Below are positions 1-42,506 of a DNA stretch of 42,506 nucleotides, piece after piece (within the stretch, counting starts at the first letter, position 1; each line of letters starts with the position of its first letter). Under the pieces are notes generated by a model that was not told where the DNA came from, ran no database searches, and saw nothing but the letters and a program-made list of their open reading frames with translations. A program made the position numbers and the translations under genes. The stretch is from contig JABFSF010000111.1 in assembly GCA_013140755.1 (NCBI GenBank), positions 1-42,506 of the forward strand, given 5' to 3'. This DNA comes from Methylotenera sp. (GTDB lineage: Bacteria; Pseudomonadota; Gammaproteobacteria; Burkholderiales; Methylophilaceae).

Positions 1-2
1 CG

Positions 3-1262
3 ATTACACAACGTTTTTTTGAGTCTTTACCAAGCGATTGCACCTCGCTTACCTTTTGTGACCCGTGCTGTGGCGCGGGTAATTTTTTGGTCGCCGCACT
101 TAAAAAAGGATTTAAACCTGAAAATATCTACGGTTTTGACATAGACCCCATTGCAATCAAAATAGCAGAAAAAAGAATACTTGATGCCTCTGGCTATCAA
201 ACCCCCAATATTCATCAACAAGACTTTTTGGGCATACATGTTCCTCACATAGAAAAATTTGATGTTATTTTTACCAATCCACCTTGGGGGAAAAAACTTG
301 AAAAGTCACATAAAAACAATCTAAGTGCCGTACTTAATGTAGGCATGAGCCAAGATACCAGCGCACTCTTTTTCTTTCAATGCTTAAACCACTTAAGAAA
401 AGACGGCGTACTTGGATTATTGCTTCAAGAGGCATTTTTTAATATTGCCACTTTTGAAGATGCACGTAAAAAAGCTTTGTCACTCAAATTGCTATCGCTG
501 ATTGATTTTGGCAAACCCTTTAAGGGCTTAATCACCAAAGCCAAAGGCATTATCTTAAAAAACTCTGAAAATGCTGATTTGTCCAACAAAGTGACCGTTG
601 AAATTGGTAATTCACAGCACGTTAGAACTCAAGCCTCTTTTCTAGATAATCCTAAGTCTATCTTGGATTTTATGGGCAACCAAGAGAGTGCGGAAGTTAT
701 TAACCATTTATTTAATACCGAACATATTAAATTAGCAGGGAACGCTAAATTTGGCTTAGGGATTGTTACTGGCAACAACGAAAAACATTGTGTTCAATAT
801 CCTAAAGATGGCTATATTCCTGTTTACAAAGGCTTTGAAATATTTAAAGACAAAGTTGCCGTAGCAAGCAGTTATATACACAATGATTTTTCAAAATTTC
901 AGCAGGTAGCACCAATAAACTTGTATTTAGCCCAAGAAAAATTGATTTATCGTTTCATTTCTTCAGATTTAGTATTTTATTATGATACTGCACAACGCTT
1001 TATACTTAACAGTGCCAATATGCTGGTTTTAAATGATAAGCTTCCAATTTCCACTGAAAATTTAGGTCATCTGCTCAATAGCAAAGTACTTAATTGGCTA
1101 TTTAAAAGCCTGTTTGATACGCACAAAATACTCAAAGCCGATATTGAAGCATTGCCCATTCATTTTCGTTACTTTGAAAAACATACCATTTTTTCAGAAA
1201 ATGACTACTTAAATTACCTCGGCATAGAAGAAACACATGGAACTTATCGAGTTAAAAAATAA
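3..1262 (+). CDS. N6-adenine DNA methyltransferase, 5' end outside window
   Basis: Transfers methyl groups from S-adenosylmethionine to adenine in a specific DNA site, acting as the M partner of a restriction-modification pair. The frame is open from the window edge, so the start codon lies upstream. Motif I (FCDPCCGAGNFL) lies at visible residues 18-29 and the catalytic motif IV NPPW at about 92-95. The second half reads like a TaqI-like target-recognition domain: a GLGIVTGNNEK segment, a lysine-glycine 'kgfeif' stretch, and a KLIYRF segment. The next gene starts inside its last 26 bases, which indicates translational coupling. The family is clear from the motifs. The recognition sequence cannot be read from the protein, and a fused function upstream cannot be excluded. 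Confidence 0.88.
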   Translation: MTQRFFESLPSDCTSLTFCDPCCGAGNFLVAALKKGFKPENIYGFDIDPIAIKIAEKRILDASGYQTPNIHQQDFLGIHVPHIEKFDVIFTNPPWGKKLEKSHKNNLSAVLNVGMSQDTSALFFFQCLNHLRKDGVLGLLLQEAFFNIATFEDARKKALSLKLLSLIDFGKPFKGLITKAKGIILKNSENADLSNKVTVEIGNSQHVRTQASFLDNPKSILDFMGNQESAEVINHLFNTEHIKLAGNAKFGLGIVTGNNEKHCVQYPKDGYIPVYKGFEIFKDKVAVASSYIHNDFSKFQQVAPINLYLAQEKLIYRFISSDLVFYYDTAQRFILNSANMLVLNDKLPISTENLGHLLNSKVLNWLFKSLFDTHKILKADIEALPIHFRYFEKHTIFSENDYLNYLGIEETHGTYRVKK

Positions 1263-1962
1263 AATTTGCGAAAGCTTCACAGGAACCACTGATGAATTAA
1301 ATCACGTGTTAACTCTTGTGAGCCAAGACCGTTCTGTTTTTCCATTTAACGAATACGAACACTTGATTTTAAGTCTAATTGCACTAGGCGGGCTTACCTA
1401 TAATCAATATTTAGAAATACGCACAGAGTACATCAGCGAAAACCCCTATTTATGGATATTCGAAATCTCCGCCCCCACCACCTTTGGCAAGTTTGCACAA
1501 ACTTATGCACAAGGAAAATCTCCAGCCTTAAAAATCCCCTCAAAGAAAATCGACGCCAACTTTTCAAACGAATATGACTTGTGGTTAGATGGTATTAAAA
1601 TTGAGGTAAAAGCATCACGCGCGGTCAATGCTGAAAGCACTGACCCACTTTACGTTAAAGCACTATCACGAAATACCAAACAACCATTCTTAATGAATTT
1701 TCAACAACTTAAACCACAATGTTGTAATGTGTTTATTTGGGTAGCAGTGTTTAGAGATGAAATAGTGGTGTGGGTGATGAGCGCATCGGAAGTGCTAGGT
1801 AACCCTCTATTTTCAAAAGGACAACATCGAGGAAATAGTGGCAATGAAGGGCAGTTGCACATCACGCATGATAATATTCATACGTTAAACCAATATGAAT
1901 TAAAAGATGCCAATATTGAGCAAACAATTAGAGAAGCCGCCAAGCGTAATGTACACAAGTAA
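1237..1962 (+). CDS. Probable type II restriction endonuclease (PD-(D/E)xK)
   Basis: A 241-residue protein with no signal peptide or membrane segment. It starts at an ATG inside the end of the methyltransferase gene. A PD-(D/E)xK-like active site is visible: an acidic residue at D114 or D118, then E123-V-K125 within the segment DGIKIEVKAS. That pattern, plus the overlap with an adenine methyltransferase, makes it the likely cognate restriction enzyme cutting DNA unmethylated at the shared site. I do not recognise the specific restriction family or target. The nuclease role is inferred from motif and context. An alternative is another nuclease-like protein of the same locus. Confidence 0.7.
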   Translation: MELIELKNKICESFTGTTDELNHVLTLVSQDRSVFPFNEYEHLILSLIALGGLTYNQYLEIRTEYISENPYLWIFEISAPTTFGKFAQTYAQGKSPALKIPSKKIDANFSNEYDLWLDGIKIEVKASRAVNAESTDPLYVKALSRNTKQPFLMNFQQLKPQCCNVFIWVAVFRDEIVVWVMSASEVLGNPLFSKGQHRGNSGNEGQLHITHDNIHTLNQYELKDANIEQTIREAAKRNVHK

Positions 1963-1995
1963 TGGCTTCAAGTATAAATTAGGAAAATATAGTCA

Positions 1996-3264
1996 ATGAA
2001 AATATTAGTTATCGGTAGCGGTGGGCGCGAACACGCACTCGCTTGGAAAATTGCTCAAAACAAAGAAGTCAGCCGTGTTTATGTAGCACCTGGTAATGCG
2101 GGCACTGCCACTAACCCTGATATGCTCAATGTGCCTATTTCCAGCGTGCCAGATTTACTTGAATTTGCGCAAAAAGAGCAAATTCATTTAACGATTGTAG
2201 GCCCTGAAGCACCGCTTTCGCAAGGCGTGGTGGATGCGTTTCGTGCAGCTGGCTTAAAGATTTTTGGCCCAACCAAAACCGCAGCGCAATTGGAATCCTC
2301 AAAAGATTTTGCCAAAGCCTTTATGGTACGCCACAACATTCCTACAGCGGCTTATGCAACTTTTACTGATGCTAAATTGGCTCACGATTATGTGAAGCAA
2401 CAAGGTGCACCTATCGTCATTAAAGCTGACGGTTTAGCGGCGGGCAAAGGTGTTGTTGTGGCGATGACTGAAACAGAAGCACACGATGCTATTGATGCAA
2501 TGCTCTCAGACAATAAGCTGGGTGACGCAGGCGCGCGCGTGGTGATTGAAGAATTTTTAACGGGTGAAGAAGCGAGCTTTATTGTCATGGTAGATGGCAA
2601 AAACATACTGCCACTCGCCACGAGCCAAGATCACAAACGCTTACTAGACAAAGATTTAGGTCCAAACACTGGCGGCATGGGCGCGTATTCCCCTGCCCCT
2701 GTTGTAACACCAGAAATTCATGCCAGAGCTTTGCGTGAAGTGATTCGCCCAACGGTTGAAGGCATGGCGAAAGATGGTATTCCTTACACAGGCTTTTTGT
2801 ATGCTGGCTTGATGATCTCCCCAAATGGCAGCGTTAAAACGCTAGAGTTTAACTGCCGTATGGGGGACCCTGAAACACAACCGATTATGATGCGCTTAAA
2901 AACTGACTTTGTGACGCTTGCCGAACACGCCGTGAATGGCACGTTAAATCAGGCAGAAGCCGAATGGGATAGACGCACCGCACTAGGTGTTGTAATGGCA
3001 TCTGCTAATTATCCTGATACCCCAAAATTAGGCGATGAAATTACTGGCTTACCGAAACATTTAGAAGATGCACATGTTTTTCATGCTGGCACAACATTAA
3101 AAGATGGCAAAGTAGTGACGAGTGGTGGGCGAGTTCTATGCGTTACCGCACTTGGTGAAACGGTGAAATTTGCACAACAACAGACATATCGCATTATTGA
3201 AGGCATTAAGTTTGATGGTGCACAATACCGTACTGATATTGGCTACAGAGCCATTAAAAGTTAA
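1996..3264 (+). CDS. purD: Phosphoribosylamine-glycine ligase
   Basis: Joins phosphoribosylamine and glycine using ATP to make glycinamide ribonucleotide, the second step of cytoplasmic de novo purine synthesis. The 422-residue length is normal for the family. The N-terminus has the typical KILVIGSGGREHALAWK start, followed by an ATP-grasp domain with the IKADGLAAGKGVVVA segment near residues 140-155 and the metal-binding region LEFNCRMGDPETQ near 285-300. An AGGAAA-type ribosome binding site sits before the ATG. It follows the restriction locus by 33 bases and begins a run of plus-strand housekeeping genes. Identification is secure. Confidence 0.97.
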   Translation: MKILVIGSGGREHALAWKIAQNKEVSRVYVAPGNAGTATNPDMLNVPISSVPDLLEFAQKEQIHLTIVGPEAPLSQGVVDAFRAAGLKIFGPTKTAAQLESSKDFAKAFMVRHNIPTAAYATFTDAKLAHDYVKQQGAPIVIKADGLAAGKGVVVAMTETEAHDAIDAMLSDNKLGDAGARVVIEEFLTGEEASFIVMVDGKNILPLATSQDHKRLLDKDLGPNTGGMGAYSPAPVVTPEIHARALREVIRPTVEGMAKDGIPYTGFLYAGLMISPNGSVKTLEFNCRMGDPETQPIMMRLKTDFVTLAEHAVNGTLNQAEAEWDRRTALGVVMASANYPDTPKLGDEITGLPKHLEDAHVFHAGTTLKDGKVVTSGGRVLCVTALGETVKFAQQQTYRIIEGIKFDGAQYRTDIGYRAIKS

Positions 3265-3314
3265 TACTGATTAACGATTACTACGGTCTATCGTTAAGTT
3301 TTTCTTATCAATAA

Positions 3315-3854
3315 ATGCGCTCAAACCTACATAGGTGGCTAAATCAGGGTGGTTTAATTGCCTATGCCACCGAGTCATGCTTTGGTTTAGGTTGCGACCC
3401 ACGCAATGCAAAAGCCATACAAAAATTACTCCAACTCAAACAGCGCGATGCCGCAAAAGGGCTGATTTTAATTGGCCATAATGCAAAGCAACTTGCACCA
3501 TTTATTGCCCCTTTAACACCACAGCTCAGCCACAAAATGCGCCAAGCATGGCCTGCGGCACATACTTGGCTAGTGCCAGCCAGTCCAAGATGCCCACCAG
3601 CACTTACAGGTGGGCGTAATACTATTGCCGTTCGTGTACCAGCCTTACAATCTACCCGCAATTTATGCCAACTTGCAGGCATGGCTTTAATCTCAACCAG
3701 TGCCAATATCAGTGGGCAAAAATCCATTAAAACATACATCGCCTGTGTACGCCAATTTTCTGGCAAGGTGCGCGTGATTCACGGTAAAATTGGGCATTGG
3801 CGCAGACCATCGCGCATACAAGATTTATTGACTAATCAAATCATTCGTAAATGA
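3315..3854 (+). CDS. tsaC: Threonylcarbamoyl-AMP synthase, TsaC/YrdC type
   Basis: Makes threonylcarbamoyl-AMP from threonine, bicarbonate and ATP, the activated precursor of the t6A modification at position 37 of ANN-decoding tRNAs. At 179 residues it is the short YrdC/TsaC form without the extra Sua5 domain. Family hallmarks are YATESCFGLGCDP near residues 17-29, the KxR..KGLILIG strand near 42-53, and the STSANISGQ segment near 127-135. It sits between purD and hemF on the same strand, with only 11 bases to hemF, so co-transcription with hemF is likely. Confidence 0.92.
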   Translation: MRSNLHRWLNQGGLIAYATESCFGLGCDPRNAKAIQKLLQLKQRDAAKGLILIGHNAKQLAPFIAPLTPQLSHKMRQAWPAAHTWLVPASPRCPPALTGGRNTIAVRVPALQSTRNLCQLAGMALISTSANISGQKSIKTYIACVRQFSGKVRVIHGKIGHWRRPSRIQDLLTNQIIRK

Positions 3855-3865
3855 GAAAGTTCTAA

Positions 3866-4780
3866 ATGATTGACCGCACCTCTGTTTTTGAATACCTGCA
3901 AGGCTTACAAGCACGCATTGTGGAAGCCGTTGAGCTAGTGGATGGTAAAACCTTTTTACAAGATAGTTGGCAACGCCCAGAAGGCGGTGGTGGTAACTCG
4001 TGCTTACTAGAAGATGGCAATGTATTTGAGCGTGCTGGCATCGGCTTTTCTCATGTGTTGGGTACAAAACTACCACCAGCTGCGAGTGTAGCGCACCCTG
4101 AGGCAGCAGGTCGTCCTTGGGAGGCAATGGGCGTGTCTTTAGTATTTCACCCTCGCAACCCATATATTCCGACTGTTCACATGAATGTGCGCTTTTTTGT
4201 GGCTAAAGCGCAAAACGATGCTGAGCAAGATATTTGGTGGTTTGGTGGCGGTATGGACTTAACGCCCTACTACGGATTTGCTGAAGATGCTGAACATTTT
4301 CACCGTACCAATAAAATGGCTTTAGATGCCTTTGATATTAGCTATTACCCAAAATTTAAAAAAGAATGTGACGATTATTTTTACCTGAAACATCGCAAAG
4401 AGCCACGTGGTATTGGTGGTATTTTTTATGATGATTTTAACGAATTAGGCTTTGAGCGCACCTTTGACTTTCACCGTGCTGTGGGTGATGCATTTTTACA
4501 AGCCTACTTACCGATTGTGCAACGCCGTAAAGATACCCCTTATGGCGAACGCGAGCGTGATTTTCAAGCTTACCGCCGTGGACGTTACGTAGAGTTTAAC
4601 TTAATTTATGACCGTGGCACCATTTTTGGTTTACAGTCAAATGGTCGTACTGAATCTATTTTGCTCTCCATGCCACCGATTGTGAAATGGCGTTATGATT
4701 GGAAACCAGAAGCAGGAAGCGCAGAAGCTACGCTTTATACTGACTTTTTAGTTGAAAAAAATTGGTTAGTTAAAGCATGA
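3866..4780 (+). CDS. hemF: Oxygen-dependent coproporphyrinogen III oxidase
   Basis: Oxidatively decarboxylates coproporphyrinogen III to protoporphyrinogen IX with molecular oxygen, a late cytoplasmic haem synthesis step. The 304-residue length matches HemF. Diagnostic segments include [26 protein letters not shown], the [13 protein letters not shown] block near residues 122-134, and the [16 protein letters not shown] block near 238-253. Its stop overlaps the ATG of the following aminopeptidase (ATGA), so the two are translationally coupled. Haem supply fits a cytochrome-rich methylotroph. Identification is secure. Confidence 0.97.
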
Positions 4781-6081
4781 CCATAACGCCAGAAAGCCGC
4801 GATTTTGCTCAAGATTTACTCCATTTTATTGACGCGAGCCCAAGCCCTTGGCATGTAGTAAACACTTCCGTGCAACGCTTATCTGCACAAGGTTTCAAAC
4901 CACTCAAAGAAACTGATACATGGCAATTACATGCTGGTGAACGCTACTTTGTCTCGCGTGGAGGTGCCTCAATAATTGCTTTTACCGTTGGGAAGCTATG
5001 CCTACTTGAAACAGGCTTTCGCATAGTGGGCGCACATACCGACTCCCCAGGCTTAAGACTTAAACCACAAGCAGCTTTTGATGGTGATGGCTTAGTGCGT
5101 ATAGGCGTAGAAGTCTATGGCGGCCCAATTTTAGCCACCTTCGCAGACCGTGATTTAAGCATTGCAGGACGTGTAATAGTGCGCACATCTGATGGCTTTG
5201 AAACCAAGCTCATTAAATTTGATGATGCGCTCATGCGCTTGCCTAATCTTGCGATTCACATGAACCGCGAAGTCAACGATAAAGGCTTAAGACTCGACAA
5301 ACAAAAAGAGTTGCCACTAATTTTTGGAGAGTCTGAAGCTGGTTTTGAGGCGGAGCAGCAGTTTTTAGCACACATCGCCAAAGCACTTAAAGTAGAAGTA
5401 CACCATATTTTAAGTTTTGAGCTTAACGTATTTGATACACAAAAAGGCACGTTTTGGGGCGCAAATCAAGAATTTATTACTGATAGCCAACTGGATAATT
5501 TGGCCTCATGCCATGCAGCACTCACTGCTTTACTTGCCACAGAAAATTCAACTACCACCAATGTTTGCGCCTTCTTTGACCACGAAGAAGTCGGTAGCGA
5601 AAGTGCAAGTGGTGCTAGCGGTAGTTTTTTGAATGATATTATTCTGCGTATTGCAAACTGCATGGACTTGAATGAAGAAGACAAACAACGTGCGCTCGCA
5701 CAAAGTTTTTTTATCAGTGCGGATATGGCACATGCCTATCACCCCAATCATCCAAGTGCTTATGAGCCTTGTCACCACGCGCTGGTAAACAAAGGTGTGG
5801 TCATTAAAAGTAACGCTAATCAGCGTTATAGCACCAATGCCGAAACCGCCGCGCACTTTATTACACTGTGTGAACGCGCAGGTGTACCCTACCAACAATA
5901 CGCACACCGCACCGATTTAGGCTGCGGCAGCACTATTGGCCCAATCGTAGCGGCTAGCTTAGGTATTGCGAGTGTAGATGTAGGCTCACCCATGTGGGCA
6001 ATGCACAGCATTAGAGAAAGTGCGGGCGTGCTTGATCACCACTACATGGCAAGAGTTATCACAACATTTTTTAACACTTAA
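4777..6081 (+). CDS. apeB: M18-family aminopeptidase
   Basis: A zinc-dependent aminopeptidase of family M18 that releases N-terminal residues from peptides in the cytoplasm. The length of 434 residues is usual. Metal-site motifs are visible: GAHTDSPGL near residues 86-94, the [11 protein letters not shown] block near 265-275, [11 protein letters not shown] near 312-322, and the C-terminal MHSIRE. It starts within the hemF stop codon (ATGA overlap). ApeB is the common bacterial name for this family; the exact substrate preference is not visible. Confidence 0.9.
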
Positions 6082-6102
6082 GCCTCAACCATCATTATGC
6101 AT

Positions 6103-7437
6103 TTAATGTAGCTTGACGTGTGCTTCCGTTCTTCGGGTAATCATGCGAGCTAACGTTTGCAATGCCATACTCCAAAAGCCGTGCAGTGCCATTAGGTGCA
6201 ATTTATATAGGGATTGATACATAATCCGCGCAATTAAGCCTTCAATAAACAAACTGCCGCCCGACAGTGCACCCATCAAATTACCTACGGTTGTATAGCT
6301 TCCTAAATTGACTAAAGAACCATAATCACGGTAGGAAAACTCTGGTAAATCATTTTTACCTGCAACACGCTTTTTAATTGTTTTAAACAGCATATTGGCT
6401 TGTTGATGTGCCGCTTGCGCACGCGGAGGAACGCTTGCACCATCGTGACCAACCCAAGGACATGACGCACAATCCCCAAATGCAAAAATATTGTCATCTA
6501 AAGTTGTTTGCAAAGTACGATGCACCAGCAACTGATTGATGCGATTTGTCTCTAAACCATCAATATTCGCCAAAAAATCTGGGGCTTTAATTCCCGCAGC
6601 CCATACCACAAGTTCGGATGGAATAAAGCGACCACTGTGCGTTTGCACACCCTTATCAGTCACTTCTGTCACGCGCTCACCCGTGTATAAATGCACACGT
6701 AGTTTTCTTAACTCTAAATCTACCAAGTTTGAGAGTTTAGGGGGTAGTGCTGGTAAAACACGCTCACTTGCCTCAATCAGTGAAATTCGCACATCCCGAT
6801 CTGGGTTAATTTTATCTAACCCATAAGCGGCCAACTCGCGCGTCGTATTGTGCAGTTCAGCAGAAAGTTCCACCCCTGTTGCACCCGCGCCAACAATCAC
6901 CACTTCTAGCTGCCCAGCCCTCACCGCTTCTGCTTGTGTTTGTGCCCGCAATAATGCGTTATGCAACCGCCGATGAAATTTTTCAGCCTGATCTTGTGTG
7001 TCTAATGCAATAGAATGCTCACGTGCGCCCTTTACACCAAAATCATTGGTGGTGCTTCCCACGGCAATAATCAAGGTGTCGTAATTAAACGTGCGGCGCG
7101 GAATCACTTCTACACCATCCTCGTCATAGTTTGGCGCAATAGAAATTTCACGCTGAGCACGATTTAAGCTATCCATGCGACCGAGCCTAAATTTAAAATG
7201 ATGCCAATGTGCTTGAGCCAAATAGACTAATTCGTGCTTTTCAGGGTTCATACTGCCTGCTGCAATTTCATGTAGCAAAGGCTTCCAAACATGGGTTTTA
7301 GACTGATCAATTAAGGTAATCAAGGCGTTGCCTTGCCGACCTAATGAATCACCCAATTTAGTAGCTAGTTCCAAGCCGCCCGCGCCACCACCAACAATGA
7401 CTACGTGATGTAAGTCTCGATGTTTTTTGCCCTGCAT
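6103..7437 (-). CDS. ndh: Type II NADH dehydrogenase (NDH-2)
   Basis: A single-subunit, non-proton-pumping flavoenzyme that oxidises NADH and reduces quinone at the inner face of the cytoplasmic membrane. The 444-residue protein has an FAD-binding GGGAGGLELATKLG motif near residues 16-29, a second nucleotide-binding VIVGAGATGVELSAEL motif near 180-195 for NADH, and AFGDCA near 315-320. Its C-terminal segment is amphipathic and aromatic-rich, as in membrane-anchored NDH-2. An AGGAG ribosome binding site lies 5 bases before the ATG. It is the last gene of the xox-side minus-strand run, but a terminator at 7476-7514 separates it from the cytochrome genes. Confidence 0.93.
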   Translation of the reverse strand: MQGKKHRDLHHVVIVGGGAGGLELATKLGDSLGRQGNALITLIDQSKTHVWKPLLHEIAAGSMNPEKHELVYLAQAHWHHFKFRLGRMDSLNRAQREISIAPNYDEDGVEVIPRRTFNYDTLIIAVGSTTNDFGVKGAREHSIALDTQDQAEKFHRRLHNALLRAQTQAEAVRAGQLEVVIVGAGATGVELSAELHNTTRELAAYGLDKINPDRDVRISLIEASERVLPALPPKLSNLVDLELRKLRVHLYTGERVTEVTDKGVQTHSGRFIPSELVVWAAGIKAPDFLANIDGLETNRINQLLVHRTLQTTLDDNIFAFGDCASCPWVGHDGASVPPRAQAAHQQANMLFKTIKKRVAGKNDLPEFSYRDYGSLVNLGSYTTVGNLMGALSGGSLFIEGLIARIMYQSLYKLHLMALHGFWSMALQTLARMITRRTEAHVKLH

Positions 7438-7475
7438 AGAAACTCCTAACTTTTACATAAGCTGCATTGTAAAAT

Positions 7476-7515
7476 AAAAAAGCGCACTTACCTGTAAAAG
7501 TAAGCGCGCTTTTTA
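7476..7515 (-). terminator. Rho-independent terminator after the lipoprotein cytochrome gene
   Basis: A 15-base stem with one mismatch and an 8-base loop, ending in a T run in the minus direction. It lies about 12 bases after the stop codon of the lipoprotein cytochrome gene and before ndh. Confidence 0.8.
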
Positions 7516-7526
7516 TTGAGAAGCAA

Positions 7527-8048
7527 CTACTCGTTACCAGTAATGGTAGAGTTACTGCGAATAAACGCCTGTACTTTTAACACATCATCTGGACGCAATC
7601 CTTCAGTAGGGGTATCTGGCTGCATTAAACCTAAGCCTTTAGCCCCCATACCGCCATTAGTACCATGCCAAATGGTTTCAAACATACCCTTATTGGTAGC
7701 ATTTTTTGCATATTTAAAGCTGGGACCTATTAAACCTGGTGCCACTGCACCCTCGGCGTGACCACCATGACAAGCTACGCATGAATACAAGTTAAAGACT
7801 TTTTTACCGCCTTTAATGGCTTCTTCGTTACCAATATACGGGTTTTTACCTGTAGTAATAAATTCTTTGGCAGCTGGGGTATCAAACAAAGCCGCATCAA
7901 TTTTTAATGGCGAGCCATCTTGAGTTGTCACTAAGTCAATCATTTTAATATCGCTTGCAGCTGCGCCAGCAGATGCCGCTTTATCCCCTGAGCTTTGCCC
8001 ACACGCAACCAATGCTAGCATTGCACCTAAAAGCACATAATTCTTCAT
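7527..8048 (-). CDS. Lipid-anchored cytochrome c, paralogue of XoxG
   Basis: A 173-residue monohaem cytochrome c. The ATG at 8048 is preferred over an in-frame GTG at 8063, because it begins a lipoprotein signal peptide with lipobox LVAC (Cys16); glycine at +2 is compatible with outer-membrane sorting. The haem site is CVACH at residues 90-94. From the TQDGSPL segment to the C-terminus it matches the adjacent soluble cytochrome at about 117 of 132 positions, so the pair is a tandem duplication in which this copy gained or kept a lipid anchor. It presumably takes electrons from methanol dehydrogenase in the periplasm. It is in the XoxG/cytochrome cL-like group by context. Its partner is unknown. 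Confidence 0.88.
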   Translation of the reverse strand: MKNYVLLGAMLALVACGQSSGDKAASAGAAASDIKMIDLVTTQDGSPLKIDAALFDTPAAKEFITTGKNPYIGNEEAIKGGKKVFNLYSCVACHGGHAEGAVAPGLIGPSFKYAKNATNKGMFETIWHGTNGGMGAKGLGLMQPDTPTEGLRPDDVLKVQAFIRSNSTITGNE

Positions 8049-8110
8049 TCTAAATTCTTTCACAAAATGTTAGTAAAGTGTTACAAGTAATGATTTTACA
8101 ACAAATCAAT

Positions 8111-8142
8111 AAAAAAGCGGTCATAAAAATGACCGCTTTTTT
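8111..8142 (-). terminator. Rho-independent terminator after xoxG
   Basis: A perfect 13-base stem (8111-8123 with 8130-8142), 6-base loop and terminal T run on the minus strand, between the soluble cytochrome gene and its lipoprotein paralogue. Confidence 0.88.
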
Positions 8143-8177
8143 ATTACTACTCAATTGTAATTTAGTACAACGCTAAA

Positions 8178-8678
8178 TTATTCGTTACCCGTGATTTTTG
8201 AATTACTACGAATAAACGCAATCACTTTCAAAACATCATCAGGCTTTAAACCTTCAGTTGGATCATCTGGCAACATTAAACCTAAGCCTTTAGCCCCCAT
8301 ACCGCCATTAGTACCGTGCCAAATGGTTTCAAACATGCCTTTGTTTGTTGCGTTTTTTGCATATTTAAAGCCAGGACCAATTAAGCCTGGTGCGACTGCA
8401 CCCTCGGCGTGACCTCCATGACAAGCCACGCATGAATACAGATTAAACTTTTTTTTACCGCCTTTAATGCCATCTTCATTGCCAATATATGGGTTTTTAC
8501 CTGTCGCTAAAAACTCTTTTGCTGCTGGCGTGTCGAACAACTCTGGTTTAATATTTAACGGTGAACCGTCTTGTGTCGCTACGAGTGTTATATCTGCGTA
8601 CGCATTTACTGAAACTAAACTCGCCAATGTCAACACAGAAACAAATAATGCTGACGCTAAAGTTTTATTACCTGACAT
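8178..8678 (-). CDS. xoxG: XoxG-type cytochrome c, soluble periplasmic
   Basis: Electron acceptor of the lanthanide methanol dehydrogenase. The frame extends upstream to 8747, but the ATG at 8678 has a clear AGGAGAT ribosome binding site and begins a normal Sec signal peptide (cleavage near residue 28, after NAYA), giving 166 residues. The single haem site is CVACH at residues 83-87. Methionines in the GGMGAKGLGLM region are axial-ligand candidates. It sits downstream of xoxJ on the same strand. The name rests on context (xoxF, xoxJ) and on the cytochrome cL-like size and fold. It could also serve other periplasmic dehydrogenases. Confidence 0.88.
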   Translation of the reverse strand: MSGNKTLASALFVSVLTLASLVSVNAYADITLVATQDGSPLNIKPELFDTPAAKEFLATGKNPYIGNEDGIKGGKKKFNLYSCVACHGGHAEGAVAPGLIGPGFKYAKNATNKGMFETIWHGTNGGMGAKGLGLMLPDDPTEGLKPDDVLKVIAFIRSNSKITGNE

Positions 8679-8782
8679 GTTATCTCCTAAATTTTTATTC
8701 ACATAAAATGCGTTACGTTTTGCTCGTGTCCTAAGCTTGTTGCGCAACGTACAAACATTAAACGTCGTGATTTACTTTCGGT

Positions 8783-8810
8783 TGACATTATTCAACACCG
8801 AATAATGTCA
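8783..8810. promoter_or_regulatory. Perfect palindrome upstream of xoxG
   Basis: Inverted repeat TGACATTATTC-N6-GAATAATGTCA, 11 bases per arm, in the gap between the xoxJ stop and the xoxG start. No T run follows it on the minus strand, so it is not an obvious terminator. It could be an operator or a transcript-stabilising hairpin. The function is inferred from position only. Confidence 0.45.
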
Positions 8811-8868
8811 CATTCTACCTTTTTTTTAAGTGCATTGCACCACACTTAACCCTATTTGTGACAAGTGT

Positions 8869-9759
8869 TTATTTAGTCACTTTACCTAAGCGATCACCCT
8901 CAACCACTGCTACATACGGAATGCCGTATTCGGCTAAAATTTTATCAATTTTATCTTTATTACGCTCTAATGCTGCATTGATTGTTGCCATGCGCTCTTT
9001 ATCTTTTTTGCGAACGCCTACTGAAATATTCCAGTACTCTTTACCTTTGATGTTGACATTGTCGTACTCAGGAATAAGCTTTACTTCCATCGGCACTTTA
9101 GATTGCTTAGCAAAATAGCCGCCAATTGGTCCCCAAGCAATCGCAATATCAATATCACCCTTAGCGAGATCATCAATCATAAAACTTGGGGGTAAGTTTA
9201 AATCCCGCTGAATACGGTAAGGACGTGCATTAGCAATCAAATTATGGTCATTCATTGGAATCGTTGCTGGGCTGTGATCTACTACGCCAATATATCCCTT
9301 ACGCAAATCAGGCGAATCCCAATTGGCAATGTTATAGGCACTGTCTTTACGCCACACAAATACATGACCTGAACGATAATAAGGCTTAGAGGTTCTTAAT
9401 GAGTCATTATCTGAAGTGGTGCTAATAATCACATCGCAGCGCATCGCATTAATCGTGTTTCTTAAAAACCCTTGGCGATTATAAGCATAAGTAAAGCTTA
9501 ATTTTTTACCTAAATCTGCTGCTAGCACTGCTGCAATTTTATCTTCAAAACCTTCTTGTTTTGAGTTAGAAAACGGCATGTTATCTGGGTCAGCACACAC
9601 TTTAAATTCAGACTCATCTACCACGCGTCTTACCTCACCAATACGCCCTTCGTCTGGATTTAAGGTTGGGATGTCTGGCATTTCTGCTGCACAACTAACA
9701 TTTACTGCTAATAGAAGCAGCGCAAATAAACTAGACTGCTTATTTATATATTTCAACAT
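8869..9759 (-). CDS. xoxJ: XoxJ/MxaJ periplasmic binding-protein-like partner of methanol dehydrogenase
   Basis: A 296-residue exported protein of the MxaJ/XoxJ group, with a periplasmic solute-binding fold and thought to assist maturation or activation of the dehydrogenase. The N-terminal signal peptide covers about residues 1-25. The family-typical CADPDNMPFSN segment follows at about 56-66, then the GFEDKIAAVLAADLGKK helix. It lies between xoxF and xoxG on the same strand, in the order xoxF-xoxJ-xoxG. The start ATG has an AAGGAAAT ribosome binding site. A cysteine in the signal region (NVSC) does not make a convincing lipobox. Family placement is firm; the molecular role in this organism is known only by analogy. 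Confidence 0.92.
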   Translation of the reverse strand: MLKYINKQSSLFALLLLAVNVSCAAEMPDIPTLNPDEGRIGEVRRVVDESEFKVCADPDNMPFSNSKQEGFEDKIAAVLAADLGKKLSFTYAYNRQGFLRNTINAMRCDVIISTTSDNDSLRTSKPYYRSGHVFVWRKDSAYNIANWDSPDLRKGYIGVVDHSPATIPMNDHNLIANARPYRIQRDLNLPPSFMIDDLAKGDIDIAIAWGPIGGYFAKQSKVPMEVKLIPEYDNVNIKGKEYWNISVGVRKKDKERMATINAALERNKDKIDKILAEYGIPYVAVVEGDRLGKVTK

Positions 9760-9916
9760 AACGATTTCCTTATCAATGACGATGTTACAACGGTGTGCTT
9801 GTATGAGCTTGTTTCACTAAAAAAGTTCTTCACAATCAGTTAGTAAACTTGATTATTTTATCTAAATTTCGGTCTTTTAGCTTGCTTTTATTGATATCAA
9901 TTTAAAGCGCACAAAT

Positions 9917-9946
9917 AAAAACACCTCGCCGAAGCGAGGTGTTTTT
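9917..9946 (-). terminator. Rho-independent terminator after xoxF
   Basis: A perfect 13-base stem closed on the minus strand by a C-UUCG-G tetraloop and ending in five T residues. It lies 43 bases after the xoxF stop and should isolate the highly expressed xoxF transcript from xoxJ. Confidence 0.9.
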
Positions 9947-9989
9947 ATTGAACTACGGTATTACCTTATAACTTAGTCTTACGATTAAA

Positions 9990-11867
9990 TTATAGTGCAA
10001 ATACTGTTAATGCACCGCCACCAGGAGCAGCGTTGTATTTAACGAGTTCAGCATAACCACCCGCAGCACCTAAAGCGTCTGTTGGTGTAGTCATACCAAG
10101 GTTCATCGCTACACCAGCCCAGCCACCGATACCTGATAGCACGCCAACGTGTTGTTTACCTTTATGACCGTATGTGAATGCATTACCAATCACGCCAGAA
10201 CCTACTTGGAATTTCCAAAGTTCTTTACCTGATTTAGCATCAACCGCTTTGAACCAACGATCCAAAGTACCGTAGAACACTAAGTCTGTTGCAGTTGTCA
10301 AAGCACCACCCCAAGCTGAGAATTTCTCTTTGTTATACCATACTTTTTTGTTGGTCATTGGGTCATAAGCACCGAAACCACCCATAATACCGTCAGGGCC
10401 TGGGAACATAGTCAATGTAGCACCAACCCATGGTTGACCTGCAACATATTTAGACTCAACTGGCTCGTATGTCATACATACGTGGTTCAATGGAGTGTAA
10501 ATTAAACCAGTTTTTGGTGAGTAAGCAGCTGGTTGTTGGTCTTTAGTACCCAATGCAGCTGGGCAAACGCCTTTAGCATTGTAGTCTTGGTGAGTAGAAG
10601 CTGATGCCAATTTGTTTGGTACACCAGTTTTCATATCAACATCAGTAGCCCAGTTAACAAATGGGTGAACTTTTTGTGCAGCAACTAAAGTACCGTTAGC
10701 AGCATTCCAAGTGTATGCAAAACCGTTACGGTCATGATGCCATGCGTATGTTTTACCACCTTTGTCGAACAAGATTACTTCGTTAATACCGTCGTAGTCC
10801 CACTCGTCATGTGGAGTCATTTGCATACCCCATTTTGCAACGCCTGTATCTAAGTCACGTGCGAATACAGTCATAGACCATTTGTTGTCACCTGGACGTA
10901 CGTCTGGGTTCCAAACTGATGGGTTACCTGTACCGTAGTAAACTAGATTTGTACGTGCATCATATGGCCACCAGCCCCATACAGAACCACCACCATGTTG
11001 CCAACCATCTTTAACTGCTTGTGGTTTTAACCATGTACGAACACCAAGGTCTTTTTCACCAATTTTCAATTGATCATTAGGGATCTTGTTGAATGAACCA
11101 CCTTGTTTGTTACCACCGTTTACGTCTTGGTAAACTGACAATGCACTGTATTGTGGGTTTTCTTTGTTGAAGTCAGCACCGATTAACACTTCAGCATCTG
11201 GGCCTGTTGAGTAAGCTTTCCATGCTAATGAACCATCAGCAATGTTGTATGCTGCAATAAAGCAACGTACACCAAACTCAGCACCTGAACAACCTGTCAA
11301 TACTTTGTCTTTGATTACGTGTGGCGCGTTAGTGTTGGTTGCACCAACTTTTGGATCATTTACCAATGTTGACCATACTTTAGCACCTGTTTTAGCGTCT
11401 AAAGCAACCAAGTTACCGTCGTTTTGTTGAAGGTAAATTTTACCGTCGCCGTAGCCAAGACCACGTGAAACGTTATCGCAACATAAAACAGCTTGTACTG
11501 ATGGGTCTTGTTTTGGGAAATATGACCAAACGATTTTTTGATTGTCGTTTAAGTCAAGAGCGTAAACGTTGTTTGGGAATGCTGTATGTACATACATCAT
11601 GTTACCAACAACAACAGGTGAACCTTCGTGACCACGGTTTACACCAGTTGCGAATGTCCAAGCGGCTTTAAGGTTTTTAACGTTGCCTTTGTTTACTTGT
11701 GACAAAGCACTGTAGCCTTGGTTGTTGTGCTGACCGCGTGGGTGAGCCCAGTTGTTGCTGTCTTTCATTGCTGCTTCTTGGTCTGCTGCTGCTGATGCAA
11801 CCAATGGCATTGCCACTGTCATACCTGCAACTAAGCCTAAAGCTAATTTGATTTTGTTGATTTGCAT
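9990..11867 (-). CDS. xoxF: Lanthanide-dependent methanol dehydrogenase (PQQ enzyme)
   Basis: Oxidises methanol to formaldehyde in the periplasm using PQQ and a rare-earth ion. The protein has 625 residues with a signal peptide to about residue 27. Key positions are the vicinal disulphide C129-C130, metal ligands E197 and N315, catalytic D357, and D359 two residues later (segment HDEWDYDGIN). That extra aspartate is the accepted marker of XoxF; calcium-type MxaF has alanine there. The E197-N315 spacing is 118 residues, against 84 between the equivalent ligands of well-known MxaF/XoxF proteins, so about 34 residues are inserted (roughly 241-278). The start has a strong GGAGATTAACT ribosome binding site. 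No mxaI-like small subunit gene lies nearby. The clade (XoxF4 is usual in Methylophilaceae) is inferred. Confidence 0.97.
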   Translation of the reverse strand: MQINKIKLALGLVAGMTVAMPLVASAAADQEAAMKDSNNWAHPRGQHNNQGYSALSQVNKGNVKNLKAAWTFATGVNRGHEGSPVVVGNMMYVHTAFPNNVYALDLNDNQKIVWSYFPKQDPSVQAVLCCDNVSRGLGYGDGKIYLQQNDGNLVALDAKTGAKVWSTLVNDPKVGATNTNAPHVIKDKVLTGCSGAEFGVRCFIAAYNIADGSLAWKAYSTGPDAEVLIGADFNKENPQYSALSVYQDVNGGNKQGGSFNKIPNDQLKIGEKDLGVRTWLKPQAVKDGWQHGGGSVWGWWPYDARTNLVYYGTGNPSVWNPDVRPGDNKWSMTVFARDLDTGVAKWGMQMTPHDEWDYDGINEVILFDKGGKTYAWHHDRNGFAYTWNAANGTLVAAQKVHPFVNWATDVDMKTGVPNKLASASTHQDYNAKGVCPAALGTKDQQPAAYSPKTGLIYTPLNHVCMTYEPVESKYVAGQPWVGATLTMFPGPDGIMGGFGAYDPMTNKKVWYNKEKFSAWGGALTTATDLVFYGTLDRWFKAVDAKSGKELWKFQVGSGVIGNAFTYGHKGKQHVGVLSGIGGWAGVAMNLGMTTPTDALGAAGGYAELVKYNAAPGGGALTVFAL

Positions 11868-12151
11868 AGTTAATCTCCAAAGTTGAACTACTAAGGGTTA
11901 TTTAAAATAATTTTTTGCTTGTCATTTAGCTGGCCTTATTAAAAACACAACCAGCTTAAATACCAAACAAAAACTAATTATTTCTGCGCATTTTTTAGTG
12001 CGTATGAAACTATATGCCACTCTTTTACAAAATGCAATACATTTAGTTACAATTTGTTTACATTTATTTTGACTATTTTTACTACTGTCATTTACCAGCG
12101 TGTGGTACATGTTGCACAATGCGCTTTTACATTTAATTATTAATCGCGGTG
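11868..12151. other. Divergent intergenic region between xoxF and the proline iminopeptidase gene
   Basis: About 284 AT-rich bases that must hold the xoxF promoter on the minus strand and the iminopeptidase promoter on the plus strand. Apart from the xoxF ribosome binding site at its edge, I see no long repeat, hairpin or convincing operator. Confidence 0.5.
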
Positions 12152-13111
12152 ATGCTTAATTTAACTAAAACTTTATATTCTGAACTCAACCCCTTTAGCC
12201 AAAATTTGTTAAAGGTAGATGCGTTGCACGATGTTTATTATGAGGTTTGCGGCAACCCACAAGGCACCCCCATAATGTTTTTACATGGCGGGCCTGGCAG
12301 CGGCTGCAACCCTACTCAGCGACGCTTTTTTGACCCTGATTTTTATCGGATTATTTTAATTGATCAGCGTGGTTGCGGGCGAAGCAAGCCGCTCGGTTGC
12401 ACTCAAAATAATACCACCGATGATTTAGTGCGTGACATTGAGTTAGTTCGCGAGCAACTTGATATAGCGCAGTGGCTTGTTTTTGGCGGGTCATGGGGGA
12501 GCACGCTAGCCCTTTGCTACGCATTAGCGCATCCACAGCGTGTAACTGGCTTAATTTTACGCGGTATTTTTTTAAGCCGCCCTACAGAGCTACATTGGTT
12601 TTTACAGCAAGTGTCTTTGTTTTTTCCTGAAGCCATGCAAGCTTTATGTGAATTACTCCCTGAAAACAAACGACATAATCCCATTATGGCTTACGAGGCA
12701 TTGATTTTTTCTGACAACCCAGCTGTTAGTGTGCCTGCGGCAATACGATGGAATTCTTTTGAGAACAGCATCATGACTTTATTACCGCACCCTGCTACGG
12801 ATAAAGAAACGAATGGCGAAGTAGAGCTCGCCCGTGCGCGCGTGCAAATTCATTACATTCAACACCATTGCTTTGTGGGTGAGCGCGATTTGCTAACAGA
12901 AGCTAAAGTAAAGTTATCCCATATTCCCACCGTGATTGTGCAAGGACGCTATGATATGGTGTGCCCGCCCACAACCGCATGGGAACTTAGCCAAGCCATG
13001 CCTCATGCCGAGCTTCACCTGATTGAAGACGCTGGACACTCCGCAATGGAAGTGGGCATCACTTCTGCATTAGTGATGGCAACAGAGCAATTTAAGCACT
13101 TGCTGGCTTAA
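12152..13111 (+). CDS. pip: Proline iminopeptidase
   Basis: An alpha/beta-hydrolase of peptidase family S33 that removes N-terminal proline from peptides. It shows the oxyanion HGGPGSGCNP segment near residues 45-54, the nucleophile elbow GGSWGS near 110-115, and a late DAGHSA segment with the catalytic histidine. The ATG at 12152 is chosen over the GTG immediately before it; neither has a strong ribosome binding site. Length (319 residues) is normal. The following gene starts one base after its stop, so the two probably form an operon. Confidence 0.92.
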   Translation: MLNLTKTLYSELNPFSQNLLKVDALHDVYYEVCGNPQGTPIMFLHGGPGSGCNPTQRRFFDPDFYRIILIDQRGCGRSKPLGCTQNNTTDDLVRDIELVREQLDIAQWLVFGGSWGSTLALCYALAHPQRVTGLILRGIFLSRPTELHWFLQQVSLFFPEAMQALCELLPENKRHNPIMAYEALIFSDNPAVSVPAAIRWNSFENSIMTLLPHPATDKETNGEVELARARVQIHYIQHHCFVGERDLLTEAKVKLSHIPTVIVQGRYDMVCPPTTAWELSQAMPHAELHLIEDAGHSAMEVGITSALVMATEQFKHLLA

Positions 13112-13112
13112 G

Positions 13113-14420
13113 ATGAAAAAAATTACCTTCACCTCTAAGCCTAATGCACAGCTTAAAAACAATCTGCGCAAAGCGATTGATGCACCTCGCGAAGCTTATG
13201 CCAAGCAACGCTACAACACGCCCTTGTTTGTGTTGCATGAAGTGATGCGGGCATTTCAACGCCACAATGTGTTAGGTTTATCTGCCTCCCTCTCTTTTTA
13301 CGCCATGTTTGCGTTAATCCCCTTGGTGTTGCTAATGTTTTTTTTGCTTAGTCACTTAGTGTTTAGTTCAGATTACGCGATTGTGAAGCTTGCCATCATT
13401 ACGGGCAATTTAGTACCCCAACTCAGCAGTGCCATTATGGTTGAAGTCTATAGCGCATCAAAGCAACAAGCGGTGTGGGGCGCAGTGGGATTATTTGTTT
13501 TGCTTTGGGCGGTGACCCCTTTGGCAGGTGCTATGCGCACGGCTTTTTATAACATTGCTACCTTGGTAGAAGCCCCTTCATTTGTGCGCCGCAAAATTAA
13601 AGACATCGTTTCTATTATTGGCATGTTGTTTTTATTCTTTTTATTTACCTTTGCAGGTTTATTGCTTGAAAAAGCAGTCGCCTTTATTGGATCTAGCCTC
13701 CTGTTATTTCAATATGGCATTTTTACTACGCTCATGTCACTCGCTATGACCACGTTATTGATTGCGGCGTTTTATGCGGCGTTTTTTCCTGTGCGCTTAT
13801 CACTCAAACAAATTTTTATTGGTGCTATTTTCACAGCAAGTGTATGGCTGTTAATGCGCCCTGCATTTACGCTTTTTTTATCGGTTAATCCATCTTATGG
13901 CGCATTATTTGGCAGCATGAAAAATGTGTTTATTTCTATTACTTGGCTTTACTTTAATTTTGCAGCATTTTTGCTCGGCACAGAGCTTATTGCGACATTA
14001 AGAAAAAAAGATGTGCTTTTACTCAAAGGACTCTTTGATGATAAAACACATATAGCCTCACTTCACAAAGCACACTACTTGCAAAAACTCATGCAGTCAT
14101 ACGGCAAAACCTACTCAAAAAATGACCACATTTTTAAACATGGTGAAACTGCGCATGGTTTATATTATTTAGTTAAAGGTCAAGTGCAGCTACAGCAACA
14201 TGGCAAGAAAATTCGTACGATTGAAGCCGATGAATACTTTGGTGAAATGGCAATGCTTTCCAATACTCCAACGATTGCCGATGCCATTGTAATCTCTGAA
14301 TCAGCAGAGGTCATCACCATGCAGCCAGATAATATTGAAACGCTTTTGTTAGATGAGCCACAAGTGGCGATGCGCTTTTTACGCCAGCTCGCAAGCCGAT
14401 TGCAAGCGCGTAACGAGTAA
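13113..14420 (+). CDS. YihY/UPF0761 membrane protein fused to a cyclic-nucleotide-binding-like domain
   Basis: A 435-residue protein of two parts. Residues about 35-305 are a YihY (formerly 'RNase BN'-like) polytopic inner-membrane domain with about six hydrophobic segments and the usual LSFYAMFALIPLVLL start. Residues about 325-430 are a cAMP-receptor-type beta-barrel with GETAHGLYYLVKGQVQ and YFGEMAML segments. The phosphate-binding cassette is degenerate: where a P-R-x-A motif is expected it has P386-T387, so the nucleotide-phosphate-binding arginine is missing. The function of YihY proteins is unsettled (a transporter-like role is suggested), so no substrate is proposed. It lies one base after pip. 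Confidence 0.85.
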   Translation: MKKITFTSKPNAQLKNNLRKAIDAPREAYAKQRYNTPLFVLHEVMRAFQRHNVLGLSASLSFYAMFALIPLVLLMFFLLSHLVFSSDYAIVKLAIITGNLVPQLSSAIMVEVYSASKQQAVWGAVGLFVLLWAVTPLAGAMRTAFYNIATLVEAPSFVRRKIKDIVSIIGMLFLFFLFTFAGLLLEKAVAFIGSSLLLFQYGIFTTLMSLAMTTLLIAAFYAAFFPVRLSLKQIFIGAIFTASVWLLMRPAFTLFLSVNPSYGALFGSMKNVFISITWLYFNFAAFLLGTELIATLRKKDVLLLKGLFDDKTHIASLHKAHYLQKLMQSYGKTYSKNDHIFKHGETAHGLYYLVKGQVQLQQHGKKIRTIEADEYFGEMAMLSNTPTIADAIVISESAEVITMQPDNIETLLLDEPQVAMRFLRQLASRLQARNE

Positions 14421-14482
14421 TTTTGTTTTAAAATATATCTTTAGAATCAATCTTGAGCATCAATCTTTAGGCAGAATATGTG

Positions 14483-16003
14483 ATGGCAAAAACAAACTCA
14501 CAACCCAACCAATTTGAAATACAACCCGTGTTGCAATTACTTAACACTGGCAAGCTGGCAGAAGCCGCTTCCGTTGCAAAGCAGTTGCTGACACGTTACC
14601 CCAACACTTTTATTCTTTACCAAATACTAGGCGTTGCACAAGATGGCTTAGGGCAGTTTAATGACGCGATTGAAAGCTACACCAAAGCATTATCATTGCA
14701 GCCCAACACACCAGACTTGCACTTTAACTTAGGAATTGCACTTGCTAATGTGGGTCAATATGAAGCCGCAGAAAAAAGCTACCTGCAAGCCATTGCCTTA
14801 CAGCCACGTTTTTTTGAAGCGCATGGCAACCTAGGCACCGTGCTTCAAAAGCAGGGGCGTTTAGAGCAAGCGATTGTGAGCTACCGCACGGCTTTAAGTA
14901 TTCATGAAGACGCGCGTGGCCATTTTAATTTAGGCACCGCACTGCGTGATGAAGGTAAGCTTGATGAGGCCATTACACATTTTAAACGTGCCATTGCCCT
15001 ATTCCCCAATTATGCTGATGCACATAATTACTTGGGTGAATGCTTGCGTGACCAAGGCAATATGGAAGAGGCAGTTAAAAAATATTTAGACACACTCAAA
15101 CTCAACCCCAACCATGCGGGGGCAAATTACAATATGGGTGAGTTTTTATATTTAGCTGGACGCTTTGATGAAGCGGTGGACTATTTAGAACGCTCACAAT
15201 TAGATGACTGGCAAGAGCGCGCCCTTTATTGCACTTATAAAGCAGGGCAGTTTGACACCTTTAAAACCAAGCTAGATGACATTGTACGCACCCATCAAAA
15301 ACACGATGCGCCATTTTTAGCCACGCTGTCTTCACACTACGCTAGAAACTTTGGCGTAGAAGACCAATATAACTTCTGCAAGAACGGCTTTGACTTTGTT
15401 TATCAAAACAGCATCACCGAGTTAGCAGAGCCTAACAGCCAGTTTTTACAAGACTTGCTAAACGACATTGACAATACAGCGATTGAAGTGCGTGCCCAAG
15501 GCATGATTATTAACGGCAAGCAATCAGCGGGTAATTTATTTAAACGTCCTGAAGCCTCATTTAGAAAGCTAGGTGAGCTCGTTAAGCAAGAATTTATCAA
15601 CTACAAAAATAAATTTGCAGGGGCAGATTGCGAGCTAATTAAATCCTTCCCCAACGAGCTTGAATTTACCAGTTCATGGTATGTGCGCCTACGCCGTGGC
15701 GGCTTTGTGGATAGGCACATTCACGAAGTAGGCTGGATTAGCGGCGCGGTTTACTTGGTATTGCCTAAAGACAAAAAAGACCCCGATGAAGGCTGCTTTG
15801 AATACGGCTTGCATGGCGACAATTACCCGCTTCAACATGATGACTTTCCCACTGGTATCGCCAGACCAAAAGTAGGCGACATTGTGCTGTTTCCATCTTC
15901 ACTGTTTCACCGCACTATTCCGTTTACAGGCAACGAAGAACGCATTTGCATCGCGTTTGATTTAAAACCTGAGGGAGAGATTTTTAGGCGATCAAATTAC
16001 TAA
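14483..16003 (+). CDS. TPR-repeat protein with C-terminal 2OG-Fe(II) oxygenase domain
   Basis: A 506-residue cytoplasmic protein without a signal peptide. Residues about 10-240 are consecutive tetratricopeptide repeats with the typical NxxLGxxLxxxGxxxEAxxxY pattern, a protein-binding superhelix. The C-terminal 140 residues resemble the 2OG-FeII_Oxy_5 type oxygenases: RHIHEVGWISGAVYL with H412 and H414, then GDIVLFPSSLFHRTIPF with a distal histidine, and a final RICIAFDL strand. It probably hydroxylates a protein or small molecule bound by the repeats; the substrate is unknown. The ATG at 14483 is preferred over the adjoining GTG at 14480. Confidence 0.85.
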   Translation: MAKTNSQPNQFEIQPVLQLLNTGKLAEAASVAKQLLTRYPNTFILYQILGVAQDGLGQFNDAIESYTKALSLQPNTPDLHFNLGIALANVGQYEAAEKSYLQAIALQPRFFEAHGNLGTVLQKQGRLEQAIVSYRTALSIHEDARGHFNLGTALRDEGKLDEAITHFKRAIALFPNYADAHNYLGECLRDQGNMEEAVKKYLDTLKLNPNHAGANYNMGEFLYLAGRFDEAVDYLERSQLDDWQERALYCTYKAGQFDTFKTKLDDIVRTHQKHDAPFLATLSSHYARNFGVEDQYNFCKNGFDFVYQNSITELAEPNSQFLQDLLNDIDNTAIEVRAQGMIINGKQSAGNLFKRPEASFRKLGELVKQEFINYKNKFAGADCELIKSFPNELEFTSSWYVRLRRGGFVDRHIHEVGWISGAVYLVLPKDKKDPDEGCFEYGLHGDNYPLQHDDFPTGIARPKVGDIVLFPSSLFHRTIPFTGNEERICIAFDLKPEGEIFRRSNY

Positions 16004-16032
16004 AAGCTGAAAATGTTTGCAGAAAGCACTCA

Positions 16033-17049
16033 CTAACCTAACGCCCTACAAACTTCATGCACGAGTTTTGGACCTTTATAAATGAGCCCGCTATACACTT
16101 GCACCAAGCTTGCGCCTGCGGCTATTTTTTCTACTGCATCGGCACCACTTAAAATGCCGCCCACGCCAATAATGGGCAACGCGCCTTGCAAGCGCTGTGA
16201 AAGTTGCTGAATCACCTGTGTGGATTTTTCACGCACGGGCGCACCCGATAGCCCGCCAGCTTCCGCCGCATGCTGCATGCCTTGCACCGCATCGCGCGCG
16301 AGCGTGGTGTTGGTAGCAATCACCGCATCAATCTTGTGCGCCATAAGTAAATCTGCAATTTCGTTAATTTGTTCTTGCTCTAAATCTGGCGCAATTTTCA
16401 ATGCCACTGGCACGTAACGCCCATGCGTTTCAGCGAGTTTTAATTGCTCAAGTTTTAATGTAGACAACAGATGTGACAACGCCTCTTTTTCTTGTAGCGC
16501 ACGTAAGTTTTTAGTATTGGGTGAAGAAATGTTCACCGTGATATAACTCGCATACGCATACACCTTGCGCATCCCAATTAAATAATCATCCACCGCATTT
16601 TGATTGGGCGTATCAAAATTTTTGCCAATGTTAATGCCCAGCACACCTTTGTATTTGGCGGCTTTTACATTTTCAATCAGATTATCTACGCCTAAGTTAT
16701 TAAACCCAAAACGGTTGATAATGCCCTGCGCCTCTTCTACACGAAACAAACGTGGCTTAGGGTTACCTGGCTGCGGACGCGGCGTGACCGTACCCACCTC
16801 AATAAAACCAAACCCCAGCGCGGCCAAACCATCAATCACCGCCGCATTTTTATCTAACCCCGCAGCCAAACCCACCGCATTAGGAAAAGTAATCCCCATC
16901 ACCTCGCGCGGCTGACAAACTGGCGGCACAGCGCAAAGCTTTAGCGCAGCTAAACGCTCGGCAGTTTTTAAGGTTTTTAGCGTGAAATCGTGGACGGATT
17001 CAGCATCAAACTGAAATAGGAGAGGGCTGGTAAGTGAGTAAATATTCAT
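16033..17049 (-). CDS. pyrD: Dihydroorotate dehydrogenase (quinone), class 2
   Basis: Oxidises dihydroorotate to orotate in pyrimidine synthesis and passes electrons to the quinone pool at the inner membrane. The 338-residue length and amphipathic N-terminus fit class 2. Visible motifs are [11 protein letters not shown] near residues 58-68, the RFGFNN segment, the catalytic-serine segment [10 protein letters not shown] near 173-182, and the FMN-phosphate-binding GVGGILSG and [10 protein letters not shown] segments near the C-terminus. It converges with the TPR-oxygenase gene. Confidence 0.97.
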
Positions 17050-17126
17050 GGTGTGATTTTACTGTATTCTCATCTATCCCCAAAATCTAAAGGGAAAGAT
17101 ACTTGTCGGGGGTAGCCCGACAGCTA

Positions 17127-17160
17127 ATTACTTTCTTTTGTTTGTGCAAAAGAAAGTAAT
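17127..17160. repeat. Perfect 14-base hairpin, first of a pair
   Basis: Arms 17127-17140 and 17147-17160 with a 6-base loop. The core is shared with the hairpin at 17670-17703, so the two bracket the repeat region. Confidence 0.8.
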
Positions 17161-17531
17161 CAAAGAAAATCACACCCGGCCCCACGGCCTAACGGCTTCC
17201 TTGCGCTACTCGGCATAAAGGGCAGCCATCGAAACTCGCCCTAACAAGCCACACAAAACGTGGCTTGTCGCGGAACTCAAACAGCCGATTGCTGACAGCC
17301 CCCTTTATGCCTGCGTTGCTCAGCGTAGTGCAAAGGGGGGCTCACAACCAGAGACTTCTGCATAACTCACCATCTCACCGCTCGTGTTGAGCTTGTCGAA
17401 ACACAATGCCTTATGAATCAATACATTAAAGCGTTCACCCAACGACCAAGCTCAGTGCGAACGGGGTTATGCAGAGGTCTCAACCAGCCGGGAATCGTCA
17501 TGCTTTTGACTTTAAATCCCCTGCTACCGCG

Positions 17532-17638
17532 CCTGAGATTTACCTTATCATGGGGAGTTTTCGGCAAGCGGCTGTTTGAGCCAAATGATTTTTTTGGCGA
17601 GTTTCCGATTGCCGCCCCATGATAAGGTAAATCTCAGG
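17532..17638. repeat. Perfect 24-base inverted repeat with 59-base spacer
   Basis: Arms 17532-17555 and 17615-17638 are exact reverse complements. Long arms around a short non-coding spacer suggest a cruciform or a miniature mobile repeat. Confidence 0.85.
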
Positions 17639-17669
17639 AAACAAGCGGTAGGGGGTAGCCTTTTCTTTG

Positions 17670-17703
17670 GTTCCTTTCTTTTGGCTAAGCAAAAGAAAGG
17701 AAC
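17670..17703. repeat. Perfect 14-base hairpin, second of a pair
   Basis: Arms 17670-17683 and 17690-17703 with a 6-base loop, ending 39 bases from the stop of the orphan gene on the minus strand. Confidence 0.8.
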
Positions 17704-17742
17704 TCGCCAGTCGCGCGAGAGCGACAAAACTCCAACATGCAG

Positions 17743-18669
17743 TTATTTATCAAATAAGCTATTGATTTGCTTCAACCAAGTTGGAGAGTGAATAACTCTT
17801 TGTTTATGTAAATTTTCTTCCAATATTTCTGCTTTTGTAAGTTGGCTCAACACTTCCCAATCTTTATCAAAAATGTAGGTTGCATTATTTGTTCTACGGC
17901 ACTCCATTACATACATATTTCTTTCTGGAAATCCAAAAACAACATAGCCAGAAAAGCCACCTCGCCCAATCGCAAAGAAACTTGGTTTCTTTTCGTTAAT
18001 AGATTCCATTCTATTAATAATTGCTGCCCTAGCTTTAGGTGGTGTTCTCTCAAAAGATTTTTCAATAAATGGTTTAACCTTATCCCAAGGATATTCACCT
18101 TCTGGAAACATTTCCCAATTAACTTTAACTAGTTTGGGCAGTTCAATTAAGTTGCCAGCCTCATCCAATACCACGCAATCACCAAACAGTTCCAAAAACA
18201 AATTTATAACATGCATGAGCGGTCTCGGTTGCTTTTCGTCATACACCACAGCATCCGTTGTTACTACAATTTCATTAGCTTTTTTTGATATAACCAACTC
18301 AATACTAGGTGCTGGTATTTCCTCACGTTGATATCGTTCATACTCAATGTACACTACTTCAGTCACCTCAATGGTATCTTTGCCATGCCATTGATTGTAC
18401 GTTCGCTCTTGCGAACGATACAACTTTTCTTTCGGTAAGTGCTTTAACTTATTAAAGCCACCTTCCGCATTAAATCTAGATACAGGGCCATATTTTGGTG
18501 AAGGTAGTATTGCCTCCCCTTCTACCCATGGCGAGCTAAAACCTATATCTTTTAACTTAGCTTGAACCCTATCTGGGTTAAGTAGCGCTACCTGTAATTT
18601 TTTTCCAATTAAGTTGGTTGGTAAGTGATTACCTAAAGAAAGCACTCTACGTTGATTAATTATTAACAT
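17743..18669 (-). CDS. Unrecognised protein, orphan gene
   Basis: A 308-residue protein without signal peptide or clear membrane segments. The start ATG has a good GGGAG ribosome binding site 5 bases upstream, supporting a real gene. The sequence is mixed alpha/beta with many aromatic and charged residues, including a YEKR-rich middle and a well-ordered C-terminal half (segments FFAIGRGGFSGYVVFGFPERN and YIFDKDWEVLSQLTKAEIL). I recognise no family or catalytic motif. It is AT-rich and abuts the repeat-dense region at 17050-17742, so it may be laterally acquired. A defence or phage-related role is possible but unsupported. Confidence 0.8.
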   Translation of the reverse strand: MLIINQRRVLSLGNHLPTNLIGKKLQVALLNPDRVQAKLKDIGFSSPWVEGEAILPSPKYGPVSRFNAEGGFNKLKHLPKEKLYRSQERTYNQWHGKDTIEVTEVVYIEYERYQREEIPAPSIELVISKKANEIVVTTDAVVYDEKQPRPLMHVINLFLELFGDCVVLDEAGNLIELPKLVKVNWEMFPEGEYPWDKVKPFIEKSFERTPPKARAAIINRMESINEKKPSFFAIGRGGFSGYVVFGFPERNMYVMECRRTNNATYIFDKDWEVLSQLTKAEILEENLHKQRVIHSPTWLKQINSLFDK

Positions 18670-18792
18670 TTTTACTCCCTACAAATTGTGATTTAGAGGA
18701 TGCAACAGTCAACATATTGTGTTTTTAATCAATTATTTCAAGCGCCTCCCGTAAATTATTTCAATAAATTTGAACATCAGTAGTTTTTTGGA

Positions 18793-20925
18793 CTACCCCA
18801 ACGCTACTTCCACCAAATTATCACTAAACGTCGTAGAGTGCCCCATATCCCCAAACTCCGCTGAACTAATACAATTCACCGTGCCGTTATTCAACTGACG
18901 CCAATAACCTAAAGTCGCCACAATAATCCCCGCATTCACATCATCGGAAATTCTCGCCACACCCTCAAACGCACCACGGTTATTAAATACCTTCACCACA
19001 TCGCCTTCTTTAATCTTGCGAGCAGCGGCATCTAACTGATTAATCATCACAAATTGCTCGCCCTGCCCTTTAATTTTCTCTTCCACATTGGCATAGCAAG
19101 AGTTTAAAAAGCCATGACTCTTAGGTGAAATAATATTGAGTGGATATTTTGCAGCTAATGCTGGATTAGTATCTGGCGTTTCGCGTGATGGCACATAATC
19201 TGGCAAGCTGTCTAAATCTTCGCCTGGCTGAAAACCTTCGTACATTTGGCGGAAAGGCCCAGCCACAAAATTTTTAGCGCCTTCTACCAAAAAGTGGCAT
19301 TTGCCTGTAGGCGTTGGAAACTCACCTTTGGCATGACGCGCGCGTTGGTCTTTATCACCAAACGCTTTTAAACGTGCAAAGCCATGTTGGCGTAGATAAT
19401 CTAAATCAATGCCATCGCAGGTTGGGGATGCCCAATCCACGTAGTTTTCTAGGCATTCTGTATCATTCCATTTAAAGTTTTCTTCTTCATAGCCCATTAA
19501 TTTGGCTAAACGCCTAAAAATTTCATTATTAGGAATCGCCTCACCTGGTGGGTCTATGCATTTTTCGTTATACGTTAGATATAAATGCCCCCATGACAGC
19601 ACCATATCTTCCATCTCGGCACCCATGGCAGCTGGCAAGATAATATCGGCATAGGCGGCCGTGTCGCTCATAAAATGCTCAGCCACCACTAAAAATAAAT
19701 CTTCATTCGCTAGGCCTTTGGCAATTTTGTCTGTTTCAGGCGCTTGCGTGAGCGGGTTGGTGTTCCACACCATCATAGATTTAATCGGTGTTTTCAGGTT
19801 AAGCTCGCCTGTTAGTGCGCGACCTAATTGCAGATTATTCACTACTGGCGTGCCTTCTGGAATTAAATCTGGGCGTGAAATCACATCAAATTTATAAGGG
19901 TGCTCCCACACGGGAAATTGCAACGCGCCACCACCCACATGTCGCCATGCGCCGATGAGCGCAGGCAAGCAACTCACAGCACGTATGGCTTGGCTGCCGC
20001 CATAATTGCGCTCTAGCGCAACGCCTAAGCGAATCGCCGCTGGCGGTGTAGTCGCATATTCACGTGCAAATTTGCGAATATCGTCAGCGGAAATACCCGT
20101 AATTTCTGCCGCCCATTCTGGGGTGCGTGTTTTAGCACGTTCGGCAAGTTCTTTGTAGCCTACAGTATAGTGATCCACGTAGTCTTGATCCACCAAACCT
20201 TCATTGATAATCACATGCATCATCGCCATGGCGAGTGCGCCATCTGTGCCAGGTTTGGGGGCGATATGCCAATCTGCCTCTTTGGCTGTTCTTGAAGCAT
20301 AGGAGTCAATCACCACCACTTTCGCACCTTTTTTTTGCGCCTCTTTCACAATATGCCAATGGTGTAAATTGGTGCTCACTGAATTACATGCCCAAATCAC
20401 GATGTATTTTGAATGAATAAAGCTTTCTGGGTCTACGCCCGCAGTGGGGCCAACGGTCAATAACCACGCGGTGCATGAGCCTTCACCACAAAACGTACGT
20501 TCGCAGACAGTAGCGCCCATACGGTTAAAAAACGCATCTCCCCCATTTAAACCATGCACCAAACCTTGGTTACCCAAATAGCTGTTGGGCATAATGGCAT
20601 GAGGGCCATCTGCGGCAATAATTTTTTTCCACTTAGTAGAGATTTCGGTAAGTGCTTCATCCCAAGTAATCCGTTTGAATTGCTTGCTGCCCTTAGCGCC
20701 CGTGCGTTTAAGCGGATAGAGCAAACGGTCTGGATGATAGTGCCGCTTTTCGTAATCTTTGAGCTTGACGCACAAACCACCGCGTGTCATCGGATGTTCT
20801 TTGTTGCCTGTTACTGAGATTAGCTTGTTATCTTTAACAGTGTAAACCATGCTACAAGTATCTGGGCAATCATGCGGACAGCCGCCATGAAAGGTTTTAG
20901 TTGAGTTATCGGCTGGGGTGCTCAT
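18793..20925 (-). CDS. Molybdopterin oxidoreductase, formate dehydrogenase/DMSO reductase superfamily
   Basis: A 710-residue cytoplasmic enzyme (no Tat signal) with an N-terminal [4Fe-4S] site: C16, C20, C24 and C52 in a C-x3-C-x3-C-x27-C arrangement. Molybdopterin-binding stretches such as the GDGAL-like GTDGALAMAM and the C-terminal MINQLDAAARKIKEGDVVKVFNNRG domain follow. The probable metal ligand is the cysteine in FCGEGSC (C146), aligned by eye with the Sec/Cys of formate dehydrogenases. No iron-sulphur or membrane partner subunit is adjacent, so the electron partner and substrate are unknown. Start codon supported by AGGAGA. Confidence 0.9.
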   Translation of the reverse strand: MSTPADNSTKTFHGGCPHDCPDTCSMVYTVKDNKLISVTGNKEHPMTRGGLCVKLKDYEKRHYHPDRLLYPLKRTGAKGSKQFKRITWDEALTEISTKWKKIIAADGPHAIMPNSYLGNQGLVHGLNGGDAFFNRMGATVCERTFCGEGSCTAWLLTVGPTAGVDPESFIHSKYIVIWACNSVSTNLHHWHIVKEAQKKGAKVVVIDSYASRTAKEADWHIAPKPGTDGALAMAMMHVIINEGLVDQDYVDHYTVGYKELAERAKTRTPEWAAEITGISADDIRKFAREYATTPPAAIRLGVALERNYGGSQAIRAVSCLPALIGAWRHVGGGALQFPVWEHPYKFDVISRPDLIPEGTPVVNNLQLGRALTGELNLKTPIKSMMVWNTNPLTQAPETDKIAKGLANEDLFLVVAEHFMSDTAAYADIILPAAMGAEMEDMVLSWGHLYLTYNEKCIDPPGEAIPNNEIFRRLAKLMGYEEENFKWNDTECLENYVDWASPTCDGIDLDYLRQHGFARLKAFGDKDQRARHAKGEFPTPTGKCHFLVEGAKNFVAGPFRQMYEGFQPGEDLDSLPDYVPSRETPDTNPALAAKYPLNIISPKSHGFLNSCYANVEEKIKGQGEQFVMINQLDAAARKIKEGDVVKVFNNRGAFEGVARISDDVNAGIIVATLGYWRQLNNGTVNCISSAEFGDMGHSTTFSDNLVEVALG

Positions 20926-21061
20926 GGTATTCTCCTCAAAATTTGATTTGATTTTTATTTTAGAATATTGACACTATTTGCTTACATATGCACAAATATA
21001 GACCAACCTGTCTATCAATGCAATGGCATAATAAACATAACCTTAATTTAATAACATTTTA

Positions 21062-22249
21062 ATGATGAAGCATAAGCGACCATTAGCAATACTAGGCGAT
21101 TTAACTGCAAAAGAATTTTTAGCCGATTATTGGCAAAAAAAACCTTTGTTAATTAAGCAGGCAATCCCAAATTTTACGGGGCTACTCAGCCCTGATGAAC
21201 TGGCTGGATTGGCTTGCGAAGATGAGGTGCAATCACGCATTGTTGAATATAAAAAAGGTAAATGGGATGTGCGCCACGGCCCATTTGATGAAGAGGTTTT
21301 TGCGAAGCTGCCTGAAAAGCCGACCGAGCAACACAACTGGACGCTTCTAGTGCAAAGCGTGAATCATCATTTGCCAGAAGCGACCTACTTACTCAAACAG
21401 TTTAATTTTATTCCCCATGCGCGGCTAGATGATTTGATGGTGAGCTACGCGCCCGATGGCGGCGGCGTGGGGCCACATTTTGATAGCTATGATGTGTTTT
21501 TGCTGCAAGGTCAGGGCAAGCGCTTATGGCGTATGAGCGAGCAAACAGATTTAAGCCTTGTAGAAGATGCACCCTTACGCATTCTCAAACACTTTGAAAC
21601 AGCGCAAGAATGGTTACTAGAAGCTGGCGATATGTTGTATTTGCCACCGCATTTGGCACATTGGGGCATTGCTGTTGCTGACGGCAATGTAGATTGCATG
21701 ACGTATTCAATCGGCTTTCGCGCACCAAAAAATCAAGAGCTTGCGACTGAGTTTTTAGGCTTTATGCAAGATCAGTTCAACCAAGATTCAATAAGCCTTG
21801 CGGGCATTTACCAAGATGCTGATTTAACGTTGCAAACGCACCCCGCTGAAGTTAGCCAAAGTATGATTAGCAAAGTCAGTGATATTCTGCAAAAAATACA
21901 ATGGGATGAAAAAGATGTGGCAGCATTTTTAGGCACATATCTTTCTGAGCCCAAGGCTACTATTGTATTTGAACCAAATAAAAAAATTTCAAAAAAAATA
22001 TTTGAAGATAAGCTTAAAAAACAAGGCATTGCGCTAGATTTAAAAAGCCAAATGTTGTTTATTTCCCATGCATTTTATTTAAATGGCGAATCTTGCACAT
22101 GCACAGATGAATCTTTACCACTATTTCAACAACTTGCAGATAATCGTAAACTCAATACCCAAGATTTTGTAAACAATACGCCTCTCAATATCGCCCTGCT
22201 TGAGCAACTCTATGCATGGTATTTAGCTGGTTATCTATATTTTGAATAA
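21062..22249 (+). CDS. roxA: Ribosomal protein L16 arginine hydroxylase-like (JmjC/cupin-4)
   Basis: A 2-oxoglutarate- and iron-dependent oxygenase of the YcfD/RoxA group that hydroxylates an arginine of ribosomal protein L16 (uL16) in E. coli. The 395-residue length is close to RoxA. The iron triad is H139-x-D141 in GPHFDSYDVFLLQ and H200 in PPHLAHWG, spaced much as in E. coli. The C-terminal winged-helix part follows. The next gene begins 15 bases downstream. Either of two adjacent ATGs (21062, 21065) may be used. Family firm; substrate assigned by homology. Confidence 0.92.
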   Translation: MMKHKRPLAILGDLTAKEFLADYWQKKPLLIKQAIPNFTGLLSPDELAGLACEDEVQSRIVEYKKGKWDVRHGPFDEEVFAKLPEKPTEQHNWTLLVQSVNHHLPEATYLLKQFNFIPHARLDDLMVSYAPDGGGVGPHFDSYDVFLLQGQGKRLWRMSEQTDLSLVEDAPLRILKHFETAQEWLLEAGDMLYLPPHLAHWGIAVADGNVDCMTYSIGFRAPKNQELATEFLGFMQDQFNQDSISLAGIYQDADLTLQTHPAEVSQSMISKVSDILQKIQWDEKDVAAFLGTYLSEPKATIVFEPNKKISKKIFEDKLKKQGIALDLKSQMLFISHAFYLNGESCTCTDESLPLFQQLADNRKLNTQDFVNNTPLNIALLEQLYAWYLAGYLYFE

Positions 22250-22264
22250 TTTTATCCCACGACA

Positions 22265-22759
22265 ATGCACAATACCGCACTGAGTCCACACCAAATTTTA
22301 ACTGGTGAATATTTATACAACGAAGCCGTTGCTCTAGTGTTATCACAAGCGCAGCGCGAGCTTTTGATATTTGACCAAGACTTAAGCTTAGGCAATTTTT
22401 CTAGCATGGCTACGCAACAAATACTCACGCAATTTTTGAGCCAAAGCCCAAATAGTCAACTCACCATTATTTTGCAAAGCACCTTATATTTCAGCGAAAA
22501 ATGCCCCAGAATATTCAATTTACTCGCAACTTTTAGCCATAAAATGCGAGTTTTTGAAACGAACGACCACGCAAAGCACGCTAAAGACTGCTTTATCTTG
22601 GCCGATGGAGAACATTACATTAAACGCATTCATATTGACCAAGCACGCTTTAAATACGCGCTCAATAATCCACTAAGCACCCAAGCACTCAATACGCGCT
22701 TTGAAGAACTGCTTGATGCCACACACAATCAAATAAGCTACTCCACACTTGGGATATAA
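22265..22759 (+). CDS. Small conserved protein, possibly DUF7931/phospholipase-D-like
   Basis: A 164-residue cytoplasmic protein. It reads as alternating helix and strand with an early segment (AVALVLSQAQRELLIFDQDLS), a middle beta strand (QLTIILQSTLYF), and a late ADGEHYIKRIHIDQARFKYALNN stretch. These resemble the uncharacterised DUF7931 group, which has a PLD-like fold, but no catalytic HKD motif is present. It follows roxA closely on the same strand and is probably co-transcribed. No function can be assigned. Confidence 0.72.
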   Translation: MHNTALSPHQILTGEYLYNEAVALVLSQAQRELLIFDQDLSLGNFSSMATQQILTQFLSQSPNSQLTIILQSTLYFSEKCPRIFNLLATFSHKMRVFETNDHAKHAKDCFILADGEHYIKRIHIDQARFKYALNNPLSTQALNTRFEELLDATHNQISYSTLGI

Positions 22760-22841
22760 AAAAACATGCTCAAGTAACACCTTGATTCTGAAATCGACAT
22801 GAAATTTAGCGATAAATGCAACATTCACTAAAAAAATCATC

Positions 22842-22880
22842 AAAAAACCAACATATTCATCACTAAGTGACTGGTTTTTT
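22842..22880 (+). terminator. Possible terminator after the roxA operon
   Basis: AAAAAACCA and TGGTTTTTT arms around a 21-base loop, followed by T residues. The stem is short, so this is tentative. Confidence 0.45.
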
Positions 22881-22991
22881 TGTAAATTACTGGTAAAATC
22901 CGCATCACTCGATATGGCTTATTGTTAAAACTTGTTAAGCGTTATCGAAAAAAGTTTTTTAACTAGTTAATCTTAATCTTAAGGAATCAAA

Positions 22992-23219
22992 ATGACACGT
23001 TCTGCTCTATTAGCTGCATTATTAGCACTTGCTTTAACTGCTTGTGGCGAAAAACCTGCTGAAGCTCCTGCTGAAGCTGCTCCTGCTGTTGAAGCTGCTC
23101 CTGCTGTTGAAGCTGCTCCTGCTGTTGAAGCTGCTCCTGCTGTTGAAGCTGCTCCTGCTGCTCCTGCTGCTGAAGCTGCACCAGCTGCTGAAGCTGCACC
23201 TGCTGAAGCTGCTAAGTAA
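22992..23219 (+). CDS. Small Ala/Pro/Glu-rich lipoprotein
   Basis: A 75-residue lipoprotein: signal peptide to residue 17 with lipobox LTAC (Cys18), then a 58-residue mature chain built almost only of alanine, proline, glutamate and valine, ending in AEAAK. The repeat unit is EAAPAV (four exact copies). The AAGGAATCAAAATG start and the terminator just after the stop support it as a real gene. The chain is probably extended and disordered, a spacer or surface coat-like lipoprotein. Other open frames across the same DNA (Leu-rich, Gln-rich) are repeat artefacts. Confidence 0.82.
   Translation: MTRSALLAALLALALTACGEKPAEAPAEAAPAVEAAPAVEAAPAVEAAPAVEAAPAAPAAEAAPAAEAAPAEAAK
23073..23159 (+). repeat. 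Coding 18-base tandem repeat
   Basis: Four exact in-frame copies of GAAGCTGCTCCTGCTGTT (23073-23144) plus a partial fifth copy. Because 18 is a multiple of three, copy-number change would alter protein length without a frameshift. Confidence 0.92.
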
Positions 23220-23235
23220 TTTTTTAGCATCCAAT

Positions 23236-23264
23236 AAAAAAGCCGACATTCAGTCGGCTTTTTT
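23236..23264 (+). terminator. Rho-independent terminator after the small lipoprotein gene
   Basis: A perfect 12-base stem (23236-23247 with 23253-23264), 5-base loop, T run. It starts 17 bases after the stop. Confidence 0.88.
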
Positions 23265-23304
23265 ATTGCCTCAAATTATTACGCTTCAAGCGTCAAAAGA
23301 AAAT

Positions 23305-23333
23305 AAAAAAGCCCACTAAATAGCGGGCTTTTT
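23305..23333 (-). terminator. Terminator after rpmG (works in both directions)
   Basis: Arms AAAAAGCCC and GGGCTTTTT around a 10-base loop, 17 bases past the rpmG stop on the minus strand. Confidence 0.8.
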
Positions 23334-23350
23334 CGCAAATAACAAATAGC

Positions 23351-23506
23351 TTATTTTAGTTTTGTTTCTTTATACATCACGTGTTTACGAGCAACTGGAT
23401 CAAATTTTTTGATTTCCAATTTACCAGGCATAGTACGTTTGTTTTTAGTGGTGGTATAAAAGTGACCTGTACCAGCACTTGATTCTAATTTAATTTTTTC
23501 GCGCAT
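23351..23506 (-). CDS. rpmG: 50S ribosomal protein L33
   Basis: A 51-residue basic protein of the large ribosomal subunit. It begins [19 protein letters not shown] and ends [11 protein letters not shown], the typical cysteine-free bacterial L33 type without zinc ligands. It lies 13 bases after rpmB, the standard rpmB-rpmG operon. Confidence 0.96.
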
Positions 23507-23519
23507 GATAATCTACCTT

Positions 23520-23756
23520 TTAGATTTTTTGACCAGAAGCACGCATTTCTGCAAGCACTGAGTCAATACCGTTTTTGTCAATGGTACGCAAAGCAGCATT
23601 AGTAATGCGCATACTTACCCAGCGATTTTCGCTCTCAACCCAAAATTTGCGGTTTTGCAAATTAGGTAAAAAACGGCGTTTTGTTTTGTTTTGTGCGTGA
23701 GAAACATTGTTACCCACCATTGGCTTTTTGCCTGTTACCTGACATACACGTGCCAT
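23520..23756 (-). CDS. rpmB: 50S ribosomal protein L28
   Basis: A 78-residue large-subunit ribosomal protein. The start ATG at 23756 ([21 protein letters not shown]) has a CGGAGATAAC ribosome binding site; the frame extends further upstream but that part is not protein-like. The [12 protein letters not shown] segment is typical of L28. It forms an operon with rpmG downstream. Confidence 0.96.
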
Positions 23757-23858
23757 GGTTATCTCCGAAGAACTCTGTTTTTGAGAAAGAGCGTGATTAT
23801 AGACTATAACAATTACTTTATTCAAGCTAATTGTGTGATTTTTATTGAAATGCGTAAC

Positions 23859-24311
23859 TTAGTGCTTGCCTGTGCTGCCAAAGCCGCCTTCACCTCGTTC
23901 TGAGCTATCAAAATCATCTACGACATGGAATTCCGCCTGCATCACTGGCACAATGACTAATTGTGCAATGCGCTCCATCGGGTTAAGTTCAAAAGCCGTA
24001 TTACCTCGATTCCAGCATGAGACCATTAACTGCCCTTGGTAGTCTGAATCAATCAATCCCACCAAGTTACCCAATACGATTCCGTGCTTATGACCTAAGC
24101 CTGAACGTGGCAATATCAACGCGGCATAATAAGTATTATCAATATGAATCGCCATCCCAGTTGGAATTAACGTCGTTTCACCCGCTTGCAGTGTAATGGC
24201 TGAATCAATGCAAGCGCGTAAATCTAAGCCCGCAGAGCCAGCGGTAGCATAAGTGGGAAACTGATGGCGTAAACGGTCATCAAGAATTTTTAGGTCAATT
24301 AGAATAGACAT
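23859..24311 (-). CDS. dut: dUTP diphosphatase
   Basis: Hydrolyses dUTP to dUMP and pyrophosphate, keeping uracil out of DNA and feeding dTMP synthesis. The 150-residue trimeric-type protein has all five dUTPase motifs in order: [10 protein letters not shown] near residue 25, [10 protein letters not shown] near 68, [13 protein letters not shown] near 81, an RIAQLVI strand near 119, and the C-terminal [10 protein letters not shown]. Confidence 0.97.
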
Positions 24312-24432
24312 TTTTTTATGACTTTGAATGTAATTACGTTATTAAACACTAAATAATCAAGAAAATCACTATGGATTACTATTAGCTAAACCGTATGATA
24401 GATACTATTATCTTCTAATAAGGGTTGTTGTA

Positions 24433-26721
24433 ATGAAAGTGTTTGAATTAAATCGTATGTACAGCGTGTTAGCCTTAGCGGGCGTATTTGGTATGACAAA
24501 TATAGCCATGGCGGAGAGTGGTATTGATGAACAAACGCTACTTGCGCCTCCTGTCGTGGTGACAGCAACGCGCGTGGAGCAAAACAGCTTTGATTTGCCG
24601 ATGTCGATTGATGCGACTAATGCAGCACAAATACAAGATGGGCAGCTAAAGGTCAATCTTTCAGAGTCTTCAGCACGCGTGCCTGGCGTTGTGGTCAATA
24701 ATCGTAATAACCCAGCACAAGATTTAGCCATTCAGATTCGCGGTTTTGGTGCACGTTCAGCTTTTGGCGTACGTGGCGTACGTTTATATGCGGATGGCAT
24801 TCCAATGACAATGCCCGACGGGCAAGGTCAAACGGGCACCTTTAACTTAGATACTGCTTCTCGCGTGGAGTATTTACGCGGCCCGTTCTCGGCACTTTAT
24901 GGTAACTCATCGGGTGGCGTAGTACAGATTTTTACTAAAGATGGTGAAAAAGAGCCTACGCTCTCAGGTGGCATTACTTTTGGCAGTGATAACACACGCC
25001 GTGAGAGCATTGGTTTTAGTGATAGCGGCGAAGGGTTTGATTATGTCATCAATGCCAATACCTACCGCTCAGATGGCTATCGCGATCAATCAGAAACACG
25101 CCGTGATACCTTACACGGAAAAATCAACTTTAAATTTAGCGATGCCACTAAATTAACCCTTGTTGCTACCGCATTAGACCAACCAGACAACGAAGACCCA
25201 CAAGGCTTAACGGCCGATCAGCTAAAAGAAAACCGCAAGCAAGCAGGTGTTGGCTCTGAAAAATTTGATACGCGCGTATCACGTAGCCATGAGCAAGTAG
25301 GCGCAACGCTAGAACACAAGTTTACTGAAGATGACACCGTGCGCTTAATGGCGTATTACGGGGAGCGTGAAAATACACAGTATCAATCACTTACCATTGC
25401 CGCCCAACGTAATGACCTCAATGGCGGTGGTGTTGCTACGATAGACCGAGAGTTTGGTGGTGTAGATGCACGTTGGACGCACAAAGGAAGCTTAGGTGAA
25501 CATGCCTACAGCCTAACGGCGGGCATGAACTATGACCGTATGCGAGATGACCGCAAAGGATTTGAGAACTTTAGGTCTAACAAACCTGTTGGCGGTATTC
25601 CAGATCCGCCACCCACAGTAGATTGCGGCAACAAAGCCAATGCAGTAGTATGTGGTGTAAAAGGTCACTTGCGCCGCGACGAAATTAACACCGCAAAAAA
25701 CTTTGATCAGTTTTTACAAGGGGAAGTTGAACTGAGCAAACGCTTGATATTGAGCGGAGGTTTGCGCCATAGCAAAGTGCGCTTTAACACCGATGACAAG
25801 TTTTTACTTGCCACGGCATACCCAAGCAAAAATGAAGATGATAGTGGATCGGTGACTTTTAGCGAAACTACGCCTGTCATTGGCGCAGTGTTTAAACTCA
25901 ATGATACGGTCAATCTTTATGCAAATGCAGGTGAAAGTTTTGAAACACCTACTTTTGTTGAAATGGCTTACAAGGCAGTGGGTTCTGGCTTTAACTTTGA
26001 TTTAAAACCCGCTAAAAGCCGACAATATGAAGCAGGGATTAAAGCCTTTATTAGCGAGAAAACCTTAATCAATGCGGCTGTGTTTAACATTGATACCGAT
26101 AATGAAATTGTGGTGCAACAGCAATCTGGCGGGCGCACCGTGTATCAAAACGTAAAAAGTAGTGAACGCCAAGGTTTTGAGTTGTCATTAGACAGTCAAT
26201 TTGATAATGGCTTAGGGGCGTATCTTGCTTACACTTATCTAGATGCCGAATTTTCATCTGACTTTAAAGCCTGCCGTCCGTTTAGGGGCAAGCAAACTGC
26301 GTGCAACATCAATAAAAAAGCTTCGCCTGACAATGATGTTCCTGGTAATTCAGGTGGTGAAATTATTAAATCTGGCACGGATATCCCTGGCACCTTTAAG
26401 CAAACACTCTACGGCGAAGTTTCTTGGAAATATGCACCTATGGGATTTTCAACCGCATTAGAAGCACGCGCTAATAGCAAAACCTATGTGGCATTTAAAC
26501 CTGAGTATGGTAAAGCAGGCGGCTACACTGTGGTAGCTTGGCGTGGTGGTTTTACACAAAAAGTAAATAACTGGAAGCTAAACGAATTTGTTCGCATTGA
26601 TAACTTATTTGATAAAGACTACGTGAGCTCAGTACGTGTGGGCGATTTAAACGGACGTTATTATGAATCTGCCCCAGGACGTACTTGGTTACTTGGCTTA
26701 AATGCGAGTTATCAATTTTAG
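24433..26721 (+). CDS. pqqU: TonB-dependent outer-membrane receptor, PqqU (YncD)-like
   Basis: A 762-residue outer-membrane transporter: signal peptide to about residue 27, TonB box PPVVVTATR, plug domain, then a 22-strand barrel ending in aromatic YQF. Plug and barrel segments closely match E. coli YncD, now known as the PQQ importer PqqU: RGFGARSAFGVRGVRLYADG, MPDGQGQT, RGPFSALYGNSSGGV, and later TDNEIVVQQQSGGRTVYQN, FDKDYVSSVRVGDLNGRYYE. The assignment is from memory of that protein, so the PQQ substrate is inferred. The link with a PQQ dehydrogenase in the same window supports it. Signals for iron regulation were not seen. Confidence 0.82.
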   Translation: MKVFELNRMYSVLALAGVFGMTNIAMAESGIDEQTLLAPPVVVTATRVEQNSFDLPMSIDATNAAQIQDGQLKVNLSESSARVPGVVVNNRNNPAQDLAIQIRGFGARSAFGVRGVRLYADGIPMTMPDGQGQTGTFNLDTASRVEYLRGPFSALYGNSSGGVVQIFTKDGEKEPTLSGGITFGSDNTRRESIGFSDSGEGFDYVINANTYRSDGYRDQSETRRDTLHGKINFKFSDATKLTLVATALDQPDNEDPQGLTADQLKENRKQAGVGSEKFDTRVSRSHEQVGATLEHKFTEDDTVRLMAYYGERENTQYQSLTIAAQRNDLNGGGVATIDREFGGVDARWTHKGSLGEHAYSLTAGMNYDRMRDDRKGFENFRSNKPVGGIPDPPPTVDCGNKANAVVCGVKGHLRRDEINTAKNFDQFLQGEVELSKRLILSGGLRHSKVRFNTDDKFLLATAYPSKNEDDSGSVTFSETTPVIGAVFKLNDTVNLYANAGESFETPTFVEMAYKAVGSGFNFDLKPAKSRQYEAGIKAFISEKTLINAAVFNIDTDNEIVVQQQSGGRTVYQNVKSSERQGFELSLDSQFDNGLGAYLAYTYLDAEFSSDFKACRPFRGKQTACNINKKASPDNDVPGNSGGEIIKSGTDIPGTFKQTLYGEVSWKYAPMGFSTALEARANSKTYVAFKPEYGKAGGYTVVAWRGGFTQKVNNWKLNEFVRIDNLFDKDYVSSVRVGDLNGRYYESAPGRTWLLGLNASYQF

Positions 26722-26745
26722 AAAAGATTGTTTCGGCACTTAATT

Positions 26746-26773
26746 AAAAAGCCTCGTTAATGCGGGGCTTTTT
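26746..26773 (+). terminator. Terminator after the TonB-dependent receptor gene
   Basis: An 11-base stem with one mismatch, 6-base loop, then T residues, 25 bases past the stop. Confidence 0.82.
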
Positions 26774-26834
26774 TCTACCAATGACTATCCTTTTTAAATA
26801 ACACGAAAAATTAAACCTGCGTGATTATGACGAC

Positions 26835-27380
26835 TCAATACTCTAAATGTGCAGCATCACAGCTTTCAAGTTTTTTTACGGGGCTTTTCACCTCACCATA
26901 AATCACTTTTGCCGTGTGGTCGGCTCCCATGCTCAAGCCGCTATAATCACGAGCGACACAGTGGGGAGCAATATTATTAAGCCAGTGTTGTATTGATAAA
27001 AAAACGCCACCACCTGCACCAAATACACCACCATGTAAATCATTCGGTTTTACACGTATCGTCATACCACGTAATTTGGCGATACCTAAAGAACCTGGTT
27101 GAGCTGAAATATTTTCAGCTAAGCTTACAAACTTTCCACTATGTGAAAACTTAATATTGCCACCCATATAGACTTCCATACTATCCACATTGGGGTGGAT
27201 ATGCTCAGGAATTACCGTCCCCTCAGGGACTATAAACATTTGCACCTGAAACTGACCCTGCCGAAACATTAGCACCGAGGTAACATCTTCTATATAACTT
27301 ACCGCACCTGCAAAAGGCACGGCAGCTAACACATTAACTTTGCTTAAAAAGTATTGGGCAAACTTCTCTAGTTCATCCAT
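26835..27380 (-). CDS. Cupin-like protein of unknown function
   Basis: A 181-residue protein with a cupin signature: PEGTVIPEHIHPN with H60 and H62, E69 in DSMEVYMGG, and a later histidine in DLHGGVFGAGG. It could bind a divalent metal. Chosen start ATG 27380 has a GGAG motif 10 bases upstream; a GTG at 27389 is too close to that motif. No signal peptide. It resembles no cupin I can name (dioxygenase, isomerase or storage type). It lies in the same direction as coaBC's gene but is downstream-separated from the TonB receptor by a convergent arrangement. Confidence 0.75.
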   Translation of the reverse strand: MDELEKFAQYFLSKVNVLAAVPFAGAVSYIEDVTSVLMFRQGQFQVQMFIVPEGTVIPEHIHPNVDSMEVYMGGNIKFSHSGKFVSLAENISAQPGSLGIAKLRGMTIRVKPNDLHGGVFGAGGGVFLSIQHWLNNIAPHCVARDYSGLSMGADHTAKVIYGEVKSPVKKLESCDAAHLEY

Positions 27381-27481
27381 TGCTAGCACACTCCAGTCAC
27401 ATTGTTAGTAATCAATAGATTTATCAAGGCATACAACGCTTATATAAACCAAGCTCACCAATAGAAAATCACTTGCTTCTC

Positions 27482-28660
27482 TTAACTCAACATAGTAACA
27501 ACGTGGTTTAAAATTGCATGAGCAATCTCAGCCTTTGATGCGCGTGGCAATACGTGTGCGCCATTTTTATTAATCAGTGTCACACTGTTTTCCGCTTGCC
27601 CCATCGCCTCACTGGCTAGGTTTGCCACAATCAGCGGCAGTTTTTTTGCTTGCCGTTTAGTTTCAGCATATTCAAGCAAATGTTCACTTTCTGCGGCAAA
27701 ACCTACGCAAAACGGTGCATTAGGTAAGCTGGCAACATCTGCAAGAATGTCTTTATTTTTCTTTAGCTCTAGCGTAAGTGTTTGCTCACTTTTTTTAATC
27801 TTTTGGGTATGCGTTATAACAGGACTGTAATCTGCCACAGCAGCTACAGAGATAAAAATATCTTGTGTAGCTACGTTGCTCATCACAACTTGATACATGC
27901 TTTCAGCACTGGTAGCAGAAATGTTTTTGACATTATTTGGCACAGTAAGCGCAGTTGCGCCACTCACTAAGGTGACTTCAGCCCCCATATTGGCAGCGGC
28001 TTGAGCAATAGCATAACCCATTTTACCTGAGCTTAAATTAGTAATAGCACGCACGGGGTCTATCATCTCTAATGTCGCCCCTGCGGTAATCAATACGCGC
28101 TTGCCCGCCAACACTTTGGGCGTAAAGTGCGCACGTATCAAAGCTAACAAAGCTTCTGCCTCTAACATTCTACCCAAACCAACTTCACCACACGCTTGCT
28201 CACCACTATCGGGGCCTAAAATGTGGATGCCATCATCTTTTAATTGCACCACGTTACGCTGCGTAGCAGCGTTTTCCCACATTTGTTTATTCATAGCAGG
28301 GGCAACGAGCAAGGGGCAATCACGCGCTAAACAAAGCGTAGAAAGCAAATCATCGGCACGACCATGCACAAGTTTGGCCATAAAATCTGCACTGGCTGGC
28401 GCAATTAAAATGGCATCTGCATTGCGGCTAAGCTCTATATGTGGCATTCCGTTAGCAATTAAAGCATCCCATAAGCCAGTAAACACGGGCTTACCAGACA
28501 AAGCTTGCATGGTCACAGGCGTAATAAACTGACATGCCGCCTCAGTCATCACCACTTGCACGTCAATGTTGGCTTTAATCAGCAAGCGCACTAACTCAGC
28601 CGCTTTATAAGCCGCAATGCCGCCCGTGATGCCCAACACAATAGATTTATTTTTTTGCAT
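27482..28660 (-). CDS. coaBC: Bifunctional phosphopantothenoylcysteine synthetase/decarboxylase
   Basis: Catalyses two coenzyme A steps: CTP-dependent coupling of 4'-phosphopantothenate with cysteine (CoaB) and decarboxylation to 4'-phosphopantetheine (CoaC). Start ATG 28660 is preferred over an upstream GTG. The N-terminal CoaC flavin domain has GITGGIAAYKAAELVR, the histidine in MPHIELSR, the PAMN segment and the QACGE cysteine motif. The CoaB domain has ITAGATLEMIDPVR, the SSGKMGYA segment and KKNKDIL. Length of 392 residues is standard. Confidence 0.96.
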   Translation of the reverse strand: MQKNKSIVLGITGGIAAYKAAELVRLLIKANIDVQVVMTEAACQFITPVTMQALSGKPVFTGLWDALIANGMPHIELSRNADAILIAPASADFMAKLVHGRADDLLSTLCLARDCPLLVAPAMNKQMWENAATQRNVVQLKDDGIHILGPDSGEQACGEVGLGRMLEAEALLALIRAHFTPKVLAGKRVLITAGATLEMIDPVRAITNLSSGKMGYAIAQAAANMGAEVTLVSGATALTVPNNVKNISATSAESMYQVVMSNVATQDIFISVAAVADYSPVITHTQKIKKSEQTLTLELKKNKDILADVASLPNAPFCVGFAAESEHLLEYAETKRQAKKLPLIVANLASEAMGQAENSVTLINKNGAHVLPRASKAEIAHAILNHVVTMLS

Positions 28661-28699
28661 AATCACGACAATGTATGTAATGCTTTCATTTTAACCTAG

Positions 28700-28860
28700 A
28701 TTTTCCATTAGGTCGCAATTGATGGCGAGGCGGTTTTTGAAGCAGTTTTATGGGTTACGAGGAGTTCATAGCCAGCTATGGACGACGACTAAGCTGCAAA
28801 AATGACCAAAAATCGACCGCTAGCATTCGCGTAGGCTCGAAGAGCCGCCTAATGGAAAAT
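28700..28860. repeat. MITE-like inverted-repeat element
   Basis: A non-coding stretch of 161 bases bounded by perfect 13-base inverted repeats (ATTTTCCATTAGG and CCTAATGGAAAAT). The match extends outward to about 18 of 20 bases. The interior contains further self-complementary pieces such as CATAG-CCAG-CTATG. It fills most of the gap between coaBC and radC. Confidence 0.7.
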
Positions 28861-28927
28861 TTGGGTTTCATCTGAAAATTTAGTTTAGGGCATCTCTATT
28901 TAAGGAGGTGATATAAAGGAGCCATTA

Positions 28928-29617
28928 ATGGCAATTACCGATTGGCCAGCGGCAGAGCGACCACGTGAAAAATTGATTGAGTTAGGCGCACAGGCCTTAT
29001 CTGATGCGGAATTGCTCGCCATTTTTTTACGTGTAGGCGTGGTAGGCAAAAGTGCTGTGGATTTAGCGCGAGATTTACTGCATCAATTTGGCAGTTTAAA
29101 TGCGATTTTTGCAGCAAGTGAGCATGATCTCAGCCAAGTGCATGGCATTGGTAGCAGTAAATATGTGCAATTACAGGCCATTTTTGAAATGAGCCGCCGT
29201 GCATTAAATGAACAGCTACAGCAACGCGATGTGTTTAGCTCGCCGCAACAAGTGCGTGATTACCTTGTACTTAAGCTGGGCACACTCACAAAAGAAGTTT
29301 TTCTAGTACTTTTTTTAGATGCACAAAATCGCCTAATAGCGAGCGAAGAGTTATTTAGCGGCACACTCACACAAACCAGTGTTTATCCGCGCGAGGTAGT
29401 AAAACGCGCTTTACACCACAACGCCGCGAGCCTTATTTTGGCACATAATCACCCATCAGGAAGCGCACAAGCCAGTAGCGCGGATGAATTGCTGACCAAG
29501 CAATTAAAGCAAGCACTAGGACTAGTAGATGTGCGCGTGCTAGACCACTTTATTGTCGCGGGCAATCAAACTTTATCGTTTGCAGAAAAAGGGTTGATTG
29601 GAGACAGGTTGTTATAA
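28928..29617 (+). CDS. radC: RadC family JAB-domain protein
   Basis: A 229-residue cytoplasmic protein: N-terminal helix-hairpin-helix region with [16 protein letters not shown], and a C-terminal JAB/MPN metalloprotease-like domain with the zinc motif [16 protein letters not shown] strong ribosome binding site (AAGGAG) precedes the ATG. RadC proteins were named after a DNA-repair phenotype later attributed to another gene, so the real role is not settled. Confidence 0.95.
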
Positions 29618-29674
29618 GGCACTTAGGAAAAAGTAACATAGCCCATATTGAATTGAAAAGAGCCATGTAAATGA

Positions 29675-31216
29675 TTAATGGCAACCAGATGGCAATGTAG
29701 ATTGTGAATAGGTTAAGGTAACAGTGACATTTAATGATTCTGAATCAGGACCTTCATACACAAATTGATTAGGTGTAATAAAAAAAATGTGTTTTAGTTT
29801 AGACTCTAATGAGTTTACAGCAACCTTGCCACTGTTTGAGCAATCTAAAATTTGGTTTCCATTTTTCATTACTTCAAACTCAACAATTTTTGTGTTGTTA
29901 TCTGTTAGATGGTAATAATAGTCATAATCTGGATCAGATGGAGACTCACGCCAAACTTTTTTGGAAAACAAACCAATTGCTTCATTAAGCGTCATTGGCT
30001 TTCCGATTGTAATCTGTTTAGTGGCAGCAAGGCCTTCGTCATCAATAACTGTTTGGGTTAGGGTGAGAACCTGTCCAGGAAATCGTTGAAATTGGATGTA
30101 ATCAGAACTGCCAGTTTGGACGATATTGTCACCTAACTTCACTTCCCAAAGGATATGCCCACTATCATTGCGTACATTTCCATCTGGATCATCACGACCC
30201 AAATGGTTGCGACAGCTATAGCACAAGTGATAAGTTGTAAATCCATTAACAGAAATGGGAATTGCGACTTCGGTAGACCAGCCTGTATAAGGGGGCAAAT
30301 TAGGTATAGATGGATTTCGCAGGTAAATCTGTTGCAAATAGTCGCTATGGATATAATCCACGCCGTTATACAAAACAAGGTTAATAATGCGACTGCTTGC
30401 TGGAGAACTTAATTCTCGCATAAATTCATAATGCAAATCAACGCCATTGATATTTACATTTCCTTTTGCAGAAGTGAAATTAAAGTGATGGTTACTATCG
30501 TCGATTAAAGTTAAATCCAATTGCGCAGAAAAGGTTGTATTTTTAGCAAGTACCACTACCCCTTTTTGAATGCTAAAAGGGGTGCTAAAAGTTACAGAAG
30601 CATTTTTAACTACAGCTGGAGTTAGTGCTGCTGGGCGGACTTTGCCAAGTCGGTCTATTACGTCATAACTTATGTAAGTAGATGCTTGGTATCTTGCGAT
30701 TGTTTTTGCTAAAGCGGCCTCAATGTTGCTCAACAGTTTTATATCAGCTGTGGTTACCGTAGTTTGCAGAGATGCATTAGGCCTTAATGATGTTAGAGCT
30801 GCACTGACTGACTCAGTGTTAGTAAAATCAGCTTGTGCAGAAAGTGTTTTAGCAAGCTTAGGTAGCTGAATGCCAGCTATTGTGCTAGAAGTATCTAATG
30901 CCTTCAGCATGTGAAGTTGGTTAAAAGCAATCGTTTTATCATCTAAATAAAGTGGTGTGATAATAGGTGCAGCAGGGATAGATGCAAAAACTATTCCTGC
31001 GTGGCTCAAGGTTACGTTTTCACCATAGATATATTTGAATTTACCTAGAGAAGAAGTATAGCCTTTAAGGCTAGGGGTCTCAAAATGCATATTTGCGACT
31101 AATGGATAGACCGTTCCTTCTAGAACTTTTGGTTTAACGGCAGAATTTGCGATTAATGGGCTAAATAAACTAAATGTTAGAAAAGAAAGAGTAATAACAA
31201 AACCTAAACTGCGCAT
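29675..31216 (-). CDS. Large secreted protein of unknown function, candidate secretion substrate
   Basis: A 513-residue exported protein: signal peptide to about residue 25, then a segment (SSLGKFKYIYGENVTLSH and ITPLYL, then a QLHMLKALDT stretch) resembling an N-terminal module seen in other proteobacterial surface proteins with GxFxYxxGxxVxFxIG patterns. The rest is beta-rich with repeated threonine/serine strands. It has CYSCRNHLG near residue 355 (possible metal or disulphide site), and two further cysteines near the C-terminus including the final GCH. No enzyme family is recognised. It is on the same strand 98 bases after the last pseudopilin gene, making it a plausible substrate or surface component of that system, by position only. 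Confidence 0.75.
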   Translation of the reverse strand: MRSLGFVITLSFLTFSLFSPLIANSAVKPKVLEGTVYPLVANMHFETPSLKGYTSSLGKFKYIYGENVTLSHAGIVFASIPAAPIITPLYLDDKTIAFNQLHMLKALDTSSTIAGIQLPKLAKTLSAQADFTNTESVSAALTSLRPNASLQTTVTTADIKLLSNIEAALAKTIARYQASTYISYDVIDRLGKVRPAALTPAVVKNASVTFSTPFSIQKGVVVLAKNTTFSAQLDLTLIDDSNHHFNFTSAKGNVNINGVDLHYEFMRELSSPASSRIINLVLYNGVDYIHSDYLQQIYLRNPSIPNLPPYTGWSTEVAIPISVNGFTTYHLCYSCRNHLGRDDPDGNVRNDSGHILWEVKLGDNIVQTGSSDYIQFQRFPGQVLTLTQTVIDDEGLAATKQITIGKPMTLNEAIGLFSKKVWRESPSDPDYDYYYHLTDNNTKIVEFEVMKNGNQILDCSNSGKVAVNSLESKLKHIFFITPNQFVYEGPDSESLNVTVTLTYSQSTLPSGCH

Positions 31217-31314
31217 AGAAAACCTATTCTTAATTGTATGGACTTCTCGCTACCACAGTATCATAAATAAACTGCTTTTGCTGGCTTATTTTGGGTAAAT
31301 ATCTCTTTAAAAGC

Positions 31315-31905
31315 TTACTCCTCCACTGTCACTTCGTTACTTCCAGACATATCAGCATTGTCACTCTCATCTGTGTTTACCATTGTAGGCTGATAAATGA
31401 ACTTCCAATCGGCGTAGGTTTTTAAGGATTCTTCTCCAGCGGTTTGTTGCAGATTTTCATCAACATTCGTTTTAATGGGGATGTCATTTGAGAGGCTGTA
31501 AACGCCGATAATCTGGTCTTGTTCATTTTTAACTAAACCCCACTCTGCGCTGTTACGCATGGGGTCTAAATAAATTTTTCGTAGGTGATGTGCAGGCTTG
31601 AGGTGGCGATTGTCGCTCATCAGCATCTCTAAGCTTTGCGGATATTGCTTATTGCCTTGTGGAGATTTTTCATAGTAGCTAGCAATGGCGTTGCGAAATT
31701 GTTTACCTACAAATAATAGTTGCACTTCACGCTCACGTTGCGCAGTTTGGGCAATGTCTTGTGAAGCAGCAGTGAGGGTAATTGCCATCACCGCAAGCAC
31801 TAATAGCAGAGTAATGTAGGCAAAGCCTTTATCGGCATGACTGTTGTTACCATTCACCATAGAGCGTGCCATTGTTTGCGGTGTTTGGCGAGCCGCTTCG
31901 TACAT
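31315..31905 (-). CDS. Minor pseudopilin-like protein lacking Glu+5
   Basis: A 196-residue protein with a pilin-like N-terminus, cut site KG|FAYITLLLVLAVMAITL. The residue at +5 is threonine, not glutamate, as is typical of the tip pseudopilin GspK, although GspK is usually much longer. A conserved YPQSLEMLMSDNRH segment, DPM and GVYSLS follow, related to the other two pseudopilins. It overlaps the end of the preceding pseudopilin gene by about 59 bases if this start is right; later ATGs at 31872 or 31857 are possible. Last gene of the secretion cluster proper. Confidence 0.75.
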   Translation of the reverse strand: MYEAARQTPQTMARSMVNGNNSHADKGFAYITLLLVLAVMAITLTAASQDIAQTAQREREVQLLFVGKQFRNAIASYYEKSPQGNKQYPQSLEMLMSDNRHLKPAHHLRKIYLDPMRNSAEWGLVKNEQDQIIGVYSLSNDIPIKTNVDENLQQTAGEESLKTYADWKFIYQPTMVNTDESDNADMSGSNEVTVEE

Positions 31906-32263
31906 CGTAAACGCCAGCAGAATGGTCTGGCGGGTCTATTGTGACCCAATCAGCTTGCTCTGTAATTGGGTCTATGGGAATTTCTCGCAGATATTTGTGT
32001 TCTGCCAGCACACTTAACGATGGTGGGTAAGCCCCTTTGTCAGCATGATAATGACCAATCGCATCGCGCATAGTAGCAAGATCCTCTCGCAATACTGCTT
32101 CTTTGGCGCGTTGCAAGCCAGCAAAGTAGCGTGGTACCGCAATGCTGAGTAGTAAAGCGGCAATGGCCATTACAATCATGAGCTCAATAAAGGTGAAGCC
32201 TAGCGAGGGTTGCTTTTTGTTACGCATATTTTCGTATTTACCATTGGTTGTATGGAATATCAT
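31847..32263 (-). CDS. Type II secretion pseudopilin (GspG/H-like)
   Basis: A 138-residue prepilin-like protein, with cut site SLG|FTFIELMIVMAIAALLLSIAVPRY including Glu+5. The C-terminal domain has DKGAYPPSLSVLAEHKYLREIPIDPIT, a GspG-like layout. ATG 32263 is used here (AAAGG 5 bases before it); the ATG at 32227 would give a shorter leader. It overlaps the genes on both sides, as expected for a tight operon. Confidence 0.82.
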   Translation of the reverse strand: MIFHTTNGKYENMRNKKQPSLGFTFIELMIVMAIAALLLSIAVPRYFAGLQRAKEAVLREDLATMRDAIGHYHADKGAYPPSLSVLAEHKYLREIPIDPITEQADWVTIDPPDHSAGVYDVRSGSPNTANNGTLYGEW

Positions 32264-32711
32264 TTAAGCCTTTCTGCGGGCTTAGTGAATAAACGTCAAA
32301 AACATCTACGCCAGCAGTGGGGCGGTCTGGTGGGCTGTCATAGCTACGTGTTCCCCATGTTTGGGCATTCGTTAAGCGGCTATCGTTAGACATAGGGTCG
32401 CGCGGTAAGCGGCGCAGAAAGTAGATTTTCTTTTTTTTCAGGTCTTTTGCATCTTCAATGCCTTCAGCAAGCACTTCTAAACTTTTTGGGTAGCCTGAGT
32501 CTTCAACCTGCTTGATGATTCTGCCTTCATCACTCGCCGTTTTAAAGGCATCAATTGCCTCACGAATTTCGCGTAAATTGCGGCGCAAATCCGTTTCTTT
32601 TTGGCGTGTAGTTATCAGCTCTACATAAGGTACAGCAACGCTTGCTAGCAAGGCTAGTATAGCTACAGTGATAATGATTTCAATATAAGAAAAGCCGCGC
32701 ATCAATTGCAT
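32238..32711 (-). CDS. Type II secretion pseudopilin
   Basis: A 157-residue prepilin-like protein, leader MQLMRG cut before FSYIEIIITVAILALLASVAVPYVE, with Glu+5. The C-terminal part has YPKSLEVLAEGI and the LPRDPMSND segment shared with the two following pseudopilins, so the three are paralogues. Starts 5 bases after the secretin stop. Confidence 0.85.
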   Translation of the reverse strand: MQLMRGFSYIEIIITVAILALLASVAVPYVELITTRQKETDLRRNLREIREAIDAFKTASDEGRIIKQVEDSGYPKSLEVLAEGIEDAKDLKKKKIYFLRRLPRDPMSNDSRLTNAQTWGTRSYDSPPDRPTAGVDVFDVYSLSPQKGLNDIPYNQW

Positions 32712-32716
32712 AAGTG

Positions 32717-34621
32717 TTATCGTATATTACGAATACGCTCAATGGCCGAAGAAAGCTCAGGCGACAATGGTACGTTTAAACCTTGCGGTTTTTCAGCAGG
32801 CGCGGCGGCTGGTGCGGCAGGCGTAGCTGGAGCACCAAGTGGGCGGCCAACGGTAAACATTTTAGCTAACCCTTCTTGTGTGGTGGGGGCTTTAAAAGAC
32901 CGCCCAGCTTGTGCTTCGCTACCTATCCAGTATTCTGCTAGTTCAGCAGAAGGCGTATTTTTTTCGCGAATAATATGTGGTGTAATAGATAAAACAATTT
33001 CAGTTTTTGTTTTTTCATCCCCATGGTTAGAAAATAAACGCCCAAGTAGTGGTAAGTCACCTAACCCTGGGAGTTTGCTCACATTTTTGCGATCTTCATC
33101 GCTAATCAACCCTGCTAGCACTTGTGTTTCACCATCTTTAAGGCGTAGCTGCGTGTTTGTGCTACGCGTGCCAATTTGATACACCACCGAGCCGCTATTG
33201 GTTTTAGTTGCAGTGCCAATAGAGCTCACATCTAAATTCACTTTGATGTTGACATCGCCACCCAAGCTAATGTTTGGCTCAACTTCTAGTTTTAGCCCTG
33301 CATCTATGTATTGCACATTTTCTGAAATGACCCCTGTTGAAGAAACGTTTGAGGTAATAATCGGCACACGGTCACCAATATGAATGCGTGCTTTATCTTT
33401 GTTTTTAACGCGAATACGTGGGTTAGCCAGTAAATTAACATCTGAATCTTTACCATTAAATACCACAGAAGGATTAGGGCTCACACCTATTTTATCGCGA
33501 TTGATATTTTCTAAGCTTCTTAAAGTTAATCCAGCCGCAGGCGAAATCAGCGTGAGTTGATTAGGCCATGTTGCGCCAATATCTAAATTACGGGTGCGTT
33601 TAACTTCTAACACCTCAAGCTCTAGCATCACCTCAGGGTCAGGAATATCCTGAGAAGCAATAAGTTTCTCTGCCAAGCCCATGATGTCTTCAGTATCCTT
33701 AATCATAATCATCGGCAAGCGATCGTCCGTTTGCACTTGTTTAATACCTAGCATAGACGTTAGCAAACTACCGATAAGTTTAGGCTCAGCATATTCTAAA
33801 AAGAAACTACGAATCACTAAATCTTGATACTCCCGTATTTTGGTGGGATTATTGGGGTATAGCACCACAGAGTTTTCATTTAAAATTTTCATCCGCAATT
33901 GATTAGTTTGTGCGAGTAATTCAATCGCATTTTCTAGCATCACATTATTAACAAATAGTGTAGCTTTTTGCGTGCTGCTAATTTCTTGGTCAAGAATAAA
34001 ATTAACGCCCGTTCCTTTAGAAAGCGATTCAATAATGACTTTAAGTCCCACATCGCGAAACTGCAAAGAAACTGGGTTTTTGTAACTCAAGCGTTTACGT
34101 AACATTTCTGCACGCTTTGCATCTTGCTTAGTAATCAGGTCTTTATATAAAGCACGCGCTTCTGTGTGGTTAGGGTTTTCAACCAAAATGCTACGTAACT
34201 TAGCGGCGGCGATTTTATCTTGGTCGTCAGATTTTCCTAGCAACGATTTAGCTTCGTCTAACAAAGTAAGGTGGATGCGGCGCGCTGAAACATCACGCAA
34301 CCCTTCGGCAGCACGCAAATGATTAGCATCTAATGTTTTTAATGCTTGAAAGCTTTGCTCAGCCAAGTCTAAATCACCACGGTTTAACGCATCATCAGCC
34401 GTTTTAAGTAACTTAATCACCTCAGCATTATATTGCTTAATAGCGTTAATTTTGTCTGGTGCTTGCTCACTGCTTTGCGTGGGCTCATCTTTAGTGCGTA
34501 TTTTTTTAGTGAGTGCGCTCATGGAGAACACATTGATGGTGTCGCAACCTGTTGCACTGAGTAGCAATGCAAGCATCAGCGCACTTAAGCGTGTGCAACG
34601 GTAGGTTTGTTGATAGTTCAT
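32717..34621 (-). CDS. gspD: Secretin (GspD-like) with TPR-like N-terminus, outer-membrane lipoprotein
   Basis: Outer-membrane channel of the secretion/pilus hybrid, 634 residues from ATG 34621 (AGGA upstream); an ATG at 34633 is less likely. Lipobox ATGC near residue 26 makes it a lipoprotein. Residues about 55-145 form TPR-like helices (LDLAEQSFQALKTLDANHLRAAEGL), unusual for T2SS secretins. Then an STN/secretin-N region and the secretin core, with VLAGLISDEDRKN, LPGLGDLPLLGRLF and TEIVLSITPHII motifs near the C-terminus. A proline/alanine-rich tail follows. Confidence 0.93.
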   Translation of the reverse strand: MNYQQTYRCTRLSALMLALLLSATGCDTINVFSMSALTKKIRTKDEPTQSSEQAPDKINAIKQYNAEVIKLLKTADDALNRGDLDLAEQSFQALKTLDANHLRAAEGLRDVSARRIHLTLLDEAKSLLGKSDDQDKIAAAKLRSILVENPNHTEARALYKDLITKQDAKRAEMLRKRLSYKNPVSLQFRDVGLKVIIESLSKGTGVNFILDQEISSTQKATLFVNNVMLENAIELLAQTNQLRMKILNENSVVLYPNNPTKIREYQDLVIRSFFLEYAEPKLIGSLLTSMLGIKQVQTDDRLPMIMIKDTEDIMGLAEKLIASQDIPDPEVMLELEVLEVKRTRNLDIGATWPNQLTLISPAAGLTLRSLENINRDKIGVSPNPSVVFNGKDSDVNLLANPRIRVKNKDKARIHIGDRVPIITSNVSSTGVISENVQYIDAGLKLEVEPNISLGGDVNIKVNLDVSSIGTATKTNSGSVVYQIGTRSTNTQLRLKDGETQVLAGLISDEDRKNVSKLPGLGDLPLLGRLFSNHGDEKTKTEIVLSITPHIIREKNTPSAELAEYWIGSEAQAGRSFKAPTTQEGLAKMFTVGRPLGAPATPAAPAAAPAEKPQGLNVPLSPELSSAIERIRNIR

Positions 34622-34657
34622 AATGGGGTTCATCCTATTAGTGCTTTGCTTGGTTGA

Positions 34658-35200
34658 TTATTCCACTGGTATTTCTTCATCAGTTGGTGTGCTAGGCTGT
34701 ACGATATGAGGTGCCGCACGTATGGTCTGTGGCGTATTTAATGGCAAATATAAGATACTGACACCCTCGTTCTCAATAGATACCACTTTATATTGTGCAT
34801 CCAAAACCTCACCTTGTTTGACGGTCAGTAAAGTTTCACCTTGTTGTATAAAACCTTTAGTTTGTCCATTTTCAACCATTTTACCCACAAAATTATAAGG
34901 TACAGGTGGTGCAGTAGGCACAATAATCACGGGCTTAGCAACGATAACTTTTTCTGCGCTGGCAATCACAGGTATTCCAAATAAATTGGCTGGAGTAGCA
35001 GTGCTACTTAAGCGTGCATTTAATTTAAAAGCAATTTGATTACTCACAGAAGTGGCTAGCGTGTGCTCACGCTTGACTTGCACGGCATTTACCACAAGTG
35101 CTTCATCTTGCTCTGCAGGAGGAGCTTTCCAAACCAACACTAGGGTGATGGCAAGCATAATCCCTAAAAATAACCAGCGTTTTAATGGCGTATTATTCAT
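34658..35200 (-). CDS. GspC/PilP-like inner-membrane protein of the secretion cluster
   Basis: A 180-residue protein: a single membrane helix near residues 9-25 (WLFLGIMLAITLVLVWKAP), a flexible region, then a compact beta domain (VPYNFVGKMVENGQTKGFIQQG and EVLDAQYKVVSIENEGVSIL), as in GspC homology-region or PilP domains that link the inner membrane to the secretin. Its ATG overlaps the stop of the preceding gene (ATGA). Weak sequence signal; assigned by topology and position just before the secretin. Confidence 0.75.
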   Translation of the reverse strand: MNNTPLKRWLFLGIMLAITLVLVWKAPPAEQDEALVVNAVQVKREHTLATSVSNQIAFKLNARLSSTATPANLFGIPVIASAEKVIVAKPVIIVPTAPPVPYNFVGKMVENGQTKGFIQQGETLLTVKQGEVLDAQYKVVSIENEGVSILYLPLNTPQTIRAAPHIVQPSTPTDEEIPVE

Positions 35201-35721
35201 TGCGCCACCAAATGTAATGTAAGCCTAACATCTACCATTACCGTTTCTGCTTGCGCATTTTCACGATTAAAAATAAGTTGGTCTAACGACACATAAGGCA
35301 AGGTGGCGAGTGTTTCTAGCAAAAAACTTTTAGCCGAGGCATACGGTGCTTCAAATAAAAAATCAATATGGTATTGCTCTACGCTTTCACCTTGTTTGCG
35401 CTCACGTTTGTAGCTCACCTCACCTAAGTTAAGGTGTTTTTTTTCTGCTTGGTCAAAAATCGTTTGCAGTTGCGCGGTCATCATTGCATCAGAGGATGGC
35501 AGTGAAGCTAAAAAAGCCTGAGCGGGTGAAGTCACCACCACCGTGACTTTAGGCACGCTTACAACACTGGTTTGCTGAGAAATTTCCGCCAATTTTTGTT
35601 GTGTAGGCACGAGCACCCATTGCCAATAAACGAGCGAACTTAGAGCTAACAGCACTGCTACAATACCGATAACCCCTAATTTATCAGTGAGGCGAAATAA
35701 TAACCATTGCACTTGTTTCAT
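35197..35721 (-). CDS. pilO: PilO/GspM-like assembly protein
   Basis: A 174-residue bitopic protein: cytoplasmic N-terminus, membrane helix near residues 15-32 (GIVAVLLALSSLVYWQWVL), coiled-coil neck, then a ferredoxin-like periplasmic domain ending in VSLDQLIFNRENA and a VDVRLTLHLVAQ strand. ATG 35721 is preferred to a GTG at 35733. PilO-type proteins pair with PilN-type partners in the inner-membrane platform. The assignment is by position and topology; GspM would be the T2SS equivalent. Confidence 0.75.
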   Translation of the reverse strand: MKQVQWLLFRLTDKLGVIGIVAVLLALSSLVYWQWVLVPTQQKLAEISQQTSVVSVPKVTVVVTSPAQAFLASLPSSDAMMTAQLQTIFDQAEKKHLNLGEVSYKRERKQGESVEQYHIDFLFEAPYASAKSFLLETLATLPYVSLDQLIFNRENAQAETVMVDVRLTLHLVAQ

Positions 35722-36242
35722 TAAAATTTCCACTCCGCATGTAAGGTAAATGCCAGCGTTTTTTGTGTTTCACCTTCTATCACACTTTGGTTCATGAGGG
35801 TCGCTTCTTGCAAGGAGTGTTGTTGTTTGAGTGTTTCTACATACGCCATCATTGCGGCAACATTATTGGCTTCTCCACTCAAGATGATGTCATTCTTTAT
35901 GGGGTTAGGTTGCACTGAAGTGAGTTTGATTTGTGGATGTTGCGTTTGCACTTGCTCTAACGTAGTGAGCAGTGCGTGCCAAGGGATATTCAATTGGCGT
36001 AAGGTGTTGGTTGCCATCGTTTGTGCTTTAATTTCATCCTCTGAAAAAGCGGGCTGCTTTGAAACTGCCAGATTAACATTGGGCTGGCTGGCTGCTAAGT
36101 CGTCAATTTTTTTTGTGATGTCATGATGTTTAAATAACAAGCTTACTAATATCAGCATCAAGCCAGCCACAATAAGCGCGGTAATTTTGCGCATATTGGC
36201 TTGTTTGTGCGATGAAAAATTTAGATTAAGTGATTTCATCAT
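35721..36242 (-). CDS. pilN: PilN/GspL-periplasmic-like assembly protein
   Basis: A 173-residue bitopic protein: short basic N-terminus, membrane helix near residues 18-36 (ITALIVAGLMLILVSLLF), then a periplasmic part with a PilN-like NDIILSGEANNVAAMMAYVETLKQ segment and final LAFTLHAEWKF strand. It overlaps the PilM stop by 4 bases (ATGA). Together with the separate PilM-like gene it replaces the single GspL protein of classic type II systems. Confidence 0.78.
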   Translation of the reverse strand: MMKSLNLNFSSHKQANMRKITALIVAGLMLILVSLLFKHHDITKKIDDLAASQPNVNLAVSKQPAFSEDEIKAQTMATNTLRQLNIPWHALLTTLEQVQTQHPQIKLTSVQPNPIKNDIILSGEANNVAAMMAYVETLKQQHSLQEATLMNQSVIEGETQKTLAFTLHAEWKF

Positions 36243-37018
36243 CCATTGCGTGATTCATTGATTAAAATAGAAGCACCATGGCGGTAAGTATTTTTAGCCA
36301 GCGACAGCACATTTAAACCTTGCAGTGGTTGGTGTGCAATCAATTCATCTGACCCAAAATAAGCTAAACGCCCAGTGGGATGACTTTTTAAATGCATGGC
36401 ACGGGCGAGCATATTGACGCACTCTTGCGCAGCTTGCCCCGCTGGCGGCGTTGCCACAGCAAAGTTTTGCCATTCCCCCGCTTCAAACATTGCTAATAAA
36501 AGATGATGTGGCTCAGCGATGAGCAAGCAATCGCAAGTGGTTATTTCAGCCTGATAACGGTTAAAAACAGTCATTAACGCAGGTTCAATACCGTGAATAT
36601 GCAAGTTAAATTGTGTCGCAATGCTTGCTAATTGCATGGTGAGTGCATGATCCATCGCGCAGGCTAGCGCAGGTTTGCCATATCCTTGCAGTGCTACTTG
36701 CACTTGCCAATCATCACACACCGCACCAAAAGCTTGCCTAAAGTGATGCTCACCTAAACCTTGCCAATCTTGTTGCGAGAAAACACCCTCTTGCCAAGGC
36801 AACACCGCTTGCCGCACAAAATAATGCGAAATCACAAAACGCACATGCTTGAGTGACAATTCAGGAAGCAATTCCACCAAGTTTTGTAACAATGCATCCC
36901 AACGTTGCGGTGTGGTATGGTGAGTGAGCATTTGCGCAGTGGCACTATTGGCATGACACAAAGCCAAACCTTCAGGCGCAATTAAAATGCTACTAGGCTT
37001 AGACCACGGAAGTAACAC
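36239..37018 (-). CDS. pilM: PilM-like cytoplasmic platform protein
   Basis: A 259-residue protein of actin/FtsA-like type by position and weak sequence features. It starts with GTG at 37018, supported by an almost ideal AGGAGGTGA ribosome binding site 4-5 bases before it. Segments such as HVRFVISHYFVRQAVLPW and LHIHGIEPALMTVFNRYQ are PilM-like; the typical nucleotide-binding motifs are poor, and the length is shorter than PilM (about 350). It overlaps gspE by 20 bases. Confidence 0.72.
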   Translation of the reverse strand: MLLPWSKPSSILIAPEGLALCHANSATAQMLTHHTTPQRWDALLQNLVELLPELSLKHVRFVISHYFVRQAVLPWQEGVFSQQDWQGLGEHHFRQAFGAVCDDWQVQVALQGYGKPALACAMDHALTMQLASIATQFNLHIHGIEPALMTVFNRYQAEITTCDCLLIAEPHHLLLAMFEAGEWQNFAVATPPAGQAAQECVNMLARAMHLKSHPTGRLAYFGSDELIAHQPLQGLNVLSLAKNTYRHGASILINESRNG

Positions 37019-38675
37019 GATTCACCTCCTGCACTGTGGTTTCGCCACGCCATGCTAAATCTAATGCCGCCTCACGTAGCGAATGTGTGCCATGCTGATG
37101 CGCGTATTCTTTAATTTGGCGAATTGATGCCCGCGCAGTAATCATTTCGCGCAATTCATCATCCAAACAAAGCATTTCAGCCACGGCGCGTCTGCCTTTG
37201 TAGCCTGTACCACGGCAAACCCCGCAACCTTTGCCTAACACTGGCTGCGCAGTAGGTGGTGGGGTAACCCCTGCCAAGGCAATCAGCTGATGATCAATCG
37301 GCACAGGTTCGGCGCATTGGGTGCAAACAGTGCGAATTAAACGTTGCGCCACAATGATATTAAGCGCAGAAACAAAGCTGTAAGGATCAACCCCCATGTT
37401 TAAAAAACGTCCAATCACATCAAACACATTATTCGCGTGTACTGTGGTAAACACCAAATGCCCCGTGAGCGCAGATTGCACCGCGATTTGCGCGGTTTCA
37501 TTATCCCGAATTTCACCCACCATGATTTTATCTGGGTCATGACGCAAAATCGAGCGCAAGCCCCGTGCGAAAGTGAGTCCTTTTTTCTCATTTACGGGAA
37601 TTTGCAACACGCCTGCTAATTGATATTCTACGGGGTCTTCAATGGTAATAATTTTATCTAAACCATGATTGATTTCACTAATTGCCGCATACAGTGTGGT
37701 GGTTTTTCCGCTCCCTGTAGGGCCTGTTACCAGCACCATACCATAAGGGTTAAGAAAATGGCGGCGCATGACTTGCATGACTTCTTCATCAAAACCTAAG
37801 TAATCTAAGCGTAGCCCTTTGACGTGGTCAGCCAAAGATTGCTTATCTAACACGCGAATGACGACATCTTCACCATGAATGCTCGGCATGACAGAAACGC
37901 GAAAATCCACATCGCGCCCACGATACACCGCCCTAAAACGCCCATCTTGCGGCACGCGTTGCTCAGTAATATCTAACTCTGCCATCACTTTAATACGTGA
38001 AATCACTTGGTCAGCCATTGCAATTTCACTCACCGCGCCTACTTGGCTCATCACGCCATCTAAGCGATATTTAATGGCTAAGCCGTTAGGAAGGGTTTCT
38101 AAATGAATATCACTGGCATCGGCTTTTAGCGCATCATAAAGCGTTGAGCGCACCAATTTAACAACAGGGCTGGCATCGCCCTCAATAGAGTGAAGCGAAA
38201 GCTCTTCAATTTGGCTTGCATCATCGCCGCGTTGCCCTGTTAAACCAATGGCAGAATCTACGGCACGCATGGTTTCTTCTTGCCTTGCGAGGTAGGCGGC
38301 AATGTCAGTGCGGTGCGCTAATCGCGTATGAAAAGCCTGTGCAAGTTTAACCATTGCCCATGCGCCTATTTGCGCATCAAAAACATCAGCAAATACAAAT
38401 AGCAAACCTTGTGTTGGGTGCTGTAATGCCACGCACTCACGTTGTAGTGCTTCAGAAAAATGAATGCCCGCAAAAAATGCCTCGCATTGCAACATTTCAT
38501 CTAAGCTAATGGGTTGATATGCATAAGCCTGTGCAAGGTTTAAGGTCAACTCGGTTGCAGATAAACCGCTGTGTTCTTCAATATACGTGATGGGGCGTTG
38601 CCCTTGTGTAAGCGCATCCGCACGTAGCTGGGCAATTTTTTGTAAAAACGTTTGAATGTGTGCTGTCGTATTCAT
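36999..38675 (-). CDS. gspE: Type II secretion/pilus assembly ATPase (GspE/PulE)
   Basis: Hexameric cytoplasmic ATPase powering pseudopilus assembly, 558 residues. N-terminal MshEN-like region; then Walker A GPTGSGKTT (residues 318-326), aspartate box, Walker B MVGEIRDNETAQ and a His box LTGHLVFTTVHANN. A C-terminal zinc-type motif CTQC...CGVC follows, as in GspE and PilB. It follows gspF by 8 bases in the same operon. Confidence 0.96.
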   Translation of the reverse strand: MNTTAHIQTFLQKIAQLRADALTQGQRPITYIEEHSGLSATELTLNLAQAYAYQPISLDEMLQCEAFFAGIHFSEALQRECVALQHPTQGLLFVFADVFDAQIGAWAMVKLAQAFHTRLAHRTDIAAYLARQEETMRAVDSAIGLTGQRGDDASQIEELSLHSIEGDASPVVKLVRSTLYDALKADASDIHLETLPNGLAIKYRLDGVMSQVGAVSEIAMADQVISRIKVMAELDITEQRVPQDGRFRAVYRGRDVDFRVSVMPSIHGEDVVIRVLDKQSLADHVKGLRLDYLGFDEEVMQVMRRHFLNPYGMVLVTGPTGSGKTTTLYAAISEINHGLDKIITIEDPVEYQLAGVLQIPVNEKKGLTFARGLRSILRHDPDKIMVGEIRDNETAQIAVQSALTGHLVFTTVHANNVFDVIGRFLNMGVDPYSFVSALNIIVAQRLIRTVCTQCAEPVPIDHQLIALAGVTPPPTAQPVLGKGCGVCRGTGYKGRRAVAEMLCLDDELREMITARASIRQIKEYAHQHGTHSLREAALDLAWRGETTVQEVNRVTSVV

Positions 38676-38683
38676 GTCGGTTT

Positions 38684-39871
38684 TTATTGAATTCCGCTTG
38701 CTAGCTCAAAAATTGGCAAATACATCAATAATACAATAATGCCTATCACCAAACCAATGCCTATCATCAGCACAGGCTCAACCAACTTAGTAAAAGCATC
38801 CACCCATCTTAACATTTCTTCTTCATGGTAGCTGGCAGCGTGTTCCATCATGGCATCTAGCTGACCTGATTTTTCACCCGCGCGAAATAATTGCAAAGCC
38901 ACAGGCGTAGTCAATCCAAATTGCAACATGGCTTCAGAAAAAGACACTCCCTCACTAATACGCTTTTGTGCCATTTGAATCGGGTGTTGCAGCGTTTGAC
39001 CAAGCAAATCATTTACCATACTCAGCGCGCTCACCAAAGGAATACCACTACGCAATAACATCGCAAAAGTGCGATACAAACGGCTAAGATGATACACGCG
39101 CAAACGATTACCCAAATGTGGCAAGTGCAACACCCATGCGCCAATTTTTGCGCGTACACTGGGCTGCGCTAACAAACCAATCACGCCCACCACAGTCACC
39201 ACCAATACTCCCAATATCAATGCGCCATGATGCTCAACCAATTGCCCAAGCTTTAATAAAGTTTCAGACGCAAGCGATAAATTATTCGTACGCGATTCAT
39301 AAATTTTGCTAAACCTAGGTACCACATAACCCAATAAAAACACCAACACTAAAGCCCCGAAAAACAACACCAGCGTAGGATAAATAGAAGCACTGATTAA
39401 ACGTTTGCGTAAAATATCCACCTGCTCTAAATAAAGCGAATAACGCGCTAAGCCTTCGGGTAAATTACCTGTGGTTTCACACGCTTTTACGCTAGCTACA
39501 AATAAATGCGGAAAATGCGCAGGCATGGTAGCAAGGGCATCAGAGAGCATTTTTCCTTCATTCACCAAACCTCCTAAGCGTAGTAGCACATCGCGTGTTT
39601 CGGCTTTGTTTTCTTTGTGCGCCAAGGTAGCAAGCACCTCAGGTAAAGGCAAACCTGCTTGTAATAAAATACGCAACTCTTGGCAAAACAATAACAGTGG
39701 AAACTGTGCCGCACGCGGCTGAAGGCTCAAGCGAGCGAGCGGCTCAACACGCAATACCGTAAACCCCTGTTGCTCGGCCAACTGGCGTGCGTGCGCAAGG
39801 GTACCCGCCTCAATCTGCATGGAGATTGGCGCACTGGCTTGGAGTTTTAAAACGCGCAGTTGAAATTGCAT
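38684..39871 (-). CDS. gspF: Type II secretion inner-membrane platform protein (GspF)
   Basis: Inner-membrane platform protein that couples the ATPase to pseudopilin extraction. It has 395 residues with the two tandem GspF domains: first near residues 55-180 (FCQELRILLQAGLPLPEVLATLA), second near 265-385 (LLRSGIPLVSALSMVNDLL). Hydrophobic segments lie near 160-185, 215-235 and 365-385 (VLMIGIGLVIGIIVLLMYLPIF). Located 29 bases after gspG. Identification is secure. Confidence 0.96.
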   Translation of the reverse strand: MQFQLRVLKLQASAPISMQIEAGTLAHARQLAEQQGFTVLRVEPLARLSLQPRAAQFPLLLFCQELRILLQAGLPLPEVLATLAHKENKAETRDVLLRLGGLVNEGKMLSDALATMPAHFPHLFVASVKACETTGNLPEGLARYSLYLEQVDILRKRLISASIYPTLVLFFGALVLVFLLGYVVPRFSKIYESRTNNLSLASETLLKLGQLVEHHGALILGVLVVTVVGVIGLLAQPSVRAKIGAWVLHLPHLGNRLRVYHLSRLYRTFAMLLRSGIPLVSALSMVNDLLGQTLQHPIQMAQKRISEGVSFSEAMLQFGLTTPVALQLFRAGEKSGQLDAMMEHAASYHEEEMLRWVDAFTKLVEPVLMIGIGLVIGIIVLLMYLPIFELASGIQ

Positions 39872-39900
39872 GTGAAATTAAAATAAATAAGCGTGAACGG

Positions 39901-40332
39901 CTAATGATTACTTAAATCGGCATCATCCTCTTTGCCACCCACTTTGCCATCTTTACCCAATGAAATTAAATCGTAATCGCCTGCCTCTCCTGGCATACGG
40001 TATTGATAAGGCGTGTTCCAAGGGTCAGGCGGAATCGCTTTTTCAAGATACGGCCCTTGCCATTTAGCCTCGCCACTGGGTGCGACTAACAAAGCCTGCA
40101 AGCCAACTTCTTGAGATGGATAATGCCCCGTATCTAATCGGTACATGTCTAAAGCTTTGCTAATGGCGGAAATTTGCGCTTTAGCGGCTTTAACCTCTGA
40201 TTTACCTAATTGGGAAAAATAACGCGGCGCGACAATACTCACCAACAAACCAATAATGACCACTACGACCAACAGCTCTAGCAACGTAAAGCCAGATGAA
40301 TAAGGACGATTTAAACAGCGGCGAGGTTGCAT
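39901..40332 (-). CDS. gspG: Major pseudopilin GspG
   Basis: Main subunit of the pseudopilus, 143 residues from ATG 40332 (GGAG seven bases upstream; an upstream frame extension is not needed). Leader cut at SSG|FTLLELLVVVVIIGLLVSIVAPRY with Glu+5. Globular domain shows DTGHYPSQEVGLQAL, a WQGPYL...PPDPWNTPYQY block and the C-terminal calcium-loop segment SLGKDGKVGGKEDDADLSN. First gene of the secretion operon. Confidence 0.96.
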   Translation of the reverse strand: MQPRRCLNRPYSSGFTLLELLVVVVIIGLLVSIVAPRYFSQLGKSEVKAAKAQISAISKALDMYRLDTGHYPSQEVGLQALLVAPSGEAKWQGPYLEKAIPPDPWNTPYQYRMPGEAGDYDLISLGKDGKVGGKEDDADLSNH

Positions 40333-40373
40333 CGCAAAACTCCAAAACAAATAAATAGTGCCTATTATGGCAG

Positions 40374-40400
40374 AAAAAACCCCCGCCTAGGCGAGGGTTA
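40374..40400 (-). terminator. Terminator between the GlcG-like gene and gspG
   Basis: A GC-rich stem of 10 base pairs with one mismatch and a T run on the minus strand, just past the stop of the GlcG-like gene. It separates that gene from the secretion operon. Confidence 0.75.
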
Positions 40401-40435
40401 AGTGACAACTCAAACTAGGTGAGACAAAGTTTAAA

Positions 40436-41278
40436 TTATGCTCCTGGTGGAGCTGGTAATGGACGAATACCGAAGTCAGCTGCATTTGCTGGCAGTGGGA
40501 AAGTCGTTCCTGGATCATAAGGTGTTGGATCCGTCTCGGGATTACATGCTGGTTGCTCACCCAAAGCTGTTGGAAGTGCTGGACCTGGAATCAATTTTAA
40601 ACCATCATCATTCGGTTGAAAGTTTTTTGCTAAAGCAATACGCATACGGTAAGCTACGGCGTGGTCACGGCATGAAGTGTCACCAGAAGCACCAATCGCA
40701 CCAATTTTAATTGCGCCTGATTTGTAAAGCGCAACACCGCCACCGAATACATTCACACCACCTGGGCGTTGGCCTTTAAGCGGGTCTGCATTGGTGCCAA
40801 TAATGTTGGTAAATGCCAAGCCTGATGTGCCAGCACCATAAGCGGCTGCAGGGTTTACAGGGTTGCTATGTTGCAAGCCAAATAAGCTACCACCTTCATA
40901 GGTTAAAGCAGTAATAAAGCCAGTTGAAAGTGCCAACCCATTGATGCTAAATGCATTAGCGGTATTTGCTTTTTGTGCAGAAATCACACGGCTACCCAAC
41001 CATGCGCTGGTGCTTACTTTTTTACCTGGACCTACGATAGGCACTGTGCTTGAACCATCTGTTGCATACACGTGGCATACAGCACCTACTTCATCCACCA
41101 TGGTAAGCCACATGGGCAAACCAAAACCAAAATCACCTGTTTCAACCACTGCGGTTCTCGCAGCAGTTTCAAACGCAGTACGTGTTACATCAGTACAAGC
41201 AGCTGATGCTGAAGTTGATGCTACAACAGACATTGCTGCCACTGCTGCCATCATACTTAATTTAAATGTGTTACGCAT
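40436..41278 (-). CDS. Secreted GlcG/HbpS-family (DUF336) protein
   Basis: A 280-residue exported protein. ATG 41278 has an AAGGGG ribosome binding site; the 10 residues upstream in frame are not signal-peptide-like. Signal peptide to about residue 26 (SASA|A). The body shows the DUF336 pattern: LGSRVISAQKANTANAFS, FGGGVALYKSGAIKIGAIGASGD and DHAVAYRMR. HbpS-type members bind haem and some are secreted; haem binding here is inferred only. C-terminal tail is proline-rich. Two cysteine pairs may form disulphides in the periplasm. It lies directly upstream of gspG and may be exported by that system. Confidence 0.85.
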   Translation of the reverse strand: MRNTFKLSMMAAVAAMSVVASTSASAACTDVTRTAFETAARTAVVETGDFGFGLPMWLTMVDEVGAVCHVYATDGSSTVPIVGPGKKVSTSAWLGSRVISAQKANTANAFSINGLALSTGFITALTYEGGSLFGLQHSNPVNPAAAYGAGTSGLAFTNIIGTNADPLKGQRPGGVNVFGGGVALYKSGAIKIGAIGASGDTSCRDHAVAYRMRIALAKNFQPNDDGLKLIPGPALPTALGEQPACNPETDPTPYDPGTTFPLPANAADFGIRPLPAPPGA

Positions 41279-41476
41279 AATAACCCCTTGAATATCAATA
41301 AAAGACAAAGAAACTTACTGAAATAATTCCAGTAAGACGCCAATAACTCTAGCATAAAATTATGAAAAAATCACTATTCTCTATTTGTGTTAAATCAAAT
41401 AATTTAAATTATGATGGTGATGATGTTTAGACGGTTGTAACCATGCAAAAATTGTACGTTGAGGATGGCGAACAAA

Positions 41477-41540
41477 GAAAAAATGGCGTATGCAAAAAAG
41501 CCCCACGCGTGTGAGGCTTTTTTGCATACGCCATTTTTTC
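41477..41540. terminator. Long bidirectional hairpin between the GlcG-like gene and tRNA-Leu
   Basis: Arms of 30 bases (41477-41506 and 41511-41540) with a single mismatch and a 4-base GCGT loop. The inner part (AAAAAAGCC...GGCTTTTTT) is a normal terminator in both directions; the outer 14 bases extend the stem well beyond that. It lies 36 bases past the tRNA 3' end. Confidence 0.85.
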
Positions 41541-41576
41541 GGCAGGTTTTTTGAAAAACTTAGACGTATTTAAATA

Positions 41577-41661
41577 TGGTGCCCAGGGCCGGAATCGAAC
41601 CGGCACGCATTGCTGCGCGGGATTTTGAGTCCCGTGCGTCTACCAATTCCGCCACCTGGGC
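41577..41661 (-). tRNA. tRNA-Leu (anticodon CAA)
   Basis: An 85-base cloverleaf on the minus strand with acceptor GCCCAGG pairing CCTGGGC, the class II long variable arm, T loop GGTTCGAATCC, and an encoded 3' CCA. The anticodon loop CTCAAAA gives CAA, reading UUG. Confidence 0.96.
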
Positions 41662-41682
41662 TTTTTGGATTACACATTACTG

Positions 41683-41688
41683 TATAAT
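41683..41688 (+). promoter_or_regulatory. Possible -10 element of queA
   Basis: A consensus TATAAT lies 35 bases before the queA start in the gap between the divergent tRNA-Leu and queA genes. No good -35 box is spaced correctly, so this is tentative. Confidence 0.4.
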
Positions 41689-41722
41689 TGCTAAGCAGTT
41701 ATTATAGCAAGCTATGAGCCGT

Positions 41723-42506
41723 ATGAAAACCCAAGATTTCGATTTTTATCTACCAACACACTTGATTGCACAACACCCCACCACTGAACGCACCGCTAGC
41801 CGCATGTGTCATGTCAATGGTAACCATATTACCGATACAACATTTGCGCATTTGCCTGCTTTTTTAAATCAAGGAGATTTGCTTGTTTTTAACGATACTC
41901 GAGTAATTAAAGCGCGCTTGTTTGGACATAAGCACTCAGGCGGTGCGGTTGAGGTGCTGGTAGAGCGCGTAATCAACGCGCATCTAGTTTATGCACACGT
42001 GCGGGCATCGCGTGCGCCCAAAGTAGGCAGTTTAATACGTTTATCAGATGCATTTGATGCCCAAGTCACCGCGCGTCATGATGATTTATTTGAACTACAG
42101 TTTTTAGATGACGCCTCAGTATTCACTTTGCTAGATCAATACGGCGCACTGCCATTACCGCCTTATATTACCCACGCTGCTGATGCGCAGGATGAAGAGC
42201 GGTATCAAACCGTATTTAGTAAGCATTTAGGTGCAATAGCTGCCCCCACGGCAGGTTTGCATTTTAATGAGTCCATGCTAGAGCGTATTCAGAAAAAAGG
42301 TGTGAATATCGCTTATGTGACGTTACACGTGGGCGCGGGGACTTTTCAGCCTGTGCGGGTTGAAAACATTGCGGCGCATAAAATGCACAGTGAGCTTTAT
42401 CATATTTCACAAGAGACAATTGATAAAATTGTGGCGACCAAAAACAATGGGGGCAAAGTGATGGCAATAGGCACTACAGCCCTACGTGCCTTAGAAAGTG
42501 CCGCGC
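41723..42506 (+). CDS. queA: tRNA preQ1(34) S-adenosylmethionine ribosyltransferase-isomerase, 3' end outside window
   Basis: Converts preQ1 at tRNA position 34 to epoxyqueuosine using the ribosyl group of S-adenosylmethionine. The visible 261 residues begin [19 protein letters not shown] and include [20 protein letters not shown], the RYQTVF...[12 protein letters not shown] block and [15 protein letters not shown], all diagnostic of QueA. ATG 41723 gives the usual N-terminus; an ATG at 41714 adds three residues. The frame is open to the window end, so the gene is truncated only by the boundary. Confidence 0.95.

What the first reader, a model, noticed from the sequence alone, without database searches (positions are those of the whole stretch)
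29675..40332. Compact type II secretion/type IV pilus hybrid operon
The operon combines GspG, GspF, GspE and a secretin with separate PilM-, PilN- and PilO-like platform proteins instead of GspL/GspM. The secretin is a lipoprotein with an N-terminal TPR-like region, and three short related minor pseudopilins replace GspHIJK. No prepilin peptidase gene is in the cluster. The layout fits neither classic T2SS nor T4P, MSHA or Tad, and its substrates are unknown.
Basis: partly seen in the sequence, partly recalled or inferred. Interest (0 to 1): 0.7.

Follow-up and report, generated by a model that had tools for sequence, protein, structure and literature searches.

The report
Overlooked sibling of type II secretion
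A methylotrophic bacterium carries a compact machine, built like a type IV pilus base with a secretion-type pilin, that probably pushes an exported heme-binding-type protein out of the cell; the same eleven-gene machine is widespread in betaproteobacteria, sits next to different exported proteins, and seems to have been noted only in passing.

Summary
An 11-gene operon (31315-40332, minus strand) encodes GspG, F, E, PilM-, PilN-, PilO- and PilP-like platform proteins, a lipoprotein secretin with a TPR-like region, and three minor pseudopilins.
It is no one-off: 71 of 105 distinct related loci carry the full set, 70 in the same order; 34 are incomplete, 21 of them near a contig end. Genomes hold up to four copies. 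In trees of E, F and D, 18 chosen members form one supported clade apart from labelled canonical T2SS, MSHA and T4aP.
Best reading: a protein-secretion machine working like a T2SS. An exported HbpS-like protein lies just upstream, with a terminator-like hairpin between (8 of 8 genomes). In the genus it occurs in 9 of 12 genomes with this machine or a canonical T2SS and 0 of 25 with neither (Fisher 1.8e-6); in one species it sits inside a canonical T2SS cluster instead.
Prior notice: a small gsp cluster of Cupriavidus metallidurans, whose locus falls in this family, and probably Ralstonia's 'unorthodox' T2SS (sequence not tested). Secretion is inferred, not shown.

The parts
40436..41278 (-). 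HbpS-like exported protein, 280 aa from the ATG at 41278; candidate cargo
   Evidence: PF03928 E 6.2e-8 (reference 40436-41290, four codons longer than the likely gene); translation with Sec-type signal sequence read by eye; directly upstream of G here and in seven other genomes; co-occurrence
40378..40399 (-). terminator-like hairpin with T run between HbpS and gspG
   Evidence: a hairpin followed by a T run at the same place in 8 of 8 HbpS-first genomes by minimum-energy fold, no shuffled control
39901..40332 (-). GspG-type major pseudopilin
   Evidence: TIGR01710 178.6 bits, over cut-off; Glu+5 in 75 of 75 readable of 78 family members
38684..39871 (-). GspF/PilC-like inner-membrane platform protein
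   Evidence: PF00482; GspF model 270 bits, below cut-off 424; own clade 96/88
36999..38675 (-). GspE/PilB-like assembly ATPase
   Evidence: GspE model 480 (cut-off 630), PilB model 464 (cut-off 676); own clade 100/100
36239..37018 (-). PilM / cytoplasmic-GspL-like actin-fold protein
   Evidence: AlphaFold model pLDDT 87.3, Foldseek PilM E 3.7e-12, GspL 2.1e-9
35721..36242 (-). PilN-like bitopic protein
   Evidence: PF05137 20.9 bits, below cut-off 22.8; position; fused to M in 12 of 90 loci
35197..35733 (-). PilO/GspM-like bitopic protein
   Evidence: profile vs PDB: PilO E 2.4e-8
34658..35200 (-).
   Evidence: profile vs PDB: PilP E 0.0022; model pLDDT 80.0, pTM 0.46; Foldseek PilP 2.4e-3, GspC-HR 4.9e-3, none at or below 1e-3
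32717..34633 (-). secretin: lipoprotein signal, TPR-like region, N0 (STN), one Secretin_N domain, secretin barrel
   Evidence: Secretin over cut-off, STN and Secretin_N just below theirs; lipobox and TPR-like region; groups with own genome's PilQ 97/90
32238..32711 (-). minor pseudopilin 1 (Glu+5)
   Evidence: TIGR02532 over cut-off; Glu+5 in 97 of 97 readable of 98
31847..32263 (-). minor pseudopilin 2 (Glu+5)
   Evidence: PF07963 over cut-off; Glu+5 in 92 of 92 readable of 99
31315..31860 (-). minor pseudopilin 3, lacks Glu+5; GspK-like in that respect (GspK trait recalled)
   Evidence: sequence GFAYITLLL; no relevant Pfam hit; Glu+5 absent in 89 of 90 readable of 92

Best explanation
The operon encodes a secretin-dependent protein-secretion machine that works like a type II secretion system but forms its own lineage in the type IV filament superfamily. 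Proposed steps: (1) the cargo, most likely the HbpS-like protein encoded just upstream, crosses the inner membrane by Sec and folds in the periplasm (inferred from its signal sequence). (2) A prepilin peptidase encoded elsewhere matures GspG and the minor pseudopilins (inferred). (3) E drives F to build a short GspG pseudopilus on a PilM-N-O-type platform; the third pseudopilin, which lacks Glu+5, is likely at the tip (inferred by analogy with GspK). (4) The PilP-like protein couples the platform to the secretin N0 domain (inferred from fold). (5) The secretin carries a lipid anchor and a TPR-like region at its own N-terminus, so it probably reaches the outer membrane without a separate pilotin: a pilotin fused to its secretin (inferred; TPR lipoprotein pilotins are recalled). 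Copies in other genomes may be dedicated to other cargo encoded beside them.
For: GspG passes the T2SS equivalog cut-off at twice the threshold. HbpS-like genes among 37 same-genus genomes: 9 of 12 with this family or a canonical T2SS, 0 of 25 with neither; Fisher 1.8e-6; among the 24 genomes at least 90% complete and at most 5% contaminated, 8 of 11 versus 0 of 13, p 2.2e-4. In 7 of the 9 the gene lies within 3 kb of this operon; in G032, which has no family secretin, it lies between T2SS genes: GspI, J, K, L over curated cut-offs, M and N over Pfam cut-offs, a weak GspC, then HbpS, then GspD on the other strand; G001 has a canonical T2SS on another contig. HbpS is followed by a terminator-like hairpin before gspG in 8 of 8 genomes, as expected if cargo is made in excess of machine. 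Other copies sit beside exported-type proteins: GH18 chitinase (L057) and a multicopper oxidase (L044), PhoX in 3 of 121 nearest neighbours, M4 metallopeptidase (annotation), Rhs/SpvB-type proteins (annotation in 59, 60). Lytic transglycosylase in 9 of 121. Secretin lipobox in 96 of 105 by pattern, 7 of the other 9 by eye.
Against: No secretion, localisation or expression data. Three same-genus genomes with the family lack HbpS (G014, G016, G019), so HbpS is not cargo of every copy. Genomes are related, so the Fisher value overstates independence. Crude signal-sequence calls show no steady fall with distance: upstream neighbours 26 of 57, 14 of 50, 16 of 42; downstream 22 of 64, 19 of 56, 13 of 53. 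The commonest family among the 121 nearest neighbours is a LuxR-type regulator (11), not an exported enzyme. Rhs neighbours may reflect genomic islands; no enrichment was computed. Platform and secretin look T4aP-like, so a surface pilus is not excluded. The TPR-like and PilN assignments are weak.
Confidence: 0.72

Rival explanations
1. A type IV pilus: the machine builds a surface filament for adhesion or DNA uptake, and neighbouring exported proteins are adhesins or passengers.
For: PilM/O/P-type platform; secretin groups with PilQ 97/90, one PilQ row only, and shows one Secretin_N domain.
Against: Major subunit is GspG by curated model; no second ATPase in the operon; the genome already has a T4aP ATPase over cut-off and an MSHA-type secretin over cut-off; HbpS swaps with a canonical T2SS.
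Confidence: 0.13
2. A bona fide type II secretion system that has merely diverged: sister or derived branch of canonical T2SS with GspL split into PilM and PilN. It would work as in the best explanation.
For: GspG; E scores slightly higher with the GspE than the PilB model (480 vs 464); M-N fused into one GspL-like protein in 12 of 90 loci. Trees are unrooted, so a sister position is possible.
Against: E, F and D each fall outside the canonical clade, and D joins PilQ; one Secretin_N domain found (three in GspD is recalled); three minor pseudopilins.
Confidence: 0.35
3. HbpS and the machine are linked only because both ride on the same accessory region, with no functional tie.
For: Patchy presence in the genus; copies on plasmids; a copy in a contig titled Methylophaga (L059) suggests transfer.
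Against: HbpS occurs in two different positions relative to this operon and also inside a canonical T2SS cluster in another species; it was found in none of the 25 same-genus genomes without a machine.
Confidence: 0.15
4. A DNA-uptake pseudopilus.
For: Pseudopilins and a secretin are shared with competence machines (general knowledge).
Against: Not tested here beyond the cargo association, which fits secretion better.
Confidence: 0.03

Closest known systems
Small gsp cluster on CHR2 of Cupriavidus metallidurans CH34 (Rmet_4704-4713; PMC2864759, passages seen)
   Same: Described there as gspD, gspEFG, two further gspG copies and four hypothetical genes; the CH34 megaplasmid locus I found (L138) carries the full G-F-E-M-N-O-P-D-pp1-3 order and falls in the clade
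   Different: The passages seen give no function or cargo. Locus tags were not matched: the held record has no features there.
'Unorthodox' T2SS of Ralstonia solanacearum (PMC5080846, PMC6428702, passages seen)
   Same: Seven core genes, in one copy four hypothetical genes between gspE and gspD, rhsB beside one copy; PMC2864759 says of the CH34 cluster that it is flanked by IS elements in GMI1000, implying a counterpart there
   Different: Sequence not compared: record not held.
Geobacteraceae Pul 'atypical' T2SS, required for secretion of the multicopper protein OmpB (PMC3543383, passages seen; the primary paper is not held)
   Same: A T2SS with three named pseudopilins (PulG, OxpG, TklG) and a multicopper cargo; L044 here lies beside a multicopper oxidase gene
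   Different: Homology not tested; no Geobacter genome within reach.
Canonical T2SS
   Same: GspG, E, F, secretin, a PilP/GspC-HR-like domain, a pseudopilin without Glu+5, and cargo of the same HbpS family in G032
   Different: GspL split in the window, PilO-like protein in place of GspM, PilQ-like lipoprotein secretin with TPR-like region, three minor pseudopilins, separate clade
MSHA pilus
   Same: single locus without prepilin peptidase (PMC6668835, passages seen)
   Different: secretin 90.8 bits with the MshL model, cut-off 250.2; separate in trees

Membership tests
Canonical T2SS | GspG major pseudopilin | tested here: met
   TIGR01710 178.6 vs 88.85
Canonical T2SS | E, F, D inside the T2SS clade | tested here: not met
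   family clade supported 100/100, 96/88, 100/99; references from the window's class plus E. coli only
Canonical T2SS | E, F, D over the GspE, GspF, GspD curated cut-offs | tested here: not met
   480/630, 270/424, 155/351 bits
Canonical T2SS | one-piece GspL plus GspM | tested here: not met
   M and N separate in window; fused in 12 of 90 loci; O matches PilO
Canonical T2SS | GspC with HR domain | tested here: inconclusive
   P resembles both PilP and GspC-HR, E 0.002 to 0.005
Canonical T2SS | four minor pseudopilins H, I, J, K | tested here: not met
   three genes; third lacks Glu+5 in 89 of 90
Canonical T2SS | releases folded proteins | not testable with these tools
   only cargo co-occurrence
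T4aP | PilMNOP platform | tested here: inconclusive
   M and O supported; P weak, shared with GspC; N weak
T4aP | ATPase in the PilB clade | tested here: not met
T4aP | PilQ-type secretin | tested here: inconclusive
   groups with one long-branched PilQ row 97/90; PilQ model 151 vs cut-off 284
T4aP | PilT-type ATPase with the system | tested here: not met
   no second ATPase frame seen in 29675-41308
MSHA | MshL secretin and MSHA clade | tested here: not met
   90.8 vs 250.2 bits
Tad | TadA-type ATPase | tested here: not met
   54 vs 373 bits
C. metallidurans CH34 small gsp cluster | same gene order and clade | tested here: met
   L138; identity with Rmet_4704-4713 by replicon and gene make-up, tags not matched
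Ralstonia unorthodox T2SS | same gene order and clade | not tested
   record not held; textual match only
Geobacteraceae Pul | same clade | not testable with these tools

The most novel reading that the evidence does not exclude
A separate lineage of dedicated protein-secretion machines, assembled independently from type IVa-pilus-like parts plus a GspG pseudopilin and a secretin with its pilotin fused on, in which each copy (up to four per genome) exports the protein encoded beside it, and which can replace a canonical T2SS for the same cargo family.
Probability: 0.4. Interest if true: 0.75.

Novelty: new variant of a known kind. Interest (0 to 1): 0.6.

Why it matters
It gives a gene set, a taxonomic range and candidate cargo to a machine that the annotated records I read show mostly as stray 'type II secretion system protein' and hypothetical genes. 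The swap of one cargo family between two machine types is a natural experiment on what such systems recognise. Multi-copy genomes (four copies in G025) allow testing whether each copy serves its neighbour. The secretin with a lipoprotein, TPR-like front end bears on how secretins reach the outer membrane.

Tried and rejected
Considered and set aside: the 513-aa exported protein at 29675-31216 as a component: no homologue in the loci then held, and other genes at that place in L058 and L059. MSHA or Tad identity: rejected by models and trees. A single sister group: E leans to 7 of 11 MSHA rows (94/78, not starred), D to PilQ (97/90, one long-branched row), F to none, so none is claimed; MSHA itself splits in the E tree. 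My GspG calcium-site pattern matched 38 of 78 and is not used. Signal-sequence calls on neighbours gave no steady distance trend. Rhs: 10 clustered proteins from 8 of 80 loci, five of these loci confirmed by Pfam; RHS repeats occur in 14 of 61 relatives; no enrichment value was computed. N gave no relevant PDB match. M had no relevant PDB sequence match, only a fold match. Literature: ten searches; no listed title or start of abstract, nor the passages I read, defines this family or its cargo, but subscription papers are mostly not held.

Five of 110 loci were duplicates and were dropped before counts. Incomplete loci are called 'near a contig end' if a family gene lies within 1500 bases of an end of the fetched stretch. 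Trees used 18 family members, 11 T2SS, 11 MSHA (9 in F) and 13 T4aP rows (12 in F, 1 in D); a G set was prepared but no G tree was run. Family presence was taken as 230 bits or more; a split match in G040 (175 and 157 bits) was read as a copy (L057) but G040 is outside the genus table. In some searches few candidates per genome were scored (4 and 7 at most in the rows shown), so absences there are soft.
Full report
Setting. The window is contig C89 of a 2.6 Mb genome. A relative counted as the same genus (G025) holds a contig that matches one titled Methylotenera sp. (L028 and L060), so this is a Methylophilaceae methylotroph.

The genes. Eleven genes run on the minus strand with overlaps or gaps of at most about 30 bases: G, F, E, M, N, O, P, D, pp1, pp2, pp3. 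G is GspG by the curated equivalog model (178.6 bits, cut-off 88.85). E, F and D match T2SS and T4P models and stay below the curated cut-offs of all of them. M has no credible family hit but folds like PilM and the cytoplasmic domain of GspL. O matches PilO by profile. N is supported by position, a sub-threshold PilN hit and fusion to M in 12 of 90 loci. D has a lipoprotein cysteine, a TPR-like region (weak hits), an N0 domain, one Secretin_N domain and the secretin barrel.

The family. Secretin D was searched in 61 relatives and the regions of 30 hits were read. After dropping five duplicates, 71 of 105 loci carry the full set (M and N separate or fused) and 70 keep the order; one (L129) has G-F-E at the other end; 34 are incomplete, 21 of them near an end of the fetched stretch. 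Some genomes hold several copies: four in G025, three each in G003, G013 and G028. At strict thresholds the matches lie in the window's GTDB order: 5 of 298 other genomes of the phylum by D and 2 of 199 by E, all in that order (few candidates scored per genome). More distant members exist, such as a plasmid system in Aliiroseovarius with its own prepilin peptidase, at the base of the family clade. One copy lies in a contig titled Methylophaga (L059).

Phylogeny. References were canonical T2SS (10 loci with ATPase over the GspE cut-off, plus E. coli K-12), T4aP (12 over the PilB cut-off plus the own genome's) and MSHA (11 loci; nine with secretin over the MshL cut-off, two below). Eighteen family members form one clade in E (100/100), F (96/88) and D (100/99). 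The neighbour differs between trees, so mosaic origin or lack of resolution both remain. The trees are unrooted and hold no other phyla, so a sister relation to T2SS is not excluded.

Conserved details. Glu+5 is present in all readable G (75 of 78 readable), pp1 (97 of 98) and pp2 (92 of 99), and absent in 89 of 90 readable pp3 of 92. Lack of Glu+5 is, from recall, a trait of GspK. The lipobox pattern is found in 96 of 105 secretins; of the other nine, seven show one by eye, one is cut by a contig end and one is unclear.

Cargo. In the window and seven other genomes an exported HbpS-like protein (PF03928; 6 of the 121 nearest neighbours of the named loci) lies directly upstream of gspG, and in all eight a terminator-like hairpin separates the two (no shuffled control). 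In a second subtype it lies past the other end: second gene in L045, L077 and L135, fourth in L033. Among the 37 same-genus genomes, HbpS occurs in nine: seven within 3 kb of this operon; G032, without a family secretin, between GspI-J-K-L-M-N-(C) and GspD genes; and G001, on another contig than its canonical T2SS. G001 and G032 are the only two of the 37 with a GspE over cut-off. The association is 9 of 12 against 0 of 25 (p 1.8e-6), or 8 of 11 against 0 of 13 in the better genomes (p 2.2e-4). Relatedness of the genomes weakens the p values, and three genomes with the family lack HbpS. A quick tree of 14 HbpS proteins puts the canonical-T2SS pair beside the second subtype (SH-aLRT 99). I read this as one cargo family served by two kinds of machine.

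Other copies have other neighbours: a GH18 chitinase, a multicopper oxidase followed by two more large exported-type genes not scanned, and RHS proteins, PhoX in 3 of 121, an M4 metallopeptidase (as annotated), Rhs/SpvB-type proteins (59, 60 as annotated), and often a lytic transglycosylase (9 of 121) or a LuxR-type regulator (11 of 121). These are associations only; signal-sequence calls on neighbours showed no steady fall with distance.

Mechanism. Shown: gene content, conservation, clade, cargo co-occurrence. Inferred: Sec export of cargo, maturation by a peptidase encoded elsewhere (two in the genome), pseudopilus-driven release, self-piloting of the secretin.

What was known. PMC2864759 (passages) describes the CH34 cluster; PMC5080846 and PMC6428702 (passages) describe two unorthodox T2SS in Ralstonia, one next to rhsB. 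PMC3543383 (passages) describes the Geobacteraceae Pul system with three pseudopilins and the multicopper cargo OmpB, the best functional precedent; homology is untested. PMC6668835 (passages) is a main classification of these machines; the passages seen name no such lineage. That cargo and family are undefined in print rests on the ten searches listed under Tried and rejected.

Verdict. It is a new variant of a known kind, with a concrete test of its cargo.

Noticed in passing
window 29675-31216: 513-aa exported-type protein without a Pfam hit, same strand after pp3, no homologue in the loci held.
   Followed up: partly
window 41485-41532: Inverted repeat of 20 counted pairs followed by a T run, upstream of the HbpS-like gene.
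   Followed up: no
L059: A copy with HbpS first in a contig titled Methylophaga, a gammaproteobacterium; suggests transfer between methylotrophs or a binning error.
   Followed up: partly
L220:7644-7895 and L221:10883-11137: Small lipoprotein-like gene directly after HbpS in the two canonical-T2SS species.
   Followed up: no
L222:7174-12386 (own genome, C147): Two tandem large exported-type genes in the stretch with RHS repeats, no secretion operon in the fetched piece.
   Followed up: no
L015 (own genome, C10): MSHA-like locus with MshL over its cut-off; its ATPase branches apart from 7 of the 11 MSHA rows.
   Followed up: partly
L139: Related alphaproteobacterial plasmid system with its own A24 prepilin peptidase, near polysaccharide genes.
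   Followed up: no
L044:12826-20000: LuxR-type response regulator, then three large exported-type proteins in a row beside one copy; the first is a multicopper oxidase by Pfam.
   Followed up: partly
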